Below, one piece after another: positions 1 through 64,000 of a stretch of 64,000 bases of DNA. How positions within the stretch are numbered: position 1 is the first letter of the stretch; each line of letters begins with the position of its first letter. The notes beneath the pieces were generated by a model. The model was given only the letters and a program-made list of their open reading frames with translations. It did not search any database and was not told the origin of the DNA. The translations under genes were made by a program, and so were the position numbers. Origin of the DNA: an uncultured Cohaesibacter sp. (lineage in GTDB: Bacteria > Pseudomonadota > Alphaproteobacteria > Rhizobiales > Cohaesibacteraceae); assembly GCF_963676485.1 (NCBI RefSeq), contig NZ_OY781114.1, positions 4,232,501 through 4,296,500 on the forward strand, read 5' to 3'.

Positions 1-418
1 TCAGATCCAGCACCCAGCCCTCAAAGGAGAGTTTGCCCGCGGATGTCTTTCTCTCGCCAGGCCCGGTGCGCCTAAGCAGCGCATTGATGCGCGCTAGCAG
101 CTCGCGTGGATTGAAGGGCTTTTCCATATAGTCGTCAGCCCCCAGCTCCAGCCCGATGATGCGCTCGGTATCGCCCTTGACAGCAGACAAGATGATAATG
201 GGAACAGACGATGTCGCTCTAACCTTCTTGCAGAATTCAAGACCGCTCTCACCGGGTAACATCAGATCGACGATCAGCAGATCAAACAGAACATTGCCAC
301 GCCTATAGGCGACCTCGGCGGATTCCGAGACAACGCACTGAAAATTGCGAGCATCAAGATAGGACGATAAAAGTGATGAAATTTCAGGATCATCCTCAAT
401 GATATGGATACGCTGCAT
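1..418 (-). CDS. OmpR-type response regulator, C-terminus cut by window edge
   Basis: This is the 5' part of a two-component response regulator. The receiver domain is complete: the acidic pair is in IIEDD near the start, the phospho-acceptor Asp in LIVDLMLPG, the conserved Thr/Ser position in IIILSA and the Lys in MEKPFNPREL. The linker and the beginning of a winged-helix domain follow before the sequence runs off the left edge. The ATG at 416-418 has a strong GGGGAGGAAA ribosome site. The gene is divergent from a glucose/mannose-type ABC operon. In Pseudomonas the OmpR-type regulator GltR with its kinase GtrS controls such an operon and lies next to it, so a GltR-like role is a reasonable inference. 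The kinase would be outside the window. Confidence 0.9.
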   Translation of the reverse strand, partial: MQRIHIIEDDPEISSLLSSYLDARNFQCVVSESAEVAYRRGNVLFDLLIVDLMLPGESGLEFCKKVRATSSVPIIILSAVKGDTERIIGLELGADDYMEKPFNPRELLARINALLRRTGPGERKTSAGKLSFEGWVLDL

Positions 419-455
419 CCTGTTTCCTCCCCCTAATACTCTTGACTAATCCATT

Positions 456-493
456 TTGGACAACAAGCGTATCAATGTTACAATTTGTAACAT
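456..493 (+). promoter_or_regulatory. Promoter with 19-bp palindromic operator, sugar ABC operon
   Basis: TTGGAC (456-461) and TACAAT (479-484) are spaced by 17 bp and face the ABC operon. The -10 box is embedded in a perfect 19-bp palindrome, ATGTTACAATTTGTAACAT (475-493). Overlap of a palindrome with the -10 element suggests a repressor site; a response-regulator site is the alternative. The first gene starts at 614, so the leader would be about 120 nt. This is pattern recognition only. Confidence 0.5.
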
Positions 494-613
494 ATGTAGG
501 TGCCAAGCACAGTTTCTGATACAAAAACTTACAAAATCCGGCTGCTTGTTATCGCGAATCCACTCTACAATCAAAAGGCATATTTTGTTTTCATTTTATC
601 TTGGGAGGAAAAA

Positions 614-1864
614 ATGAAATTTTTAAAACTCGCTCTTATGGGAGCGATAGCGTTGGCTGCTACGCCTCTGGCCGCTCAGGCAGAACCTGTTGCCGAAGTG
701 TTGCATTATTGGACATCGGGCGGTGAAGCTAAGGCCATCAAGGAACTTCAACAAGCATTTCAAAAACGCGGTGGCAAATGGATTGATGCGCCCGTCGCTG
801 GTGGTGGTGGCGATGCACAGGCCGCCGTATTGCGCTCTCGCGTGCTGGCTGGTGATCCACCTTCCGCAGTTCAGATCAAAGGGCCGAACATTGCCGAATG
901 GGCAGAAGCGGGCGCTTTGGGCGATCTGTCAGATGTCGCCAATGCTCAGGGGTGGGATGACATCCTGCCTCAGGCGATCAAGGATGTGGTCAAATATGAT
1001 GGTCACTATGTTGCCGTGCCGGTCAACGTGCATCGGGTAGACTGGATCTGGGCCAATCCGAAGGTCCTGGCTAAGGTTGGAGCCGAAGTGCCCAAAACAT
1101 GGGACGAGTTTAACGCAACCGCTGACAAGCTGAAAGAAGCAGGCATCGTACCGCTCGCTTATGGTGGTCAGCCATGGCAGGATGCAACAGTCTTCGAAAC
1201 GGTCGTTTTGGGGGTCGGTGGCGTCGACTTCTACAAGAAAGCCATGGTCGATCTGGATGAAGATGCCCTTGGTTCTGACACCATGATCAAGGTGTTCGAC
1301 CAGATGCGTAAAATCCGTGACTATGTTGACCCCGATTATCCGGGCCGTGACTGGAACCTTGCAACAGCGATGGTCATGCGCGGGGAAGCCGCCATGCAAA
1401 TCATGGGCGACTGGGCCAAAGGCGAATTCGCCGCAGCGGGCAAGGAACCCGGTGTTGACTATATTTGCGCCCCTACCCCATCCGACGGTGGCTACATTCT
1501 GAACTCCGATAGCTTTGCCATGTTCAATGTTTCCGGCGAAGACAAGAAAGAAGGCCAGAATCTGCTGGCTGAGCTGATCCTTGGTAAGGAGTTTCAGGAA
1601 ACCTTCAACCTTTACAAAGGGTCCATTCCGGCGCGCATGGATGTGCCAATGGATAAATTTGATTCCTGCGCCATCAAATCCATGGAAGACATGACCTCAG
1701 CTGCCAAAAACAATACACTCGTTGGCTCTGTTGCGCACGAGATTGCACAGGCAGGTGCGGTTCGTGGTGCTTTCCTTGATGTTGTTACGGCCCACTTCAA
1801 CTCTGACATGTCCTCAGAAGAGGCAACCAAGAAACTGATCGATGCGATCAGGCTCGCCAAATAA
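614..1864 (+). CDS. Glucose/mannose-type ABC transporter substrate-binding protein (GtsA-like)
   Basis: This 416-residue periplasmic sugar-binding protein has a signal peptide ending near AAQA. The mature N-terminus VLHYWTSGGE and the following AGGGGDAQAAVLRSR and GDPPSAVQIKG blocks are typical of the GtsA group of family 1 extracellular solute-binding proteins, which take up glucose or mannose. The ATG at 614 is chosen because it follows GGGAGGAAAA and begins directly with the signal peptide; an in-frame start at 500 would add an implausible leader. It is the first gene of a four-gene transporter operon. The substrate is inferred from family resemblance. Confidence 0.9.
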   Translation: MKFLKLALMGAIALAATPLAAQAEPVAEVLHYWTSGGEAKAIKELQQAFQKRGGKWIDAPVAGGGGDAQAAVLRSRVLAGDPPSAVQIKGPNIAEWAEAGALGDLSDVANAQGWDDILPQAIKDVVKYDGHYVAVPVNVHRVDWIWANPKVLAKVGAEVPKTWDEFNATADKLKEAGIVPLAYGGQPWQDATVFETVVLGVGGVDFYKKAMVDLDEDALGSDTMIKVFDQMRKIRDYVDPDYPGRDWNLATAMVMRGEAAMQIMGDWAKGEFAAAGKEPGVDYICAPTPSDGGYILNSDSFAMFNVSGEDKKEGQNLLAELILGKEFQETFNLYKGSIPARMDVPMDKFDSCAIKSMEDMTSAAKNNTLVGSVAHEIAQAGAVRGAFLDVVTAHFNSDMSSEEATKKLIDAIRLAK

Positions 1865-1879
1865 CAGCTTGCGGGTTTT

Positions 1880-1901
1880 GGGCCGGCCTTTTGGTCGGCC
1901 C
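1880..1901 (+). promoter_or_regulatory. Intra-operon hairpin after the binding-protein gene
   Basis: GGGCCGGCC and GGTCGGCCC form a 9-bp GC stem closed by a TTTT loop, 15 nt after the stop codon. No U-run follows, so it looks like an mRNA 3'-end stabiliser or partial attenuator rather than a full terminator. Such hairpins often keep binding-protein mRNA more abundant than permease mRNA. Confidence 0.55.
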
Positions 1902-1988
1902 ATGCATCTCGGGAGGCTGTTCACTTCTTTCACATTGCTTGAAAGCAGAGTTTGCCTTGGCCTCTAAACCCCAGAAAGGAGAGCCCAA

Positions 1989-2885
1989 ATGGCTAGTGTT
2001 GCGGGGAGAATAGCGCTCAGGTTGGAAAGAATAATTCCCAAACTGGTAATCGCTCCCGGCTTTTTGGCGATATTGCTGTTTGTCTATGGTTTCATAATCT
2101 GGACGGCCTATATCTCATTTTCTAAGTCGAAGATGCTTCCCAACTATGACCTGATCGGTTTGCGCCAATATGAGCGCCTGTTCCAGATGGATCGCTGGAA
2201 TGTCGCTTTTACGAACCTGATTGTCTTTGGTGTGGCCTTCATTGCCATATCCATCATTATCGGCGTTTTGCTTGCAATCTTGTTGGATCAGCGTATCCGA
2301 ATTGAGGGCGCAATCCGCACGATTTATCTCTATCCCATGGCGATTTCATTTGTAATCACCGGTACCGCCTGGAAATGGATCATGAACCCCTCTCTCGGTC
2401 TAGAAACCGTGGTGCATTCCTGGGGGTGGGAATCCTTTTCGTTTGGCTGGATCGTCGATCAGAATATGGCGGTCTATGCGCTGGTGATGGCGGCGGTGTG
2501 GCAGTCATCGGGCTTTGTCATGGCCCTGTTTCTTTCCGCTCTCAGGAGCGTCGATCAGGATATCATCAAGGCGGCCAGTCTTGATGGAGCATCGACCGCG
2601 AAGATCTATCTCAGGATCATTCTGCCCTCTATGCGGCCGGTCTTCATGAGCGCAGTGGTCATTCTGGCCCATCTCGCCATCAAGAGCTTTGATCTCGTCG
2701 TCGCCTTGACCAATGGCGGCCCGGGCTACTCCTCCACGCTGCCTGCGAACTTCATGTATGAGATGACCTTCCGCCGCAACGAGATTGGTGTTGGTGCCGC
2801 CTCAGCCATTATCATGCTGCTGACAGTGATGGCGATCATGGTGCCTTATCTCTATTCAGAATTGAGAGGGTCGAAAAATGTCTAA
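1989..2885 (+). CDS. Sugar ABC transporter permease (GtsB-like)
   Basis: This 298-residue inner-membrane protein of the MalF/UgpA type has about six hydrophobic segments. The cytoplasmic coupling-helix motif lies near residues 190-215 (DQDIIKAASLDGASTAKIYLRIILP, read as EAAxxDGA). The ATG at 1989 follows AAAGGAGAG. The last 8 bp overlap the start of the second permease, as usual for translationally coupled permease pairs. It forms the heterodimeric channel of the glucose/mannose-type importer. Confidence 0.9.
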   Translation: MASVAGRIALRLERIIPKLVIAPGFLAILLFVYGFIIWTAYISFSKSKMLPNYDLIGLRQYERLFQMDRWNVAFTNLIVFGVAFIAISIIIGVLLAILLDQRIRIEGAIRTIYLYPMAISFVITGTAWKWIMNPSLGLETVVHSWGWESFSFGWIVDQNMAVYALVMAAVWQSSGFVMALFLSALRSVDQDIIKAASLDGASTAKIYLRIILPSMRPVFMSAVVILAHLAIKSFDLVVALTNGGPGYSSTLPANFMYEMTFRRNEIGVGAASAIIMLLTVMAIMVPYLYSELRGSKNV

Positions 2886-3765
2886 TCTGGATATCGTAAG
2901 GCCCGAAACATCGTCATGGCAGTGGGTTGGACGGCTGCTGATCTGGACCATCCTGTTGCTCTTTTGCTTCTGGTTTCTCATGCCAGCTTATGTGGTCATA
3001 AGCACGTCTTTGAAAAACCTGGAAGAAATCCGGGGTGGTTCTCTGCTTGCCTTGCCCCATGAGCTGAATTTCAATGCATGGCAACATGCCTGGAATCAGG
3101 CCTGCATCGGCGTGCAATGCACCGGTTTGCAGCCCTATTTCATGAATTCGGTTATGATGGCTATTCCTGCGGTTCTGTTCTCGACGACGCTTGGGGCTCT
3201 GACTGGCTACACGCTGACAAAATGGCGGTTCAAGGGCAGCAATATCGTCTTTGCCCTCATTCTGTTTGGTTGTTTTGTCCCGTTTCAGGTGGTGATCCTG
3301 CCTATGGCCCAGACGCTTGGCATCTTGCGACTGACCAACACAGTCTATGGCCTTATTCTGGTGCATTCGATTTATGGCCTCGCCTTTACGACGCTGTTTT
3401 TCAGGAACTATTACGTCACTATTCCCGATGAGCTCATTCGGGCTGCGACCATAGACGGAGCGGGATTCTTTACGATCTTTTTCCGCATCCTGTTGCCGAT
3501 TTCGCCGCCGATCATCGTTGTGGCGGTCATCTGGCAATTCACCCAGATCTGGAATGACTTTCTCTTCGGTGTCAGCTTCACCACCGGAGGATCGCAGCCG
3601 CTGATGGTTGCGCTCAACAATCTTGTAAACACGACCACAGGGGTCAAGCAGTATAATGTTGATATGGCTGCAGCCCTGATTACCGCGGCGCCAACGCTGC
3701 TGGTGTATATCGTTGCCGGTCGATATTTTGTTCGCGGCCTGACCGCAGGCTCGGTAAAAGGATAA
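2878..3765 (+). CDS. Sugar ABC transporter permease (GtsC-like)
   Basis: This 295-residue MalG-type permease has about six membrane segments. Its EAA-type loop is near residues 180-205 (PDELIRAATIDGAGFFTIFFRILLP). The C-terminus GRYFVRGLTAGSVKG is the standard end of MalG/UgpE family proteins. The start lies inside the end of the preceding permease gene. It pairs with that protein as the second half of the channel. Confidence 0.9.
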   Translation: MSNLDIVRPETSSWQWVGRLLIWTILLLFCFWFLMPAYVVISTSLKNLEEIRGGSLLALPHELNFNAWQHAWNQACIGVQCTGLQPYFMNSVMMAIPAVLFSTTLGALTGYTLTKWRFKGSNIVFALILFGCFVPFQVVILPMAQTLGILRLTNTVYGLILVHSIYGLAFTTLFFRNYYVTIPDELIRAATIDGAGFFTIFFRILLPISPPIIVVAVIWQFTQIWNDFLFGVSFTTGGSQPLMVALNNLVNTTTGVKQYNVDMAAALITAAPTLLVYIVAGRYFVRGLTAGSVKG

Positions 3766-3776
3766 GGAGAAGAAAT

Positions 3777-4892
3777 ATGGCATCCCTATCAATAAGAAAC
3801 GCGGTCAAGCGCTTTGGGGCGGTCGAGGTCATTAAAAATGTGTCGCTCGATCTCAATGATGGCGAATTCCTTGTTCTTCTGGGCGCTTCTGGATGTGGTA
3901 AGTCAACCTTGCTCAATATGATCGCTGGTTTGGAAGAAATCACGGAAGGGGAAATTCGGATCGGAGATCGGGTCGTCAATGATGTCCATCCCAAGGATCG
4001 CGATATCGCTATGGTGTTCCAGTCCTACGCGCTATATCCGAACATGACGGTGGAGAAGAATATCGCCTTCGGTCTGGAAATGCGTGGTATTCCCAAGGAT
4101 GAACGCAACAAGCTGGTCTCTGAAGTTGCAACCATGTTGCAGATTGACCATTTGCTGGACCGGAAACCGGCACAGCTGTCGGGAGGTCAACGCCAGCGTG
4201 TCGCGATGGGGCGGGCTCTGGTGCGTCGTCCGGAGATCTTCCTGTTCGATGAGCCCTTGTCAAACCTCGATGCCAAGCTGCGTCTTGAAATGCGCACGGA
4301 AATTAAACGCTTGCACAAGGAACTTAATGCGACCATCGTCTATGTGACCCACGATCAGATCGAAGCGATGACGCTGGCTGATCGGATTGCCATCCTTAAG
4401 GATGGCATCGTGCAACAATATGCGACACCGGCAGAGATCTACAATATGCCCACCAACGTCTTTATTGCCAGCCTTGTTGGCTCTCCGCCGATGAACTTTC
4501 TCAATGCACGGCTCGACACCGTGAATGGCGAGGCTGTGGCCCATGTTCCTCTGACAAATGATCCGTGCGGCCAGAAGCTTGATCTCTCGCTGAAGGGCTA
4601 TGATTCCGATTTGTCCGGCTATATTGGCAAAGACGTCATCATTGGCATCCGGCCAGAAAATATCAGCTACACCGAGGAGCCTGTAAAAGATGGCCATGAG
4701 GTGGTTCAGGGGGAAGTCGATGTCGTCGAGCCGACGGGAGCCGATACTCTTTGCCACATCAAGTGGGGCATAAATTCGGTGTTGGCGCGCATCAACAACC
4801 GCATCGATGTATCAATTGGCGACAAGTTCAATTGTGCAATCGATATGAAGCGGACCAATGTCTTTGACAAGGAGACTGAAAACCGGATCTGA
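3777..4892 (+). CDS. Sugar ABC transporter ATPase (MalK/UgpC family)
   Basis: This 371-residue ATPase energises the importer. The Walker A motif is GASGCGKST near residue 38, the signature is LSGGQRQRVAMGRA near 135, Walker B is IFLFDEPLSNLDAKLR, and the switch His is in YVTHD. The C-terminal part is an OB/TOBE regulatory domain of the MalK type. ATG 3777 follows AAGGAGAAG, 11 nt after the upstream stop. It is the last gene of the operon and a strong terminator follows. Confidence 0.93.
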   Translation: MASLSIRNAVKRFGAVEVIKNVSLDLNDGEFLVLLGASGCGKSTLLNMIAGLEEITEGEIRIGDRVVNDVHPKDRDIAMVFQSYALYPNMTVEKNIAFGLEMRGIPKDERNKLVSEVATMLQIDHLLDRKPAQLSGGQRQRVAMGRALVRRPEIFLFDEPLSNLDAKLRLEMRTEIKRLHKELNATIVYVTHDQIEAMTLADRIAILKDGIVQQYATPAEIYNMPTNVFIASLVGSPPMNFLNARLDTVNGEAVAHVPLTNDPCGQKLDLSLKGYDSDLSGYIGKDVIIGIRPENISYTEEPVKDGHEVVQGEVDVVEPTGADTLCHIKWGINSVLARINNRIDVSIGDKFNCAIDMKRTNVFDKETENRI

Positions 4893-4916
4893 AGCGTGCT
4901 GAGTGTCTGGAAAAAG

Positions 4917-4956
4917 GAAGGCTGGTCAAGCCGCTCGCTCTGACCGGCTTTCTTTT
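4917..4956 (+). terminator. Rho-independent terminator of the sugar ABC operon
   Basis: A 12-bp stem (4917-4928 with 4941-4952, two G-U pairs) with a 12-nt loop is followed by TTTT, 24 nt after the ATPase stop. Confidence 0.75.
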
Positions 4957-5012
4957 GGGCTCGGTGTGTGAGGCGATTGGGAGCGATTGCGGAAGGTGAG
5001 TTCGGGCTACCC

Positions 5013-5052
5013 CCCAAAAAAATGAGGCCCGACCTTTTGGCTGGACCTCATT
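5013..5052 (-). terminator. Minus-strand terminator downstream of the gene remnant
   Basis: AATGAGG...CCTCATT forms a hairpin. Read on the minus strand it is followed by a long T-run (the plus strand has seven A before it) and then G. Nothing intact on the minus strand ends here; the only candidate upstream is the open frame at 5251-5514. Confidence 0.6.
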
Positions 5053-5250
5053 GACAGCAACCTTTAGAACGGGTCCCCCAAATAAAACGGCTCCTGGATT
5101 GCTGCCCTGGAAACTTCTGGTGATAAAATATCAACAAAGCCACTTTGCTACAAACCGGGGCAAAATGCAATAATTTAAGTGTGTCAGCACATGCTACTAG
5201 TTCTAATGTATAAGGTGAAACACGACCTTCCAATAGGTTAACGGCAGCCC

Positions 5251-5514
5251 TTACCACCAGATTGTGCTGCCATTCGTTTTGGCAAAGGCACGGCTTGTGT
5301 TGATTTTGCCAAGTGAACCTTTCGCGCCAATCCAGAGCGAACAGTGGAATATCTTGCTGCCTGAGGATGCTTTAAATCTTTTGCCATAGGTCTTTTTTAA
5401 AGCTGCAGGTTTGCCAGCGTAACCGGGTTTGAAATCAAGATTCCCAAAGTAGGCATAGACAACCCAAGACCTGTTTTCCGTGTTTGCTATACAGTGCGCA
5501 TTGTCTGATGGTCG
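5251..5514 (-). pseudogene. Start-less open frame, probable gene remnant
   Basis: On the minus strand a frame of 87 sense codons runs from just after an in-frame TAG (5515-5517) to TAA (5251-5253) with no ATG, GTG or TTG. The peptide has ordinary protein composition and features such as SWVVYAYFGNLDFKPGYAGK, FHCSLWIGAKGSLGKINTSR and a C-terminal TIWW. I do not recognise the family. A terminator-like hairpin lies about 200 nt downstream on the same strand. The best reading is the 3' part of a small gene that lost its 5' end. A chance frame cannot be excluded. Confidence 0.4.
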
Positions 5515-5537
5515 CTATCCATATAGCGGTCTCGACA

Positions 5538-5576
5538 TAAAAACTCCCCCGAAACGAAATGCTTCGGAGGAGTGGT
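5538..5576 (-). terminator. Terminator of the BMP-family ABC operon
   Basis: An 11-bp stem with one mismatch (5543-5553 with 5563-5573) is followed on the minus strand by TTTTTATG. It lies about 30 nt beyond the stop of the binding-protein gene. Confidence 0.7.
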
Positions 5577-5608
5577 TTTAACGTCAGATTGTCTGCGCTA
5601 GCAGGCGA

Positions 5609-6679
5609 TCATTGCGGAACTTTGCCGTCGATGCCCTGAACATACCAGTTCATGCCAAGCAGAGTACCGTCATCAAGGGTTTCCCCTTCTTTGACAACGA
5701 GGGTTCCGTCCTGCTTGTAGATCGGGCCATCAAATGGGTGCAATTCACCGGACTTGATCTTTGCTTCGGTTTCTGTGGCCATTTTGGCGACATCTTCCGG
5801 CATGTTAGTGAAGGGGGCCATGTGAACCATTTCCTTGTCGAAGCCACCCCAGGTGTCTTCAGACTTCCAGGTGCCGTCCATGACAGCCTGAACGCGGGAA
5901 ATGTAATATTCATCCCAATGGTCGACGATAGCGGTCAACTGGTTTTTCGGAGCGAACTTGATCATGTCGGATGCCTGACCGAAGCCGACGACACCGCGCT
6001 CTGCTGCCACCTGCAAAGGTGCTGCGGAATCGGTATGCTGAACCAGAATGTCAGCGCCCTGGTCGATGAGGGCTTTGGCCGCGTCAGCTTCCTTGCCCGG
6101 GTCAAACCAGCTGTTGATCCAGATGATCTTGACCTTGATATCCGGATCAATGGACTGTGCGCCCAGCATGAAGGAGTTGATGCCGCGCACAACTTCCGGA
6201 ATCGGGGTCGCACCGATATAGCCAACGATCTTGGACTTGGTCATGCGTGCAGCGATCTGACCGATCACATAGCGGCCTTCATAGAAACGGGCTGCATAGG
6301 TGGAAACATTGTCAGCGCGTTTGTAGCCCGTTGCATGCTCAAACTTCACATTGGGGTATTTCTTGGCCACTTTCAAAGTCGGGTTCATAAAGCCGAATGA
6401 CGTGGTGAAAATGATGTCGTTGCCAGAGCGGGCCAGCTTTTCGATCACGCGTTCAGCGTCGGGGCCTTCGGAAACGTTTTCGACAAAGGTGGTTTCAACC
6501 TTCTTGCCGAATTTCTTTTCGATAGCCTGACGGCCCTGATCGTGCTGATAGGACCAGCCCATGTCTCCCACTGGTCCGACATAAACGAAGCCGACTTTGG
6601 TTTTGTCTGCAGCCTGAGCCCCCAGAGAGGCGGTCAGGCCGAGAGCGACGGCTGCTGCCGCTGCAAATAGTTTACGCAT
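5609..6679 (-). CDS. BMP/PnrA-family ABC transporter substrate-binding protein
   Basis: This 356-residue periplasmic protein belongs to the Bmp (basic membrane protein/PnrA) family, whose studied members bind purine nucleosides. The signal peptide is MRKLFAAAAAVALGLTASLG and following residues to QAA. Family blocks include VGFVYVGPVGDMGWSYQHD near the mature N-terminus and ADILVQHTDSAAPLQVAAERGV. The ATG at 6679 follows GAGGGATGC at good spacing; an in-frame start at 6763 would precede the signal peptide. It is the last gene of a minus-strand operon ATPase-permease-permease-BMP. The nucleoside substrate is inferred from the family. Confidence 0.88.
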   Translation of the reverse strand: MRKLFAAAAAVALGLTASLGAQAADKTKVGFVYVGPVGDMGWSYQHDQGRQAIEKKFGKKVETTFVENVSEGPDAERVIEKLARSGNDIIFTTSFGFMNPTLKVAKKYPNVKFEHATGYKRADNVSTYAARFYEGRYVIGQIAARMTKSKIVGYIGATPIPEVVRGINSFMLGAQSIDPDIKVKIIWINSWFDPGKEADAAKALIDQGADILVQHTDSAAPLQVAAERGVVGFGQASDMIKFAPKNQLTAIVDHWDEYYISRVQAVMDGTWKSEDTWGGFDKEMVHMAPFTNMPEDVAKMATETEAKIKSGELHPFDGPIYKQDGTLVVKEGETLDDGTLLGMNWYVQGIDGKVPQ

Positions 6680-6827
6680 ATGTTGCATCCCTCTTTCATT
6701 GCCTGATCCGATGCTTCGGATCATGTTCTGATACGTGTCTTTTTTATCGTGCCCTGCCCTCACGAAAGATCAGAGCACTTTTTGTTGCTGCCAGCTTTAT
6801 GGCAGAATGCGACCAACTGCTTGGTCA

Positions 6828-7748
6828 TCAACGGTCTGGTACAAAGGATTGACCCAGACAGGAAGGCGTATTGACCCGCGCCACTGTGCGGTTGCGGGAA
6901 ATGAAAACCAATGCGACGATTGTTGCAAGATAAGGCAGGGCCGACAGCAGCTGCGAAGGCACTTCCCAGCCTGCGCCTTGCGCATGAAACTGCAAGATGA
7001 GAACCGCGCCAAACAGATAGGCCCCGGCCATCGTGCGCCATGGCAGCCATGAGGCGAACACGACCAGTGCCAGTGCGATCCAGCCGCGACCCGCAGTCAT
7101 ATTCTCAATCCACAAATTGGTATAGACGAGCGACAGATAGGAGCCTGAAAGACCTGCGCATACACCGCCGAACAATACGGCATACAAACGCACACGGTTG
7201 ACATTGTAGCCCAGCGCATGTGCGGAGTTGTGGTTCTCGCCCACGGCGCGCAGGATGAGCCCGGAGCGGCTTTTGAACAAGAACCAGTTGACGCCGATGA
7301 CAAGCGCGATCGCCAGATAGAATAGGATATCCTGATTGAATATGGCATCGCCGATAACAGGAATGTCGGATAGCAGGGGAATATCAAGCGTCGGAAGCTT
7401 GACGCCGGGGGTGCCTACATAATTTTCGCCAATCATACCCGAAAAACCGAGGCCCAAAAGGCTGAGCGCAAGGCCTGTTGCATATTGATTGGCAACAAGA
7501 CCCAATGTCAGGAAGGCAAAAAGAAGCGCCATGACTGCGCCTCCCGCGATACCGGCCAGAATGCCCAGATACGGGTTGCCGGTGGTCAGTGAAGCTGCAA
7601 AGGCGCAGACAGCGCCCATGATCATCATGCCCTCGACGCCGAGATTGAGCACACCGGACCGCTCCACGACAAGCTCACCGATTGCAGCAAGCAGAAGCGG
7701 GGTTGAGGCCGTTACAATAGAGACGAGCAATGCATCTGCGAATTCCAT
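6828..7748 (-). CDS. BMP-type ABC transporter permease, second subunit
   Basis: This 306-residue membrane protein of the branched-chain/ribose permease superfamily (NupQ/YufQ type) has about eight hydrophobic segments. The N-terminus EFADALLVSIVTASTPLLLAAIGELVVERSGVLNLGVEGMM contains the family's ERSGVLNLGVEG block. The ATG at 7746-7748 overlaps the stop of the preceding permease gene as TGATG, giving translational coupling; a longer in-frame start at 7784 is less likely. It forms the channel with the neighbouring permease. Confidence 0.88.
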   Translation of the reverse strand: MEFADALLVSIVTASTPLLLAAIGELVVERSGVLNLGVEGMMIMGAVCAFAASLTTGNPYLGILAGIAGGAVMALLFAFLTLGLVANQYATGLALSLLGLGFSGMIGENYVGTPGVKLPTLDIPLLSDIPVIGDAIFNQDILFYLAIALVIGVNWFLFKSRSGLILRAVGENHNSAHALGYNVNRVRLYAVLFGGVCAGLSGSYLSLVYTNLWIENMTAGRGWIALALVVFASWLPWRTMAGAYLFGAVLILQFHAQGAGWEVPSQLLSALPYLATIVALVFISRNRTVARVNTPSCLGQSFVPDR

Positions 7749-8836
7749 CAGGCGACCTCTTTTGCGCGCAGTTTGTTGCGCCACACAATGCGAATACGAT
7801 AGTGAATGAGTGTGTCACAGGCCAGAACATAGAAGAGCAGAATGCCCTGGAACGCCTTGGCTGTTTTTTCCGAAATGCCTAGATCCACCTGCGCGGCTTC
7901 GCCCCCCAGATAGGACAGAGCCAGCAAAAGCCCCGCAAAGATTGCGCCGATCGGATTAAGCCGGCCCAGAAAGGCCACGATGATGGCCGTGAAACCATAG
8001 CCAGGGGATATGGTTGGGCGCAGCTGGCCAATCGGTCCTGCGACTTCAAGGATACCGGCAAGACCTGTGAGCGCGCCAGACACAAGGAAGGCGAACACGG
8101 TCATCTTCTCCTTGGAGAAGCCGGCAAAATTCCCTGCCCTTGGGGTTTCACCAATGACCTTGATCTCAAACCCCTTGAGCGTGCGGATGAAAAGGATAAA
8201 GACGAGGATCGCGGCCACGACAGCAAAAACGGCACCGATATGCATGCGCCCGCCTTCAAACAGGCTTGGTGTCAGCGCGAAATCATTGAACAGGCGGCTT
8301 TCGGGGAAATTGTAACCGTCGGGGTCTTTCCAAGGGCCTCGCACGAGGAAATCAAGAAACAGCAGCGCCACATAGGTCAACATCAGGCTGGTCAGGATTT
8401 CGTTGGTGGCGAAGCGGTTTTTGAGCACAGCCGGAATATAGGCAAACAGAGCCCCGCCAGCGGCCCCCATGGCCAGCATGATCGGGAATACCGCATAATT
8501 CTGGAAATCCGGGAACATGATCGGCAAGACTGAGCCGAAAATGGCCCCCATGGTGAACTGGCCTTCTGCGCCGATATTCCAGTTGTTGGAGCGGTAGCAT
8601 ATGGTCAGGCCCACTGCGATCAGAATGAGTGGAGACGCCTTGACGACAAGCTCTTGCAAGCTCCAGGGGTCTAGCAGCGGTTCCACGAAATAGACATAGA
8701 GTGCCTTGCCGGGGTTAAATCCGAGCAAGCCGAACATGATGGCGCCCGTGATCAATGTCAGGATAATCGCCAGAACGGGCGACATCAGGGACATGACTTG
8801 GGATGGCGCCCCACGCTTTTGCATTTCAAGCCGCAT
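7748..8836 (-). CDS. BMP-type ABC transporter permease, first subunit
   Basis: This 362-residue inner-membrane permease (NupP/YufP type) contains the family block SPLILIAVGLTICYRSNNWNIGAEGQ and about nine membrane segments. The start at 8836 (MRLEMQKRG) has GGAGG six bases upstream and matches the usual MRLE beginning of the family. An ATG four codons earlier is possible. It overlaps the end of the ATPase gene by 11 nt. Confidence 0.88.
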   Translation of the reverse strand: MRLEMQKRGAPSQVMSLMSPVLAIILTLITGAIMFGLLGFNPGKALYVYFVEPLLDPWSLQELVVKASPLILIAVGLTICYRSNNWNIGAEGQFTMGAIFGSVLPIMFPDFQNYAVFPIMLAMGAAGGALFAYIPAVLKNRFATNEILTSLMLTYVALLFLDFLVRGPWKDPDGYNFPESRLFNDFALTPSLFEGGRMHIGAVFAVVAAILVFILFIRTLKGFEIKVIGETPRAGNFAGFSKEKMTVFAFLVSGALTGLAGILEVAGPIGQLRPTISPGYGFTAIIVAFLGRLNPIGAIFAGLLLALSYLGGEAAQVDLGISEKTAKAFQGILLFYVLACDTLIHYRIRIVWRNKLRAKEVA

Positions 8837-10415
8837 TGGAGCCTCCATCTTCAGGCGTTCCTTGGGAGGGGACCGACAGATCTATGCCTTCTGGTGCATC
8901 ACCATGCACCCCACCCATGAGTAGGCCAACTTTTTCAAGGGTCATTTCTTCAACCGGCTTGGCTTCAGACAGGGAGCCTTTGTTGATGACCGCGATACGG
9001 TCTGCAATTTCGAAAATCTCATCAAGGTCCTGAGAAATAACCAGAACGGCGGTGCCTTTTCTGGCCAGATCAATCAGCGACTGTCGGATGAGCGCCGCAG
9101 CGCCTGCATCCACGCCCCAGGTTGGCTGGGAAACGATCAGGATGGTTGGGGAGCGATCTATCTCGCGTCCGACAACGAATTTCTGCAGGTTGCCACCGGA
9201 GAGGCTCCCCGCATTCGGGTCTGGTTCACCCTTGCGAATATCAAAATTCTCGGCGATCCGTTGACCAACCTTGCCGGTTTTCGTGCGCTTGATGAACATC
9301 CCCCTGCGGGTCATCGATGGCACGTCGGAACCATGACGGGTCAGGAGGACATTTTCTGACAGACGCAGAGAAGGTACAACGGCATGACTAAGCCGTTCTT
9401 CTGGCACAAAGGCGGCACCGAGCTTTCGGCGCAAGGTGATGCTTTTGTTTCCGACTTTCTCGTCATCGATCACGACCGCATCGGCCAGAGTGGCCCGCTC
9501 GCCAGAAATGGCATCGAAAAGCTCAGACTGTCCATTGCCTGCTACTCCGGCAATGGCAACGACCTCACCGCCCTTGAGCGAAAGGTTTATATCTTTGAGT
9601 TCTATGGCAAATGGCCCTGAAGCGGGTAAATCCAGATGCTCCAGTTGCAATCTAACCGGCGCATCGGACAGATCTGCCTTTTCACGTTCAACGGACTTAA
9701 CGTTCGAGCCGACCATAAGGCTGGCGAGCGAAGAGGCCGTTTCCTCGGACGGTGTGCACTGGGAGACCAGCTTGCCATGCCGCAGAATAGTCGCCGTATC
9801 ACAAATGCGCTGCACCTCTTCCAGCCTGTGGCTGATATAGAGGATCGAGCGCCCCTCGCTCGCCAAGCGCAGGAGCGTCTTGAACAGCAATTCCGCTTCC
9901 TGCGGGGTCAACACAGAGGTTGGCTCATCCATGATGATGAGCTGAGGGTCTTGCAAAAGGCAGCGAACGATTTCAATACGCTGGCGTTCCCCCACGGACA
10001 GATCGGCGACAAGATTATGGGCCTTGAGCGGTAACCCATATTCGTTGCTCACCTGTTCAATGCGCTTGGAGAGGGCCGCCATCTTCTGCCCTTTGGGCAA
10101 CGCCAAGGCGATATTCTCAACGACCGTCATGCTGTCGAACAAGGAAAAATGCTGAAAAACCATGCCGATACCGAGCTTTCTTGCTTCGGCGGGGTCTTTC
10201 AGCTGGACGTCTTTGCCTTTCCAGATGATTGCGCCCGCAGTGGGCTCAAGAGATCCGTAAAGCATTTTAACAAGGGTCGATTTGCCTGCACCATTTTCGC
10301 CCAAAAGAGCGTGGATTTCGCCCGGTTGCACGACCAGATCCACGGCGTCATTGGCCAGCAGAGTGCCAAAGCGCTTGGTAAGGCCTTTGGCTTCAAGAAG
10401 GGGAGCTGATGTCAT
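8826..10415 (-). CDS. BMP-type ABC transporter ATPase with two ABC domains
   Basis: This is a double-cassette ATPase of the sugar/nucleoside type (about 529 residues). The first domain has GENGAGKST, LSVGERQRIEIVR and LIIMDEPTSVLTP. The second is degenerate in Walker A (GVAGNGQSE) but keeps the signature region LSGGNLQKFVVGRE and ends VSQPTWGVDAGA in place of a classical Walker B. This asymmetry is normal for the family. The start at 10415 (MTSAPLLEAKGLTKRFG) fits homologues; an in-frame ATG at 10463 would add 16 residues. It is the first gene of the operon. Confidence 0.88.
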   Translation of the reverse strand: MTSAPLLEAKGLTKRFGTLLANDAVDLVVQPGEIHALLGENGAGKSTLVKMLYGSLEPTAGAIIWKGKDVQLKDPAEARKLGIGMVFQHFSLFDSMTVVENIALALPKGQKMAALSKRIEQVSNEYGLPLKAHNLVADLSVGERQRIEIVRCLLQDPQLIIMDEPTSVLTPQEAELLFKTLLRLASEGRSILYISHRLEEVQRICDTATILRHGKLVSQCTPSEETASSLASLMVGSNVKSVEREKADLSDAPVRLQLEHLDLPASGPFAIELKDINLSLKGGEVVAIAGVAGNGQSELFDAISGERATLADAVVIDDEKVGNKSITLRRKLGAAFVPEERLSHAVVPSLRLSENVLLTRHGSDVPSMTRRGMFIKRTKTGKVGQRIAENFDIRKGEPDPNAGSLSGGNLQKFVVGREIDRSPTILIVSQPTWGVDAGAAALIRQSLIDLARKGTAVLVISQDLDEIFEIADRIAVINKGSLSEAKPVEEMTLEKVGLLMGGVHGDAPEGIDLSVPSQGTPEDGGSNAA

Positions 10416-10633
10416 CACGACCTGTTTACAGAGCTTGTTTGACCGATTTTCCGTCATTCCCATAAATGCAAAACACTGAATGCTTCTTCAGCAGCCAGTG
10501 TTGCGGCGGAAAATCGCCAGTCTTATTACAGCTTGGGTTCTCACTCTGTTTAAGTGACAATGAAGTGACAATCCATACGCAAAAACCTTTTCGGCGCTAA
10601 AATTTTGACCTTTTACCGAATTTTTTGAACGGA

Positions 10634-10663
10634 ATTTAATCAAGTCTAATTATTGTGCACAAT
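10634..10663 (-). promoter_or_regulatory. Candidate promoter and 12-bp palindrome, BMP operon
   Basis: On the minus strand TTGTGC (10657-10662) and TTAAAT (10634-10639) are 17 bp apart, pointing to the ATPase gene. The -35 box lies inside the perfect palindrome ATTGTGCACAAT (10652-10663), which resembles GntR-type half sites (TTGT...ACAA). The leader would be about 210 nt. The rest of the 10416-10723 gap shows nothing else I can support. Confidence 0.45.
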
Positions 10664-10723
10664 TCGTGATCAGTCGCTATTTGACCGTTCTCTTTATGCG
10701 CCTGATTGACCGGAAAACGCTGC

Positions 10724-11641
10724 TCAGGAAAAGCGATTGTTGAAGAACTGCTGAGCGTGGGTCAGGAACATCGCCGGGGCGAGTTTCAGCTTGCGTTGCT
10801 GATGGGTCAAGATAGACAGCGTATTATAGTGCAATTGCTCGTTGGTGAGCGGAACAAAACGCAATTCGGAGTGATCAAGCGAGTCGTTCAGCCCAATTCG
10901 GGTTTGAAAACAGACTCCTAGATCGCGGGCTGCCAACCTGCGCATCATCTGAAGTGTGCTGACTTCGGCGAAAATGGATGGCTCTGTTTCCGTTTTGGAA
11001 AGCAAACGATCCAGAGCTGTGCGCAAGGAAAGGCCGCGCGAAGGCAGAATGATCGGGAAATCCAGGCAATCTTCAAAACAGCAAGAATCCATCTGTGCGA
11101 GTGGGTGATTCTTGTTCACCACAGCACCAATCTCAAATGGATGGGAATAATTAACTGCCAGCAGGTCTTCATCTGGCGGATCAAAACAAAAGCCGATATC
11201 GGCATCGGAATCGATGATCTGGCGCGCGATATTGTCAGAATGGGTGACCGTGATCCTGAGCTGGATGTCGGGATAGCTCTTGCCAAAGGATGCGGCAAGA
11301 TCGGACAGCAGCTCAGTGGCGACGCTTTCCACGCTGGCAATGCGCACGATCCCGCGCTTGAGGCCGCGCAGAGCGTCCAGTTCGGAAGTTGTCTGCTCGA
11401 AATCACGCAAAACATGGGTGACATGGCGCAGGAGAATTTCTCCCGCGGGGGAAAGCTGCAACCGCCGCCCTACCCGTTCGAACAGTGGCACGCCAAGGCT
11501 CTCTTCGAGCCAGAGAATCTGTCGGTTGACGGCTGAGGAGGCAACATTGAGCTCTCGGCTCGCTGCGCGAATTGCACCATGCTCGGCAACCGCAGCAAAA
11601 TAACGCAAAGCCGGAGAATAAAGAAGACGAGCGCGGTCCAG
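10724..11641 (-). CDS. LysR-family transcriptional regulator with unusual start
   Basis: The N-terminal winged helix reads LLYSPALRYFAAVAEHGAIRAASRELNVASSAVNRQILWLEESLG, followed by a LysR substrate-binding domain (about 295-305 residues in all). The frame is open upstream of the conserved YSPALRYF block to a TAG but contains no ATG or GTG. The first TTG (11606-11608) lies within this block and has no ribosome site. AAGGAG (around 11648-11653) is ideally placed for CTG at 11639-11641, or ATT at 11642-11644. I therefore place the start at 11641. It lies directly upstream of the BMP transporter operon on the same strand, which suggests but does not prove that it regulates it. Confidence 0.8.
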   Translation of the reverse strand: MDRARLLYSPALRYFAAVAEHGAIRAASRELNVASSAVNRQILWLEESLGVPLFERVGRRLQLSPAGEILLRHVTHVLRDFEQTTSELDALRGLKRGIVRIASVESVATELLSDLAASFGKSYPDIQLRITVTHSDNIARQIIDSDADIGFCFDPPDEDLLAVNYSHPFEIGAVVNKNHPLAQMDSCCFEDCLDFPIILPSRGLSLRTALDRLLSKTETEPSIFAEVSTLQMMRRLAARDLGVCFQTRIGLNDSLDHSELRFVPLTNEQLHYNTLSILTHQQRKLKLAPAMFLTHAQQFFNNRFS

Positions 11642-11820
11642 AATGCTGCTCCTTGGTTTGGTGTTTTTATGCTATGACATTGACATATATAGGAGGATGA
11701 AACAAGCGTGACAGATTGCCAAGCGCTGTGGCTTGTTCACATTGTGTGTAATGCAACGCCTAGAAATGGCAACATGGAAAGAGGTCACCCCCTTCCCTCG
11801 CCCGATATCCGGCGCTGCTT

Positions 11821-12594
11821 TCAAACCGCACTTTCAGATGTATGGTCGGCTTTCATCTCGGCGAGCTTTTTGCGCCGTCTGGCATCCAGAGCGATGATAT
11901 TGAGAAACTCGACCAAAACCGCAAAGCCCATCATGGCGTAGATATAACCGCGCGGAATATGCATGCTCAGGCCATCGCCCAGCAGAGCAAAACCAATCAG
12001 CATCAGAAAGCTAAGGGCCAGCATCTTGGTCGTTTGATGCACATTGATGAAGCGCGCAATGGGGCCTGAAGCGGCATACATGATGATCATGGCAATCACC
12101 ATGGCTGCGATCATGATTTCGATATGCTCGGCCATGCCGATGGCAGTGACAATCGAATCGATGGAGAAGACCAGATCGATAATTATGATCTGAAGGATGG
12201 CTGCGCCGAAGACATATTCGGTTTTTCCGGTGCGGATCTTGGCCTCTTCCTCATGACTGAATTCCAGCTCAAGGTGAATTTCTGTCATGGCCTTGTAGAT
12301 AAGGAAGACGCCGCCTGCGATCATGATGATGTCTCTCCACGAAAAGGCATGGTCAAACAGCGTGAAGACGGGTTCGGTGAGGCCGATCAGCCAGGAAAGG
12401 GCAAACAGGAGGCCAATGCGGAAGACAAGGGCGAGCAGGATGCCGATGGCGCGGGCGCGCTTACCCATCTGGGCGGGAAGCTTGCTGACAAGCACGGAAA
12501 TGAACACGACATTGTCGATGCCCAAAACGATTTCCATGGCTGTAAGGGTGAGCAGGCTAGCCAGAATGGTGGGGTCTAGCAGATCAGGAAACAT
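11821..12594 (-). CDS. TerC-family integral membrane protein
   Basis: This 257-residue protein of the TerC/YkoY family is associated with tellurium resistance or Mn(II) export in characterised relatives. The family signature TAMEIVLGIDNVVFISVLV, with its conserved Glu and Asp in the membrane, is near the N-terminus. The matching IIIDLVFSIDSIVTAIGMA with two Asp comes later, in a protein with about seven membrane segments. The ATG at 12594 (MFPDLLDP) is preferred; an upstream TTG at 12615 is possible. The metal ion is not deducible. Confidence 0.88.
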   Translation of the reverse strand: MFPDLLDPTILASLLTLTAMEIVLGIDNVVFISVLVSKLPAQMGKRARAIGILLALVFRIGLLFALSWLIGLTEPVFTLFDHAFSWRDIIMIAGGVFLIYKAMTEIHLELEFSHEEEAKIRTGKTEYVFGAAILQIIIIDLVFSIDSIVTAIGMAEHIEIMIAAMVIAMIIMYAASGPIARFINVHQTTKMLALSFLMLIGFALLGDGLSMHIPRGYIYAMMGFAVLVEFLNIIALDARRRKKLAEMKADHTSESAV

Positions 12595-12637
12595 GTGCAG
12601 GTCGCTTTCTTGCAAAGAATGCCGTCAGGATCTGCTG

Positions 12638-13333
12638 TTAGCTTGCGGGTCTAATCCTGCGGAAATGGAGTAATGGTCCTATGGCGAACAGATAGATACC
12701 ACTTATCGCCAAGACAATACGATCCAAGGATGTCGGCACCATGTTATTGAAAACAACATGACAGGCAAACACCGACCAGATGGCCACGAATACCAGTGTG
12801 AGCGGGCGCAAGGATTTCACCCGAACCGGATGCACGAATTCGACGGGAATGAATTGGGCAGCAGCCAGCAAAGCGATGGCGATGAAACCGATCACTGGAT
12901 TTGGTGTGAAGAGGAAATAGTAAAACAGAACCCCGTTCCACACTGCCGGAAAGCCGCGAAATGCGTTTGACGGGCATTTCATCTGATCATTGGCAAAATA
13001 CAAACCGCCAGATACCACAATGATGGCGCCAGCTATGAGCGAATAAGGCATCGGCATCAAATCCGCTTTCATGAAGGCAAAAGCGGGAATGAACACATAG
13101 GTCGCATAGTCGATGACGAAATCAAGACTGTTGCCGCTCCAGTTTGGCAAAATCTGTCTGACTTTCATCTTGCGCGCAATAGGCCCATCGATGCCATCGA
13201 CGAACTGTGCGGCGAGCAGCCAGAAGAACAAGGCTGTCCAATCGCCGTTCGAAGCGGCCAATGTTGCCAGAAGGGCAAATGCTGCACCAGAGGCAGTCAA
13301 CAGATGAACTAGAAACGCGGTTTGTTTTTGCAT
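12638..13333 (-). CDS. pcs: Phosphatidylcholine synthase
   Basis: This 231-residue membrane enzyme condenses choline directly with CDP-diacylglycerol to make phosphatidylcholine, a pathway characteristic of Rhizobiales and their relatives. The CDP-alcohol phosphotransferase motif appears in its Pcs form: DGIDGPIARK, then LPNWSGNSLDFVIDYATY, giving the DG...AR...G...D...D metal-binding pattern near residues 46-75. Length and about eight hydrophobic segments match known Pcs proteins. It lies between a TerC and a DUF2182 gene on the same strand. Confidence 0.92.
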   Translation of the reverse strand: MQKQTAFLVHLLTASGAAFALLATLAASNGDWTALFFWLLAAQFVDGIDGPIARKMKVRQILPNWSGNSLDFVIDYATYVFIPAFAFMKADLMPMPYSLIAGAIIVVSGGLYFANDQMKCPSNAFRGFPAVWNGVLFYYFLFTPNPVIGFIAIALLAAAQFIPVEFVHPVRVKSLRPLTLVFVAIWSVFACHVVFNNMVPTSLDRIVLAISGIYLFAIGPLLHFRRIRPAS

Positions 13334-13397
13334 GCGCTGTCCCTATCCCAAACTGCATCCGGACGCAATCGGAAACATCAGGCATCCGCTACAAAAA

Positions 13398-14393
13398 TCA
13401 AATGCCGAGAATTGTTCGCCCTGCCGGAGAGATAGAGAGCACCAAAAGTCCCCATAATATAAGGAAAACCCCGATGCCGCGCGTGACCCATGGATTGGGA
13501 ACGACCTTCTCTATTGCCATCAATAGTCCAAGGATCGCCATCCATATGACATTCATGACGCCGACCGCAAACATGACGATCATAAGCGCCCATGTGCAAC
13601 CGGTGCAGAAGAGCCCTTGCTCCAGCCCCATGACGTATGAGCCCGCAAAAGACCGAAAGAAGCCTTTCTCAGTGCGTCGGTTGAAATAGGGAAAGGGCAA
13701 TTGGCAGCGCAGCAGACAGGCCTGCTTTGCAGCCGTGAACTGGTAAAGGCCCGCGAGCAGCAACGTGCTGGCAGAAAAAACCATCGAGGCTGGCGCCATT
13801 ACTGGCGACATGGTCTGGATTTCCGTAAGGCCCCATTGCAGCATGGTGGCAAGAAAGGCAAAGCCGATCCATATGCTCAGATAGCCAAGGGTTAGCAGAA
13901 GCACGGAAAATGGACCAGCCTTTCTGCCCTTTGCTTCCTGCACAGACGCGTAGCTCTTGAGGATTGGAGCCGCAGTTGGCAGCATCATGGCTATGGCCAT
14001 CATGACCCACATGGCAAAGACGATGATCAGATCCTGCAGCCCCCAGGCATCCTGACTGGGCATCCCGAAGTGGCCGATGGCTGCTGAAGGAGCGCATACT
14101 GCGGCGATGAAGGCACGGGTCGTCGGGTCCAGACTCTCAAAACCGTTAAAGGCGTTAAAGGCTGACATGCCAGGCCCCAGCGCTCTCATGTCCATGTCAG
14201 GAGCCATATCGACCACCATGGCAAACAGATAGAACCAGGCAAAAAGCGAGGCTGCTGCTATGGCCAGAAAAAGCGCGATACGCGGTTTGGCTTCAGCGGC
14301 TGCTAAATCGGGATGTTCCGCACGGAAGCGGGCCATCTGCATTTGCAATTCCTTGGCGCTGCTGGTGTCAAAAAAATTCCCCAATAGACTCAT
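13398..14393 (-). CDS. DUF2182 predicted metal-binding membrane protein
   Basis: This 331-residue polytopic membrane protein of the DUF2182 family has the conserved helix VMMAIAMMLPTAAPIL near residue 145. A QFTAAKQACLLRC segment follows near residue 220, and the cysteine/Trp-rich FCTGCTWALMIVMFAVGVMN near 265. The function is unknown; Cys and Met enrichment suggests metal handling, which is an inference. It is encoded just upstream of pcs on the same strand with a 64-nt gap. Confidence 0.82.
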   Translation of the reverse strand: MSLLGNFFDTSSAKELQMQMARFRAEHPDLAAAEAKPRIALFLAIAAASLFAWFYLFAMVVDMAPDMDMRALGPGMSAFNAFNGFESLDPTTRAFIAAVCAPSAAIGHFGMPSQDAWGLQDLIIVFAMWVMMAIAMMLPTAAPILKSYASVQEAKGRKAGPFSVLLLTLGYLSIWIGFAFLATMLQWGLTEIQTMSPVMAPASMVFSASTLLLAGLYQFTAAKQACLLRCQLPFPYFNRRTEKGFFRSFAGSYVMGLEQGLFCTGCTWALMIVMFAVGVMNVIWMAILGLLMAIEKVVPNPWVTRGIGVFLILWGLLVLSISPAGRTILGI

Positions 14394-14598
14394 CCGGACA
14401 CCGCCTTTTCTTCGTAAGTGGATTCACGCTGTCATATGAACCGGACTTGGTGCAAATTGCAAGTTAGTCATGGTGCCATAGAGGAAGGGGCAAGGCCTAT
14501 ATCTCGCACCAATCAGGCTGGATTTTCTGCCTTTCACAGGCTAAGAAACGGGCTAATACAAAATGATCCTGCGGAATCAGACCGCAAAGGGAGCTGTC

Positions 14599-15828
14599 AT
14601 GTCGCACATGAGAAAAGTGGATGTTGCTGTTGTTGGAAGTGGACCTGCGGGGCATGTTGCCGCGATCCAGATGGCAAAGCTCGGGCTCTCCTGCGTTCTG
14701 ATCGGGCCGGAGCATAGCGGCGAAGACGGACGGACCACGGCCCTGTTGGGCAGTTCAGTGCCTTACCTTCAAAGTCTCGGGCTCTGGGACGCGATTGCAG
14801 CCGAAGGGCAAGCCCTCAGGGTCATGCGTCTCATCGACGACACCGGCCGCCTTTTCAAGGCGCCAACAACAGAATTTGATAGCTCCGAGATCGAGCTTGA
14901 TGCGTTTGGCTATAATATTGATAACAATCGCCTCGTCGCCACCCTGCATGCTGCTTTGGAAGTGCAGGACCCGGAGCACCTGATACAGGACAAGCAGTTC
15001 GCCCGTTCAGTGCGGTTGGAGCATGATGAGGCCAGAATAGAGATGGAAGACGGCTCCATCTGGCAGGCGCGACTCGCCATCGCCGCCGACGGACGCAAAT
15101 CCATCGTGCGGGACGCCGCCGGTATAGAGATGCGCAAATGGACCTATCCGCAAACGGCCCTGGTGGTCAATCTGCATCACCCTTCAACGCCGCACAATAA
15201 TGCCTCCACAGAGTTTCACACCAAGACAGGTCCATTCACGCTGGTTCCTTATCGTGATGGGGTAACGTCCAGCCTCGTTTGCGTTGTTTCCGATGATGAC
15301 GCCGAACGCCTCAAGGGGATGTCGCGGCAGGCGTTGGCGCTTGAGTTGGAGCAGAGAGCACATTTCATCTATGGCGCTTTCAGCGTGATCTCCGATCCGC
15401 AGAGTTTCCCGCTTTCCGGCATGATCGCAAAGACCTTCTATGGCCCGCGCTCGGTATTGATAGCAGAGAGCGCCCATGCCTTTCCGCCTATCGGGGCTCA
15501 GGGACTTAACCTGACCCTTCGGGATATCTCGACCCTGGCAGACGTCATTCGGGAAAACGGTATCGAAGATCCCGGCGCTGAGGAGGTTGTGCAAACCTAT
15601 GGGCACAGTCGGCGCAGCGATATCTGGTCTCGGACTGCTGGCGTGCATATGCTCAATATGTCGCTTATCTCCGCCCTGCCCCTTGGACAAGGCGCCCGCA
15701 CTGCAGGGCTGGCATTGGCAAATATGGTGCCCTCTCTGCGCAAGCTGATGATGAAGGCGGGGCTGGATGCTCCAACCAAAATTGGCTGGAGCGCAGACGC
15801 CATGCGCAAACCAGAAAAGCATTCCTAG
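14599..15828 (+). CDS. UbiH/UbiF-family FAD-dependent hydroxylase
   Basis: This 409-residue flavoprotein monooxygenase has the N-terminal dinucleotide motif VAVVGSGPAGHVAAIQMA. A DG motif is near residue 165 (AIAADGRKSIVR). The second FAD motif near residue 290 is FYGPRSVLIAESAHAFPPIGAQGLNLTLRDI, the family's GDAAH...P..GQG..L pattern with Glu-Ser in place of Gly-Asp. Members hydroxylate the ubiquinone ring; the exact position cannot be told from sequence. The ATG at 14599 has AAAGGGAG upstream and is preferred over 14563. Confidence 0.85.
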   Translation: MSHMRKVDVAVVGSGPAGHVAAIQMAKLGLSCVLIGPEHSGEDGRTTALLGSSVPYLQSLGLWDAIAAEGQALRVMRLIDDTGRLFKAPTTEFDSSEIELDAFGYNIDNNRLVATLHAALEVQDPEHLIQDKQFARSVRLEHDEARIEMEDGSIWQARLAIAADGRKSIVRDAAGIEMRKWTYPQTALVVNLHHPSTPHNNASTEFHTKTGPFTLVPYRDGVTSSLVCVVSDDDAERLKGMSRQALALELEQRAHFIYGAFSVISDPQSFPLSGMIAKTFYGPRSVLIAESAHAFPPIGAQGLNLTLRDISTLADVIRENGIEDPGAEEVVQTYGHSRRSDIWSRTAGVHMLNMSLISALPLGQGARTAGLALANMVPSLRKLMMKAGLDAPTKIGWSADAMRKPEKHS

Positions 15829-15962
15829 CCTGTTTGGTGGCGTGCGCTGTTTGTTGACCGGGCAAGCTTTTCACATTGAGCATTGCGCTTTTGTCTCACT
15901 GAGCTAAAAAGAGCCGATATCGCACCGTCCGGTGGTTAAACAAAAGGCCGTAGGTAATTTGA

Positions 15963-16835
15963 ATGAAGACCATCACGCTGGCTCATCGCGTTGAATTTGC
16001 GCTTTTGATGTTCGTCATCTTTATTCTGCGCTCTATGCCGCTTTCTGTGGCTTCCGGGTTTATGGGGTGGCTCTGGCGTTTCATTGCGCCGCGTCTCAGG
16101 AGGCAAAAGCGTGCGATGGAGCATCTTCGCCTTGCATTTCCTGAAAAGTCTGAGGATGCCCTCTATGCGATTACGCTTGGCATGTGGGAGAATCTCGGGC
16201 GCACCTTTGCTGAAGCGATTCTGGCAGACAAGATTGCCGAACGTATGGACGAACTGGTCGAGCAGCCGGAGAATTACCGGCTCATCGTGGACGAGATTAA
16301 GCGATCCGGCGGGGTGATCGTTTCGCTTCATTCGGGCAACTGGGAACTGGGCGGAGCCATTTCTTCTCACAACGGTTTTGATTGCTCTGTTGTGATGCAG
16401 AAGCTCAAGAATCCGCTGGTTCACGACTATATGGTCCGAAAACGTGCCGAAACCTTCAGTGGCGGCGTGTTTGTCAAGGGAGACCGCGCTGGCATGCGGG
16501 CGTTGACCTCTGTTTCGGGCGGAACGGCGGTGGCGATTATGGGTGATCTGCGCGATCGTCATGGGGCCGTGCTCAACTTTTTTGGACGCCCTGCTCCCAC
16601 GAATAGCTTCCCGGCCCGCCTGGCGCGCAAAAAGGGCGCGCCCCTGATCGCGCTGCGCATTAAGCGAACTAAAGGCATTCATTTCAAGGTTCAGGCAGAA
16701 ATCGTTCCGATGCCACATAGCGACAATGTGGAAGATGATATTCTGCAAGCGGTGATCGCCGAGCAGGCCCTGTTTGAACAATGGATCTTAGAGGCGCCAG
16801 AGCAATGGATGTGGGCGCACCGTCGTTGGGGCTAG
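15963..16835 (+). CDS. Lipid A biosynthesis acyltransferase (LpxL/HtrB family)
   Basis: This 290-residue inner-membrane acyltransferase adds secondary acyl chains to the lipid A precursor. It has a hydrophobic N-terminal anchor and the catalytic H(X4)E motif HSGNWE near residues 123-128. The conserved block GDLRDRHGAVLNFFGRPAPTNSFPARLAR lies near 195-225, and the protein ends WMWAHRRW, as the family does. Which acyl chain is used cannot be read from sequence. Confidence 0.88.
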   Translation: MKTITLAHRVEFALLMFVIFILRSMPLSVASGFMGWLWRFIAPRLRRQKRAMEHLRLAFPEKSEDALYAITLGMWENLGRTFAEAILADKIAERMDELVEQPENYRLIVDEIKRSGGVIVSLHSGNWELGGAISSHNGFDCSVVMQKLKNPLVHDYMVRKRAETFSGGVFVKGDRAGMRALTSVSGGTAVAIMGDLRDRHGAVLNFFGRPAPTNSFPARLARKKGAPLIALRIKRTKGIHFKVQAEIVPMPHSDNVEDDILQAVIAEQALFEQWILEAPEQWMWAHRRWG

Positions 16836-17003
16836 GCCAAGCTCCTCTCCTTTGTCACACCCCTTTTTCTACCCCTTCCGTATCTTCCCCTACAGTCTTA
16901 TTGCGCTGCAGCAATTTTTGCGTTGCAAATAGGCCCAAGGATGACGCTGCCCGATTGGCTGGAATGCAGAGCTTATCGCGCTGGCGCGGATTACGGGAGA
17001 TAG

Positions 17004-18053
17004 ATGATGAAAACGCCAAGTGCATTTTACAAACCATTGGCCATTGGGGCACCTGCTCCCTATCGCGAATTGCCGGTAAGAGTCGAGCGCATGATTCATT
17101 TTGTGCCCCCTCATATCGAAAAGATGCGGGCCAAGATTCCGGATCTCATTCAGACGGTCGATGTGATTCTGGGCAATCTGGAAGATGCCATTCCGGCAGA
17201 CAAGAAAGAAGAGGCTCGGGCGGGGTTCATCCAGTTGGCAAAAGACAATGACTTTGGCTCCACCGGCCTCTGGACACGCGTCAATTGCCTTAATTCTCCA
17301 TGGTTTCTGGATGATGTGGTCGAAATCGTCTCTGAAGTGGGAAACAAGCTTGATGTGATCATGCTGCCAAAAGTGGAAGGCCCTTGGGATATTCACTATC
17401 TCGACCAGCTTCTGGCGCAGCTGGAGGCCAAAAACGGGGTAGAAAAGCCGATCCTGATCCATGCGATTCTGGAGACAGCCGAGGGAGTGGCCAATGTGGA
17501 AGCGATTTGTGCTGCCTCGCCGCGCATGCATGGTATTTCCCTGGGACCGGCTGATCTTGCTGCCTCGCGCGGTATGAAGACCACCCGTGTGGGGGGCGGT
17601 CATCCGGGCTATCGTGTGCTTGGTGATGTTGAAGAAGGCAAAGAGCGCGCCTTCTATCAGCAAGACCTTTGGCATTATACGATGGCCAAGATGGTTGACG
17701 CTTGCATGACCTATGGCCTGAAGGCCTTTTATGGCCCATTCGGAGATTTTTCCGATCCGGATGCCTGCGAAGCGCAGTTCCGCAACAGCTTCCTTCTGGG
17801 CTGCATGGGAACATGGTCTTTGCATCCATCCCAAATCACCATTGCCAAGCGTGTCTTTAGCCCCGATGTGGACGAAGTGAAAATGGCAATGCGCATTCTG
17901 GAAGCGATGCCTGACGGCACCGGAGCTGTCATGATAGACGGCAAGATGCAGGATGATGCCACATGGAAGCAAGCCAAGGTGATTGTTGATCTGGCCAAGC
18001 AGGTTGCGGAAAAGGACCCGGAGATGGGATCCCTTTATGGATTGGGCGGCTAG
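17004..18053 (+). CDS. Malyl-CoA/beta-methylmalyl-CoA lyase-type enzyme (CitE/HpcH-HpaI superfamily)
   Basis: This 349-residue TIM-barrel CoA-ester lyase is of the kind that cleaves or forms L-malyl-CoA and beta-methylmalyl-CoA. Characteristic blocks are [16 protein letters not shown] (metal-binding Glu/Asp), [59 protein letters not shown], and a C-terminal [16 protein letters not shown] containing the catalytic Asp/His region. GGGAG precedes two adjacent ATGs (17004 and 17007). No other ethylmalonyl-CoA or serine-cycle gene is in the window, so the pathway is not decided. Confidence 0.85.
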
Positions 18054-18143
18054 TGCCTTAATCTTTATCGTGTAGCCTTTACCCTCCTCACTCATGTCGC
18101 TATTCGAGAGAAAAGCGCGCAAAAGGCCCATGTTCGGGCGAAT

Positions 18144-18172
18144 AAGGGTCAGCCATGCGCTGGCCTTTATTG
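18144..18172 (+). terminator. Terminator after the malyl-CoA lyase-type gene
   Basis: AAGGGTCAGC and GCTGGCCTTT form a 10-bp stem with a 5-nt loop, ending in TTTATT about 90 nt after the stop. Confidence 0.6.
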
Positions 18173-18331
18173 ACTTGGCGCATCGAGTGTGGTGATTACA
18201 GACCTTCGCTTTTTAACGAGCTGATCAAAAGAATGTTCATAGCCTGTGCGACAATATGTGTGTTAGGCTAAGGGCAATAGCCTTTTGCGAGGCAACGTTA
18301 GGCAACGATAATAAAAATGGAGCCTGGTCTC

Positions 18332-18664
18332 ATGGCGGAAATGAAAATAGCAAAATTTCAGATCGGTCAGATCGTGCGCCACCGGGTCTATTCTTTCCGT
18401 GGCGTCGTGTTCGATGTCGACCCCGAGTTTGATAATTCGGAAGAATGGTATGATTCCATTCCTGAAGATGTTCGGCCACGTCGCGATCAGCCCTTCTATC
18501 ATATCTTTGCCGAAAATGACGAGACGGAATATGTGGCCTATGTGTCCGAGCAGAATTTGCTCAAGGACAGTTCGGGAGAACCTATTCGCCATCCGCAGGT
18601 TCGTCAGCTCTTCAAGGGCATGAAAGAAGGCATCTATCAGCCGGAAGATGATCTGGTGAACTAG
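18332..18664 (+). CDS. hspQ: Heat shock protein HspQ (YccV-like domain)
   Basis: This 110-residue HspQ/YccV family protein is known in enterobacteria as a Lon-protease specificity factor that also binds hemimethylated DNA. The core AKFQIGQIVRHRVYSFRGVVFDVDPEFDNSEEW, the RDQPFYHIFAENDETEYVAYVSEQNLL block and GEPIRHPQV are all present. ATG 18332 sits 9 nt after GGAG; an ATG at 18315-18319 overlapping that site is less likely. The leader contains a small tandem duplication (GGCAACGTTA/GGCAACGATA, about 18293-18312). Confidence 0.9.
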   Translation: MAEMKIAKFQIGQIVRHRVYSFRGVVFDVDPEFDNSEEWYDSIPEDVRPRRDQPFYHIFAENDETEYVAYVSEQNLLKDSSGEPIRHPQVRQLFKGMKEGIYQPEDDLVN

Positions 18665-18695
18665 TCAGAAATAGCTGATCGACCAATTGGCAATA

Positions 18696-18732
18696 AAAAA
18701 CCGCGATCCGAGCTGCTCGGGTCGCGGTTTTT
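18696..18732. terminator. Bidirectional terminator between hspQ and the IalB gene
   Basis: This is a near-perfect 17-bp stem (18696-18712 with 18716-18732) with a CTG loop. A5 lies on the left and T5 on the right, so it works in both directions for the convergent genes. Confidence 0.85.
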
Positions 18733-18752
18733 ATTTGCAAAAGAGGTCCGGT

Positions 18753-19394
18753 CTATTCGGATTTTTGCTTCTGTTCAAGCAGCTTCTGGCGCTGTTCTTC
18801 AGCGCGCTTGCGCAGCAATTCCTGAAGCTTCTGCTGTTCTTCAGCGGTTTTCTTCAGGTCAATCGGATCGCCGTCATAGCTTGCGGTGAAGCCGGACAGG
18901 GTCAGATCAAAGCGCACAGGCTGTGCTTGCTGGTTAAGAGCGGTGACAGAAATGGTCGCGCCCTTTTTCATCTGCTCAACGAATGTGGCGTCTACGGCTA
19001 CGTCAGAGAAGCAAGCGTTCGGGAAACAGATGGAGAAGGTTCCCTTGATCTGCTTGCCTTTGTCGATCTGGATGGTCAGGCCGTGACGCAGCAGCATGCC
19101 TGGCGTAATGGCAATGACAAGAGCCTTGCGTTTTGCGCCTTCCAGCTCTCGCAGCGAAATCGAAGCAAGGAACTGACCGGTTTCAGCCTTCAGTTCCTGA
19201 GTGATCGCACAGAGCTGCTTTTTTGTTTTCGTATCCTCGCTGCAAAATTTCATCCAATGGGGTGCATTGGCGTTATTTGCTTGTGCTTGCGCCTGGGCGC
19301 TATGCACGGGTGCGAGGAATGCGATCGCTGTGAGGGCCATAGTGGCCGACGCAACCGGCAAAATTCTTTTGAAAGCCCTGTCAAACATGACCAT
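18753..19394 (-). CDS. Invasion-associated locus B (IalB) family exported protein
   Basis: This protein of about 213 residues has a signal peptide ending near HSAQAQAQA and a IalB-type fold: WMKFCSEDTKTKKQLCAITQE with its Cys pair, ISLRELEGAKRKALVIAITPGMLLRHGLTIQID and KGTFSICFPNACFSDVAVD with a second Cys pair. The C-terminus is a charged Gln/Lys/Glu-rich tail (KKTAEEQQKLQELLRKRAEE...) likely to form a coiled coil. IalB proteins are common in Rhizobiales; their function outside Bartonella is poorly known. The start is uncertain (19394 or 19388). Confidence 0.85.
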   Translation of the reverse strand: MVMFDRAFKRILPVASATMALTAIAFLAPVHSAQAQAQANNANAPHWMKFCSEDTKTKKQLCAITQELKAETGQFLASISLRELEGAKRKALVIAITPGMLLRHGLTIQIDKGKQIKGTFSICFPNACFSDVAVDATFVEQMKKGATISVTALNQQAQPVRFDLTLSGFTASYDGDPIDLKKTAEEQQKLQELLRKRAEEQRQKLLEQKQKSE

Positions 19395-19701
19395 TAATAA
19401 AAATCCCGATTTTGTTCCGTTACTGCAGGAAGGCGAAGTTCCTGTTCTATATGTCGATCTTTGCGACACTCGATCGTTTTGACTGATATTGAATCTGCAG
19501 ATCTCGCCTCAGCTTTTCCCGGCTTCTATGCCAAAGGTGATAAGCGGTTGCAATTCAACAGCAGTCCTTAATCCAATACTAGCCCCTTCATTCACAATGA
19601 ATTAGGCAGAATAGTGACTGTGCTCTATTTCTTCTACAAGCTGTCCGCACAAAATTCCAGAGGCAGAATCATGCTGCGACGGTTTTCCCGCCTGTGCTAG
19701 A

Positions 19702-19730
19702 TTGTTTGGAGAGACTGATTCAATTATTTT
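19702..19730 (+). promoter_or_regulatory. Candidate promoter of the family-5 binding protein
   Basis: TTGTTT (19702-19707) and TATTTT (19725-19730) are spaced 17 bp apart and lie 37 bp before the ATG. Elsewhere in the 19395-19767 gap I see only a small inverted repeat, TTCATT-CAC-AATGAA. Confidence 0.4.
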
Positions 19731-19767
19731 TCCCCGGTGCGCCGGTTCGCGATAAAGGACCCTTCAT

Positions 19768-21642
19768 ATGGTTTTGGGAGATATTCGCCAGCTATTTGTG
19801 CAGAAGACTGCTTTGAGAAAGACCTTCTTTTCGGTGGTCGCAGCCTGTGCATTGATGGTCTCACCAATCGCAGCAAGCCATGCCAATGCAGAGCCCGTTC
19901 ACGGCATCGCCATGCATGGCAAGCCCAAATATGACAAGGATTTTACGCATCTGGATTATGTCAATCCGAATGCGCCCAAAGGCGGCAAGATTACCTATGG
20001 CAGTCAGGGCAGTTTTGACAGTCTCAATCCTTTCTTGCTCAAGGGCGTGGCGCCGCGGGGCCTTTGGGATGGTGACTATGGCCACAATGTTTATGAAACG
20101 CTTTTGGCGCGTAGTGACGATGAGGCCTTCTCGCTTTACGGGTTGATCGCTGAATGGGTCGATATGCCGGAAGACCGGTCTTCCATTACCTTCAAGATCC
20201 GCGATGAAGCGCGCTTTTCTGACGGCACACCGATCACGGTCGAAGATGTCAAATTCACGATCAATTTGCTCAGAGACTACGGGCGGCCTGCCTATACAAG
20301 CCAAATCAAGCATATTGCTGCGCTGGAAGAACCTGGCGAAGGGCAGATTCGCTTCGTGTTCGACAATGGCGATGACCGAGAACTGCCTTTGTTGATTGGT
20401 ATGCTGCCGGTTTTGCCCAAGCATGCGATTGATCCGGAAAAATTCTCAAAATCCGGCATGTATCAATTTATCGGCTCTGGTCCCTATCTTATTGATGAGG
20501 TGGATGCCGGCTCGAAAGTCGTGCTCAAGCGCAATCCTGACTATTGGGGCAAAGATCTGCCCTTCAAGGTGGGCAAGGATAATTTTGATGAAATCAAGAT
20601 CGAATATTACCGGGATGGTACGGCGATGTTCGAGGCCTTCAAGAAAGGCAAATTCGATATTCAGCCCGAGTCCGATCCGGCGCGTTGGGCCGATCAGTAT
20701 GATTTCAATGCGATTGAGAATGGGGACGTCGAGAAGAAGGTCTTTCAGTCCCATCTACCCACCGGCATGTCTGGCTTTGTTTTCAATACGCGCAAACCCG
20801 TTTTCCAGAACCGCATTGTTCGGCGGACATTGGCAACGCTTTTCGATTTCAATTGGGTGAACAAGAATCTCTATCACGGGCTTTTTAAGCGGTCTGGTAG
20901 CTACTTTCAGAACTCCTCCCTTTCTGCGCTTGGCGTGCCGATGAGTGATCGGGAAAAGGAATTGCTGGCCCCTTATCTGGATGAAATGGACGCAGATGTG
21001 CTTGATGGCACCTACGCTCCTGTTTCTGCCGCAGACAATAAGGAGATGCGCAGCTTGATGCGCAATGCCATGAAAGCGCTGGCGTCCCAAGGCTATGGGC
21101 TCAAGGACGGTGCCATGGTGAATTTGGCCACGGGTGCGCCGCTTGCTTTTGAATTTCTGTCAACGTCGAAAGAGCAGGAGCGCCTTGCGCTGGCTTATGC
21201 TCGCGTGTTGGAGCGGCTTGGTATCAAGATGACAATCCGGACGGTTGATTCCGCGCAATATTGGGAGCGGCGCAAGACGATGGATTTTGACATGATGAAG
21301 ATGTCATGGAGTGCATCGCTCTCTCCGGGCAATGAGCAGAAGTCCCGTTGGTATTCCTCCCAGAGGAACGTTGATGGCTGGTTCAATCAGGCCGGTGCGG
21401 ATGATCCCGCGATTGATGCCATGATCGATGCACTCCTCTCTGCGCGCAGTCAGGAAGATTTCACGGCAGCGGTTCGTGCTTTCGACCGCACCCTGATCAA
21501 CGGCTATTTCGTGGTGCCTCTTTTCCATAAGGGTGAACAATGGGTCGGCCTATGGAAGCGGATTCGCTATCCGGAATCAGAAGCCAAAGGGCTTCCGCTG
21601 GCAGGATATCGCCCAACAACCTTCTGGTATGATGGGGAATAG
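19768..21642 (+). CDS. Family 5 extracellular solute-binding protein (YejA-like)
   Basis: This 624-residue periplasmic oligopeptide-type binding protein has an N-terminal extension plus signal peptide (to about SHANA). The family 5 core is clear: KGGKITYGSQGSFDSLNPFLL, FKIRDEARFSDGTPITVEDVKFTINLL, SGPYLIDEVDAGSKVVLKRNPDYWGKDLP and a C-terminal NGYFVVPLFHKGEQWVGLW. The closest type by eye is YejA, of peptide/microcin C importers. No permease or ATPase gene is adjacent, so it is an orphan component here. AAAGGA lies 8 nt before the ATG. Confidence 0.87.
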   Translation: MVLGDIRQLFVQKTALRKTFFSVVAACALMVSPIAASHANAEPVHGIAMHGKPKYDKDFTHLDYVNPNAPKGGKITYGSQGSFDSLNPFLLKGVAPRGLWDGDYGHNVYETLLARSDDEAFSLYGLIAEWVDMPEDRSSITFKIRDEARFSDGTPITVEDVKFTINLLRDYGRPAYTSQIKHIAALEEPGEGQIRFVFDNGDDRELPLLIGMLPVLPKHAIDPEKFSKSGMYQFIGSGPYLIDEVDAGSKVVLKRNPDYWGKDLPFKVGKDNFDEIKIEYYRDGTAMFEAFKKGKFDIQPESDPARWADQYDFNAIENGDVEKKVFQSHLPTGMSGFVFNTRKPVFQNRIVRRTLATLFDFNWVNKNLYHGLFKRSGSYFQNSSLSALGVPMSDREKELLAPYLDEMDADVLDGTYAPVSAADNKEMRSLMRNAMKALASQGYGLKDGAMVNLATGAPLAFEFLSTSKEQERLALAYARVLERLGIKMTIRTVDSAQYWERRKTMDFDMMKMSWSASLSPGNEQKSRWYSSQRNVDGWFNQAGADDPAIDAMIDALLSARSQEDFTAAVRAFDRTLINGYFVVPLFHKGEQWVGLWKRIRYPESEAKGLPLAGYRPTTFWYDGE

Positions 21643-21779
21643 CAGGCAAAAGGTGCAGTTTTTTGCGAGAAACAAGCTGAAATGGAAAGATAGCCGCCAT
21701 AAGGACTGTCTTGCATATATCGGAATCAGCTACAATTTCTTAAAGCTGTTCGCGTGTCTAACATACCAAGAGGTCCAGA

Positions 21780-23486
21780 ATGCTCCTCTCAACCCCTGAA
21801 CAAATCGAAACCTATTCTTCATCAGGTCTTTGGGGGGAAGATCGTCTCGATTTGGTTTTTGCCCGGCATGCCGAGCAACGGCCAGATGATCTGGCTCTGA
21901 TCGATGATCAGGGCTTGCATTCGGTTAGTGGCCGCAGACCGCAATGTCTTTCCTTCATTCGCACCTGGCGGCGTGTTGTTGCGCTCTGTGAGTTCCTTGC
22001 TGGTATTGGCATGAAAGCCGACACGGTGGTCGCCATGCTTGTTCCACCCAGTGCCGATGCCGCTGTGTTGACACTGGTTGCCAGTCGCATGGGCATCATT
22101 CTTGCTCCGATCCCGCTGACGAGCGGTGAAGCTGATCTTCGGGAGAAGCTTGAGCAGGTTGGCGCCAAGGCCATTGTTTGCTGCTCCCACTATGAAGATG
22201 AGGCCGTGGCCGAGCGGGTGCGCAATGTTGCTGCGGAAATGTTCTCTATCCGATTTGTTTTCTGCATTGGTGAGAATGCGCCCGAAGGCCTTATTGACCT
22301 TGGCGACATTCTGGATGGCGAAGACAATGTTGACGAGGATCGGCTTTTCGACCATGGCGGGCAGGCCAATTCCAACAGTGTGCTGGCAATTCACTGGAGC
22401 TCTGCGGGTAGTGAACAGGCCAGACCGATCGGGCGCAGCCACAATCAGCTGCTTGCCATTGGACGTTATATTCACGAACAGACGGATCTCTCCGCTGAGC
22501 ATTGCTCCTTTGTGAACTATCACATGTCCGGCCTTATCGGCTTCGCTGTCGGGGTGGTTGCCGCGCTTGATGTTGGAGCCCGCATCCAGTTTCACAATTT
22601 CCGGACCCTTGGCCGCTATGTCGATGCCTTGGCCGAATTTGGCGGTCAGCATGTGGTGTTGCCGGGAGGCCTATGGCAGGAGGCGCATGGACTGCTGCCA
22701 ATGCATGTGCGCGAGCAGCTTATCAGCATCATTTTGGTGTGGAACCGCGAGCATGCAGAGCAGACCGTTTTCGGCGAGAATGAAACGGCGGCCCGCCTGA
22801 TTGACCTTACCAATTTCAAGGATTTGGCGCTCTTCTCGCAAATCCGGCGTCACCCAAGCGAGGTTGGGTCTATTCCGCTTGGCTCGATCAACTCTCTGCG
22901 CGATCCGTCTCTGGTCTGGATGGAGACCTTCCTTTATGGCATGGAGGAATCCCGCGCCCAGAAAGACAGCTCCATTGTCGGGGGCGAACTCTGTCTTAAG
23001 GGTGCCATGTTGCCGCATTGTGCTTTTCCTCTGGCAGGAGCCGTGGAAGGCAAAGCGCTCAGTGCTACCGAGGACGGCTTCATTCATACCGAAATCGGTT
23101 GTCATCTGGTGACAGAAGAACATGGCGATCAGCGTGCGCTTTTCCGCCCGCTTGGAGATTTGGGCGATGTGTTGGCCTTTGGTGGCTTTACCGAACGCGG
23201 GGAAGATCTTGATGCGCTTTATCGTGCCTGTATCATGGTTTCCGATGCGGCGGCATTTGTCGTGCCTTCAGGGGAAAACAGCCCGGGGCATTTGATGGCA
23301 GCGCTTGTGGTGGATGACAAGGAGAATGCCCGAGAAGAATTTTTCGCCTATCTCAGGGATAAACGCATTTCCAGCATGAAATGGCCACGCGATATTATAT
23401 TTGTAGAAGCTATCCCCCGCCAGACGAATGGCAAGGTGATGCGAGAAAGCCTGATCGAAGCCAGTCAGGTGGCCGACGTCGCATAA
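21780..23486 (+). CDS. Degenerate adenylate-forming (AMP-binding) enzyme homologue
   Basis: This 568-residue protein is laid out like an acyl-CoA synthetase/AMP ligase. The C-terminal subdomain is recognisable, with GDLGDVLAFGGFTERGEDL near residue 460 and the catalytic-Lys motif IPRQTNGKVMRESL (Lys552). The Ser/Thr/Gly-rich P-loop, normally YTSGTTGxPKG, is replaced near residue 203 by IHWSSAGSEQARPIGRS, which lacks the TTG core and its Lys. Substrate loading may be altered or lost. Partners are unknown; a PleD-like gene follows after 65 nt and may be co-transcribed. Confidence 0.75.
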   Translation: MLLSTPEQIETYSSSGLWGEDRLDLVFARHAEQRPDDLALIDDQGLHSVSGRRPQCLSFIRTWRRVVALCEFLAGIGMKADTVVAMLVPPSADAAVLTLVASRMGIILAPIPLTSGEADLREKLEQVGAKAIVCCSHYEDEAVAERVRNVAAEMFSIRFVFCIGENAPEGLIDLGDILDGEDNVDEDRLFDHGGQANSNSVLAIHWSSAGSEQARPIGRSHNQLLAIGRYIHEQTDLSAEHCSFVNYHMSGLIGFAVGVVAALDVGARIQFHNFRTLGRYVDALAEFGGQHVVLPGGLWQEAHGLLPMHVREQLISIILVWNREHAEQTVFGENETAARLIDLTNFKDLALFSQIRRHPSEVGSIPLGSINSLRDPSLVWMETFLYGMEESRAQKDSSIVGGELCLKGAMLPHCAFPLAGAVEGKALSATEDGFIHTEIGCHLVTEEHGDQRALFRPLGDLGDVLAFGGFTERGEDLDALYRACIMVSDAAAFVVPSGENSPGHLMAALVVDDKENAREEFFAYLRDKRISSMKWPRDIIFVEAIPRQTNGKVMRESLIEASQVADVA

Positions 23487-23551
23487 ATCCGCTTTGCGCT
23501 GTTTGAGAATGGCGTATTTTTGTTTCTTTTTTGAAGGCGTAAGGCAGCCGA

Positions 23552-24901
23552 ATGGCCAAGCATGCTCTCATTTTTACGTCCGCTGATCTTGGCCTTGATA
23601 CGCCTCCTTGGGCTGACATCCTCACTCAACTCAATTTTGCTGTCTGGTCTCACTATGCCTATTCGGATGAAGAGCTGGACCCGGTTTCGCAAGGGGTTGG
23701 CATCCTCCTGTTGGATTTGTTCGATGCCAAAAGCGAGGATATCCCCGCTTTGGTGGCGCGGGCAGACGAGTTGCACAAGGCGTTCGGCTTTGCTGATGCG
23801 CGGGTGCCTATGGTGGCGATTGCAGATGCGTCCATCAGCCTGACAGAAGAACAGATGACGCTTTTTGCGGATGTTCTAAAGCCGCCTTTGACGCAGGATC
23901 TGATTGCGAATCGCCTGACATCCCTCATGCGACTGGCAACCATGCGGCGGGAAGCCGAGAGGCGGTCGCTCACATTCAAGCGCTTTGGTGTGGGATTGCC
24001 TGTGGTGCCACCACCGCGGGATCTTGATAAGCAGAGTTTGCTTTATATTGGCGCCGGTGCCGCTTTCTTGCCGGTTCAAATGGCGCTGCCCGAGTCGGTG
24101 GAAACCGTGGCCGCTCTCACTCCCTCCATGGCGATGCATTATCTGGAAATGAAGCCGTTTGATGCGCTTGTGGTGGAACTGAGCGACTATAATGAACATC
24201 TGGTCGAGTTCATTTCCGATCTTCGGCGCAATCCGACCTATTTCTCATTTCCTATCATTCTGGTCTGCCACAAGAGAGCCGTTCAGGATGGATTGGCCGG
24301 GCTTGCCGCCGGGGCGAATGATATCGTGTCCTTCCCCTTTTCCGAACGCTTTTTTGAAAACCGTTTTGACATTCTCGTACGCGAAGAGCGGTATCGGCGG
24401 CAGTTGCGCAAGATCTTCTCAGAGGCGCGGCTGTTGATGCCGACTGACGAGGTAACAAGACTTTATTCGGAAGAGTTTCTCAAATCTCATTTGGATGTCT
24501 TGAGGGAGGAAGATGCGGGTGCGACGGTGACATTTGTCGGCTTTGATATTTCCTTCGATCATGTGCATGAAAAAAGAGGCGGAAAGAGGCTGCCCCCTGC
24601 TCTGCTGGCCAAGGTGACGCGGCTCATCGCATCTTTGATGCGAGCTGAAGATTTGCTCGCGCGCCTTGAAAATGGCTTCGTCGTCGCCTTTTTCCCGGAT
24701 ACGGATCTTTATGAAGCCCGCATGGCGTTGCAGCGTATTCGCTCGATTGTTCAGCTCAGTCCGTTTGTTGAACATAGCTCTACGCGTGCGGTGCATGTCA
24801 CGCTGGATTTTTCGCTGCATTATTGCGACACCCGCAGCCCGGAATATGATGTGGAACGGATTCTCAAGGACCTGTTCGAGAATCCCGTCGTGCGATTTTG
24901 A
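23552..24901 (+). CDS. PleD-like protein with degenerate receiver and GGDEF domains
   Basis: This 449-residue protein is arranged like PleD (receiver, receiver, GGDEF). The first receiver-like segment contains LLLDLFDA. In the second the phospho-acceptor position reads VVELSD and the usual KP loop is SFPF. The C-terminal region (LYSEEFLKSHLD... to the end) follows a diguanylate cyclase fold, but the GGDEF loop is replaced by RLENGFVVAFFP, so cyclic-di-GMP synthesis is not expected. It may be a signalling scaffold or sensor. It follows the adenylate-enzyme homologue in the same direction. Confidence 0.7.
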   Translation: MAKHALIFTSADLGLDTPPWADILTQLNFAVWSHYAYSDEELDPVSQGVGILLLDLFDAKSEDIPALVARADELHKAFGFADARVPMVAIADASISLTEEQMTLFADVLKPPLTQDLIANRLTSLMRLATMRREAERRSLTFKRFGVGLPVVPPPRDLDKQSLLYIGAGAAFLPVQMALPESVETVAALTPSMAMHYLEMKPFDALVVELSDYNEHLVEFISDLRRNPTYFSFPIILVCHKRAVQDGLAGLAAGANDIVSFPFSERFFENRFDILVREERYRRQLRKIFSEARLLMPTDEVTRLYSEEFLKSHLDVLREEDAGATVTFVGFDISFDHVHEKRGGKRLPPALLAKVTRLIASLMRAEDLLARLENGFVVAFFPDTDLYEARMALQRIRSIVQLSPFVEHSSTRAVHVTLDFSLHYCDTRSPEYDVERILKDLFENPVVRF

Positions 24902-24945
24902 GTTTCAAAAATCTTGATAAGCCGCTCGCTGAGGCCCTTTCCTGA

Positions 24946-24982
24946 CGCCTGTATCATGCTCTTTACAGTGTTGGTACAGGCG
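24946..24982. terminator. Candidate bidirectional terminator between convergent genes
   Basis: CGCCTGTA and TACAGGCG form a perfect 8-bp stem with a 21-nt loop in the 84-bp gap between the PleD-like gene and mfd. TCTTATT follows on the plus strand. The large loop makes this weak. Confidence 0.35.
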
Positions 24983-24985
24983 CTC

Positions 24986-27900
24986 TTATTGGGCGTTTTG
25001 CGCCAGCTTGGCTAGTTGGGTCATGATAACGGCGGTGCCTTTGAGGCGGTCGCTGGCTGACTTCCAGCTGCGGGCCAGGAAGATCTTCTGATCGGGCCGG
25101 AGCTTGGCAAGGCTCCCCTGCTCGGATATATATTGCACCAGCCCCGCCGGATTGGAAAACTCGTTGTTGCGGAAAGCCAGAACGGCACCTTTGGGGCCTG
25201 CATCGATTTTCTCGACATTGGCCTTGCGGCAAAGCCCCTTGATATAGACGATCTTGAGCAGCTGCTTGACTTCCTCCGGCTGAGGGCCGAAACGGTCGGT
25301 CAATTCTGCGCCGAATTCATCAATCTCGTCAGCTTCCACCAGATCAGCAAGGCGGCGGTAGAGATTGAGCCGCAACTGCAGATCATGAACATAATTATCC
25401 GGTATGAGAACCGGTGTGCCGATGGAAATCTGCGGTGACCATTTGTCTTCCATGATGGTCATGTCGCCAGAGCGCAGGGACGCCACGGCTTCTTCCAGCA
25501 TCTGCTGGTAGAGCTCGTAACCGACTTCCTTGACATGGCCGGACTGTTCTTCGCCCAGAAGGTTGCCTGCCCCTCGAATATCGAGATCGTGGCTGGCGAG
25601 CTGGAAGCCTGCGCCCAAAGTGTCCAGACTCTGCAATACCTTGAGACGGCGCTCTGCTGTTGGCGTGAGCGTCTTCTTGGCTGGAACCGTAAAGAGTGCA
25701 TAGGCGCGGGTCTTGGAGCGCCCTACCCGTCCGCGCAGCTGGTAAAGCTGGGAAAGGCCGAACATATCGGCGCGATGCACAATCAGCGTGTTGGCAGTTG
25801 GCACATCAATGCCAGATTCCACAATGGTGGTGGAAAGCAGCACGTCGAACTTGCCATCATAGAAGGCTGTCATGATGTCGTCGAGCTGGCCAGCTGGCAT
25901 CTGGCCATGGGCAACCGCGACCTTGACCTCGGGCACATGCTCGTCAAGGAAGGCGTGGACTTCGGCGATATCGGAAACGCGCGGGCAAACATAGAAACTC
26001 TGCCCGCCGCGATAGCGCTCACGCAGAAGGGCTTCGCGGATGGTGAGTTTGTCGAAAGGCGAAATGAATGTGCGCACGGCAAGACGATCAACCGGCGGCG
26101 TGGCGATCAGCGACAATTCGCGAACGCCTGTAAGGGCCAGTTGCAGGGTGCGCGGAATCGGTGTCGCCGACAGGGTCAGCACATGCACATCGGCGCGCAG
26201 CTCTTTGAGGCGCTCCTTGTGCTTGACGCCGAAATGCTGTTCCTCATCGATGATCAGCAACCCCAGATCGCGGAAATCGACGGATTTGCCAAGCAAGGCA
26301 TGGGTGCCCACGACGATATCGACGGAGCCATCCTTGAGGCCCTTCTTGGTCTCATTGAGATTTTTGGTGGAAACCAGACGAGAGGCCTGTTCAATGACGA
26401 GCGGGAATCCGGCAAAGCGATCAACGAAATTCTTGTAGTGCTGCCGGGCCAGCAATGTGGTCGGCACGACAACGGCGACCTGGCGCCCGTTCATGGCCGC
26501 GATGAAGGCTGCGCGCAGGGCAACCTCGGTTTTGCCAAAGCCCACATCGCCGCAGATGAGGCGGTCCATCGGGCGGCCCGAGCCCATATCGTCAAATACC
26601 TGCTCGATTGCGTTGAATTGATCTTCGGTTTCATCAAACGGGAAGCGGGCAACAAACTCGTCATAGAGCCCTTCTGGCGGCGTGACACGCTCAGCCTTGC
26701 GCAATTCGCGTTCGGCGGCAACCTTGATCAACTGATCCGCCATCATGCGGATCCGTTCTTTCATCTTGGATTTGCGTGCCTGCCAGGCGACGCCGCCCAG
26801 TTTGTCCAGCTGCGCTTCGGTGTCTTCGGAGCCATATCGCGAGAGCAGTTCGATATTCTCGACCGGCAGGAAGAGTTTGTCGCCGCCAGCATAGTGGATT
26901 TCCAGACAATCATGCGGCGCGCCAGCTGCATCGACGGTCTGAAGGCCCATGAAGCGGCCAATACCATGCTCGATATGGACGACGATGTCGCCTTCGGTCA
27001 GGCTCGCAGCTTCTGTGAGAACATCGGAGCTTTTCTTTCGGCGCCGTTTGGAGCGGACAAGGCGGTCGCCCAGAATATCCTGTTCACCGATCACCACATC
27101 CTTGTCGGTTTCAAAGCCGCTTTCCAGCTCCAGAACCGTCAGCCCAACCTGATTGGGCTTGATGACCCGCCGCGCCTGCCATGTTTCATAGGGCACAAGG
27201 CCCCGCATCTCATGGTCCGTCAGCACCTGATGCATACGCTCGGCAGATCCGGGGGTCCAGCAGGCTATGGTGACGCGCTTCTTATTCTCTTTGACGCTCT
27301 TGATATGCTCGATGACTGCGTCAAACACATTGACATTTTCGGCGCTGCGTTCGGCGGCAAAGGTGCGACCCTGCTTGCCACCCAGATTGACCACTGCCTC
27401 GACACCGGTTTCCGGCACATCAAAGGGGGAAAGTCTTACGCGCTTCTGTGAGCCAAGAATGCCAGCCCAAGATTCCCTATCCAGATAGAGCAGATGAGGC
27501 TCGACAGGCTTGTAGGGCACGCCCTGATCCAACCCACTATCAAGGGTTTCCCGTCGGGCGGCATAATGGTCCTGAATGACATCCAGCCGTTCGGTGACGG
27601 CGTCATCGCTGAGAGGATCAAGGATCACTGGTGCATCATCGGTGAAGTCAAACAGCGTTTGCAGATCTTCGTTGAAATAGGGCAGCCAATGCTCAATGCC
27701 CTGATAGCGATGACCGTTTGAAATGGCCTGATAAAGCAGATCGTCGCGGGGAGCCGCGCCGAAATTGGAGGTATAGCGCCGGCGGAAATTGGAAATGGCC
27801 TCTTCGGAAAGGACCACTTCCGATGCCGAGACCAGATCAATGTCGCGCAGCTGCCCGACCGTGCGCTGGGTATGTTGATCGAATTTGCGGATGCTTTCCA

Positions 27901-28489
27901 GAGTGTCGCCAAAGAAATCCAGCCTTACCGGCTCTTCCGAGCCGGGCACGAACAGATCGACAATGCCGCCCCGTACCGCATATTCGCCATGCTCGCGTAC
28001 TGTTGGCGTGCGCAGAAAACCGTTTGTCTCCAGCCACCCGATGAGCTCGTCCATATCGACCGAATTGCCCGGCTTGGCAGACCAGCTCTGTTTTTTGACC
28101 GAGTCCTTGCTTGGCACGCGCTGCAGCATGGCATTGACAGAGGTCAGCAGGATGATGGGCTCATCAAAGATGTTGTAGGCAAGCCGCGAAAGTGCGGTCA
28201 TCCGGCGGGCCGAGATTTCGGCATTGGGCGAAACCCTGTCATAGGGCACACAATCCCACGCCGGAAAGGACAAGCAATTGATATTGGGCGAGAAGAATTT
28301 GAGCGCCTGCTCCATCGATGCCATGCGCCTGTCGTCGCGTGCGATATAGACTGCGGCGATCTTCTTGCCCTTGGCGGCTTTCAAGTGAGCTTCTGCCACT
28401 TCGGCAACAGCCAACCCCTCCAGACCGTCTGGGACATGGCTGACGTGGAGCATCATGGACGTTTCAAGGGATTGGGCGATTGTTGACAT
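24986..28489 (-). CDS. mfd: Transcription-repair coupling factor Mfd
   Basis: This 1167-residue DNA translocase removes RNA polymerase stalled at lesions and recruits UvrA. N-terminal UvrB-like blocks (FPAWDCVPYDRVSPN, ARRMTALSRL) are followed by the RNA-polymerase-interaction domain (LTEGDIVVHIEHGIGRFMGLQTVD). The RecG-like motor has Walker A GDVGFGKTEVALRAAF near residue 650, DEEQHFG near 747, TATPIPRTLQLAL, and RGRVGRSKTRAYALF. The TRCF C-terminal domain completes it. Length and domain order are those of a normal Mfd. Confidence 0.97.
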   Translation of the reverse strand: MSTIAQSLETSMMLHVSHVPDGLEGLAVAEVAEAHLKAAKGKKIAAVYIARDDRRMASMEQALKFFSPNINCLSFPAWDCVPYDRVSPNAEISARRMTALSRLAYNIFDEPIILLTSVNAMLQRVPSKDSVKKQSWSAKPGNSVDMDELIGWLETNGFLRTPTVREHGEYAVRGGIVDLFVPGSEEPVRLDFFGDTLESIRKFDQHTQRTVGQLRDIDLVSASEVVLSEEAISNFRRRYTSNFGAAPRDDLLYQAISNGHRYQGIEHWLPYFNEDLQTLFDFTDDAPVILDPLSDDAVTERLDVIQDHYAARRETLDSGLDQGVPYKPVEPHLLYLDRESWAGILGSQKRVRLSPFDVPETGVEAVVNLGGKQGRTFAAERSAENVNVFDAVIEHIKSVKENKKRVTIACWTPGSAERMHQVLTDHEMRGLVPYETWQARRVIKPNQVGLTVLELESGFETDKDVVIGEQDILGDRLVRSKRRRKKSSDVLTEAASLTEGDIVVHIEHGIGRFMGLQTVDAAGAPHDCLEIHYAGGDKLFLPVENIELLSRYGSEDTEAQLDKLGGVAWQARKSKMKERIRMMADQLIKVAAERELRKAERVTPPEGLYDEFVARFPFDETEDQFNAIEQVFDDMGSGRPMDRLICGDVGFGKTEVALRAAFIAAMNGRQVAVVVPTTLLARQHYKNFVDRFAGFPLVIEQASRLVSTKNLNETKKGLKDGSVDIVVGTHALLGKSVDFRDLGLLIIDEEQHFGVKHKERLKELRADVHVLTLSATPIPRTLQLALTGVRELSLIATPPVDRLAVRTFISPFDKLTIREALLRERYRGGQSFYVCPRVSDIAEVHAFLDEHVPEVKVAVAHGQMPAGQLDDIMTAFYDGKFDVLLSTTIVESGIDVPTANTLIVHRADMFGLSQLYQLRGRVGRSKTRAYALFTVPAKKTLTPTAERRLKVLQSLDTLGAGFQLASHDLDIRGAGNLLGEEQSGHVKEVGYELYQQMLEEAVASLRSGDMTIMEDKWSPQISIGTPVLIPDNYVHDLQLRLNLYRRLADLVEADEIDEFGAELTDRFGPQPEEVKQLLKIVYIKGLCRKANVEKIDAGPKGAVLAFRNNEFSNPAGLVQYISEQGSLAKLRPDQKIFLARSWKSASDRLKGTAVIMTQLAKLAQNAQ

Positions 28490-28528
28490 GGCGGAGAAAC
28501 AGAAGAGTGGTTGGTTTACAAGACAGGA

Positions 28529-28558
28529 AAAGGCTCTAAAGCACGGAATAGAGCCTTT
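28529..28558 (-). terminator. Terminator downstream of sdhE
   Basis: A perfect 10-bp stem (AAAGGCTCTA with TAGAGCCTTT) and 10-nt loop lie between sdhE and mfd. On the minus strand it ends in a short T-run, suggesting the two genes are transcribed separately. Confidence 0.55.
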
Positions 28559-28597
28559 CTGCCAATTTGGTCTTTTGAATGTAAGGTCGCGGGCTGC

Positions 28598-28897
28598 TCA
28601 GAGAAGCCCTGACTCGAAATTTTTGTGATAGTGCTTAATTCTATGGAACATCGGGCAGTCGAATGCTTCCGGCACAGGCAGCTCGTTGGTGAACCACTGC
28701 ATCAGGTCCCTGTCATGCTGGTCCATGAGCATTTCCAACTGGTCCAACTCATCATCTGTGAGATTGTCCAGCTCGTTGTCGACGAAGCGGCCCAGCATCA
28801 GGTCCATTTCCTTGACGCCACGGTGCCAGGCACGCATCAGAATCTTTTTGTGCCGTACATCCATACCTTCACTGCTGCGGGTGGTGCCATGGGACAT
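28598..28897 (-). CDS. sdhE: Succinate dehydrogenase flavin assembly factor SdhE (SdhAF2/DUF339)
   Basis: This 99-residue SdhE/SDHAF2 family protein promotes covalent FAD attachment to the SdhA subunit. The diagnostic RGxxE motif is RGVKEMD at residues 26-32, followed by the helical acidic segment NLTDDELDQLEMLMDQHDRDLMQW and the end PVPEAFD. ATG 28897 has AAGGAG nine nt upstream; an in-frame start about 36 codons earlier lacks a good ribosome site. The sdhE-recG divergent pair next to mfd is a familiar alphaproteobacterial arrangement. Confidence 0.92.
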   Translation of the reverse strand: MSHGTTRSSEGMDVRHKKILMRAWHRGVKEMDLMLGRFVDNELDNLTDDELDQLEMLMDQHDRDLMQWFTNELPVPEAFDCPMFHRIKHYHKNFESGLL

Positions 28898-29079
28898 AGT
28901 CGTTTGCTCCTTTAGGGCGTTGTCATTCTTTGCCCTTGTATAACGGCTGGAAGGCGCCTTGTCAGCTATAGATCGTTCGTCTATCACAAAACAAAAGGAG
29001 AACATGTATTGACGCAGCCTTTTGAGTTGGCCATGGTTGAGGCAAGCCTGTTCCTGTTTATAGAATCATAGTCATTGCG

Positions 29080-31185
29080 ATGCGCCCGAACCGTCTCAAT
29101 CATTATTTTGCGTCCCTGACGACCCTGAAGGGAGTTGGCCCGAAAATCGGCCAATCTTTCGCGCGGTTGCTGCGTGGCGATGTGCTTCTGGAAGCGCGGC
29201 GGATCGATCTGCTGCTGCATATGCCGGTCGCCGTTATCGATCGTAGTTTACAGCCCTCTCTGGCCGAGGCACCCGATGGTGTCATCGTGACCCTATGCTT
29301 GACGATAGACAAGCATATCCCGCCACCACGGCATAACAAGCGGGTGCCTTATCGCATTCTGGCCCATGACGAGACCGATGAGATCACGATCACCTATTTC
29401 CATGCCAATGGTGGCTACCTGGAGCGGCAGATGCCCGAGGGGGCTGTGCGTTATGTCTCCGGCAAGCTGGAGCGATTTAACGGAGTTCCCCAGATAACGC
29501 ATCCTGACCATGTGGTATCTGAGGATGACTTCGCCACGATGCCGCTGATCGAGCCGGTCTATCCATTGACTGCTGGGCTGTCGGGCAAGATGGTGCACAA
29601 GACCGTCGAGGCCTGTCTGGAAGATCTTGAGCCCTTGCCCGAGTGGCAGGAAAAGGCCCTGCTTGACCGCGAAGGGTGGCCCGCTTTTCATGAAGCCCTG
29701 GACCGCATCCACAATCCTCTTGGATTGGCTGATCTTGATCTGACATCGGTTGCCAGACGTCGGTTGGCCTATGACGAGTGCCTCGCCAGCCAGTTGGCGC
29801 TTTCGCTGGTGCGTAGCAATGTGAAAAAAGCCAAAGGATTGGCGCGCCGGTGGGAGGGGAAGCTCAAAGCAGCGTTGACGCAAGCCCTGCCCTTTACGCT
29901 GACAGGTAGCCAGCAACAGGCAATTGCCGAGATAGAGGAGGATCTGGCGTTGCCCGAACGGATGCTGCGGCTGGTTCAGGGTGATGTGGGCAGCGGTAAA
30001 ACCATGGTTGCCCTGATGGCTGCTGCCGATGTGATTGAATCGGGTTCTCAGGCAGCCATGATGGCGCCGACGGACCTTTTGGCGCGGCAACATTATCAAT
30101 CCGTCAAAGGCCTTTGTGAGGCTGTCGGCATTCGCGTGGCGGTGATGACGGGCAAAGATAGCGCCGGAGTGAAACGCCAGACGTTGAAGGCTCTCGAACA
30201 GGGGGATATCGATTTTCTGATTGGTACCCACGCCCTCTTCCAGCAATCAGTGGTGTTTGCCGATCTGGGGCTGGCCATCGTCGATGAGCAGCATCGATTT
30301 GGCGTACATCAGCGCCTGACCCTGTCTGACAAGGGTGTGGCAACTGACCTTCTGGTGATGACTGCGACGCCTATTCCGCGCACATTGGTGCTGACCCATT
30401 ATGGCGACATGGATGTGTCCTTGCTGACGGAAAAGCCGGCGGGCCGTAAGCCGATTGATACGCGCACCATGTCGCTGGACAGGCTTGGCGAGTTGGTCGG
30501 CAGGCTGAATACCGCGCTTGAAAAAGGCGCCAAATGCTATTGGGTGTGCCCGCTAGTGGAGGAATCCGAGGTTCTGGAAGTAACCGCCGCCGAAGACCGA
30601 CATGAAAGCCTCAAGAAGGTGTTTGGTGACAAGGTCGAGCTTATTCACGGGCGGATGTCCGCCGACGAGAAAAAGGCGGCTATGGACCATTTCAAGAATG
30701 GTGATGCACAGATCCTTGTTGCAACAACGGTCATCGAGGTTGGTGTGGATGTTCCGGAAGCCACAATCATGGTGATCGAACATGCTGAGCGTTTCGGGTT
30801 GGCACAGCTGCATCAGTTGCGCGGGCGTGTCGGGCGTGGCGACAAAGCCTCCTCATGCATTTTGTTGTTCCAAGGGCCGTTGGGCGCAATCGCCAAGGAG
30901 CGGCTCAACATGATGCGTGAAACCGAAGATGGCTTTCGCATTGCCGAGGCTGACCTGCGGCTGCGAGGGGAAGGCGATGTGCTGGGAACCAAGCAATCCG
31001 GCATGCCCGGGTTCCGCGTAACCGACCCGGACGTGCACAAGGATCTCATGGAAATGGCGCGCAAGGAAGCGCGCCTCATCATCGAGATGGATCCGGGATT
31101 GAAGGGAAAGCGCGGCGATGCTCTGCGCGATCTGCTCTATCTGTTTGGCCGGGATGAAGCCATTCTGTTGCTCAAGGCCGGATAG
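29080..31185 (+). CDS. recG: ATP-dependent DNA helicase RecG
   Basis: This 701-residue helicase remodels stalled replication forks and Holliday junctions. The N-terminal wedge/OB region (LTTLKGVGPKIGQSFARLL, ITYFHANGGYLERQMPEG) precedes the motor. Walker A is GDVGSGKTMVALMAA near residue 303, motif II is DEQHRFG near 402, motif III is MTATPIPRTL, and motif VI is RGRVGRGDKASSC. The C-terminal RecG-specific hook RKEARLIIEMDPGLKGKRGDALRDLLYLFGRDEA is present. Length is normal. Confidence 0.96.
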   Translation: MRPNRLNHYFASLTTLKGVGPKIGQSFARLLRGDVLLEARRIDLLLHMPVAVIDRSLQPSLAEAPDGVIVTLCLTIDKHIPPPRHNKRVPYRILAHDETDEITITYFHANGGYLERQMPEGAVRYVSGKLERFNGVPQITHPDHVVSEDDFATMPLIEPVYPLTAGLSGKMVHKTVEACLEDLEPLPEWQEKALLDREGWPAFHEALDRIHNPLGLADLDLTSVARRRLAYDECLASQLALSLVRSNVKKAKGLARRWEGKLKAALTQALPFTLTGSQQQAIAEIEEDLALPERMLRLVQGDVGSGKTMVALMAAADVIESGSQAAMMAPTDLLARQHYQSVKGLCEAVGIRVAVMTGKDSAGVKRQTLKALEQGDIDFLIGTHALFQQSVVFADLGLAIVDEQHRFGVHQRLTLSDKGVATDLLVMTATPIPRTLVLTHYGDMDVSLLTEKPAGRKPIDTRTMSLDRLGELVGRLNTALEKGAKCYWVCPLVEESEVLEVTAAEDRHESLKKVFGDKVELIHGRMSADEKKAAMDHFKNGDAQILVATTVIEVGVDVPEATIMVIEHAERFGLAQLHQLRGRVGRGDKASSCILLFQGPLGAIAKERLNMMRETEDGFRIAEADLRLRGEGDVLGTKQSGMPGFRVTDPDVHKDLMEMARKEARLIIEMDPGLKGKRGDALRDLLYLFGRDEAILLLKAG

Positions 31186-31252
31186 CTTGAGGCTGAAATC
31201 TACTCCCCCATGACCATAGAAGTGCTCCGGATCTGTAAGGGTGATCAGGCGC

Positions 31253-32083
31253 CTATTCGGCCGGTTCGGCTTGCTTGGACTTTTCTTTCGTGTCTGAAGT
31301 CCCTGCGTCTGACGAAGCTGCTTTTTCTTCGCGTTCCGGTTCAGCGCTGATGAGCTTCTTGGCCTTTTTCTGGTCTTCCGCAGTTGCATGTTCTGCGATG
31401 AAGTTTGGAGAGACCAAACCAGCGGAAACAACGAGCTTGGCAGCATCTTCAACGCTCATATCGAGCATGATGATGTCGCGGCGTGGCACAAACAGCAAAA
31501 AGCCTGATGTCGGGTTTGGCGTTGTTGGCAGGAAGACCGAGATATATCCTTTGTGTGCATCGCCCGGTTTTTCTTTATCTTCGATGCGGTGTGCGACCTC
31601 TCCGGTCGTTTCAGTGGCAACGAAAGCAAGCGCCCAGAGGCCGCGACGGGGATATTCGATGACGACCGCCTTGGTGAAGGTCTTGCCTTTCTGGGACAGG
31701 GCTGTTTCGAAAATCTGTTTGAGCGCGTTGTAGAGGTTGCGAACGAGCGGCATGCGTCCGACAAACACTTCGCCAAAAGTGAGCAGGGAACGCCCAACGA
31801 AGTTCGCTGTCAGAAACCCCAGTATCGTCAGGATGAGGAAGGAAAAGACGAGCCCCACTCCGGGCACGGAAAATGGCAGATAATTGTCCGGGTTATAGAT
31901 ATGCGGAATATAGGGTTTCACAGTGGAATCCACCCAGCCTATGAAGGCCCAGGTGATGTAAAGCGTGATCCCGATTGGTGCAGCGATGACGAGGCCGGTC
32001 AGGAAATAATTTCGCACGCGGGCGCCAAAAGTCAGCCTGCCGCGGTCTATGGGGCCCTTCTTATCTTCATTTTTCGAAGTCAT
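31253..32083 (-). CDS. DUF502 family membrane protein
   Basis: This 276-residue protein has two membrane helices (YFLTGLVIAAPIGITLYITWAFIGWV and VGLVFSFLILTILGFLTANFVG). The conserved DUF502 core follows: PLVRNLYNALKQIFETA, AVVIEYPRRGLWALAFVA, VFLPTTPNPTSGFLLFVPRRDIIMLDMSVEDAAKLVVSAG. The C-terminus is a charged, low-complexity tail rich in Glu, Lys and Ser. The function of the family is unknown. It converges on recG with a 67-nt gap. Confidence 0.85.
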   Translation of the reverse strand: MTSKNEDKKGPIDRGRLTFGARVRNYFLTGLVIAAPIGITLYITWAFIGWVDSTVKPYIPHIYNPDNYLPFSVPGVGLVFSFLILTILGFLTANFVGRSLLTFGEVFVGRMPLVRNLYNALKQIFETALSQKGKTFTKAVVIEYPRRGLWALAFVATETTGEVAHRIEDKEKPGDAHKGYISVFLPTTPNPTSGFLLFVPRRDIIMLDMSVEDAAKLVVSAGLVSPNFIAEHATAEDQKKAKKLISAEPEREEKAASSDAGTSDTKEKSKQAEPAE

Positions 32084-32400
32084 CTGTATTCGTTCCGTAT
32101 GAAATTGCCACCTAACGCGTCCATTTTCTCTTCCGCTGCCTTCGGGGCACAGAAAGAGCCAATGATTTTGTCTCGTGTCTGATCATGGTTTGAGATCGCA
32201 AGCTGTCAATCAATTTGCGCATTTATGCACTCAATCTACACTAAGATAATGCGGCCTGCTTGGACTTAAAAGATTAAGAAAGCGGTTTCCCGCTCGAAAA
32301 ATGAGCGTGAGCCGTTGTAGAATGGCATTTTAGGAAATATCTTGTATTTTGCATTCAGAATTTCGCCGGTTTTTGTTGCGAAGGGTCAACGGGCACAAAC
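32084..32400. other. Intergenic region between DUF502 and YbaN genes
   Basis: This 317-bp AT-rich gap separates two divergent genes and must hold both promoters. I see short hairpins (GCGG-TTTC-CCGC near 32282) but no clear RNA gene, repeat or small coding frame. Confidence 0.4.
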
Positions 32401-32778
32401 ATGAACAGGTTTCAACAGTCCCTCTATCTGATGGCGGGCCTTGCCTTGACGGGGATTGGCATCCTTGGTGCTTTTCTGCCGCTGCTGCCCTCAACGATAT
32501 TTTTCATTCTGGCCACCTTCTGCTTCGCCAGATCATCACCGCGGCTTGAAGCATGGCTTTTGCGACACAAACTGTTCGGGCCGCCAGTTTTAGCGTGGCG
32601 CGATCACAAGGCAATTCCGCGCAAAGCGAAATATCTTGCCTTTGGTGGCATGGCGTTGGGATTTGCAATATTTGTGACAACTGTTCAGCCCGGTGTAGGG
32701 CTTCTGATCCCGGTCGTTCTGTTCTTTGCCGGTTCTGCGCTTTATGTCGGTACGCGGCCCGATGGGCCTGACGAGTGA
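32401..32778 (+). CDS. YbaN family protein (DUF454)
   Basis: This 125-residue inner-membrane protein of the YbaN/DUF454 family begins QSLYLMAGLALTGIGILGAFLPLLPSTIFFILATFCFARSSPRLEAWLL, with the family's P-L-L-P-T and CFARSSPR blocks. It continues FGPPVLAWRDHKAIPRKAKYLA and a final hydrophobic pair of helices. The function is unknown. The ATG directly follows GGGCACAAAC, a poor ribosome site. Confidence 0.85.
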   Translation: MNRFQQSLYLMAGLALTGIGILGAFLPLLPSTIFFILATFCFARSSPRLEAWLLRHKLFGPPVLAWRDHKAIPRKAKYLAFGGMALGFAIFVTTVQPGVGLLIPVVLFFAGSALYVGTRPDGPDE

Positions 32779-32808
32779 GCCGCGCTTGAGCGACCTGTTG
32801 CCTTTTCA

Positions 32809-33366
32809 TCAGGCGGTATGCTGGTGCCTTAAAGCTTCCCACTCTTCGCGCAAGACACCATAGCTAAGAGAATCAAAATATTTCCCGTCCAGAATCCGGG
32901 CTTTGCGATAGCAGGCTTCCTGCTTCAGTCCGATTTTTCGGGCAAGAGCCATCATGCCTGCATTACCGGACCATGTGGTCAGGCCGATACGAACAAGGGC
33001 GGGTCTTTCTGCAAGCTGTTTGTCAATCCACATTGGCAGAGCGGTGGAGCCGATGCCCCTGCCCCAGTCTGATTGATTGAAGAAAACAATACCAACTTCG
33101 AGCCAATTGGTCCTTTGATCTTTCCAATAATGGGAGACCTCTCCCAGAATCCTTCCATTCTCTCCATCGCAGACCAGCTGGAAGTTGAAAGACGGGTCGG
33201 GCTTGGTCAGCTCGAAACCGAATTCCATGATTTTCTTGTTCTGATCCGCTTCTGTCGGCATGCCAAAATATGGGCCATTGAGCCGATGGAATGCCTGTTT
33301 TGGGGCAATGAGGGAGCGGTAGAGAGGCAGGTCTTCAAGCGTTATGGTCCGCAACATAAAGCGCAT
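32809..33366 (-). CDS. GNAT-family N-acetyltransferase (RimJ/RimL-like)
   Basis: This 185-residue acetyltransferase of the RimJ/RimL/SpeG-like branch has an N-terminal LRTITLEDLPLYRSLI. The beta-4 strand is WLEVGIVFF, with the acetyl-CoA loop SDWGRGIGSTAL near residue 95 and the C-terminal NAGMMALARKIGLKQEACYRKARILDGKYFDSLSYGVLREEW. The substrate is unknown. It lies downstream of glmS on the same strand. Confidence 0.85.
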   Translation of the reverse strand: MRFMLRTITLEDLPLYRSLIAPKQAFHRLNGPYFGMPTEADQNKKIMEFGFELTKPDPSFNFQLVCDGENGRILGEVSHYWKDQRTNWLEVGIVFFNQSDWGRGIGSTALPMWIDKQLAERPALVRIGLTTWSGNAGMMALARKIGLKQEACYRKARILDGKYFDSLSYGVLREEWEALRHQHTA

Positions 33367-33433
33367 AGGGGGACTCCGGGCTGCCCGCCAGCCATAGGCA
33401 AGCGGGCTCGTTTTAGAGAGTGGCGCGGATGGC

Positions 33434-35260
33434 CTACTCCACAGTCACGGATTTTGCAAGGTTGCGCGGCTGGTCTACGTCCGTCCCCATGAAATTGGCG
33501 GTGTAGTAGGCAAGCATCTGCACAGGCAAGGCAAAGACAATCGGTGCAATAATGTCAGGCACCGTTGGCATAACGATGGTTGTACTGTCTTCAAGCGCGT
33601 TCTTTTGGGCTCCCGACTCATCGGTTATCAGGATGATCCTGCCATCGCGGGCCGCCACTTCCTGCATGTTGGAAACAGTCTTGTCGAAATAGGCGTCATC
33701 AGGGGCAATGACGACCACCGGCATGGTTTCGTCAATGAGAGCGATCGGGCCGTGCTTGAGTTCTCCAGCCGCATAGCCTTCGGCGTGAATATAGGAGATT
33801 TCCTTGAGCTTCAGCGCTCCTTCCAGTGCCAGCGGGAAGTTTGTGCCGCGGCCCAGATAGAGCACATGCTTGACCTTGGAAAGCTCATGAGCAAGATCGG
33901 CGATGGATTTGTCTGCCTTGAGGGCCAGACGGATGAATTTGGGCAATTCGCTCAGAGCCTTCACATAGCTCTGTTCATCTTTCTCCGAAATGGTGCCCCG
34001 TGCACGACCTGCCATGATGGCAAGAGCGAGAAGAACCGAGAGCTGGCAGGTGAAGGCCTTGGTCGAGGCGACCCCGATTTCAGCCCCGGCAAGGGTTGGG
34101 AAAATGACATCGCTCTCGCGTGCAATGGTGCTCTCTGGCACATTGACGATGGCGGCAATATGCTGCCCTTCCTGCTTGCAATAGCGCAAGGATGCCAGCG
34201 TATCGGCGGTTTCGCCCGATTGGGAAATAAAGAGCGCCAGCCCATTCTCCTGCATCGGCATTTCGCGGTAGCGAAATTCCGAGGCAACATCCATATCGAC
34301 CGGAATGCGGGCAAGCTTTTCGAACCAGTATTTGGCGACAACACCAGCATAATAGGCCGTACCGCAGGCGCTAAGAGAGATGCGGTTGAGCGTGGCAAAG
34401 TCAAATGGCAGCTTGCCTTTGAATTGCACGGTGCCATTGGCAAAATCGACATAATGGGCCAGCGTATGCTGGATAACTTCCGGCTGTTCATGGATTTCCT
34501 TTTCCATGAAATGCTTATAGTTGCCCTTGTCGACGATGTTGGCAGAGGCGAGCGCCGTGATTGCCTCACGTTCAACATGCATGTTGTTTTCGTCATAGAA
34601 GGTGGCTGACGTTCTGGTCAGGACCACCCAGTCGCCTTCTTCAAGGTAGGTTACCTCATCCGTGAATGGGGCGAGCGCAAAGGAATCAGACCCCAAATAC
34701 ATCTCACCATCCCCGTGCCCTACGGCCAACGGAGAACCACGGCGGGCGCCGATCATCAGGTCTTCTTCGCCGCCAAAGATGATCGCAAGAGAGAATGCGC
34801 CTTCAAGGCGGCCAAGTACGGCAGAAACGGCTTCAACCGGACGCTTTCCCCCTTGCATTTCATCATGGATGAGATGAACAACGGTTTCGGTGTCGGTTTC
34901 CGTCTCGAATTTATGTCCCTTGACGGTCAGCTCTTCGCGCAGTTCGCGAAAATTCTCGATGATTCCGTTATGCACGGCAGCCACGTTGCCTGCTTGATGG
35001 GGATGCGCGTTGACTACATTCGGAATGCCGTGAGTCGCCCAGCGGGTGTGGCCGATGCCAATCGTGCCCGGTAGTGGATTTTCGCTTAGCAGCAGCTCCA
35101 GATTACGCAGTTTGCCAGCCGCGCGGCGTCTGTCGAGCTTGTTCTGGCAGATCGTGGCGACACCGGCGGAATCATAGCCCCGATATTCAAGCCTCTTGAG
35201 AGCGTCCACCAATTGTGGTGCTACCGTTTCCTTACCCAGAATTCCGACAATTCCACACAT
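33434..35260 (-). CDS. glmS: Glutamine--fructose-6-phosphate aminotransferase (isomerizing)
   Basis: This 608-residue enzyme makes glucosamine-6-phosphate from fructose-6-phosphate and glutamine, the entry to peptidoglycan and LPS amino sugars. MCGIVGILGKE gives the N-terminal nucleophile Cys after Met removal, followed by GIGHTRWATHG. Two SIS domains follow, with SACGTAYYAGVVAKYWFE, SQSGETADTLASLRY and GRGTNFPLALEGALKLKEISYIHAEGYAAGELKHGP. The C-terminus DQPRNLAKSVTVE is canonical. The start at 35260 is fixed by the essential Cys2. It lies downstream of glmU. Confidence 0.97.
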   Translation of the reverse strand: MCGIVGILGKETVAPQLVDALKRLEYRGYDSAGVATICQNKLDRRRAAGKLRNLELLLSENPLPGTIGIGHTRWATHGIPNVVNAHPHQAGNVAAVHNGIIENFRELREELTVKGHKFETETDTETVVHLIHDEMQGGKRPVEAVSAVLGRLEGAFSLAIIFGGEEDLMIGARRGSPLAVGHGDGEMYLGSDSFALAPFTDEVTYLEEGDWVVLTRTSATFYDENNMHVEREAITALASANIVDKGNYKHFMEKEIHEQPEVIQHTLAHYVDFANGTVQFKGKLPFDFATLNRISLSACGTAYYAGVVAKYWFEKLARIPVDMDVASEFRYREMPMQENGLALFISQSGETADTLASLRYCKQEGQHIAAIVNVPESTIARESDVIFPTLAGAEIGVASTKAFTCQLSVLLALAIMAGRARGTISEKDEQSYVKALSELPKFIRLALKADKSIADLAHELSKVKHVLYLGRGTNFPLALEGALKLKEISYIHAEGYAAGELKHGPIALIDETMPVVVIAPDDAYFDKTVSNMQEVAARDGRIILITDESGAQKNALEDSTTIVMPTVPDIIAPIVFALPVQMLAYYTANFMGTDVDQPRNLAKSVTVE

Positions 35261-35367
35261 TGCAATTTCTTTCCAATAAATGATTTCGGACAATTTGACT
35301 TGAATAATCACTAACGCACTGTTGTGAGATTCTTGAAATCAAATCCGGTTGCAGTTTCTAACGAAAA

Positions 35368-35394
35368 CAGAAAATGGGACGCAATGCGTCCCAT
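35368..35394 (-). terminator. Terminator between glmU and glmS
   Basis: ATGGGACGC and GCGTCCCAT form a perfect 9-bp stem with a 3-nt loop. On the minus strand it is followed by TTTTCTG, 14 nt after the glmU stop. Partial read-through into glmS is possible. Confidence 0.7.
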
Positions 35395-35407
35395 CTCTCA
35401 TGTCTAA

Positions 35408-36754
35408 TTATTTGGAATCTTTGGTCTTTTTATAGCGGAATTGTGCAGCCCATCCTGCCTTTACAATTGGTCGGGCACGTGTGAATGCCAAGTCATCAGC
35501 GTTAACCGGGTCGGTGATGACGCTGCCTGCGCCAATGATTGCACCATCTCCAATGGTGGCAGGGGCAACCAGAGACGTGTTGGAGCCAATGAATGCGCCC
35601 TTGCCAATATCGGTCTTGAATTTGTTGAAACCATCATAGTTGCAAGTGATGGTGCCTGCGCCGATATTTGCCTTTGCGCCGATGCGGGCGTCGCCGATAT
35701 AGGTCAGGTGGTTGACCTTGGCGCCTTCTTCAACGAGAGACTTTTTGATCTCAACGAAGTTGCCCACTTTCGCTGTTGCTTCCAAAACGGTGCCAGGCCG
35801 CAGGCGGGCGTAAGGGCCTATGGCGCACCCTTCCCCGATTTCAGCACCTTCAAAGTAACAGTTCGCCAGAATCGTTACATTGTCGCCAACGGTCACGCCC
35901 GGTGCGAAAAAGACATTTGGCTCGATGGTGATGTCCTGCCCCAGTTTCGTATCATAGGATAGGAAAACAGTTTCCGGCGCAGTGAGCGTCACGCCGTTGT
36001 TCATTGCTTCCTCACGTGCCCTTTGCTGAAAGGTTGCCTCTACCTTGGCCAAATGGGCGCGACTGTTGACCCCTTGCAACTCTGATTCGGCAGCCTCGAT
36101 CGCGGTTACTTTGAGGCCTTGCGCATTGGCCAGCTCAACAGCATCGGTGAGATAATATTCGCCCTGTGAGTTGTTGTTTTCGATACCCTCGAGAAGGTCG
36201 AGCAAATGGGTACCAGAAAAGCCCATGATGCCGCCATTGCAGAAATTGATCTTGAATTCTTCCGGAGAGCAATCCTTGGCTTCGCGAATGGCCACCAGAT
36301 TGCCCTCTAATTCCAGCAAACGGCCATATGGGGCCGGTGTATCTGTCCGGAAGCCCAGAACGACAACGTCAAAGCCTTCGGCGAGCTTTTCGCGCATGGC
36401 ACTGATGGTTTCAGCGCGCAACAGCGGCGTATCGCCAAAAAGCACGATGACATCATCCTTGGCGTCCTTGAGTTCCTCGCGTGCAGCTAAAACCGCGTGG
36501 GCTGTCCCCAGACGCTCGGTCTGCTCGCAAGCCACGACGGAAGGATGCATCTGTCGGGCAGATTGCAAAACCGGGTCCATGTCCGGTCCGACGATGAGGG
36601 CGACCTGATCAACATCGGCTTTCTGGGCGGCGCGCGCCACATGACCAACCATAGACAACCCGGCGATCTTGTGGAGTACCTTGGGTGTTTTTGATTTCAT
36701 GCGGGTGCCGTGTCCGGCTGCCAGAATGATTGCCTGGCATGTGCGATGTGTCAT
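35408..36754 (-). CDS. glmU: Bifunctional UDP-GlcNAc pyrophosphorylase / GlcN-1-P acetyltransferase
   Basis: This 448-residue enzyme catalyses the last two steps to UDP-N-acetylglucosamine. The N-terminal nucleotidyltransferase half starts QAIILAAGHGTRMKSKTPKVLHKIAG (LxxGxGTxM...K). The C-terminal left-handed beta-helix has hexapeptide repeats such as IGEGCAIGPYARLRPGTVLEATAKVGNFVEIKKS, NHLTYIGDARIGAKANIGAGTITCNYDG and FIGSNTSLVAPATIGDGAIIGAGSVIT. It is placed just before glmS, so consecutive pathway steps are grouped. Confidence 0.96.
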   Translation of the reverse strand: MTHRTCQAIILAAGHGTRMKSKTPKVLHKIAGLSMVGHVARAAQKADVDQVALIVGPDMDPVLQSARQMHPSVVACEQTERLGTAHAVLAAREELKDAKDDVIVLFGDTPLLRAETISAMREKLAEGFDVVVLGFRTDTPAPYGRLLELEGNLVAIREAKDCSPEEFKINFCNGGIMGFSGTHLLDLLEGIENNNSQGEYYLTDAVELANAQGLKVTAIEAAESELQGVNSRAHLAKVEATFQQRAREEAMNNGVTLTAPETVFLSYDTKLGQDITIEPNVFFAPGVTVGDNVTILANCYFEGAEIGEGCAIGPYARLRPGTVLEATAKVGNFVEIKKSLVEEGAKVNHLTYIGDARIGAKANIGAGTITCNYDGFNKFKTDIGKGAFIGSNTSLVAPATIGDGAIIGAGSVITDPVNADDLAFTRARPIVKAGWAAQFRYKKTKDSK

Positions 36755-36920
36755 CTTTAGCCTCCTGAGACCAATCTTTTGAGAGTAAAGGGCCTTTTAA
36801 AGAATTTTCCTAAGGAACAATTGAAACAGATATACGAACGGGCCTTGCGATTACAGCAAAAAAAGACTTTCCTTGAAAATGCGTGAAACATAAGATTCGC
36901 GCGTGCAAGGAGGCAATTGT

Positions 36921-38009
36921 ATGGCGCGGCCAGGCAAAGCCGTCTTCGATGCGACCATGATGGCCGGTTGGGCATTTGCGGCAGTGCTGACAGGTTTGGT
37001 TGCGTTGACGATGGTGGATGATACCGGTGATTCCGCCCGAAATCCTAACGTTGTGGCAACGTTGGGCAACAATGACGCACGCCTTGTCACAGGATCTATT
37101 GATCAGATGCGGCCCTCAAATGCTGGAAATGGTTTTGGTGAGTCGCAGCAGGCTCTCGTCGATCAACAGAATCAGAGCTTCAATCCGTTTTCGAAACAAT
37201 CTCAGACAAATTCTCAGCTGCTTCAGCAATTGATAACGGAATTTCATAGCCTCAAGCAGGAAGTCAGTGCGTTTCATGTAACAACGACACGCTTGCGTGA
37301 CGAAAATGATCGCTTGAAGCAGAGACTGGCAAAGCTGGAACTTGATGGGCCTGTCGGGCAGGATGGGGCGGTGCGTGTTGTGGATCTGCCGCATCGCGAT
37401 GATAGCCGCAATCCGTTTATTCTGGCCAATGGTCAAATCGCGCAGCCTGTCGATACACAGTCAACGGGGTCTATCGGGGCAAATGGCGCGCGCAGAGTCA
37501 ATGATGGCGCCTTTGATCCTTTCAAGACAAATGACCAACCGAATATCAAGATCACCGAACAGCCTCTGACCATGGATTTGGGCTCGTCCACCTCGCGAGG
37601 CGCGCAGATGCTTCCAAGAGACAAACCTGTGGGACATGGAACAGGTTCCTATCCGGAGCAAGCGGCATCAGACGACCTTTCTCAGCCTGTCAGTCAGATT
37701 GTTCCATCTCCGAATGTTGTCCGTTCAAACAGTCAAACGTCATTCGGCATTGATCTGGGCTCTTTCGTTTCCATCAGTGACATCAGGTCAGCTTGGAAGG
37801 AAGTGTCAGGTGCACAGAAGAATCTTGTTGGCGATTTGCGTCCGTTAAGTAGAGTTACCCAGCTAACTGACGGGAGGCTCGCGCTTCATCTCGTTTTGGG
37901 TCCTATTCCCAACGCAGCACAGGCCGCATCGGTTTGCGCGCAGTTGAATTATGCCAATTATGATTGCTCTGTTTCGGCTTATCGCGGGCAAAGCCTCGCG
38001 CTGAACTAG
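36921..38009 (+). CDS. Membrane-anchored protein with coiled coil and SPOR-like C-terminus
   Basis: I do not recognise a named family. Of 362 residues, an N-terminal segment (MMAGWAFAAVLTGLVALTMV) forms one membrane anchor. A Gln-rich stretch and a predicted coiled coil follow (LLQQLITEFHSLKQEVSAFH...RLRDENDRLKQRLAKLE), then a long low-complexity linker. The C-terminal 60 residues (LSRVTQLTDGRLALHLVLGPIPNAAQAASVCAQLNYANYDCSV) resemble a SPOR fold with a Cys pair, which would bind denuded septal peptidoglycan; this is an inference. ATG 36921 has AAGGAGG at ideal spacing. It is divergent from glmU. Confidence 0.75.
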   Translation: MARPGKAVFDATMMAGWAFAAVLTGLVALTMVDDTGDSARNPNVVATLGNNDARLVTGSIDQMRPSNAGNGFGESQQALVDQQNQSFNPFSKQSQTNSQLLQQLITEFHSLKQEVSAFHVTTTRLRDENDRLKQRLAKLELDGPVGQDGAVRVVDLPHRDDSRNPFILANGQIAQPVDTQSTGSIGANGARRVNDGAFDPFKTNDQPNIKITEQPLTMDLGSSTSRGAQMLPRDKPVGHGTGSYPEQAASDDLSQPVSQIVPSPNVVRSNSQTSFGIDLGSFVSISDIRSAWKEVSGAQKNLVGDLRPLSRVTQLTDGRLALHLVLGPIPNAAQAASVCAQLNYANYDCSVSAYRGQSLALN

Positions 38010-38140
38010 CCCTTTGTGGCGGTGTCCTCAAAGCCTCTTCTTTTGTATGACCTTGGTCGACAGTTAGAGATTGTTTCGGCTGTTTAAAGCAATTACTATC
38101 GCGCCAGACTACCTTCCTTCCCAATCTGCGGAATTATCTC

Positions 38141-39073
38141 TTGTCTCCCAAGTATTTTGCCTACCTGCTGATGGCGGTTTGTCCGTTTCTGCTTGCCTCG
38201 AATATCATTGTTGGGGCGGCTGCCGTCCATACGATTGAGCCCTTTACACTGACCTTTTTGAGATGGGGCATCGCCTCGGCGCTTGTTTTGCCCTTTGCGT
38301 GGTCTTCCCTATATGAAAACCGCAAGGCGCTCTTGTCGGATTGGAAGCTTATCCTTCTGACAGCCTTTATGGGCATGGGCTTTAGTGGTTCCGGGGTCTA
38401 TATGGCGCTCAAGCATACGTCCGCCACCAACGGCACGCTGATCTATTCTTCCTGCCCTATCATTATCATTCTGTTGGAATGGATATTCAGGGGCCGCAAG
38501 ATTTCTCTCAGGGAAGCCATCGGCATCGCGCTCGGCTTTACCGGCGTCTTGTTGATCGTGTGCAAAGGGCATCTCGAAACGCTTATGGCGATTGAGTTTT
38601 CCAGCGGGGATCTGTTGTTCGTGGCTGCGGCAACCTCTTGGGCTGTCTACACAGTGCTGTCCAAGAAAAAGCTGTTCCAGTCGCTTTCCACGATTGGCAT
38701 GTTCACGATTGTCGGGCTGGTCGGCGCGGTAATACAGATCCCGTTCATGATCTGGGAACTGGCCAATTTTGATACGTTACCCACGAGCATGGATCAGTGG
38801 CTGAGTGTTGCTGGGCTGGTTTTCTCAGCTTCCATCGGCGCGTTGCTGGCCTACCAATATATGATCCGAGTGCTCGGACCGGCGACGGCGGGACTTGTCA
38901 TGTATTTGATGCCGCCATTTGGCATCTTCATGGCCGTGATGTTCCTTGGTGAAGATTTCCGGACTTACCATCTTGTCGGTTTCATTTTGGTGATGAGCGG
39001 CGTTGTGCTGGCGACTTTCCCCATGAGCCTGCTCAAGAAACAAAAGCGTGCAGCAGTTGTTGCTCAGGAATAA
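38141..39073 (+). CDS. EamA/DMT-family transporter
   Basis: This is a protein of about 310 residues with ten hydrophobic segments and two EamA repeats. One contains FTLTFLRWGIASALVLPFAW, GSGVYMALKHTSATNGTLIYSSCPIIIILLEW and ITLREAIG-like ISLREAIGIALGFTGVLLIV. The second contains GDLLFVAAATSWAVYTVLSKK and ATAGLVMYLMPPFGIFMAVMFLGEDFRTYHLVGFILVMSGVVLA. The substrate is unknown. No ATG precedes the first helix in frame, so TTG 38141 is the probable start; ATG 38171 would truncate the helix. Confidence 0.83.
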   Translation: MSPKYFAYLLMAVCPFLLASNIIVGAAAVHTIEPFTLTFLRWGIASALVLPFAWSSLYENRKALLSDWKLILLTAFMGMGFSGSGVYMALKHTSATNGTLIYSSCPIIIILLEWIFRGRKISLREAIGIALGFTGVLLIVCKGHLETLMAIEFSSGDLLFVAAATSWAVYTVLSKKKLFQSLSTIGMFTIVGLVGAVIQIPFMIWELANFDTLPTSMDQWLSVAGLVFSASIGALLAYQYMIRVLGPATAGLVMYLMPPFGIFMAVMFLGEDFRTYHLVGFILVMSGVVLATFPMSLLKKQKRAAVVAQE

Positions 39074-39100
39074 GCGTGTTTTCAAACTGGCTTGCTCATT

Positions 39101-39132
39101 AAAAGGGCTTGGAAGCGATTCCACGCCCTTTT
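39101..39132. terminator. Bidirectional terminator between the EamA gene and ccdA
   Basis: A 14-bp stem with one mismatch (39101-39114 with 39119-39132) and a GCGA loop is flanked by AAAA and TTTT. It lies between convergent stops. Confidence 0.8.
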
Positions 39133-39135
39133 CCT

Positions 39136-39873
39136 TTATCCGATGGAGTTGAGCGCTGGCAGCATTTCCTGAAGCCAGAAGGCTGCGTTCTGCACCTGAC
39201 CGGTGATGAACAGGATGCCGGTTAGCACAAGCAAGGCACCCATGACCTTTTCGACCGTTCCCATATGCTTGCGGAAGCGCTGCATCGTGCTCACGAACTG
39301 CCCGGCAAAGAGAGCGGCCAGCAGGAATGGAACGCCCAGACCAAAGCTATAGGCTGTCAGCAGCATCATGCCGCGCTGCACATTTTCCTCAGTACCGGCA
39401 ATCGCCAGTATCGTCGCAAGGACGGGCCCAATGCATGGCGTCCAGCCAAAGGCAAAAGCGAGCCCGATCAAATAGGCGCCAACGATCCCGGCGGGTTTCT
39501 TCTGAACATTCACACGCGCTTCCCGATAGAGGAAAGCAATTTTGAAAACACCGAGGAAATGCAGCCCCATGATGATGATGATGGCGCCGGCGACATAAGA
39601 AAAGAAACCGGAATAGAGCTTGAGATATTGCCCAATGGCTGAGGCCCCTGCTCCCAGCAGCACGAAGATGGTGGTAAAGCCCAGAACGAAGGCCAGAGCG
39701 GAAAAGAAGATACGCGTTGCGGCGCGTTGTTTGTCCTTGTTGCCGGTGAACTCGTCCATGCTCACTCCGGCGATATAGCAAAGATAAGGTGGCACCAGCG
39801 GCAGGACGCAGGGTGAAACAAAGGAAATAAAGCCAGCGAGAATCGCGCCGGTGATCGATACATCAAAATTCAT
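39136..39873 (-). CDS. ccdA: Cytochrome c biogenesis protein CcdA
   Basis: This 245-residue membrane thiol-disulfide transporter passes electrons from cytoplasmic thioredoxin to periplasmic partners for cytochrome c maturation. The redox cysteines are in GFISFVSPCVLPLVPPYLCYIAG (Cys22) and GWTPCIGPVLATILA (Cys147). About six membrane segments and length fit the short CcdA type. The start follows AAGGAGCAAGG. Confidence 0.9.
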   Translation of the reverse strand: MNFDVSITGAILAGFISFVSPCVLPLVPPYLCYIAGVSMDEFTGNKDKQRAATRIFFSALAFVLGFTTIFVLLGAGASAIGQYLKLYSGFFSYVAGAIIIIMGLHFLGVFKIAFLYREARVNVQKKPAGIVGAYLIGLAFAFGWTPCIGPVLATILAIAGTEENVQRGMMLLTAYSFGLGVPFLLAALFAGQFVSTMQRFRKHMGTVEKVMGALLVLTGILFITGQVQNAAFWLQEMLPALNSIG

Positions 39874-40255
39874 TTCCTTGCTCCTTCAATTGTGCATTTC
39901 CAAATGTCTGGCTTCATATGCGCAACGCGCGATCTTCTGACTAGAGGGAAGACCCCGCTATGTCCAATCACGCTGTCGCGATGTGTCATAGACTATCCAT
40001 GGCTGCGATTTCTAGCATGGGGACATCAAATATGATGCCAGTATTTCTGTCCTTATCCACCATGGCACGGCGCATATGATGCGCCAAGACAGTGTGTCAT
40101 GTCGGTTTAGACGATTCCGGGTGGCTTTCGGTCGTGAAGCTGAATTGGAACAGTGCAAACATGCTGTTACCGTTTCTCTATTGTGGTTAGAAATCACGAA
40201 TTTATGACCTTAATGAGGGTTTTCCACGAAAAGTAAAATGAATTTGGCGAGGGTG
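39874..40255. other. Intergenic region upstream of the tRNA-Lys cluster
   Basis: This 380-bp gap lies between ccdA and the first tRNA promoter. It must hold the ccdA promoter. I find no convincing coding frame, repeat or RNA structure. Confidence 0.4.
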
Positions 40256-40283
40256 TTGACTGAGGCGAAAAATGCGTTACAAA
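40256..40283 (+). promoter_or_regulatory. Promoter of the first tRNA-Lys(TTT)
   Basis: TTGACT (40256-40261) and TACAAA (40278-40283) are spaced by 16 bp, ending 18 bp before the mature tRNA. Confidence 0.6.
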
Positions 40284-40301
40284 AGCGCTCACCAACGTTA
40301 A

Positions 40302-40377
40302 GTGCCCGTAGCTCAGTTGGTAGAGCATCCGACTTTTAATCGGACGGTCGAAGGTTCGAATCCTTCCGGGCATACCA
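40302..40377 (+). tRNA. tRNA-Lys (anticodon TTT), copy 1
   Basis: A complete 76-nt cloverleaf with encoded CCA. The acceptor GTGCCCG pairs with CGGGCAT (G-U at position 1), the D arm is GCTC...GAGC, the anticodon arm TCCGA-CTTTTAA-TCGGA gives anticodon TTT, and the T arm is GAAGG-TTCGAAT-CCTTC. Confidence 0.97.
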
Positions 40378-40505
40378 ATTTCCCCGCAATTTGAAATGCT
40401 TATCAGCCTTTCCTAAGTGAGGAATGGATTGGTTCTGCTTTTTGTTGTGGTTAGGTTTTCTTGGCAAATTTGTTGTAGAAAACCAAATTTAGCGGAATTC
40501 ATTGC

Positions 40506-40533
40506 TCGACTGGGTAAAAAATTCTGCTACAAG
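40506..40533 (+). promoter_or_regulatory. Promoter-like element of the second tRNA-Lys(TTT)
   Basis: TCGACT (40506-40511) and TACAAG (40528-40533) keep the same 16-bp spacing as the promoter of copy 1, 57 bp before the tRNA. The second copy may thus have its own promoter. Confidence 0.4.
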
Positions 40534-40589
40534 GGTCCGGCCTTTAACGGTAAGGCAACACGATGGTTTTACCATCGATTTTGGAATAT

Positions 40590-40665
40590 GTGCCCGTAGC
40601 TCAGTTGGTAGAGCATCCGACTTTTAATCGGACGGTCGAAGGTTCGAATCCTTCCGGGCATACCA
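40590..40665 (+). tRNA. tRNA-Lys (anticodon TTT), copy 2
   Basis: All 76 nt are identical to the copy at 40302, including the encoded CCA, while the flanks differ. The two starts are 288 bp apart. Confidence 0.97.
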
Positions 40666-40881
40666 TTCCCTCTCTCCCCCTCAAATCATTGAAATGACTA
40701 AGAAGATGCTCTGCGTGTCCGCACGCGTTTTTTGTCTGATGAAGGGATTTTACAAAAAAAATCAATAAAACGGTGCAGAACACCCGAAACCGTATTATCG
40801 CGTATATTGATTTTTTCTCCGGCTCTGGTAAAAGACTGTCATCAAATTGATAAACAAGACATCACGTTTTGTTTTGGTTAA

Positions 40882-40957
40882 GCGCCATTAGCTCAGCTGG
40901 TAGAGCATCCGACTCTTAATCGGACGGTCCAAGGTTCGAACCCTTGATGGCGTACCA
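40882..40957 (+). tRNA. tRNA-Lys (anticodon CTT)
   Basis: A 76-nt cloverleaf with encoded CCA. The acceptor GCGCCAT pairs with ATGGCGT, the anticodon loop CTCTTAA gives CTT (reads AAG), and the T arm is CAAGG-TTCGAAC-CCTTG. A weak TTGATT-16-TAAAAG promoter lies at 40807-40834. Confidence 0.97.
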
Positions 40958-41034
40958 CTCTCTTCCTTCACGATTAGAAATTTCAGCGACAACGATCAGC
41001 TGCGTCTTTTGCTGCATTTTCGGTTCGGGCATAC

Positions 41035-41070
41035 AGAAAAGGCCACGGCCTCGTTAGAAGCCATGGCCCT
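41035..41070 (-). terminator. Terminator of the coaD-queA-tgt operon
   Basis: GGCCATGGC and GCCGTGGCC (minus strand, one G-U pair) form a 9-bp stem followed by TTTTCTG, about 30 nt beyond the tgt stop. Confidence 0.7.
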
Positions 41071-41098
41071 GTTTTCATTGCCTCGTGCTATCTGGGCG

Positions 41099-43392
<2,294 letters not shown>

Positions 43393-43437
43393 GGTTCAGG
43401 CGATTCTCAAATGGGCGTTTACAGGACGCCCGGCCAT

Positions 43438-43842
43438 TCAGCTTGACCAAGCGCGGTTTTGCAGGACAACACGATATCCATCGGGATCTTGAAAGGTGAT
43501 CCCGTCGACATCCCAATAGGAATTGTTGGATTGAACGGGTTCATATCCCGCATTGCGCATCTTATCAACCCGTTTCTGCCATTCTGCCTTGTCTGGCAGA
43601 TAGAAGACGAGCAAGCCTTCCTCATCAGGGGCAATAGGGGCGGTTATCCCCCGCTCCTTGGTGAATTCCAAATGATAGGGTGCGTTTGGGTGGCCGATGA
43701 TCAAGCCATCAAAGCCATTGTGCCCCTCAAAGGAGCCAAGAAGGGAAAAGCCCAGACCATCGCAATAGAAGCGCTTGATGGCTTCGAAGTCGCGACACGA
43801 GCGGGCTACGCGCATTTTGGGAAAATGGGTTTCGTAGCTCAT
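43438..43842 (-). CDS. VOC-family (glyoxalase/bleomycin-resistance fold) protein
   Basis: This 134-residue single VOC domain begins MRVARSCRDFEAIKRFYCDGLGFSLLGSF. The metal-ligand-like positions are in YHLEFTKE, and the end is WDVDGITFQDPDGYRVVLQNRAW. The N-terminal metal His is not obvious (VARS). The reaction is unknown. It lies in the coaD-to-tgt operon, between the cyclophilin and queA genes. Confidence 0.83.
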   Translation of the reverse strand: MSYETHFPKMRVARSCRDFEAIKRFYCDGLGFSLLGSFEGHNGFDGLIIGHPNAPYHLEFTKERGITAPIAPDEEGLLVFYLPDKAEWQKRVDKMRNAGYEPVQSNNSYWDVDGITFQDPDGYRVVLQNRAWSS

Positions 43843-43880
43843 GATGGTCCGGGCTCTTCGATTTGCTTGCTGCGAGGGCC

Positions 43881-44354
43881 TTAGAGGTCGGCAGCCACTT
43901 TCATGGAAACGATGCTGTCAGGATCCTGAACCGGTTCACCGCGTTTGATCTTGTCGATGTTTTCCATGCCCTCGATGACGTCACCCCAGTAGGTATACTG
44001 GTTGTCGAGCCAAGGTGCGGTATCAAAGCAGATGAAGAACTGGCTGTTGGCCGAGTTTGGATCCATGGCACGAGCCATGGAGCAAGAGCCGCGCACATGC
44101 TTGGTTGCGGAAAATTCTGCTTTCAGGTTCGGCTTGTCGGAGCCGCCGGTGCCGGTGCCATGAGGGCAGCCAACCTGAGCCATGAAGCCATCAATCACGC
44201 GGTGGAAGACGATGCCATCGTAAAAGCCTTCACGAGCCAACTCTTTGAGGCGCTCGCAATGGGCCGGAGCCAGGTCCTGACGCAGCGCGATGACAACCTT
44301 CCCTTTGGTTGTTTCCATTACAAGTGTGTTTTCGGGATCTTTAATCTCTGCCAA
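43881..44354 (-). CDS. Peptidyl-prolyl cis-trans isomerase, cytoplasmic cyclophilin
   Basis: This 157-residue cyclophilin domain without a signal peptide has the active-site region YDGIVFHRVIDGFMAQVGCPHGTGTGGSD (catalytic Arg in FHRV) and NSANSQFFICFDTAPWLDNQYTYWGDVIEGMENID. The QMGDP/Trp site pattern fits bacterial PpiB. A signal-peptide-bearing paralogue lies immediately upstream in the operon. Confidence 0.92.
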   Translation of the reverse strand: MAEIKDPENTLVMETTKGKVVIALRQDLAPAHCERLKELAREGFYDGIVFHRVIDGFMAQVGCPHGTGTGGSDKPNLKAEFSATKHVRGSCSMARAMDPNSANSQFFICFDTAPWLDNQYTYWGDVIEGMENIDKIKRGEPVQDPDSIVSMKVAADL

Positions 44355-44437
44355 TTGTCTCTTCCTTATTGGTTCGAAAGGGTCCTTGAATTCAAGCCAC
44401 AGGTGGCTTCATCCTGTTGAATTATGTCTTTTCAAAT

Positions 44438-44986
44438 TTATTCTGCGGCGTCTGCTGCAACCTGCATCTTGACGATGACGTCGGGATTGCGCGGTGGTTC
44501 GCCCTTGTTGATCTGGTCGATATACTCCATGCCAGACGTCACTTCGCCCCAGACGGTATACTGGCCATTGAGCCATGGTGCCTTGTCGAACATGATGAAA
44601 AACTGGCTGTTGGCGCTGTTGGGATTGCTGCTGCGGGCCATGCCAATGGTGCCACGCTTGAAGGCGTGCTTGCTGAATTCGGCTTTCAGATCCGGCAGAT
44701 CGGAACCCCCGGTGCCATTGCCGCGTGGGTCGCCTGTTTGGGCCATGAAGCCATCAATAACCCGATGGAATTTGAGGCCGTCGTAAAAGCCCTGTCTTGT
44801 CAGCGTTTTAATGCGCTTCACATGGTTGGGCGCAAGATTGGGCAGCAACTCAATGACCACGCGACCATATTTGGTATCCAGATAGAGCGTGTTTTCCTTG
44901 TCTTGCGCTTGAGCGGCCATGGGAGCCGTAAGCGCAAGCGCCATAACGAGAGCGATGCATGCCAGGGTGCGGTGAATAAGAGCCAT
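44438..44986 (-). CDS. Peptidyl-prolyl cis-trans isomerase, exported cyclophilin
   Basis: This 182-residue cyclophilin has a signal peptide (ACIALVMALALTAPMAAQAQ). The catalytic core GFYDGLKFHRVIDGFMAQTGDPRGNGTGGSDLPDLKAEF and NSANSQFFIMFDKAPWLNGQYTVWGEVTSGMEYIDQI is intact. It should act in the periplasm, complementing the cytoplasmic paralogue encoded next to it. It follows coaD by 11 nt. Confidence 0.93.
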   Translation of the reverse strand: MALIHRTLACIALVMALALTAPMAAQAQDKENTLYLDTKYGRVVIELLPNLAPNHVKRIKTLTRQGFYDGLKFHRVIDGFMAQTGDPRGNGTGGSDLPDLKAEFSKHAFKRGTIGMARSSNPNSANSQFFIMFDKAPWLNGQYTVWGEVTSGMEYIDQINKGEPPRNPDVIVKMQVAADAAE

Positions 44987-44997
44987 GAAATGTCCTG

Positions 44998-45498
44998 TTA
45001 GCTAGAGAGCTTCTGTTCAAACGCGGCCTGAACGGCTTCAGGCACAAACGGAGAAATATCTCCGCCCAAGGTTGCTACCTGCCGCACAAGGCTGGCAGCA
45101 ATGTGGCGCACGGCCCCGCTCGAAGGCAAATAGATTGTATGAATTTCCGGCGCCAGTGTCTCATTCATACCCGTCATTTGCATCTCGTAGTCGAAATCCG
45201 TGCCGTCGCGCAAGCCGCGGATCAGGATCGTTGCACTGACGCGCTTGGCAACATCGATAACGAGATCATCGAAGGCGACCACTTCCAGCTCGGTGTTGGT
45301 TTCCTGCGCGATGGGGGCGACCACTTCGTTGATCAGGGCGAAACGCTCGTCTTTCGAGAAGAACGGCTTCTTGCCATGATGTACACCAATAGCAAGCACA
45401 AGCTTGTCTACGATGTGGCATGCGCGCTCCACTATATCGAGATGTCCCAAGGTGATCGGATCAAAGGATCCCGGGTATATGGCGATTTTGTTAGTCAT
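44998..45498 (-). CDS. coaD: Phosphopantetheine adenylyltransferase
   Basis: This 166-residue nucleotidyltransferase makes dephospho-CoA from 4'-phosphopantetheine and ATP. It begins MTNKIAIYPGSFDPITLGHLDIVERA with the (T/H)xGH motif. The conserved ILIRGLRDGTDFDYEMQMTGMNETLAPEIHTIYLPSS and SSGAVRHIAASLVRQVATLGGDISPFVP blocks follow. The ATG at 45498 is preferred; an upstream start at 45534 would add 12 residues. It is the first gene of the operon ending in tgt. Confidence 0.95.
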   Translation of the reverse strand: MTNKIAIYPGSFDPITLGHLDIVERACHIVDKLVLAIGVHHGKKPFFSKDERFALINEVVAPIAQETNTELEVVAFDDLVIDVAKRVSATILIRGLRDGTDFDYEMQMTGMNETLAPEIHTIYLPSSGAVRHIAASLVRQVATLGGDISPFVPEAVQAAFEQKLSS

Positions 45499-45676
45499 GC
45501 AGAAAGTCCTAGACTCACCAGTGCCCAAGCACAAGACCGAAATGGTCTAACAAACAAGGAAGAAAAAAATTTGAACCATTCATGCCCTTCGCGCGTCTTA
45601 TATATGAACGATGTTAACGAAGGTGAAGAAAAGATGAATGGCTCACTCAGTGCCCTTTCATCTGAGGAGCATTAAA

Positions 45677-45940
45677 ATGGACAAGACGAGACAGAATGGA
45701 GACCTTGAACTCGCGGCCGGTGAGATGACTACTCTTAAGAGAACCAAGCTGATTGTAGCAACGGGCATTCTTGTTTGCCTTATGGGGCTCAGTTTTATTG
45801 CCGTAAGTGGCCACCCTGCCCTTTCTGAGGGCTATGGTTCCGAGTTTAATCTCTCAAGTCTGTCTCCTTGGTATAACGTTCAGTCTGGCCAATGCATTGC
45901 TCAAAAAGGGTCCCAGACCTGTGAGCCGGTGCGCCTTTGA
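45677..45940 (+). CDS. Small single-pass membrane protein, unknown
   Basis: This is an 87-residue protein I do not recognise. It has a charged N-terminus, one strong hydrophobic segment (LIVATGILVCLMGLSFIAV, about residues 24-42) and a C-terminal extracytoplasmic tail with two cysteines (QCIAQKGSQTCEPV) that could form a disulfide. ATG 45677 has GAGGAG upstream. It is divergent from coaD and is followed by a structured 3' region and a perfect terminator. Confidence 0.7.
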   Translation: MDKTRQNGDLELAAGEMTTLKRTKLIVATGILVCLMGLSFIAVSGHPALSEGYGSEFNLSSLSPWYNVQSGQCIAQKGSQTCEPVRL

Positions 45941-45963
45941 TAGTTTGATAAGAATTACCTACC

Positions 45964-46000
45964 CGGTGGTTTGGAATTTCATTCCATGGCGACACCACCG
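45964..46000 (+). other. Nested inverted repeats in the 3' region of the small membrane protein gene
   Basis: The outer stem CGGTGGT/ACCACCG (45964-45970, 45994-46000) encloses an inner perfect stem TGGAAT-TTC-ATTCCA (45972-45986). It lies between the stop codon and the terminator, so it could be a 3'UTR element or a small RNA body. Confidence 0.4.
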
Positions 46001-46020
46001 AGATTTCTGACCTGGTAGAA

Positions 46021-46057
46021 TAAGCAAGCAATCTTGACGGATTGCTTGCTTATTTTT
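46021..46057 (+). terminator. Perfect 13-bp terminator
   Basis: TAAGCAAGCAATC pairs fully with GATTGCTTGCTTA across a 6-nt loop and is followed by TTTTT. It ends the transcript of the small membrane protein gene. Confidence 0.85.
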
Positions 46058-46089
46058 GTCTGGAAGCGGTCGTGACCTTTGCCCTGACA

Positions 46090-46120
46090 AATAAAAAGGG
46101 CTCCACAGGAGCCCTTTTCT
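46090..46120. terminator. Bidirectional terminator downstream of gyrA
   Basis: AAAAGGGCTCC and GGAGCCCTTTT form a perfect 11-bp stem around ACA, flanked by A- and T-runs. It lies 34 nt beyond the gyrA stop and also backs up the preceding terminator. Confidence 0.85.
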
Positions 46121-46153
46121 TTGTTGATCGCATTTGAAAAATCGGCGGATACA

Positions 46154-48955
46154 TTATTCCTGTTCAGGATTGTCTCCGGTAGGCGCTTCGCCGGATGGAG
46201 CTTCACCAGAAGGTGCTTCATCGGACGATTCGACCGTATTTTCATCGGTTTCCTCTTTTTCATCTTCAGGAATGCGCTCGACTGAAACGACATTTTCGTT
46301 TTCGCGGGTCTTGAAGACCGTAACACCCTGCGTGGAACGACCAGCGATGCGGATGCCATCAATCGGGCAGCGGATGAGCTGGCCACCATTGGTGACGAGC
46401 ATAATCTGGTCCGTTTCTTCAGCCGGGAAGCTGGCAATCAGGCGACCGTTGCGCTCGTTGACCGCCATGGCCACGATGCCTTTGCCGCCACGACCCGAGG
46501 TGCGGTATTCATAACAGGACGAACGCTTGCCATAGCCATTTTCGGAAATGGTAAGCACGAACTGTTCGGCTGCGCCCATCTCGGCATACCGCTCTACCGG
46601 CAATGCTGTGGTTGGCGCATCGGCGGCTACCTCTGCCCCGTCTTCACCATTGACAGCACGGCGGGCAGCATTTGCCTGACGCAGATATTCGTTTCTTTCC
46701 TCAGGCGTTGCATCGAAGTGATGAAGGATCGACATGGAAATGACCTTGTCGTCTTCTTCAAGACGGATGCCGCGCACGCCAGTGGACCCGCGAGACTGGA
46801 AGACACGCACGTCTTCCACTGGGAAGCGGATGCACTGACCCTTGGCCGTGGTCAGAAGAACATCATCGGTCGCGCTGCATGTTTCAACACCGACGATGCC
46901 ATCTTCAGAGCCTTCCTCGAACTTCATGGCAATCTTGCCATTGCGGTTTACCTGCTTGAAATCCGAAAGCTTATTGCGACGCACGGAGCCCGAGATGGTT
47001 GCGAACATCAGGTCGAGTGTATCCCAGCTTTCCTCTTCTTCAGGAAGCGGCAGAATGGACGTGATATATTCGCCTTGCTGAAGTGGCAGCAAGTTGATTA
47101 AGGCTTTGCCCTTGCCTTGCGGAGCAGAGAGAGGCAGGCGCCAGACCTTCATCTTGTAGGCAATGCCGCGCGAGGAGAAGAACAGCACAGGCGTGTGGGT
47201 ATTGCCCACAAATAGCCGTGTTACGAAATCCTCATCCTTGGTTGCCATGCCCGAGCGGCCTTTGCCACCACGACGCTGCGCGCGATAGGTGGAAAGCGGA
47301 ACGCGCTTGATATAGCCGGTGTGCGAGAAGGTAACGACCATGTCTTCGCGCTGGATCAGATCCTCGTCGTCAAAGTCTGCACCGCCCTCGATGATTTCCG
47401 TTTTACGCGGGGTGGCAAACTCTTCCTTGAGCGCAAGCATTTCGTCTTTGACGATGGTATAGATGCGTTCGCGCGAGCGCAGAATATCGAGATAATCCGA
47501 AATCTTGTCACCCAGAGCATTCAACTCGTCGCCGACTTCATCGCGGCCCAGAGCCGTCAGGCGCTGCAGGCGAAGATCAAGAATGGCGCGCGCCTGCTCT
47601 TCGGAAAGATAGTAGGTCCCATCTTCATTGAGCTTGTGGCGTGGATCGTCAATCAGAGTAATCAGGGCGGAAATATCTTCAGCAGGCCAGCGGCGTTCCA
47701 TCAATTGGGCGCGGGCCGTTGCCGGATCCGGGGCCTGTCTGATGGTGCGGATAACCTCGTCGATATTGGCAACAGCAATCGCCAAGCCGACCAACACATG
47801 GGCACGATCACGCGCCTTGTTAAGCAGGAACTTGGTGCGGCGGCTGACAACTTCTTCGCGGAAAGCGTTGAAGGCGACCAGAATGTCGCGCAAGTTCATC
47901 AGCTCTGGCTTGCCACCGTTCAGGGCCACCATGTTGCAGCCGAATGAAGTCTGCAACTGGCTGAAGCGGTAAAGCTGGTTGAGAACCACATCGGGCACTG
48001 CATCGCGTTTCATCTCGATGACAACGCGCATACCCTGACGGTCAGACTCGTCGCGAATATCGGAGATGCCTTCAATGCGCTTGTCGCGCACCGCTTCAGC
48101 GATCTTCTCGATCATCGTGGCCTTGTTCACCTGATAGGGAATCTCGGTGACGATCAGCGCCATGCGGTCTTTGCGGATTTCCTCGATATCGACCTTGCTT
48201 CGCATCATGACCGAGCCGCGGCCCGTTGCGTAAGCACTGCGGATGCCAGCTCGGCCCAGAATGATGCCACCGGTCGGGAAGTCGGGACCGGGGATGATTT
48301 CCATCAGTTCTTCGGGGCTGAGGCTTGGATTCTCGATCAGAGCAACGGAAGCGTCGATCACTTCGCCAAGATTGTGCGGCGGAATGTTGGTCGCCATGCC
48401 AACGGCAATGCCCCCTGCTCCGTTAACGAGCAGGTCGGGGAATTTGGCAGGCAGAACGACCGGTTCGCTTTCAGAGCCGTCATAGTTATCGATGAAATCG
48501 ACGGTGTCCTTGTCCAGATCGTCCAACAGAGTGGAGGCAACCTTTTCAAGACGACATTCCGTATAACGCATCGCAGCTGCGCTGTCGCCATCAACAGAGC
48601 CAAAGTTACCCTGGCCTTCGACGAGCGGAACGCGCAGGGAGAAATCCTGCGTCATGCGCACCAATGCATCATAAATGGCACTATCACCGTGCGGGTGATA
48701 TTTACCCATGACGTCACCGACAACACGCGCTGACTTGCGGTATGCCTTGTTCCAGTCATAGCCGTTTTCATGCATCGAATAGAGAATGCGTCGATGCACC
48801 GGCTTGAGGCCGTCGCGAACATCGGGCAGCGCACGAGACACGATCACGCTCATCGCATAATCGAGATAACTGCGCTTCATTTCATCCGTTATGGATATGG
48901 GCTTGATATCGGTACCGTGACCGTCGCCCGAGAGTGTATCTTGTCTATCTGTCAA
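46154..48955 (-). CDS. gyrA: DNA gyrase subunit A
   Basis: This 933-residue breakage-reunion subunit of gyrase has the catalytic Tyr131 in [10 protein letters not shown]. The quinolone-determining loop is [15 protein letters not shown] with the wild-type Ser92 and Asp96 equivalents of E. coli Ser83/Asp87. The GyrA box [10 protein letters not shown] is present, marking a true gyrase rather than topoisomerase IV. The C-terminal beta-pinwheel is followed by an acidic tail with three near-identical SGEAP-type repeats. The gene is divergent from the MarC gene. Confidence 0.97.
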
Positions 48956-49171
48956 AGGAGAATCTCTATCCTTGTCAAAAGGTATCCCTGTATAGCTGAT
49001 TTAGCCGCGTGCAGCAAAGTTTTGCTCGCTTCCTGTGCGCAAAATGGCGCAGCAATCACAGGATGGATGTTGAATATGCTGCACGCATGGTCAAAGATAG
49101 CTCTTACATTTGATTTCGCATTGCTTTATCAGAAGAACTCAACCCTGACTATTTGCAGAAAGGCGCCCTGA

Positions 49172-49804
49172 ATGCCGCCAATTGACGTCATGCTCAATGC
49201 GTTTGTCACTCTTTTCGTTACCATTGATCCGATCGGCCTTGCGCCGATATTTCTTGCTGTGACCAGTGGGGCCTCCAAGCAGGCGCGCATTAAAATCGGC
49301 ACGCGGGCCGTGATTGTGGCTGCGGGTATTTTACTGATTTTCGCACTGATTGGCCATGTCATACTCGAGGTTCTGGGTATTTCTTTGCCAGCGTTCCGAA
49401 TCGCCGGTGGCCTTTTGTTGTTTGCCATTGCCTTCGAGATGGTGTTCGAGAAGCGCGAGAAACGCAAATCACAATCGGCCGAGCAAGCCCTCTCCGATGA
49501 TGACATGCATGACACGGCCGTCTTCCCCTTGGCCATTCCCCTTATTGCCGGGCCCGGTGCCATATCGGCTGTGCTGCTGCTCGGCTCGCAATCTTCCGAC
49601 TGGATCAGCCGTGGCGCAATCTTTGCGATCGTTATCTTCGTGCTGCTTTTGGTGCTGTTGACTTTCGTCGTTGCAGGCTGGGTCGAAAAAATGATGGGCG
49701 ACAGCGGCCGGAATATCCTGACCCGTCTTCTAGGCGTGCTTTTGGCCGCCCTTTCGGTGCAGTTTATTGCCGACGGCATCAAGGCGATCATTGCGGCTGG
49801 CTAG
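49172..49804 (+). CDS. MarC/UPF0056 family membrane protein
   Basis: This 210-residue protein has six membrane segments. The family blocks are FVTLFVTIDPIGLAPIFLAVTSG, AFRIAGGLLLFAIAFEMVF and FPLAIPLIAGPGAISAVLLL. Despite the historical link to multiple antibiotic resistance, the function of MarC proteins is unknown. Confidence 0.9.
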   Translation: MPPIDVMLNAFVTLFVTIDPIGLAPIFLAVTSGASKQARIKIGTRAVIVAAGILLIFALIGHVILEVLGISLPAFRIAGGLLLFAIAFEMVFEKREKRKSQSAEQALSDDDMHDTAVFPLAIPLIAGPGAISAVLLLGSQSSDWISRGAIFAIVIFVLLLVLLTFVVAGWVEKMMGDSGRNILTRLLGVLLAALSVQFIADGIKAIIAAG

Positions 49805-49909
49805 GCGGATACCAAATGGCAGAGAGGCGCGAGAATTTGCAAAGAAACAAGAGAGCAAAATGATCCAGACCTAAGTGTCACTTCACGCTGGAATGACAAT
49901 CATTAATAA

Positions 49910-49950
49910 AAAAGCCCGATGTCCCAAAAGGCATCGGGCTTTTGTTTTTG
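49910..49950. terminator. Bidirectional terminator between the MarC and RND genes
   Basis: AAAAGCCCGATG and CATCGGGCTTTT form a perfect 12-bp stem with a 10-nt loop, followed by TTTTT on the plus strand and preceded by A-rich sequence. It separates convergent genes. Confidence 0.85.
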
Positions 49951-49967
49951 ATAGGTCCACTCGACCC

Positions 49968-52900
49968 TTAAACTGGCCGATCCGTTCCTTTCAGTGCGAT
50001 ATAGATGGCCGGGATCACCAATACCGTCAGAAGCGTCGAAGACGCCAGCCCGAACAGCAGTGAGATGGCCAATCCCTGAAAGATCGGATCTGCAAGAATG
50101 ACCACCGCGCCGATCATGGCGGCAAGAGCCGTCAGCATGATGGGTTTGAAGCGGATGGAGCCTGCCTCCAACAACACTTCCTTGAGCGGTCGTCCCGAAC
50201 CCTTTTCATGTCCAACGAAATCCACCAGCAATATCGAGTTTCTGACGATGATACCGGCCAGCGCGATGAAACCGATCATCGAAGTGGCCGAAAATGGCGC
50301 ATGGAAAATCCAGTGACCGATCATGATACCAATCAGCGTCAGCGGGATTGGCGTCAACACCACCAGAGGGACGCGGAAGGAATGGAACTGCGCAACAACG
50401 AGGGCATAGATGGCCAGAATTGCCACGCCAAAGGCGGCTCCCATATCACGGAAGGTAACCCATGTGACTTCCCATTCCCCGTCCCAGAGCAAAGAGACCT
50501 CTGAATCGTCCTTGGGCTGTCCGTGCAGGATGATCTTCGGTTTTGGCAGATCGCCCCAATCATGGGCGTCGATTTTCTCCTGTACGGCCAGCATTCCGTA
50601 AATGGGAGCCTCGAAATCGCCAGCAAGATCGGCCTGTACCATTTCGTTCGGGCGCCCGTTGTGGCGATAGATCGGAAAGCTTGCTTGTTCGCGATCAATG
50701 CGGATCACGTCGCCAAGCTCGACAACACCACGTTCGTCCGGAATGGAATTCTGCGGCACAGGTATGGTCAAGAGGCGCTCCGAGATGGTGAGATCGGATT
50801 TATCCGGCTTTACAGCGATCTCGACCGGACGGCGTCCACCACCCTTGTGGGAATAGCCAACCACCTGACCGTTCAGATAGTAGGAGATCGTGTTGTAGAC
50901 ATCCCCTTGAGAGACATTGTGATATTCTAGGTTATCCTGATCGATGCGCAGGCGCGCCCGCTCAGTCGGGGTGCCGAAACTGTCGTCAACATCGACGATA
51001 TAGGGCACTTCTTCGAACAGTTTGCGCACTTCGGTTGCCACAGCGCGGCGGGTTTCCGGATCGGGGCCATAGATCTCGGCGAGCAGCGTTGAGAGAACCG
51101 GCGGTCCGGGAGGGACTTCCACCACCTTCAGCACGGTGCCTTCTGGCGCAGGTAGATCCTTGATGAGGTCTCGAATTTGCAGAGCTATCTCATGGCTTGT
51201 GCGGCTACGATCCGCCTTGCCGGACAGGTTGATCTGGAGATCCCCCATTTCCGGGCTGGAGCGGAAGAAATAGTGTCTGACGAGGCCGTTAAATCCGAAC
51301 GGCGCAGCAGTGCCAGCGTGTGACTGGATAGACTTGATTTCTTCTACCCCTTCCAGCTTGCGGGTCGCTGCCAGCAGAAGCCTATCGGTATCTTCCATGG
51401 AAGAGCCCTCAGGCAGATCGGCGATGACCTGCATTTCGGACTTGTTGTCAAAAGGCAAGAGCTTCACCGTGACATGCTTTGTATAGATGAGCATGGTTGA
51501 ACCGATGGTGGCAAAGCCGACGATCAGCAGGAAGGCCCAAGCGTGGCTGCGTCCGCTCAATACAGGTTTGGCAAGGGAGCGATAGATCCGCCCCAATATG
51601 CCGCCATCTGCCGCTTCGCTGTGGCCCGGTTTGCCGATGAGGTTCATCAGCCACGGGGTCAGCATGACGGCGACAAAGAAGGACAACACCATCGCAGCAG
51701 ATGCGACTGCGGGAATCGGGCTCATATAGGGGCCCATCATGCCCGAGACAAACATCATTGGTAGAAGTGCGGCGACAACGGTGAGCGTGGCGATGACGGT
51801 CGGGTTGCCCACTTCCGCAACGCCTTCAATGGCGGCCTGTATCTTTGAGCGGTCATCATTCATGGCCCAATGTCGCGAGATATTCTCGATCATCACGATG
51901 GCATCGTCCACGAGGATACCAATGGCAAAGATGAGCGCGAACAGAGACACGCGGTTGATGGTATAGCCCATCAGATAAGCGGCCGCGAGGGTCAGCAGAA
52001 TGGTCGTCGGGATGACGATCAAGACGACGATGCCCTCTCGAATGCCAATGGCGAGCCCCACCAGAATGACGATGGATACAGTCGCCAGCCCCAGATGATA
52101 GAGAAGCTCATTGGCCTTTTCGTTGGCTGTTTCGCCATAGTCCCGGGTTACGTCAACATGAACGCCTTCGGGAATGATCTCTCCCTTGAGCTGTTCCACT
52201 CGCTCCAGAATGGAATGCGCAATATCAACCGCGTTGGCACCCTTGCGTTTGGCAATGGCCAATTCAACGGCCGGTAAGCGATTGAAGCCTCCGCCTTCTT
52301 TGGGTGTCAGGTTCCAGACGCGATGGTCATCCTGACTGCTCCCAACGACGATGGTCGCCACATCTTTGACGTAAACCGGGCGTCCATCGAGCGTGGTGAT
52401 GAGCAAAAGGCCAATGTCGGGTATGCCATGAAGAGTCTGGCCGACTGCGACCGGCACGGTTTTGCCCGCCTCGCGCAGGGAACTGACCATGAAGGATTTG
52501 TTGGCTGCCTGCACCTTGCCAACCAGCTGTTGCAAGGTGACACCGTAAAGGGCCAGCTTCTCCGGGTCCGGTTCCACGCGGATCTGGTTGGTCTGCCCTC
52601 CAACGATATAGGTCAGGCCGATATTGTCGAGCTTGGCGAGCTCGACGCGCAATTCATCGGCGACTTCATACAACCCGTTGTCGTTCCATTTGTCGGCCAC
52701 GGATGGGTCTGGCGACAGGGTGAGCACCGTAATGGCAACATCATCAATGCCGCGCCCCACGATCAACGGTTCGGATATGCCAACAGGCATGCGGTCCAGA
52801 TTGGCGCGGATCTTGTCGTGCACCCTGAGTACGGCCGAGTCAGAATCCGTTCCCACAAGAAAACGGGCCGTTACAACGACGCGATCGTCATAGGTGTTGG

Positions 52901-53174
52901 AATAGACATGGTCTATGCCATTGATGCTTTTGATAATCGTTTCCAGCGGCTCTGTGATGAGCTTGACGGCATCCTCTGCCTTCAGACCATTCGCGGACAC
53001 TTGAATGTCAACCATCGGCACAGAAATCTGTGGCTCTTCCTCGCGAGGCAGCATCATCAAGGCGATAAGGCCGAGCGCAAAGGCCGTGATCAGCATCAGG
53101 GGCGTCAGGGGCGACGTGATAAAATTCTTGGCCAGGTTGCCCGAAATGCCAAGATTATGGGCTTTCTTACTCAT
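49968..53174 (-). CDS. RND-family efflux transporter permease
   Basis: This 1068-residue inner-membrane pump has twelve expected helices and two large periplasmic loops. The fourth helix has the proton-relay pair in FAIGILVDDAIVMIEN (about residues 420-421). Other blocks are MLPREEEPQISVP at the N-terminus, EVPPGPPVLSTLLAEIYGPD and FIALAGIIVRNSILLVDFV. It resembles the multidrug (HAE) rather than the heavy-metal branch, judged by eye. The adaptor gene lies 18 nt upstream in the same operon; no outer-membrane channel gene is in the window. Confidence 0.92.
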   Translation of the reverse strand: MSKKAHNLGISGNLAKNFITSPLTPLMLITAFALGLIALMMLPREEEPQISVPMVDIQVSANGLKAEDAVKLITEPLETIIKSINGIDHVYSNTYDDRVVVTARFLVGTDSDSAVLRVHDKIRANLDRMPVGISEPLIVGRGIDDVAITVLTLSPDPSVADKWNDNGLYEVADELRVELAKLDNIGLTYIVGGQTNQIRVEPDPEKLALYGVTLQQLVGKVQAANKSFMVSSLREAGKTVPVAVGQTLHGIPDIGLLLITTLDGRPVYVKDVATIVVGSSQDDHRVWNLTPKEGGGFNRLPAVELAIAKRKGANAVDIAHSILERVEQLKGEIIPEGVHVDVTRDYGETANEKANELLYHLGLATVSIVILVGLAIGIREGIVVLIVIPTTILLTLAAAYLMGYTINRVSLFALIFAIGILVDDAIVMIENISRHWAMNDDRSKIQAAIEGVAEVGNPTVIATLTVVAALLPMMFVSGMMGPYMSPIPAVASAAMVLSFFVAVMLTPWLMNLIGKPGHSEAADGGILGRIYRSLAKPVLSGRSHAWAFLLIVGFATIGSTMLIYTKHVTVKLLPFDNKSEMQVIADLPEGSSMEDTDRLLLAATRKLEGVEEIKSIQSHAGTAAPFGFNGLVRHYFFRSSPEMGDLQINLSGKADRSRTSHEIALQIRDLIKDLPAPEGTVLKVVEVPPGPPVLSTLLAEIYGPDPETRRAVATEVRKLFEEVPYIVDVDDSFGTPTERARLRIDQDNLEYHNVSQGDVYNTISYYLNGQVVGYSHKGGGRRPVEIAVKPDKSDLTISERLLTIPVPQNSIPDERGVVELGDVIRIDREQASFPIYRHNGRPNEMVQADLAGDFEAPIYGMLAVQEKIDAHDWGDLPKPKIILHGQPKDDSEVSLLWDGEWEVTWVTFRDMGAAFGVAILAIYALVVAQFHSFRVPLVVLTPIPLTLIGIMIGHWIFHAPFSATSMIGFIALAGIIVRNSILLVDFVGHEKGSGRPLKEVLLEAGSIRFKPIMLTALAAMIGAVVILADPIFQGLAISLLFGLASSTLLTVLVIPAIYIALKGTDRPV

Positions 53175-53192
53175 TATATGACTTTCGTCCCC

Positions 53193-54206
53193 TTATGGCT
53201 GAATGAGTTCGTCACCGGCGACGACGCCGGTCAGAATTTCAATCATGTCCTTGCCATTTTCATTGTAGGGCTGACCCACTTGCACAGCGATCTCTGTTGG
53301 TTGGCCGTCTGCGCCTTTGGCGCGTACAAAATCGATGCCGGAGCGGGTGAAGACCAGATCATGCGGCACCAGAAAGGCCATTCGGCTGCCAGCTCCTACG
53401 CGGACCTGAATGCGTTCTCCGACAAAATAGTCACCAAGTCCTTCAACGCTGGCGTCGGCAAGAACACGGCCATCGGAGATTTCGGGATAGACCTTTACGA
53501 TCTTGCCGACTTGCACGCAGGAAGAGTCGCAGTTCATGTTGCGGCCCGCCAGTTCGATCGGGTCCCCATCATGCAGGAATTGGGCGTGGCGTTCTGGCAG
53601 AGCCATGCGCAGAATGTAATTGTCCTTGGCGATCGTGGCGATGGATTCGCCTGTCATCACCACGGCGCCAACTGTGATGGGGACCTCAAGCACGCGTCCG
53701 GCTTGAGGCGCAAGCACCGCCCCCTCCTCCATCTGGCGGACAACGACCGCTTTTTGCGCTCTGGCGGCTTCCAGATTGCTATTGGCTACATCAAACTGTG
53801 TGTTGGCTGAATCAAGCCGCGCCTTCGTTGTCGAACCCCGTTCGAATAGTTGCTGGGCTCTGTTCAATTCAGTCCTCAGGTTGGAGACCTGTCTCTGGGC
53901 TGCATTGATCTGGGCATCCAGCGCTTCCACTTGCAGGCTAAGTTTGGGGTCGCGCACCATGGCAATGATTTCACCTGCTGCAACATAGCTGCCTTCGGTT
54001 ACATTCAATTCCTCCACTGTGCCGGATGTACGCACACGGGCCGAGAGGGAATCTGTGCTCTGCACGGTGGCAAAAACCGCCTTTTTGTCTTCAATGGATG
54101 TCTGCTGGACCGTGAAACTGTTTGCGGTGGTCGCAAAACCTGCGACGGTCAGAGCGAACAAACAGGCTGAAAGAAAAGTGCCTCGTTTTTGGAGTGCCTT
54201 GCGCAT
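53193..54206 (-). CDS. RND efflux periplasmic adaptor (membrane fusion protein)
   Basis: This 337-residue HlyD/AcrA-type adaptor has an N-terminal signal sequence (LSACLFALTVAGFATTANS). The lipoyl half-motifs are VRTSGTVEELNVTEGSYVAAGEIIAMV and VLAPQAGRVLEVPITVGAVVMTGESIATI, flanking a coiled-coil hairpin (about residues 92-155). A barrel and membrane-proximal domain follow. AGGAGAG precedes the ATG. It is the first gene of the two-gene operon and sits behind a palindromic operator. Confidence 0.92.
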   Translation of the reverse strand: MRKALQKRGTFLSACLFALTVAGFATTANSFTVQQTSIEDKKAVFATVQSTDSLSARVRTSGTVEELNVTEGSYVAAGEIIAMVRDPKLSLQVEALDAQINAAQRQVSNLRTELNRAQQLFERGSTTKARLDSANTQFDVANSNLEAARAQKAVVVRQMEEGAVLAPQAGRVLEVPITVGAVVMTGESIATIAKDNYILRMALPERHAQFLHDGDPIELAGRNMNCDSSCVQVGKIVKVYPEISDGRVLADASVEGLGDYFVGERIQVRVGAGSRMAFLVPHDLVFTRSGIDFVRAKGADGQPTEIAVQVGQPYNENGKDMIEILTGVVAGDELIQP

Positions 54207-54232
54207 GGAAACTCTCTCCTGCTGTCAAATTA

Positions 54233-54277
54233 CTTATATTAGTAATTACGAATATAAGAAAACAATCACATTGTCAA
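54233..54277 (-). promoter_or_regulatory. Promoter and palindromic operator of the RND efflux operon
   Basis: On the minus strand a consensus TTGACA (54272-54277) is followed by TATATT (15-bp spacing) or TATTCG (17-bp spacing). The -10 region lies inside the perfect inverted repeat CTTATATT-N10-AATATAAG (54233-54258), which fits a dimeric repressor of TetR, MarR or ArsR type. No such regulator gene is adjacent. Confidence 0.6.
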
Positions 54278-54375
54278 AGCCTGTTATCTAGTTTTTGTCT
54301 ATTTTCATACTCAGGTCTATCCGGTAGAAGAATGAGCGACAATTTGCTTATTGATACCTTTGTTGGGAGAAAAAC

Positions 54376-55323
54376 GTGGCATCTCACGGTTCAAAGAAAG
54401 TCATTTATGCAGCATTAGCTGGCAATACGTTGATTTCAATTACGAAATTCGTCGCAGCTACAATTACCGGATCGTCTGCAATGCTATCGGAAGGCATTCA
54501 TAGTCTTGTCGATACCGGTAATCAGGGATTGTTACTCTATGGTATAAGACGCTCTGGTAGACCGGCAGATATCAAGCATCCCTTCGGTTACGGCGCTGAA
54601 TTGTATTTCTGGGCCTTTGTGGTTGCGTTGCTGATTTTCGCCGTTGGCGCTGGTTTGTCTCTTTATGAGGGAATCGAGAAGGTGCTGCATCCCGAGCCTA
54701 TCGGCGATCCGACGATCAACTTTATCGTATTGGGGGTGGCATTCTGTTTTGAAGGCTGGGCCTGGTTTGTTGCCTTGCGTGAATTTCGGAACACGAAGGG
54801 CAAGCGGAGTTACTTTCAGGCGGTTTCAGATTCCAAAGATCCGACGGTCTTTACCGTGTTGTTTGAGGATAGTGCCGCAATGCTCGGTTTGCTCGTCGCC
54901 GCCGTTGGTATTGCGCTTTCCCACTATCTGGAGCTTCCATGGATGGATGGCGCAGCCTCCATCGTTATCGGGCTCATTCTGGGCTTTACCGCGATATTGC
55001 TGGCTTATGAAACTAAGAGCCTTCTGATCGGGGAAGCCGCCTCCACCGAGAGCGAAGCCGAGATCGCGGCTATCGTCAATGGCCATCCTGCAGTAACCAT
55101 GGTCAATGAGCTGCGCACCATGCACCGCGGTCCAAATGAAATCCTGCTCGCTCTCAGCCTTGATTTCCGCGATGACATGGTCGTCGGGCAGCTTGAGGCG
55201 GTGATCGCCGACCTTGAGCGCCATATTCGTGAACGTGTGCCGCAGGTCCATCGCGTTTATATTGAAGCGCAGTCCTATCTGGATCATAAGTCGATTGAAG
55301 AGCGACTGAACTCAGAGCAGTGA
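54376..55323 (+). CDS. Cation diffusion facilitator family transporter
   Basis: This 315-residue divalent-cation/proton antiporter starts with GTG after GGGAGAAAAAC. Helix 2 has the metal site SAMLSEGIHSLVDTGNQ (His42, Asp46) and helix 5 the VLFEDSAAMLGLLVA acidic residues. The HPFGYGAELYFWAFV block and a C-terminal cytoplasmic domain are typical of the SLC30A9-like branch. Metal specificity (Zn, Mn, Fe or Co) cannot be assigned. It is divergent from the efflux operon across the operator. Confidence 0.9.
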   Translation: MASHGSKKVIYAALAGNTLISITKFVAATITGSSAMLSEGIHSLVDTGNQGLLLYGIRRSGRPADIKHPFGYGAELYFWAFVVALLIFAVGAGLSLYEGIEKVLHPEPIGDPTINFIVLGVAFCFEGWAWFVALREFRNTKGKRSYFQAVSDSKDPTVFTVLFEDSAAMLGLLVAAVGIALSHYLELPWMDGAASIVIGLILGFTAILLAYETKSLLIGEAASTESEAEIAAIVNGHPAVTMVNELRTMHRGPNEILLALSLDFRDDMVVGQLEAVIADLERHIRERVPQVHRVYIEAQSYLDHKSIEERLNSEQ

Positions 55324-55390
55324 GTTGCGCGAAAGCCTGTGGTGCTAGTCCCTATGGATGATGGATTGCAAGAATTCTGCTTAAAACAAG

Positions 55391-55415
55391 AAAACCCGGC
55401 ATAGAGCCGGGTTTT
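55391..55415. terminator. Bidirectional terminator between the CDF gene and ssb
   Basis: AAAACCCGGC and GCCGGGTTTT form a perfect 10-bp stem around ATAGA, with T5 on the plus strand and A-rich sequence on the other side. Confidence 0.85.
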
Positions 55416-55443
55416 TGATTTTCGTGCGTTGATGGAGCAACCA

Positions 55444-55983
55444 TCAAAACGGAATATCGTCGTCCATTTCGTCGCGGAAGCCGCCAGAAGGCTGACCGCC
55501 ACCAGATGGGGCTTGTCCGCCGCCAAATCCGCCAGGGGCTCCGCCACCATAGCCGCCGCCAGGGCCGCCAAAATCACCGCCGGACTGACCTCCGGATTGG
55601 CCGCCGCCAAATCCTCCGCCGCCACCTTCGCCGCGGTTATCCAGCATGGTGAGGTTGCCATTGAAGCCCTGCAGAACGACTTCGGTTGAATACCGATCCT
55701 GCCCGCTCTGATCCTGCCATTTGCGAGTCTGAAGCTGTCCTTCGAGATAGATCTTGGACCCTTTTCTGAGATACTGCTCTGCAATCCGACACAGACCTTC
55801 GTTGAAAATGACCACGCGGTGCCATTCGGTCCGTTCGCGCCGTTCGCCAGAGTTGCGATCTTTCCAACTTTCTGAAGTGGCGACAGACAGGTTGCAGATC
55901 GGGCGGCCATCCTGAGTTCTGCGAATATCGGGATCTGCTCCCAGATTGCCAACCAGAATGACTTTGTTAACGCTACCGGCCAT
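55444..55983 (-). CDS. ssb: Single-stranded DNA-binding protein
   Basis: This 179-residue SSB has the N-terminal OB fold starting [26 protein letters not shown] and ending around [10 protein letters not shown] long Gly-rich linker with repeated GGG, QSGG and PGG units follows, then the acidic partner-binding tip MDDDIPF. The start at 55983 has AAGGAC upstream and is fixed by the OB fold; the frame remains open further upstream but that part is non-coding. It is divergent from uvrA. Confidence 0.96.
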
Positions 55984-56123
55984 TGCTTTGTCCTTTGTTT
56001 CTTTGCTGTGTCCTGATGATCCGATCAGGTATTTGTGACAGCATATTCGGCTTCGCCGCCGACTTCCATATGGCTTTGGCGCAATCCCCATCCTTTGGTT
56101 CATGCACAATATGCATAGTCGTG

Positions 56124-56163
56124 TTGCATTGAATAGGTTCACATTATAGAACAAATCATGTAC
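56124..56163. promoter_or_regulatory. Candidate SOS (LexA) box in the ssb-uvrA intergenic region
   Basis: GAAC-N7-GTAC (56149-56163), read on the minus strand as GTAC-N7-GTTC, is one base off the alphaproteobacterial LexA direct repeat GTTC-N7-GTTC. It abuts a perfect minus-strand TATAAT (56143-56148). On the plus strand it overlaps a TTGCAT/TATAGA pair (56124-56129, 56145-56150). A site here could repress both repair genes. Confidence 0.45.
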
Positions 56164-56368
56164 AAATAGAAGCCCCGCGCCTAACATGGCCGCGATTGGA
56201 GGCAATCGAAATTGGCCATTGCCTTGATTTTTATAAACCGATATTGCATCGGGAGAAAAATGTGACGCGTTGTGAGAGAAGCTGTGATCTCTGGCTTCTT
56301 GCGCTGCGTATTGCATAGTCGGGTGAGAACCAGACGCCTGCCCCGCGCTGAGAGAAAGATTGATCGAC

Positions 56369-59263
56369 ATGACAATTGATAAAAAAGTGTTCGTTGCACC
56401 TTCGCAGAAAGCCATAGCGATTCGTGGTGCGCGGGAACATAATCTCAAGAATGTTGATCTGGATATTCCGCGCGATCAGCTGGTGGTGATGACCGGCTTG
56501 TCCGGGTCTGGCAAAAGCTCGCTGGCCTTTGATACCGTCTATGCCGAAGGGCAGCGGCGCTATGTTGAATCCCTTTCGGCTTATGCGCGGCAGTTTCTGG
56601 AAATGATGCAGAAGCCCGATGTGGATTCCATCGAGGGGCTTTCTCCCGCCATTTCCATCGAACAGAAAACGACTTCGCGCAACCCGCGCTCTACGGTTGG
56701 CACTGTTACGGAAATCTATGATTATCTGCGCCTGCTTTTTGCGCGTGTCGGCATTCCGTATAGTCCGGCAACCGGTCTGCCAATTGAAAGTCAGACGGTT
56801 AGTCAGATGGTCGACCGTGTCATGGAGCTACCTGAGAAAACCCGCTTTCTGCTGTTGGCGCCTATTGTGCGCGGGCGTAAAGGTGAGTTCCGTAAAGAGT
56901 TGGCCGAGCTGGTCAAGCGCGGACTGACGCGTTTCCGGATCGACGGGCAGATGTATGATGACGGTGACCTGCCTACGCTCGATAAGAAATTCAAGCATAA
57001 TATCGAGGTCGTTGTTCACCGTATGGTGGTCAAGGAAGGCATCGAGAAGCGCCTTGCCGATTCCCTTGAGCTGGCGCTGGAGCTGGCCGACGGGCTTGCT
57101 ATTGTAGAAATGGTTGACCAGAAGGATGATAATGGCGAACCGAAGCGGACGACCTTCTCGGCAAAATTCGCCTGCCCTGTTTCCGGTTTTACCATTCCGG
57201 AAATAGAGCCGCGTCTCTTCTCCTTTAACAACCCATTCGGTGCCTGCCCTGTTTGTGATGGTCTGGGCAGTGAATTGCAGGTGAGCCCCGAGTTGGTCAT
57301 CCCAGATACCTCGCGCAGCATCAAGGATGGTGCCATCGCGCCATGGTCCAAGACCTCTTCACCATTCTATCGCCAGACACTGGAAGCACTTGCCAAGCAT
57401 TTTGATTTCTCTCTCACTGTGCCTTGGATTGAGCTGCCCTTTAAGGCACAGGAGGCCATTCTCTATGGCACTGGCAAAGAGAAACTGCTCTTTGTTTATG
57501 ACGACGGGGCACGGTCCTACAAGACCACAAAGCCTTTTGAAGGCGTCATTCCCAATCTGGAGCGCCGCTTTAGGGAAACCGAGAGCAGCATGGTGCGCGA
57601 AGAAATTGGCAAATACCAGTCCGCGCACGCCTGCTCGGCTTGTGATGGGAACCGGCTCAAGCCCGAAGCGCTTGCGGTCAAGCTGGATGGCAAGCATATC
57701 TCTCAAATTTCCAGCCTGTCCATTCGTGCTGCGGCTCAGTGGGTTCAGGATCTGCCTGCGACCTTATCGGAGAAACAAACAGAGATTGCCGAACGTATCC
57801 TGAAGGAGATCCGCGAGCGGCTGAAATTTCTCAATGATGTGGGGCTTGAATATCTGACCCTTTCCCGTGGGTCCGGATCGCTCTCTGGCGGTGAAAGCCA
57901 GCGTATTCGACTGGCCTCCCAGATCGGGTCGGGGTTGACCGGCGTACTTTATGTTTTGGATGAGCCGTCGATTGGTTTGCATCAGCGCGATAACGCGCGG
58001 CTTCTGGAGACGCTGAAGCATCTGCGGGATCTGGGCAACACGGTGATTGTGGTCGAGCATGATGAAGATGCTGTGCTTGAGGCCGACTTTGTTGTTGATG
58101 TCGGGCCTGGTGCCGGTATTCACGGCGGGCATATTGTGTCCAAAGGCACGCCAGCTGAAATCATGGCTGATCCAGCCTCTCTGACCGGCCAGTATCTATC
58201 TGGTGCGAAAACCATTTCTGTTGATCATGATCGCCGTAAGGGCAAGAAAAAGAAACAGATTACGGTCGTCAATGCGTGTGGCAACAATCTCAAGAATGTC
58301 ACGGCCTCCATTCCTCTAGGCACCTTCACATGTGTGACGGGGGTTTCGGGCGGAGGCAAATCCACCTTCCTGATTGATACGCTCTATAAAAGTGCGGCCA
58401 TGAAGCTCAACCGGGCGCGCGATATGCCCTCCCCGCATGATCGCATCGAAGGGCTGGAGCATGTCGACAAGGTGATCGACATCGACCAATCCCCCATCGG
58501 GCGCACGCCACGTTCGAACCCGGCCACCTATACCGGTGCCTTCACACCCATTCGCGACTGGTTCTCTGGCTTGCCAGAAGCCAAGGCACGGGGCTATGCG
58601 CCCGGTCGTTTTTCCTTCAACGTCAAGGGTGGACGGTGCGAAGCCTGTCAGGGGGATGGCGTCATCAAGATCGAGATGCACTTCCTGCCTGATGTGTATG
58701 TAACGTGCGATGTCTGCAAAGGGCATCGCTACAATCGCGAAACTCTTGAAGTGCAGTTCAAGGGTAAGTCGATTTCTGATGTCCTTCAGATGACCGTGGA
58801 TGAAGCTGCTGACTTCTTCTCGGCTGTGCCGGCTGTGCGCGACAAGATGGTGACTTTGCAGCGGGTCGGTTTGGGCTATGTAAAGGTCGGTCAGCAAGCC
58901 ACGACGCTTTCTGGCGGTGAAGCCCAGCGGGTCAAGCTTGCCAAGGAGCTTTCGAAACGCTCTACGGGTCGAACACTCTATATTCTGGATGAACCGACAA
59001 CGGGTTTGCATTTTCATGATGTTGCCAAGCTTCTTGAAGTGTTGCACGAGCTTGTCAATCAGGGCAACACGGTCGCTGTGATTGAGCACAATCTGGAAGT
59101 CATTCAAACGGCTGACTGGATTCTCGACCTTGGGCCGGAAGGTGGCGACGGCGGAGGACAAATCGTTGTAGAAGGCACACCCGAAGACGTTATGGCATGC
59201 GAAAAAAGCTACACGGGACAGTTTTTGAAAGAGCTGAAAGAGAGACGCGATTCTAAGTCGTGA
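56369..59263 (+). CDS. uvrA: Excinuclease ABC subunit UvrA
   Basis: This 964-residue DNA-damage recognition ATPase has two ABC modules. Walker A motifs are [12 protein letters not shown] (near residue 44) and [10 protein letters not shown] (near 657). Signatures are [16 protein letters not shown] and [15 protein letters not shown]. The C-terminal zinc module CEACQGDG...CDVCKGHR is complete. The first zinc module reads CPVSG...CPVC near residue 268, so one of its four Cys is Ser. The ATG at 56369 is chosen; TTG 56360 would add three residues. Confidence 0.96.
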
Positions 59264-59324
59264 GGCTTTTTTATTTTTCATTATGCATTTTTGCGTAATA
59301 CTTTTGGCGATGCACAATCGGGCC

Positions 59325-59377
59325 AAATCTCGAGAAAATAGTCAAGCATTTGAAATTACAATATTTTCTCGAGATTT
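59325..59377. repeat. Perfect 16-bp inverted repeat with internal TCTCGAGA palindromes
   Basis: AAATCTCGAGAAAATA (59325-59340) is repeated in inverted orientation at 59362-59377, with a 21-nt spacer. Each arm itself contains the 8-bp palindrome TCTCGAGA, and the two palindrome centres are 39 bp apart. No T-run follows, so it is not a standard terminator for uvrA. A paired operator or a cruciform/RNA stem are both possible. Confidence 0.75.
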
Positions 59378-59716
59378 CTCAGCCTGTCGTTGTGCGCATT
59401 GATTCATATCATGCAAAAAGTGCTATTTGTGCCGCGTTGCAAAATTCATCATTTCAAATATTTCGTTTTGCTGATTTTTTGTCTCAAGATTTCTGCTTTT
59501 CACAGGCCCCCGGCTCTTGATCGGTTGCAAATAAGTACTAGTGCTTATAGTTATGAATTTGAAAAAGATAGTCTCTATATTCTATAACTATCTGAAATTA
59601 TAGATATTTTTCTAGAGAATCCCTTTTGCTATGCGAAATTCGTGGAGCGCTAAAATGAGTAGTTGTTGTTTTGCATGCTCCGCAAGACAGCTATGCATTT
59701 TTTTGCAGTGCAAATA

Positions 59717-59745
59717 TTGGGAGTCATTTGCTATCTATTTATCAA
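59717..59745 (+). promoter_or_regulatory. Candidate promoter of the DUF1127-sRNA unit
   Basis: TTGGGA (59717-59722) and TATCAA (59740-59745) are 17 bp apart, 88 bp before the DUF1127 ATG. I looked for an EcfG (GGAAC-N17-GTT) or RpoH-type promoter and did not find a good match. The assignment is weak. Confidence 0.25.
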
Positions 59746-59777
59746 CAACAACGAGATGTTGACTACATAACGAAACG

Positions 59778-59795
59778 TCATCTCATTTGAGATGA
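59778..59795. promoter_or_regulatory. 18-bp palindrome in the DUF1127 leader
   Basis: TCATCTCA-TT-TGAGATGA is a perfect 8-bp inverted repeat with a 2-nt centre, 38 bp upstream of the DUF1127 ATG. It could be an operator or, if transcribed, a 5'UTR structural element. Confidence 0.4.
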
Positions 59796-59833
59796 GAAGT
59801 CACTTGAAGGTTCGGCAACGTAGGATCGATAAG

Positions 59834-59983
59834 ATGCTTGATACAGTTGTTCAGAATTATCGGCAGTGGCGCAATTTTCGTGACACGGTCGATAATCTTA
59901 ATCGTCTGTCCAATAGAGAATGCGAAGTGAGCATTTCTCGCGCAGACGTGACGCAGACTGCAAGACGTGCAGTTGGTATGTAA
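59834..59983 (+). CDS. DUF1127 small Arg-rich protein (CcaF1-like)
   Basis: This is a 49-residue basic protein with the DUF1127 pattern. An aromatic/Arg-rich helix (YRQWRNFRDTVDNLNRLSNRE) is followed by the ISRADV motif, matching the usual LSDRELADIGISRADI. The ATG at 59834 has TAGGA 8 nt upstream. In Rhodobacter the DUF1127 protein CcaF1 is an RNA-binding regulator co-transcribed with CcsR sRNAs. Here the coding region is likewise followed, 16 nt after the stop, by hairpins with anti-Shine-Dalgarno loops. The role by analogy is stress or envelope regulation. Confidence 0.8.
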   Translation: MLDTVVQNYRQWRNFRDTVDNLNRLSNRECEVSISRADVTQTARRAVGM

Positions 59984-59999
59984 AACATTTATAGGAATC

Positions 60000-60106
60000 C
60001 AGACTTTCTCCTCCTCCCGAAAGTCTGAGACGTTTCGAAACGAATCCTCCCCGTTTTGAAACACCCTTAGAAGCCCACCGGACCTCCTCCCCCGGTGGGC
60101 TTTTCT
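60000..60106 (+). ncRNA. Cuckoo/CcsR-type sRNA: three hairpins with CCTCC loops, last one terminator
   Basis: There are three consecutive hairpins. The first (60000-60027) has a perfect 9-bp stem and loop TCCTCCTCCC. The second (60032-60062) has an 11-bp stem with one G-U pair and loop AATCCTCCC. The third (60073-60100) has a perfect 9-bp GC stem, loop ACCTCCTCCC, and then TTTTCT, making it the terminator. The loops are complementary to Shine-Dalgarno sequences. CcsR/'cuckoo' RNAs of alphaproteobacteria share this loop motif and are processed from transcripts with a DUF1127 gene. The 5' end is not determinable and may arise by processing of the upstream mRNA. Confidence 0.78.
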
Positions 60107-60255
60107 AATTCTTGTCTCTCAAATTGATAGAATAAGAATTCAGGAGCTTGGAGTTTCTCGCATGCACTTCTTGCTATGAGAAATCGGCCTCCAACCAGCT
60201 TTATATATCTGATAAGGAGGCCGCACTTCCGAAAAGGATCTACTTTGATGAAGCT

Positions 60256-60876
60256 CTAGCCTCTGGCTGGCGATTCCGCCATCCAGTCTTCCAGTGGCTT
60301 GATTTTGGGGAAAACACCATTGTCGTAAATCCAGCTGTCCACTGCATAGCGTTTGTCATTCTTGGTGTCGAGCACAACGGCCGTTGCGTGCGGATAGCGA
60401 CCATCAAGGAAGAACCCCCTTGCGACCGGGGATTGGACCTTGTGGTATTTGAGGAAGCCATGCTGCTGCGCAAAGGAGATCAGAGATGTGGTGTTGCTGG
60501 CCTCATCGATGCAATCCATCTGGCCGGGCACGCCAGCATTTCTCATATCCAAGCCGCCCTTGTCCTTGTCTGATCCAACGAAGGGCCCAACGCGTTTTTC
60601 AAACCAGGCGACGGCGTTGCCTATGGCCTTGCGCTCTGCCTTGGGGCTTTTGTCTCCGGCTTTCAGAATTCTTTTGAGCTTTGCGAGATCTTGTTTTGTA
60701 AAACGATAGCCATATTGGAGCGTGCAGCCGAAAGCGTGGCAAATATAAATGGTGGTCTTGGTCGGCGCGCGATTGTTCATGGCGCTGATCCAGCCACTGG
60801 TCGAGCCTGTCGTCTGCGGGGTGCAGGCAGCCAATGCAATCAGGACGGGAATTGTTGTTAAGATTTTGAATTTCAT
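60256..60876 (-). CDS. Lipoprotein with possible Cys-His-Asp hydrolase triad
   Basis: This 206-residue exported protein has a lipobox, LIALAAC, with Cys18 as the lipidation site. No named family is recognised. The distal half has MDCIDEASNTTSLI (Cys122), YPHATAVVLD (His163) and YAVDSW (Asp180). Order and spacing are reminiscent of transglutaminase- or papain-like cysteine enzymes, so a peptidase or amidase role is conceivable but unproven. Cys46 and Cys51 may form a disulfide. ATG 60876 is chosen because it starts the signal peptide. It faces the DUF1127-sRNA unit across about 150 bp. Confidence 0.7.
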   Translation of the reverse strand: MKFKILTTIPVLIALAACTPQTTGSTSGWISAMNNRAPTKTTIYICHAFGCTLQYGYRFTKQDLAKLKRILKAGDKSPKAERKAIGNAVAWFEKRVGPFVGSDKDKGGLDMRNAGVPGQMDCIDEASNTTSLISFAQQHGFLKYHKVQSPVARGFFLDGRYPHATAVVLDTKNDKRYAVDSWIYDNGVFPKIKPLEDWMAESPARG

Positions 60877-61109
60877 GCTGATTGTTCCCGCTTCACTGCG
60901 CTTCGTTGGTTGGTTCATTTTGTGATATCACTGCAAAACAAACCTGCCAACACAAAAAATGGCGTTAAAGATCAAGCTTTGACCGATTGAAACACAGTGT
61001 GGCTCCCCGGCTTGTCTTGCAATTTTCACAAACAGTGTTAGGTATCGGCACTCGACGGGTTTCTGCGGGTTCGTCGGGCGTTGTCAATGCAAACAGAAAG
61101 ATCAGAAAA

Positions 61110-62516
61110 GTGACAAAGAGCTATAAGTCTGTGCGTATCATTGGAGCAGGACTTGCCGGGTCAGAGGCCGCCTGGCAACTGGCCAATGCTTGCATTCCGG
61201 TTCATCTTCATGAAATGAGACCGACACGATCAACGGATGCTCATGTCACGGATCACTGCGCGGAGCTCGTTTGCTCCAATTCCTTCCGCTCGGATGATCA
61301 TGAAGCCAATGCTGTTGGCTTGTTGCATCAGGAGATGCGTGAGGCCGGCTCTCTGATCATGTCCTGCGCGGACGCAAACTCTATTCCCGCTGGTGGGGCC
61401 TTGGCCGTGGCGCGCGAGGCTTTTTCCGAAGCGGTTACGGAAAAGCTATCGAATCATCCCTACATTACGATTGAAAGGGGTGAGCTGGACACCCTGCCCT
61501 CTGCCGACGATGGTCTATGCCTGGTCGCTACCGGCCCTTTGACATCCGAAGCTCTGTCCAAATCCATTCTGGCGCTGACGGGGGAAGAGTCCCTTGCCTT
61601 TTACGATGCGATCGCACCGATCATTCATTTCGATTCCATTGATATGGAGAAGGCATGGTTCCAGTCTCGTTATGACAAGAAAGGTCCCTCTGGCACTGGG
61701 GCGGATTATATCAACTGCGCCATGAATGAGGAGGAATATAATGCTTTTCTCGATGCAATGCTTGGCGCCGAAAAGGCTGAATTCAAGGAATGGGAAAAGG
61801 CCAAATATTTTGACGGCTGTCTGCCGATTGAAGTGATGGCCGAACGTGGGCGCGACACGCCGCGCTACGGTCCGATGAAGCCGGTGGGCCTAACCAATCC
61901 GCACAAGCCGGATGAAGATCCGTTTGCGGTTGTGCAGCTGAGGCAGGATAACAAGCTGGGTACGCTGTTCAATATTGTCGGCTTCCAGACAAAGATGAAA
62001 TATGGTGCACAAGCGGAAGTCTTCCGCATGATACCGGGCTTGGAAAATGCGCAATTTGCTCGGCTTGGCGGTATTCATCGCAACACCTTCCTGAATTCAC
62101 CCAAGCTGCTTGATGAAACCTTGCGCCTTCGGGAGCATCCGCATCTACGCTTTGCCGGACAAATCACCGGCTGCGAAGGTTATGTTGAGTCGGCATCGAT
62201 TGGCCTGCTTGCCGGTCGTTTCATTGCGGCTGAAATGGCAGGACGGACAGCAGTGCCACCGCCTGAAACAACCGCCTTTGGTGCCTTGCTGGCCCATATT
62301 ACCGGTGGGCATCTGGTCGATTCAAACGGTGGCAAACGGTCGTTCCAACCGATGAATGTGAATTTTGGCTTGTTTCCGCCGGTCGAATTTTCCCGTCGGC
62401 GTGAGGATGGCTCCAAGATGCGTGGTGTTGAAAAGCAGCTTTCCAAGAAAAAGGCACTCTCCAAGCGTGCTTTGGCCGACACCAGAATCTGGTTGGACAG
62501 CTTGGAAATCGGCTGA
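61110..62516 (+). CDS. trmFO: Folate/FAD-dependent tRNA (uracil-54-C5)-methyltransferase TrmFO
   Basis: This enzyme of about 468 residues forms ribothymidine at tRNA position 54 using methylenetetrahydrofolate and FADH2. The FAD motif [18 protein letters not shown] is at the N-terminus. The blocks [52 protein letters not shown] and [16 protein letters not shown] are diagnostic. The start is set at GTG 61110 because the motif follows at once; a TTG at 60987 would add an atypical 41-residue leader. The stop lies 4 nt from the convergent gene. Confidence 0.93.
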
Positions 62517-62520
62517 TTTT

Positions 62521-63390
62521 CTAGAATTTTGCGGCCATGCGCCAGATGTGCCAATAGCTGCGCCAGTTTGATATCTCAAGAGGATCATGAGGTCTCTTCT
62601 GGCGCATTTTCAATATCATCGGAACGGGGGCTAGCTCCAAAAAGGCAAGGGCCAGATGAGCGTTGTTCTTGGCTTTTAGCTTCTTGAGGCCCGCCATTGC
62701 CTCTTCGTGCAGGCTAGCCGCTCTATGACACAAGTCGATGATTGCCTCTGCGCTTTGATCGGGATGCCCAGACGCATAAAGATCATGCGCGGAAAGACCA
62801 TGCTCTTCGAATGCATCGAGCGGCAGAAATAGCTGTTTTGCCTTGGTTGTCTGAGGCCAAACGCGAAGGTGCTCTGTCAGGCTGATGGTTTTTCCAGCGG
62901 TGACAAAGAGGCCTGCCAACCAGTCTGTTGATTGCCCATCATTGAGAATACGACTGGCGAGTGCCAAACGCATCCCTGTCGTGGACTTGCTGTAGATGTC
63001 ATAGCTTTTTTCATCCGGCATCGGACTGGAGGCAAGATCGAACGCATGGGCATCGACTATGGCCTCAAGTTGATCGCAAGGAAGCTGATATTGCTTCTGA
63101 ATCTGTTTGAGGGCTCCTGCCAAGGGGCCTATATTGGCGAAACCGCATCCGCTTTCAAAGCTTGACTGGGTATCCAGGATGACATCTCGCCACCATTGAA
63201 GCCTGATTTCGCCCATTTCTGGAGAGCTTACCTGCGTAGCTATTCGGCGAATGGTGATATGGAAGGCATAGAGAGCCATCAATGCTTGCCGCTTGTCTTG
63301 CGGTGCCGTCAACGCCGCAAAATGGCTGACGGGGTCAAGCGATTTCAATTCGCTTTGGCAGAAAGCGAACAAATCCTCATAACCAGACAT
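62521..63390 (-). CDS. Squalene/phytoene synthase-like protein (NDUFAF6-like)
   Basis: This 289-residue all-helical protein of the squalene/phytoene synthase superfamily has DKRQALMALYAFHITIRRIA where catalytic members have an Asp-rich DxxxD motif. GEIRLQWWRDVI is retained, the second Asp-rich motif is not evident and GMRLALASRIL is present. Loss of Asp-rich motifs is typical of the NDUFAF6 group, a mitochondrial complex I assembly factor, rather than of true prenyl synthases. Its upstream neighbour is a DUF498/NDUFAF3-like gene, which supports a shared assembly role. Confidence 0.82.
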   Translation of the reverse strand: MSGYEDLFAFCQSELKSLDPVSHFAALTAPQDKRQALMALYAFHITIRRIATQVSSPEMGEIRLQWWRDVILDTQSSFESGCGFANIGPLAGALKQIQKQYQLPCDQLEAIVDAHAFDLASSPMPDEKSYDIYSKSTTGMRLALASRILNDGQSTDWLAGLFVTAGKTISLTEHLRVWPQTTKAKQLFLPLDAFEEHGLSAHDLYASGHPDQSAEAIIDLCHRAASLHEEAMAGLKKLKAKNNAHLALAFLELAPVPMILKMRQKRPHDPLEISNWRSYWHIWRMAAKF

Positions 63391-63416
63391 GGAGCCCTCC
63401 GCAGTGTGTGGTCGGT

Positions 63417-63935
63417 TTATGATACTGGAAACAGGGCAGCCGCGACAGCGCGGTCTTCAGACAGAAGGATATTCAATGTTCTGACCGCAGCGCCGGTATC
63501 CATAACATCAAGCTTTATGCCGGATTGACGGATATGATGGGCAAGCGGTTGGGGAAGCGGCACAATGTTTTTACCCGTTCCAAGGATCAGGATCTCGATA
63601 TCGTGGCTTTCAGCCAACACCTTGTCGAAGTGGTCTTTAGAGAGAGTGGCCACCGTTTCTACATCCCAACGATGCACGCCGCTTGGTAGAAACAGAATGG
63701 CACCCTGATGGGACATTTCGCCAAAGCGGAAGCCGCCATTGCCATAATAGTCAATCGGATCATGGCCGGGATAATAGGCATCAGTCATTTCAAGCCCTGA
63801 TGCGGGGGCTGATGCGTCATTGTCTGAACCGGAAACCGTATCAGCGTCCACGCCAGAGAGAGACTCTCTGGCGTGGGAATCATCTTCTTTCAAACTGGGC
63901 GAGGCTTTTTTGCCCTTTAGCCATTTGAAAAGCAT
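63417..63935 (-). CDS. Mth938-like/DUF498 protein (NDUFAF3-like)
   Basis: This 172-residue protein has a variable, charged N-terminal extension (about 45 residues) and a DUF498 domain: IDYYGNGGFRFGEMSHQGAILFLPSGVHRWDV, IEILILGTGKNIVPLPQPLAHHIRQSGIKLDVMDTGAAVRTLNILLSEDRAVAAALFPV. Homologues include the mitochondrial complex I assembly factor NDUFAF3. The ATG at 63935 lies just after the stop of the upstream gene, so translation is probably coupled. Confidence 0.87.
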   Translation of the reverse strand: MLFKWLKGKKASPSLKEDDSHARESLSGVDADTVSGSDNDASAPASGLEMTDAYYPGHDPIDYYGNGGFRFGEMSHQGAILFLPSGVHRWDVETVATLSKDHFDKVLAESHDIEILILGTGKNIVPLPQPLAHHIRQSGIKLDVMDTGAAVRTLNILLSEDRAVAAALFPVS

Positions 63936-63938
63936 CAA

Positions 63939-64000
63939 TCAGGACGCCGGTGCGCCTTCTATTCCTTCTCCTTCGTCCGGTTTCTCAACATCATCAGAAC
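63939..64000 (-). CDS. C-terminal tail of a gene cut by the window edge, possibly SecDF/SecF
   Basis: The last 19 codons before a TGA (63939-63941) encode an acidic tail, SDDVEKPDEGEGIEGAPAS. The tail itself is not diagnostic. In Rhizobiales a SecDF/SecF gene commonly precedes the DUF498 and squalene-synthase-like pair, so that identity is inferred from gene order only. Confidence 0.4.
   Translation of the reverse strand, partial: SDDVEKPDEGEGIEGAPAS

Follow-up and report, generated by a model that had tools for sequence, protein, structure and literature searches.

An alpha-r14 small RNA directly behind a DUF1127 gene and a conserved VtlR/LsrB-type box in Cohaesibacter

An alpha-r14 (ar14) small RNA lies directly behind a short DUF1127 gene in the window (the whole 64,000-nt stretch of Cohaesibacter DNA that was analysed), and a conserved box of the VtlR/LsrB type precedes the gene. 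We consider it probable that this RNA, which is NfeR1-like and of the cuckoo/CIN1 type, forms the 3' end of an LsrB/VtlR-activated DUF1127 mRNA and represses mRNAs led by GGGAGGA. An LsrB/VtlR-like regulator of the LysR type would bind the box at 59683-59697 and switch on transcription at about 59743, and the transcript would be translated into a 49-aa DUF1127 protein. RNase E, as in the case of CcsR, would then cleave the transcript close to the stop codon, leaving the 3' part as a stable sRNA that ends at hairpin 3. The three loops of this RNA would present UCCUCCC and block initiation on mRNAs with GGGAGGA. The cleavage and repression steps are drawn by analogy with CcsR/CcaF1 and NfeR1.

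The element itself is one more alpha-r14 RNA, and the main features of the locus are separately already in print: the hairpin RNAs, their DUF1127 association, the link of VtlR to DUF1127 genes and the control of NfeR1 by LsrB. The LsrB-DUF1127-ar14 operon as a whole was not found in the literature searched, which contained only a minority of subscription papers. It seems to us an evenly balanced proposition that the box is more or less a private switch of DUF1127-ar14 operons, through which a redox-responsive regulator would yield, from one transcript, both the DUF1127 protein and a three-headed anti-Shine-Dalgarno (anti-SD) RNA that lowers GGGAGGA-led uptake systems. If true, one circuit would join the activation of DUF1127 genes by VtlR, that of NfeR1 by LsrB and the travelling of DUF1127 with anti-SD RNAs. 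One operon with one box would explain this co-travel, together with LsrB/VtlR control of either partner according to species.

The family assignment is secure. From the letters of the DNA, an anti-SD sRNA of the cuckoo/alpha-r14/CcsR type had been predicted here, and a covariance-model search bore this out: the element at 59994-60107 on the + strand reaches 77.2 bits with Rfam RF02344, whose cut-off is 58.8, along the entire model (1-123), and the E-value for the whole window is 3.6e-12. The three successive hairpins predicted at 60000-60106 are present. Hairpin 1 (60000-60027) pairs 60000-60008 with 60019-60027 around the loop TCCTCCTCCC at 60009-60018, and hairpin 2 (60032-60062) pairs 60032-60042 with 60052-60062 around AATCCTCCC at 60043-60051, both being supported by the fold and by compensatory changes. 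Hairpin 3 (60067-60108), supported by fold and conservation, pairs 60067-60081 with 60092-60108 around ACCTCCTCCC at 60082-60091. The element folds at -46.8 kcal/mol, whereas shuffled sequences average -22.5 (sd 3.1; z = -7.8), and none of 200 shuffles equalled it.

All three loops share the core UCCUCCC, which is exactly complementary to the Shine-Dalgarno sequence GGGAGGA. Loops 1 and 3 carry CCUCCUCCC exactly; loop 2 is shorter, reads AAUCCUCCC and holds TCCTCCC without the full CCUCCUCCC, a shortening also found in other ar14 copies. On the + strand of the window, exact CCTCCTCCC occurs only twice, both times inside the element, and three of the six occurrences of TCCTCCC fall there as well; the - strand holds no CCTCCTCCC and two TCCTCCC. 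Hairpin 3 is the presumed terminator, consistent with the ar14 family. Its core is followed by TTTTC only, and a terminator scan of the window, in which loops were limited to 8 nt, did not list it. We also observed that the 5' arm of hairpin 2 together with one preceding base (60031-60042) forms a perfect palindrome, CGTTTCGAAACG, kept in 9/9 orthologs; since it is both perfect and conserved, this position might instead form another small hairpin or engage in RNA-RNA pairing.

The structure was examined in a sample of 41 genomes (the genome of the window, 17 of the genus, 2 of the family and 21 of the order), which yielded a list of 64 ar14 matches, with 42 above the cut-off. We aligned all 42, which gave 34 distinct rows. 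Across this alignment the three-hairpin structure is paired in 95.6% of 910 cells, compared with 87.7% for shuffled alignments and at most 55.4% when the partners were slid, and 16 of 27 pairs are changed on both sides, where shuffling gave 8.0. None of 500 shuffles reached any of five measures. The count was made on all 42 copies because a first set of 30 had been hand-picked; that set, which left out ten copies from groups already represented and two divergent tandem copies (G018:C1:3556150 and G034:C16:82203), gave a similar outcome, with 17 of 31 pairs changed on both sides. A free run of RNAalifold recovered all three hairpins from the 30 copies and hairpins 2 and 3 from the 42; hairpin 1 drops out of the larger set owing to weak pairing in the divergent G018 and G034 copies, which contribute most of the unpaired cells of a hairpin that is 89.3% paired over the 42 copies. 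The stem set taken from minimum-energy folds was set aside as a pairing test, being circular for that purpose; the same folds show three CTCC-bearing loops in 40 of the 42 copies. The stems thus covary while the loop cores are kept, in line with the original prediction, and the objection that the loops might not be conserved in relatives falls away.

That prediction had also raised a distinct architecture, one unit with three loops. We rejected this because it matches what the passages concerned say of the alpha-r14 family: three hairpins with an anti-SD loop in each and variable stems (PMC10746234, PMC7143759), and multicopy CCUCCUCCC RNAs with three or four hairpins appeared in print in 2011 in a section of PMC3927594. 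Among the closest known systems is alpha-r14/NfeR1 (Smr14C2) of Sinorhizobium meliloti, which shares the three anti-SD hairpins, the variable stems, the multiple copies per genome and an LsrB/VtlR-type site upstream. The two differ in that NfeR1 is described with its own promoter (in the relevant part of PMC10746234), whereas the RNA of the window apparently makes up the 3' portion of a DUF1127 unit; in addition, loop 2 in the window has UCCUCCC only, and the upstream box follows the VtlR form rather than TGCA-N6-GCAT.

The DUF1127 gene that had been placed directly before the hairpins is indeed there. Its ORF (59834-59983, + strand), with the ATG at 59834 as the best choice of start, encodes 49 aa and matches PF06568 with an E-value of 3.4e-5 and 23.9 bits against a cut-off of 23.3; the end, stop codon included, is 59983, 16 nt 5' of hairpin 1. 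Summed over eight orthologs, the codon differences are 100 synonymous and 8 non-synonymous, and so the ORF is a protein gene under selection. From its stop to the start of the ar14 model there are 10 nt at the window copy and 7-10 nt across the window locus and these 8 orthologs, and the end of uvrA upstream is kept in 8/8 of them. Searched against named genomes, the protein matched at three loci, with 100% identity in Cohaesibacter marisflavi, 98% in C. haloalkalitolerans and 58% in C. celericrescens, and ar14 follows the DUF1127 gene at all three; those of C. marisflavi and C. haloalkalitolerans probably add no cases to the 41-genome set.

Loci of the CIN1/CcsR type are marked by a short DUF1127 gene immediately in front of the RNA and in the same orientation, the DUF1127 association having been named the CIN1 locus (in the part of PMC10253847 that treats it). 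In Rhodobacter sphaeroides, CcsR1-4 behind ccaF1 show the same arrangement of a DUF1127 gene directly followed by anti-SD-type sRNAs. According to the same passage, however, CcsR comprises four homologous RNAs under an RpoHI/RpoHII promoter, whereas the window has one three-loop RNA and a VtlR/LsrB-type box. RS0680a is given as a two-stem-loop transcript in the section of PMC3927594 that mentions it.

The linkage recurs within the genome and beyond it. The genome (5.08 Mb, two contigs) holds three ar14 copies over the cut-off, at 91.8, 88.8 and 77.2 bits, and one weak two-hairpin match at 31.7 bits; three of its four DUF1127 matches directly precede the three copies over the cut-off. Among the 41 genomes, 39 of the 42 copies over the cut-off and 9 of the 22 weaker matches have a same-strand DUF1127 match no more than 400 nt upstream; a rough estimate puts the chance expectation of such pairs at about 0.005, and the counts are not independent events, because many loci are orthologous. 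At one of the three exceptions (G016:C19) a DUF1127-like ORF ends 9 nt before ar14 and scores 22.2 bits against the cut-off of 23.3; at the other two, no DUF1127 ORF was found upstream by eye. Counted in reverse, an ar14 match stands behind 46 of the 120 DUF1127 matches of the 41 genomes.

Several loci depart from the simple arrangement. In tandem arrays at L051 (G019:C79) and L062 (G026:C130), 3/4 neighbouring DUF1127 genes are each followed by ar14 or an ar14-like match, as are 2/3 of those at L052 (G018:C1), and at L063 (G034:C16) a single DUF1127 gene precedes two ar14 copies. A weaker two-hairpin anti-SD RNA, closely alike in two genomes (L004:1501-1602, which is G000:C1:4475296-4475397, and L050:1223-1321), stands behind a small ORF that has no DUF1127 match. 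In L004 it is preceded by a TTGACA-like sequence overlapping the dyad GTTCACATTTAGTGAAC, and L050 has different repeats in the preceding region. At L001:1042-1359 an ar14 copy faces the end of a thioredoxin-like gene, recognised by eye from its WCGPC.

Upstream of the DUF1127 gene we found a box that the original prediction did not mention. It occupies 59683-59697, reads CAAGACAGCTATGCA on the + strand, and matches on the - strand (59684-59696) the VtlR box GCAT-N3-TG-N3-T, as published in the part of PMC7486931 that prints it; by eye, 12 of its 15 bases agree with the motif printed for Brucella in a passage of PMC12595884. The box belongs to a longer block that precedes DUF1127 with small differences in 9/9 loci: TGCAT-N5-GCA(A/G)N2CAGCTATGCAT, then GCAGTGCAAA, then CTATCT or a near form. 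The last of these is a probable -10 element, at 59731-59736 on the + strand in the window; it is conserved with small differences and is CTATAT in many other copies. In the portions of PMC7486931 and PMC12595884 concerned, a VtlR box likewise stands over small-protein genes, namely the VtlR-activated DUF1127 genes of Brucella and atu1667 of Agrobacterium; those portions mention no sRNA behind them, whereas the window locus has ar14.

The published VtlR consensus, used unfitted on 520 nt upstream of each ar14 copy (447 in one), occurs before 38 of the 42, in a single orientation, whereas the rate among shuffled sequences is 4.5%. Its looseness shows in 17 matches over the 64 kb window, counting both orientations. 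The four copies that lack it include both DUF1127-less ones. The S. meliloti LsrB motif TGCA-N6-GCAT occurs before 10 of the 42 copies and is absent before the window copy.

We fitted a tighter pattern, CAANNCAGCYATGCA, by eye, using the Brucella sequence in print together with the three copies of this genome, so that the three ar14-linked sites match it by construction. Genome-wide it has three exact matches, all before DUF1127-ar14, and the absence of a fourth is the informative part. Allowing one mismatch adds 24 sites, the reversed pattern giving 3 in all in the genome, and an Rfam scan of 17 of those 27 loci found only the three ar14. Over the 41 genomes, 29 of 46 exact matches precede an ar14 over the cut-off, many being orthologous and not independent, and the reversed pattern has a single match. 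The 17 exact matches unlinked to ar14 showed neither ar14 nor any sRNA over its Rfam cut-off; one of them (L239) has an ar15-like match of 28.6 bits, under the cut-off of 40. With up to two mismatches, the pattern lies before 40 of the 42 copies. The two DUF1127-less copies have a related block 70-73 nt before ar14, with two mismatches to the fitted pattern and outside the published consensus.

These observations bear on where transcription starts. An ar14 with its own promoter inside the DUF1127 gene, like NfeR1, would make the protein gene a mere neighbour. NfeR1 does have its own sigma-70 promoter and an LsrB site, according to the relevant part of PMC10746234, and the two DUF1127-less copies, with the related block directly upstream, point the same way. 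We nevertheless judge this arrangement unlikely at the window locus. The 7-10 nt between the DUF1127 stop and ar14, kept over the window locus and eight orthologs, are too short a gap to hold a promoter, and the conserved box precedes the DUF1127 gene. No sigma-70 promoter was found directly upstream of ar14, across the 10-nt gap of the window copy: a sigma-70 consensus scan of 59300-60300 gave no match, and it likewise missed the promoter that we propose.

For transcription from before DUF1127, the genome offers a candidate regulator. A LysR gene lies beside trxB (L094:375-1265, - strand), and its product matches PDB 9HH1 at 409 bits over the whole length. In the part of PMC11975290 that reports it, 9HH1 is the structure of A. 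tumefaciens LsrB, and the position of lsrB next to trxB is given as constant in Rhizobiales. Judged by this similarity, the genome carries an LsrB homologue. No ar15 (AbcR) over the cut-off was found in L094, which includes only 374 nt behind lsrB.

The three hairpins could instead act mainly in cis, by stabilising or terminating the mRNA or by sequestering its own Shine-Dalgarno sequence, with a minor role in trans. The close and frequent linkage of DUF1127 and ar14 and the terminator-like look of hairpin 3 would suit such a role. A single hairpin would be enough for it, but what is conserved is a set of three anti-SD loops whose stems covary; moreover, two DUF1127-less copies exist, and trans repression by NfeR1 through such loops is reported in a section of PMC7143759. 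We therefore regard a mainly cis role as improbable.

Repression in trans by the 3' end of the DUF1127 mRNA would act through the start signals of other genes. A perfect nine-base target (GGGAGGAGG before ATG) was uninformative because the genome has only 2 such sites, and it was replaced by the seven-base core GGGAGGA, which stands 4-10 nt before an ATG at 119 genome sites, against 11 for the reversed pattern. One other SD, TAAGGAG, served as the sole control; it precedes an ATG at 67 sites, against 28 reversed. We examined 73 of the 119 GGGAGGA sites, in position order, and 66 of the 67 TAAGGAG sites. Where several ATGs were possible, the farthest was taken in one batch and the nearest in the other, and ORFs under 60 aa were removed from both sets before counting (26 GGGAGGA and 16 TAAGGAG sites).

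Solute-binding proteins make up 15 of the 47 ORFs behind GGGAGGA, each checked singly (families DctP, NMT1_3, Peripla_BP and SBP), against at least 2 of 50 behind TAAGGAG (Fisher p 3e-4), the control figure coming from family tables that cover the best 25 of 29 and the best 25 of 32 families, so that a weak single member may have been missed. Nine of the 50 control ORFs were seen singly, including an SBP_bac_5 protein; a Peripla_BP_3 match was a LacI repressor and was left uncounted. The first batch alone is not significant (5/17 against 1/23, p 0.07), and the second was collected with the outcome of the first already known. The enrichment behind GGGAGGA would agree, indirectly, with the transporter targets reported for NfeR1 in passages of PMC7143759 and PMC10746234. 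That the loops bind some partner other than a Shine-Dalgarno sequence, such as the DUF1127 protein or another RNA for which they would serve as a sponge, has a precedent in CcaF1, a DUF1127 protein that binds RNA and helps to mature its own CcsR sRNAs (in the parts of PMC12501420 and PMC10253847 concerned), but seems very improbable given that the loop core complements a common SD of the genome, with its 119 sites against 11 reversed, and that no RNA binding was found for Salmonella YjiS, according to a passage of PMC12501420.

GGGAGGA is, in any case, a much-used start signal in this genome (G000), and the sites examined are rich in transport genes. Elsewhere in the window, at 40302-40954, three consecutive tRNA genes stand at near-equal spacing, and two of them score identically.
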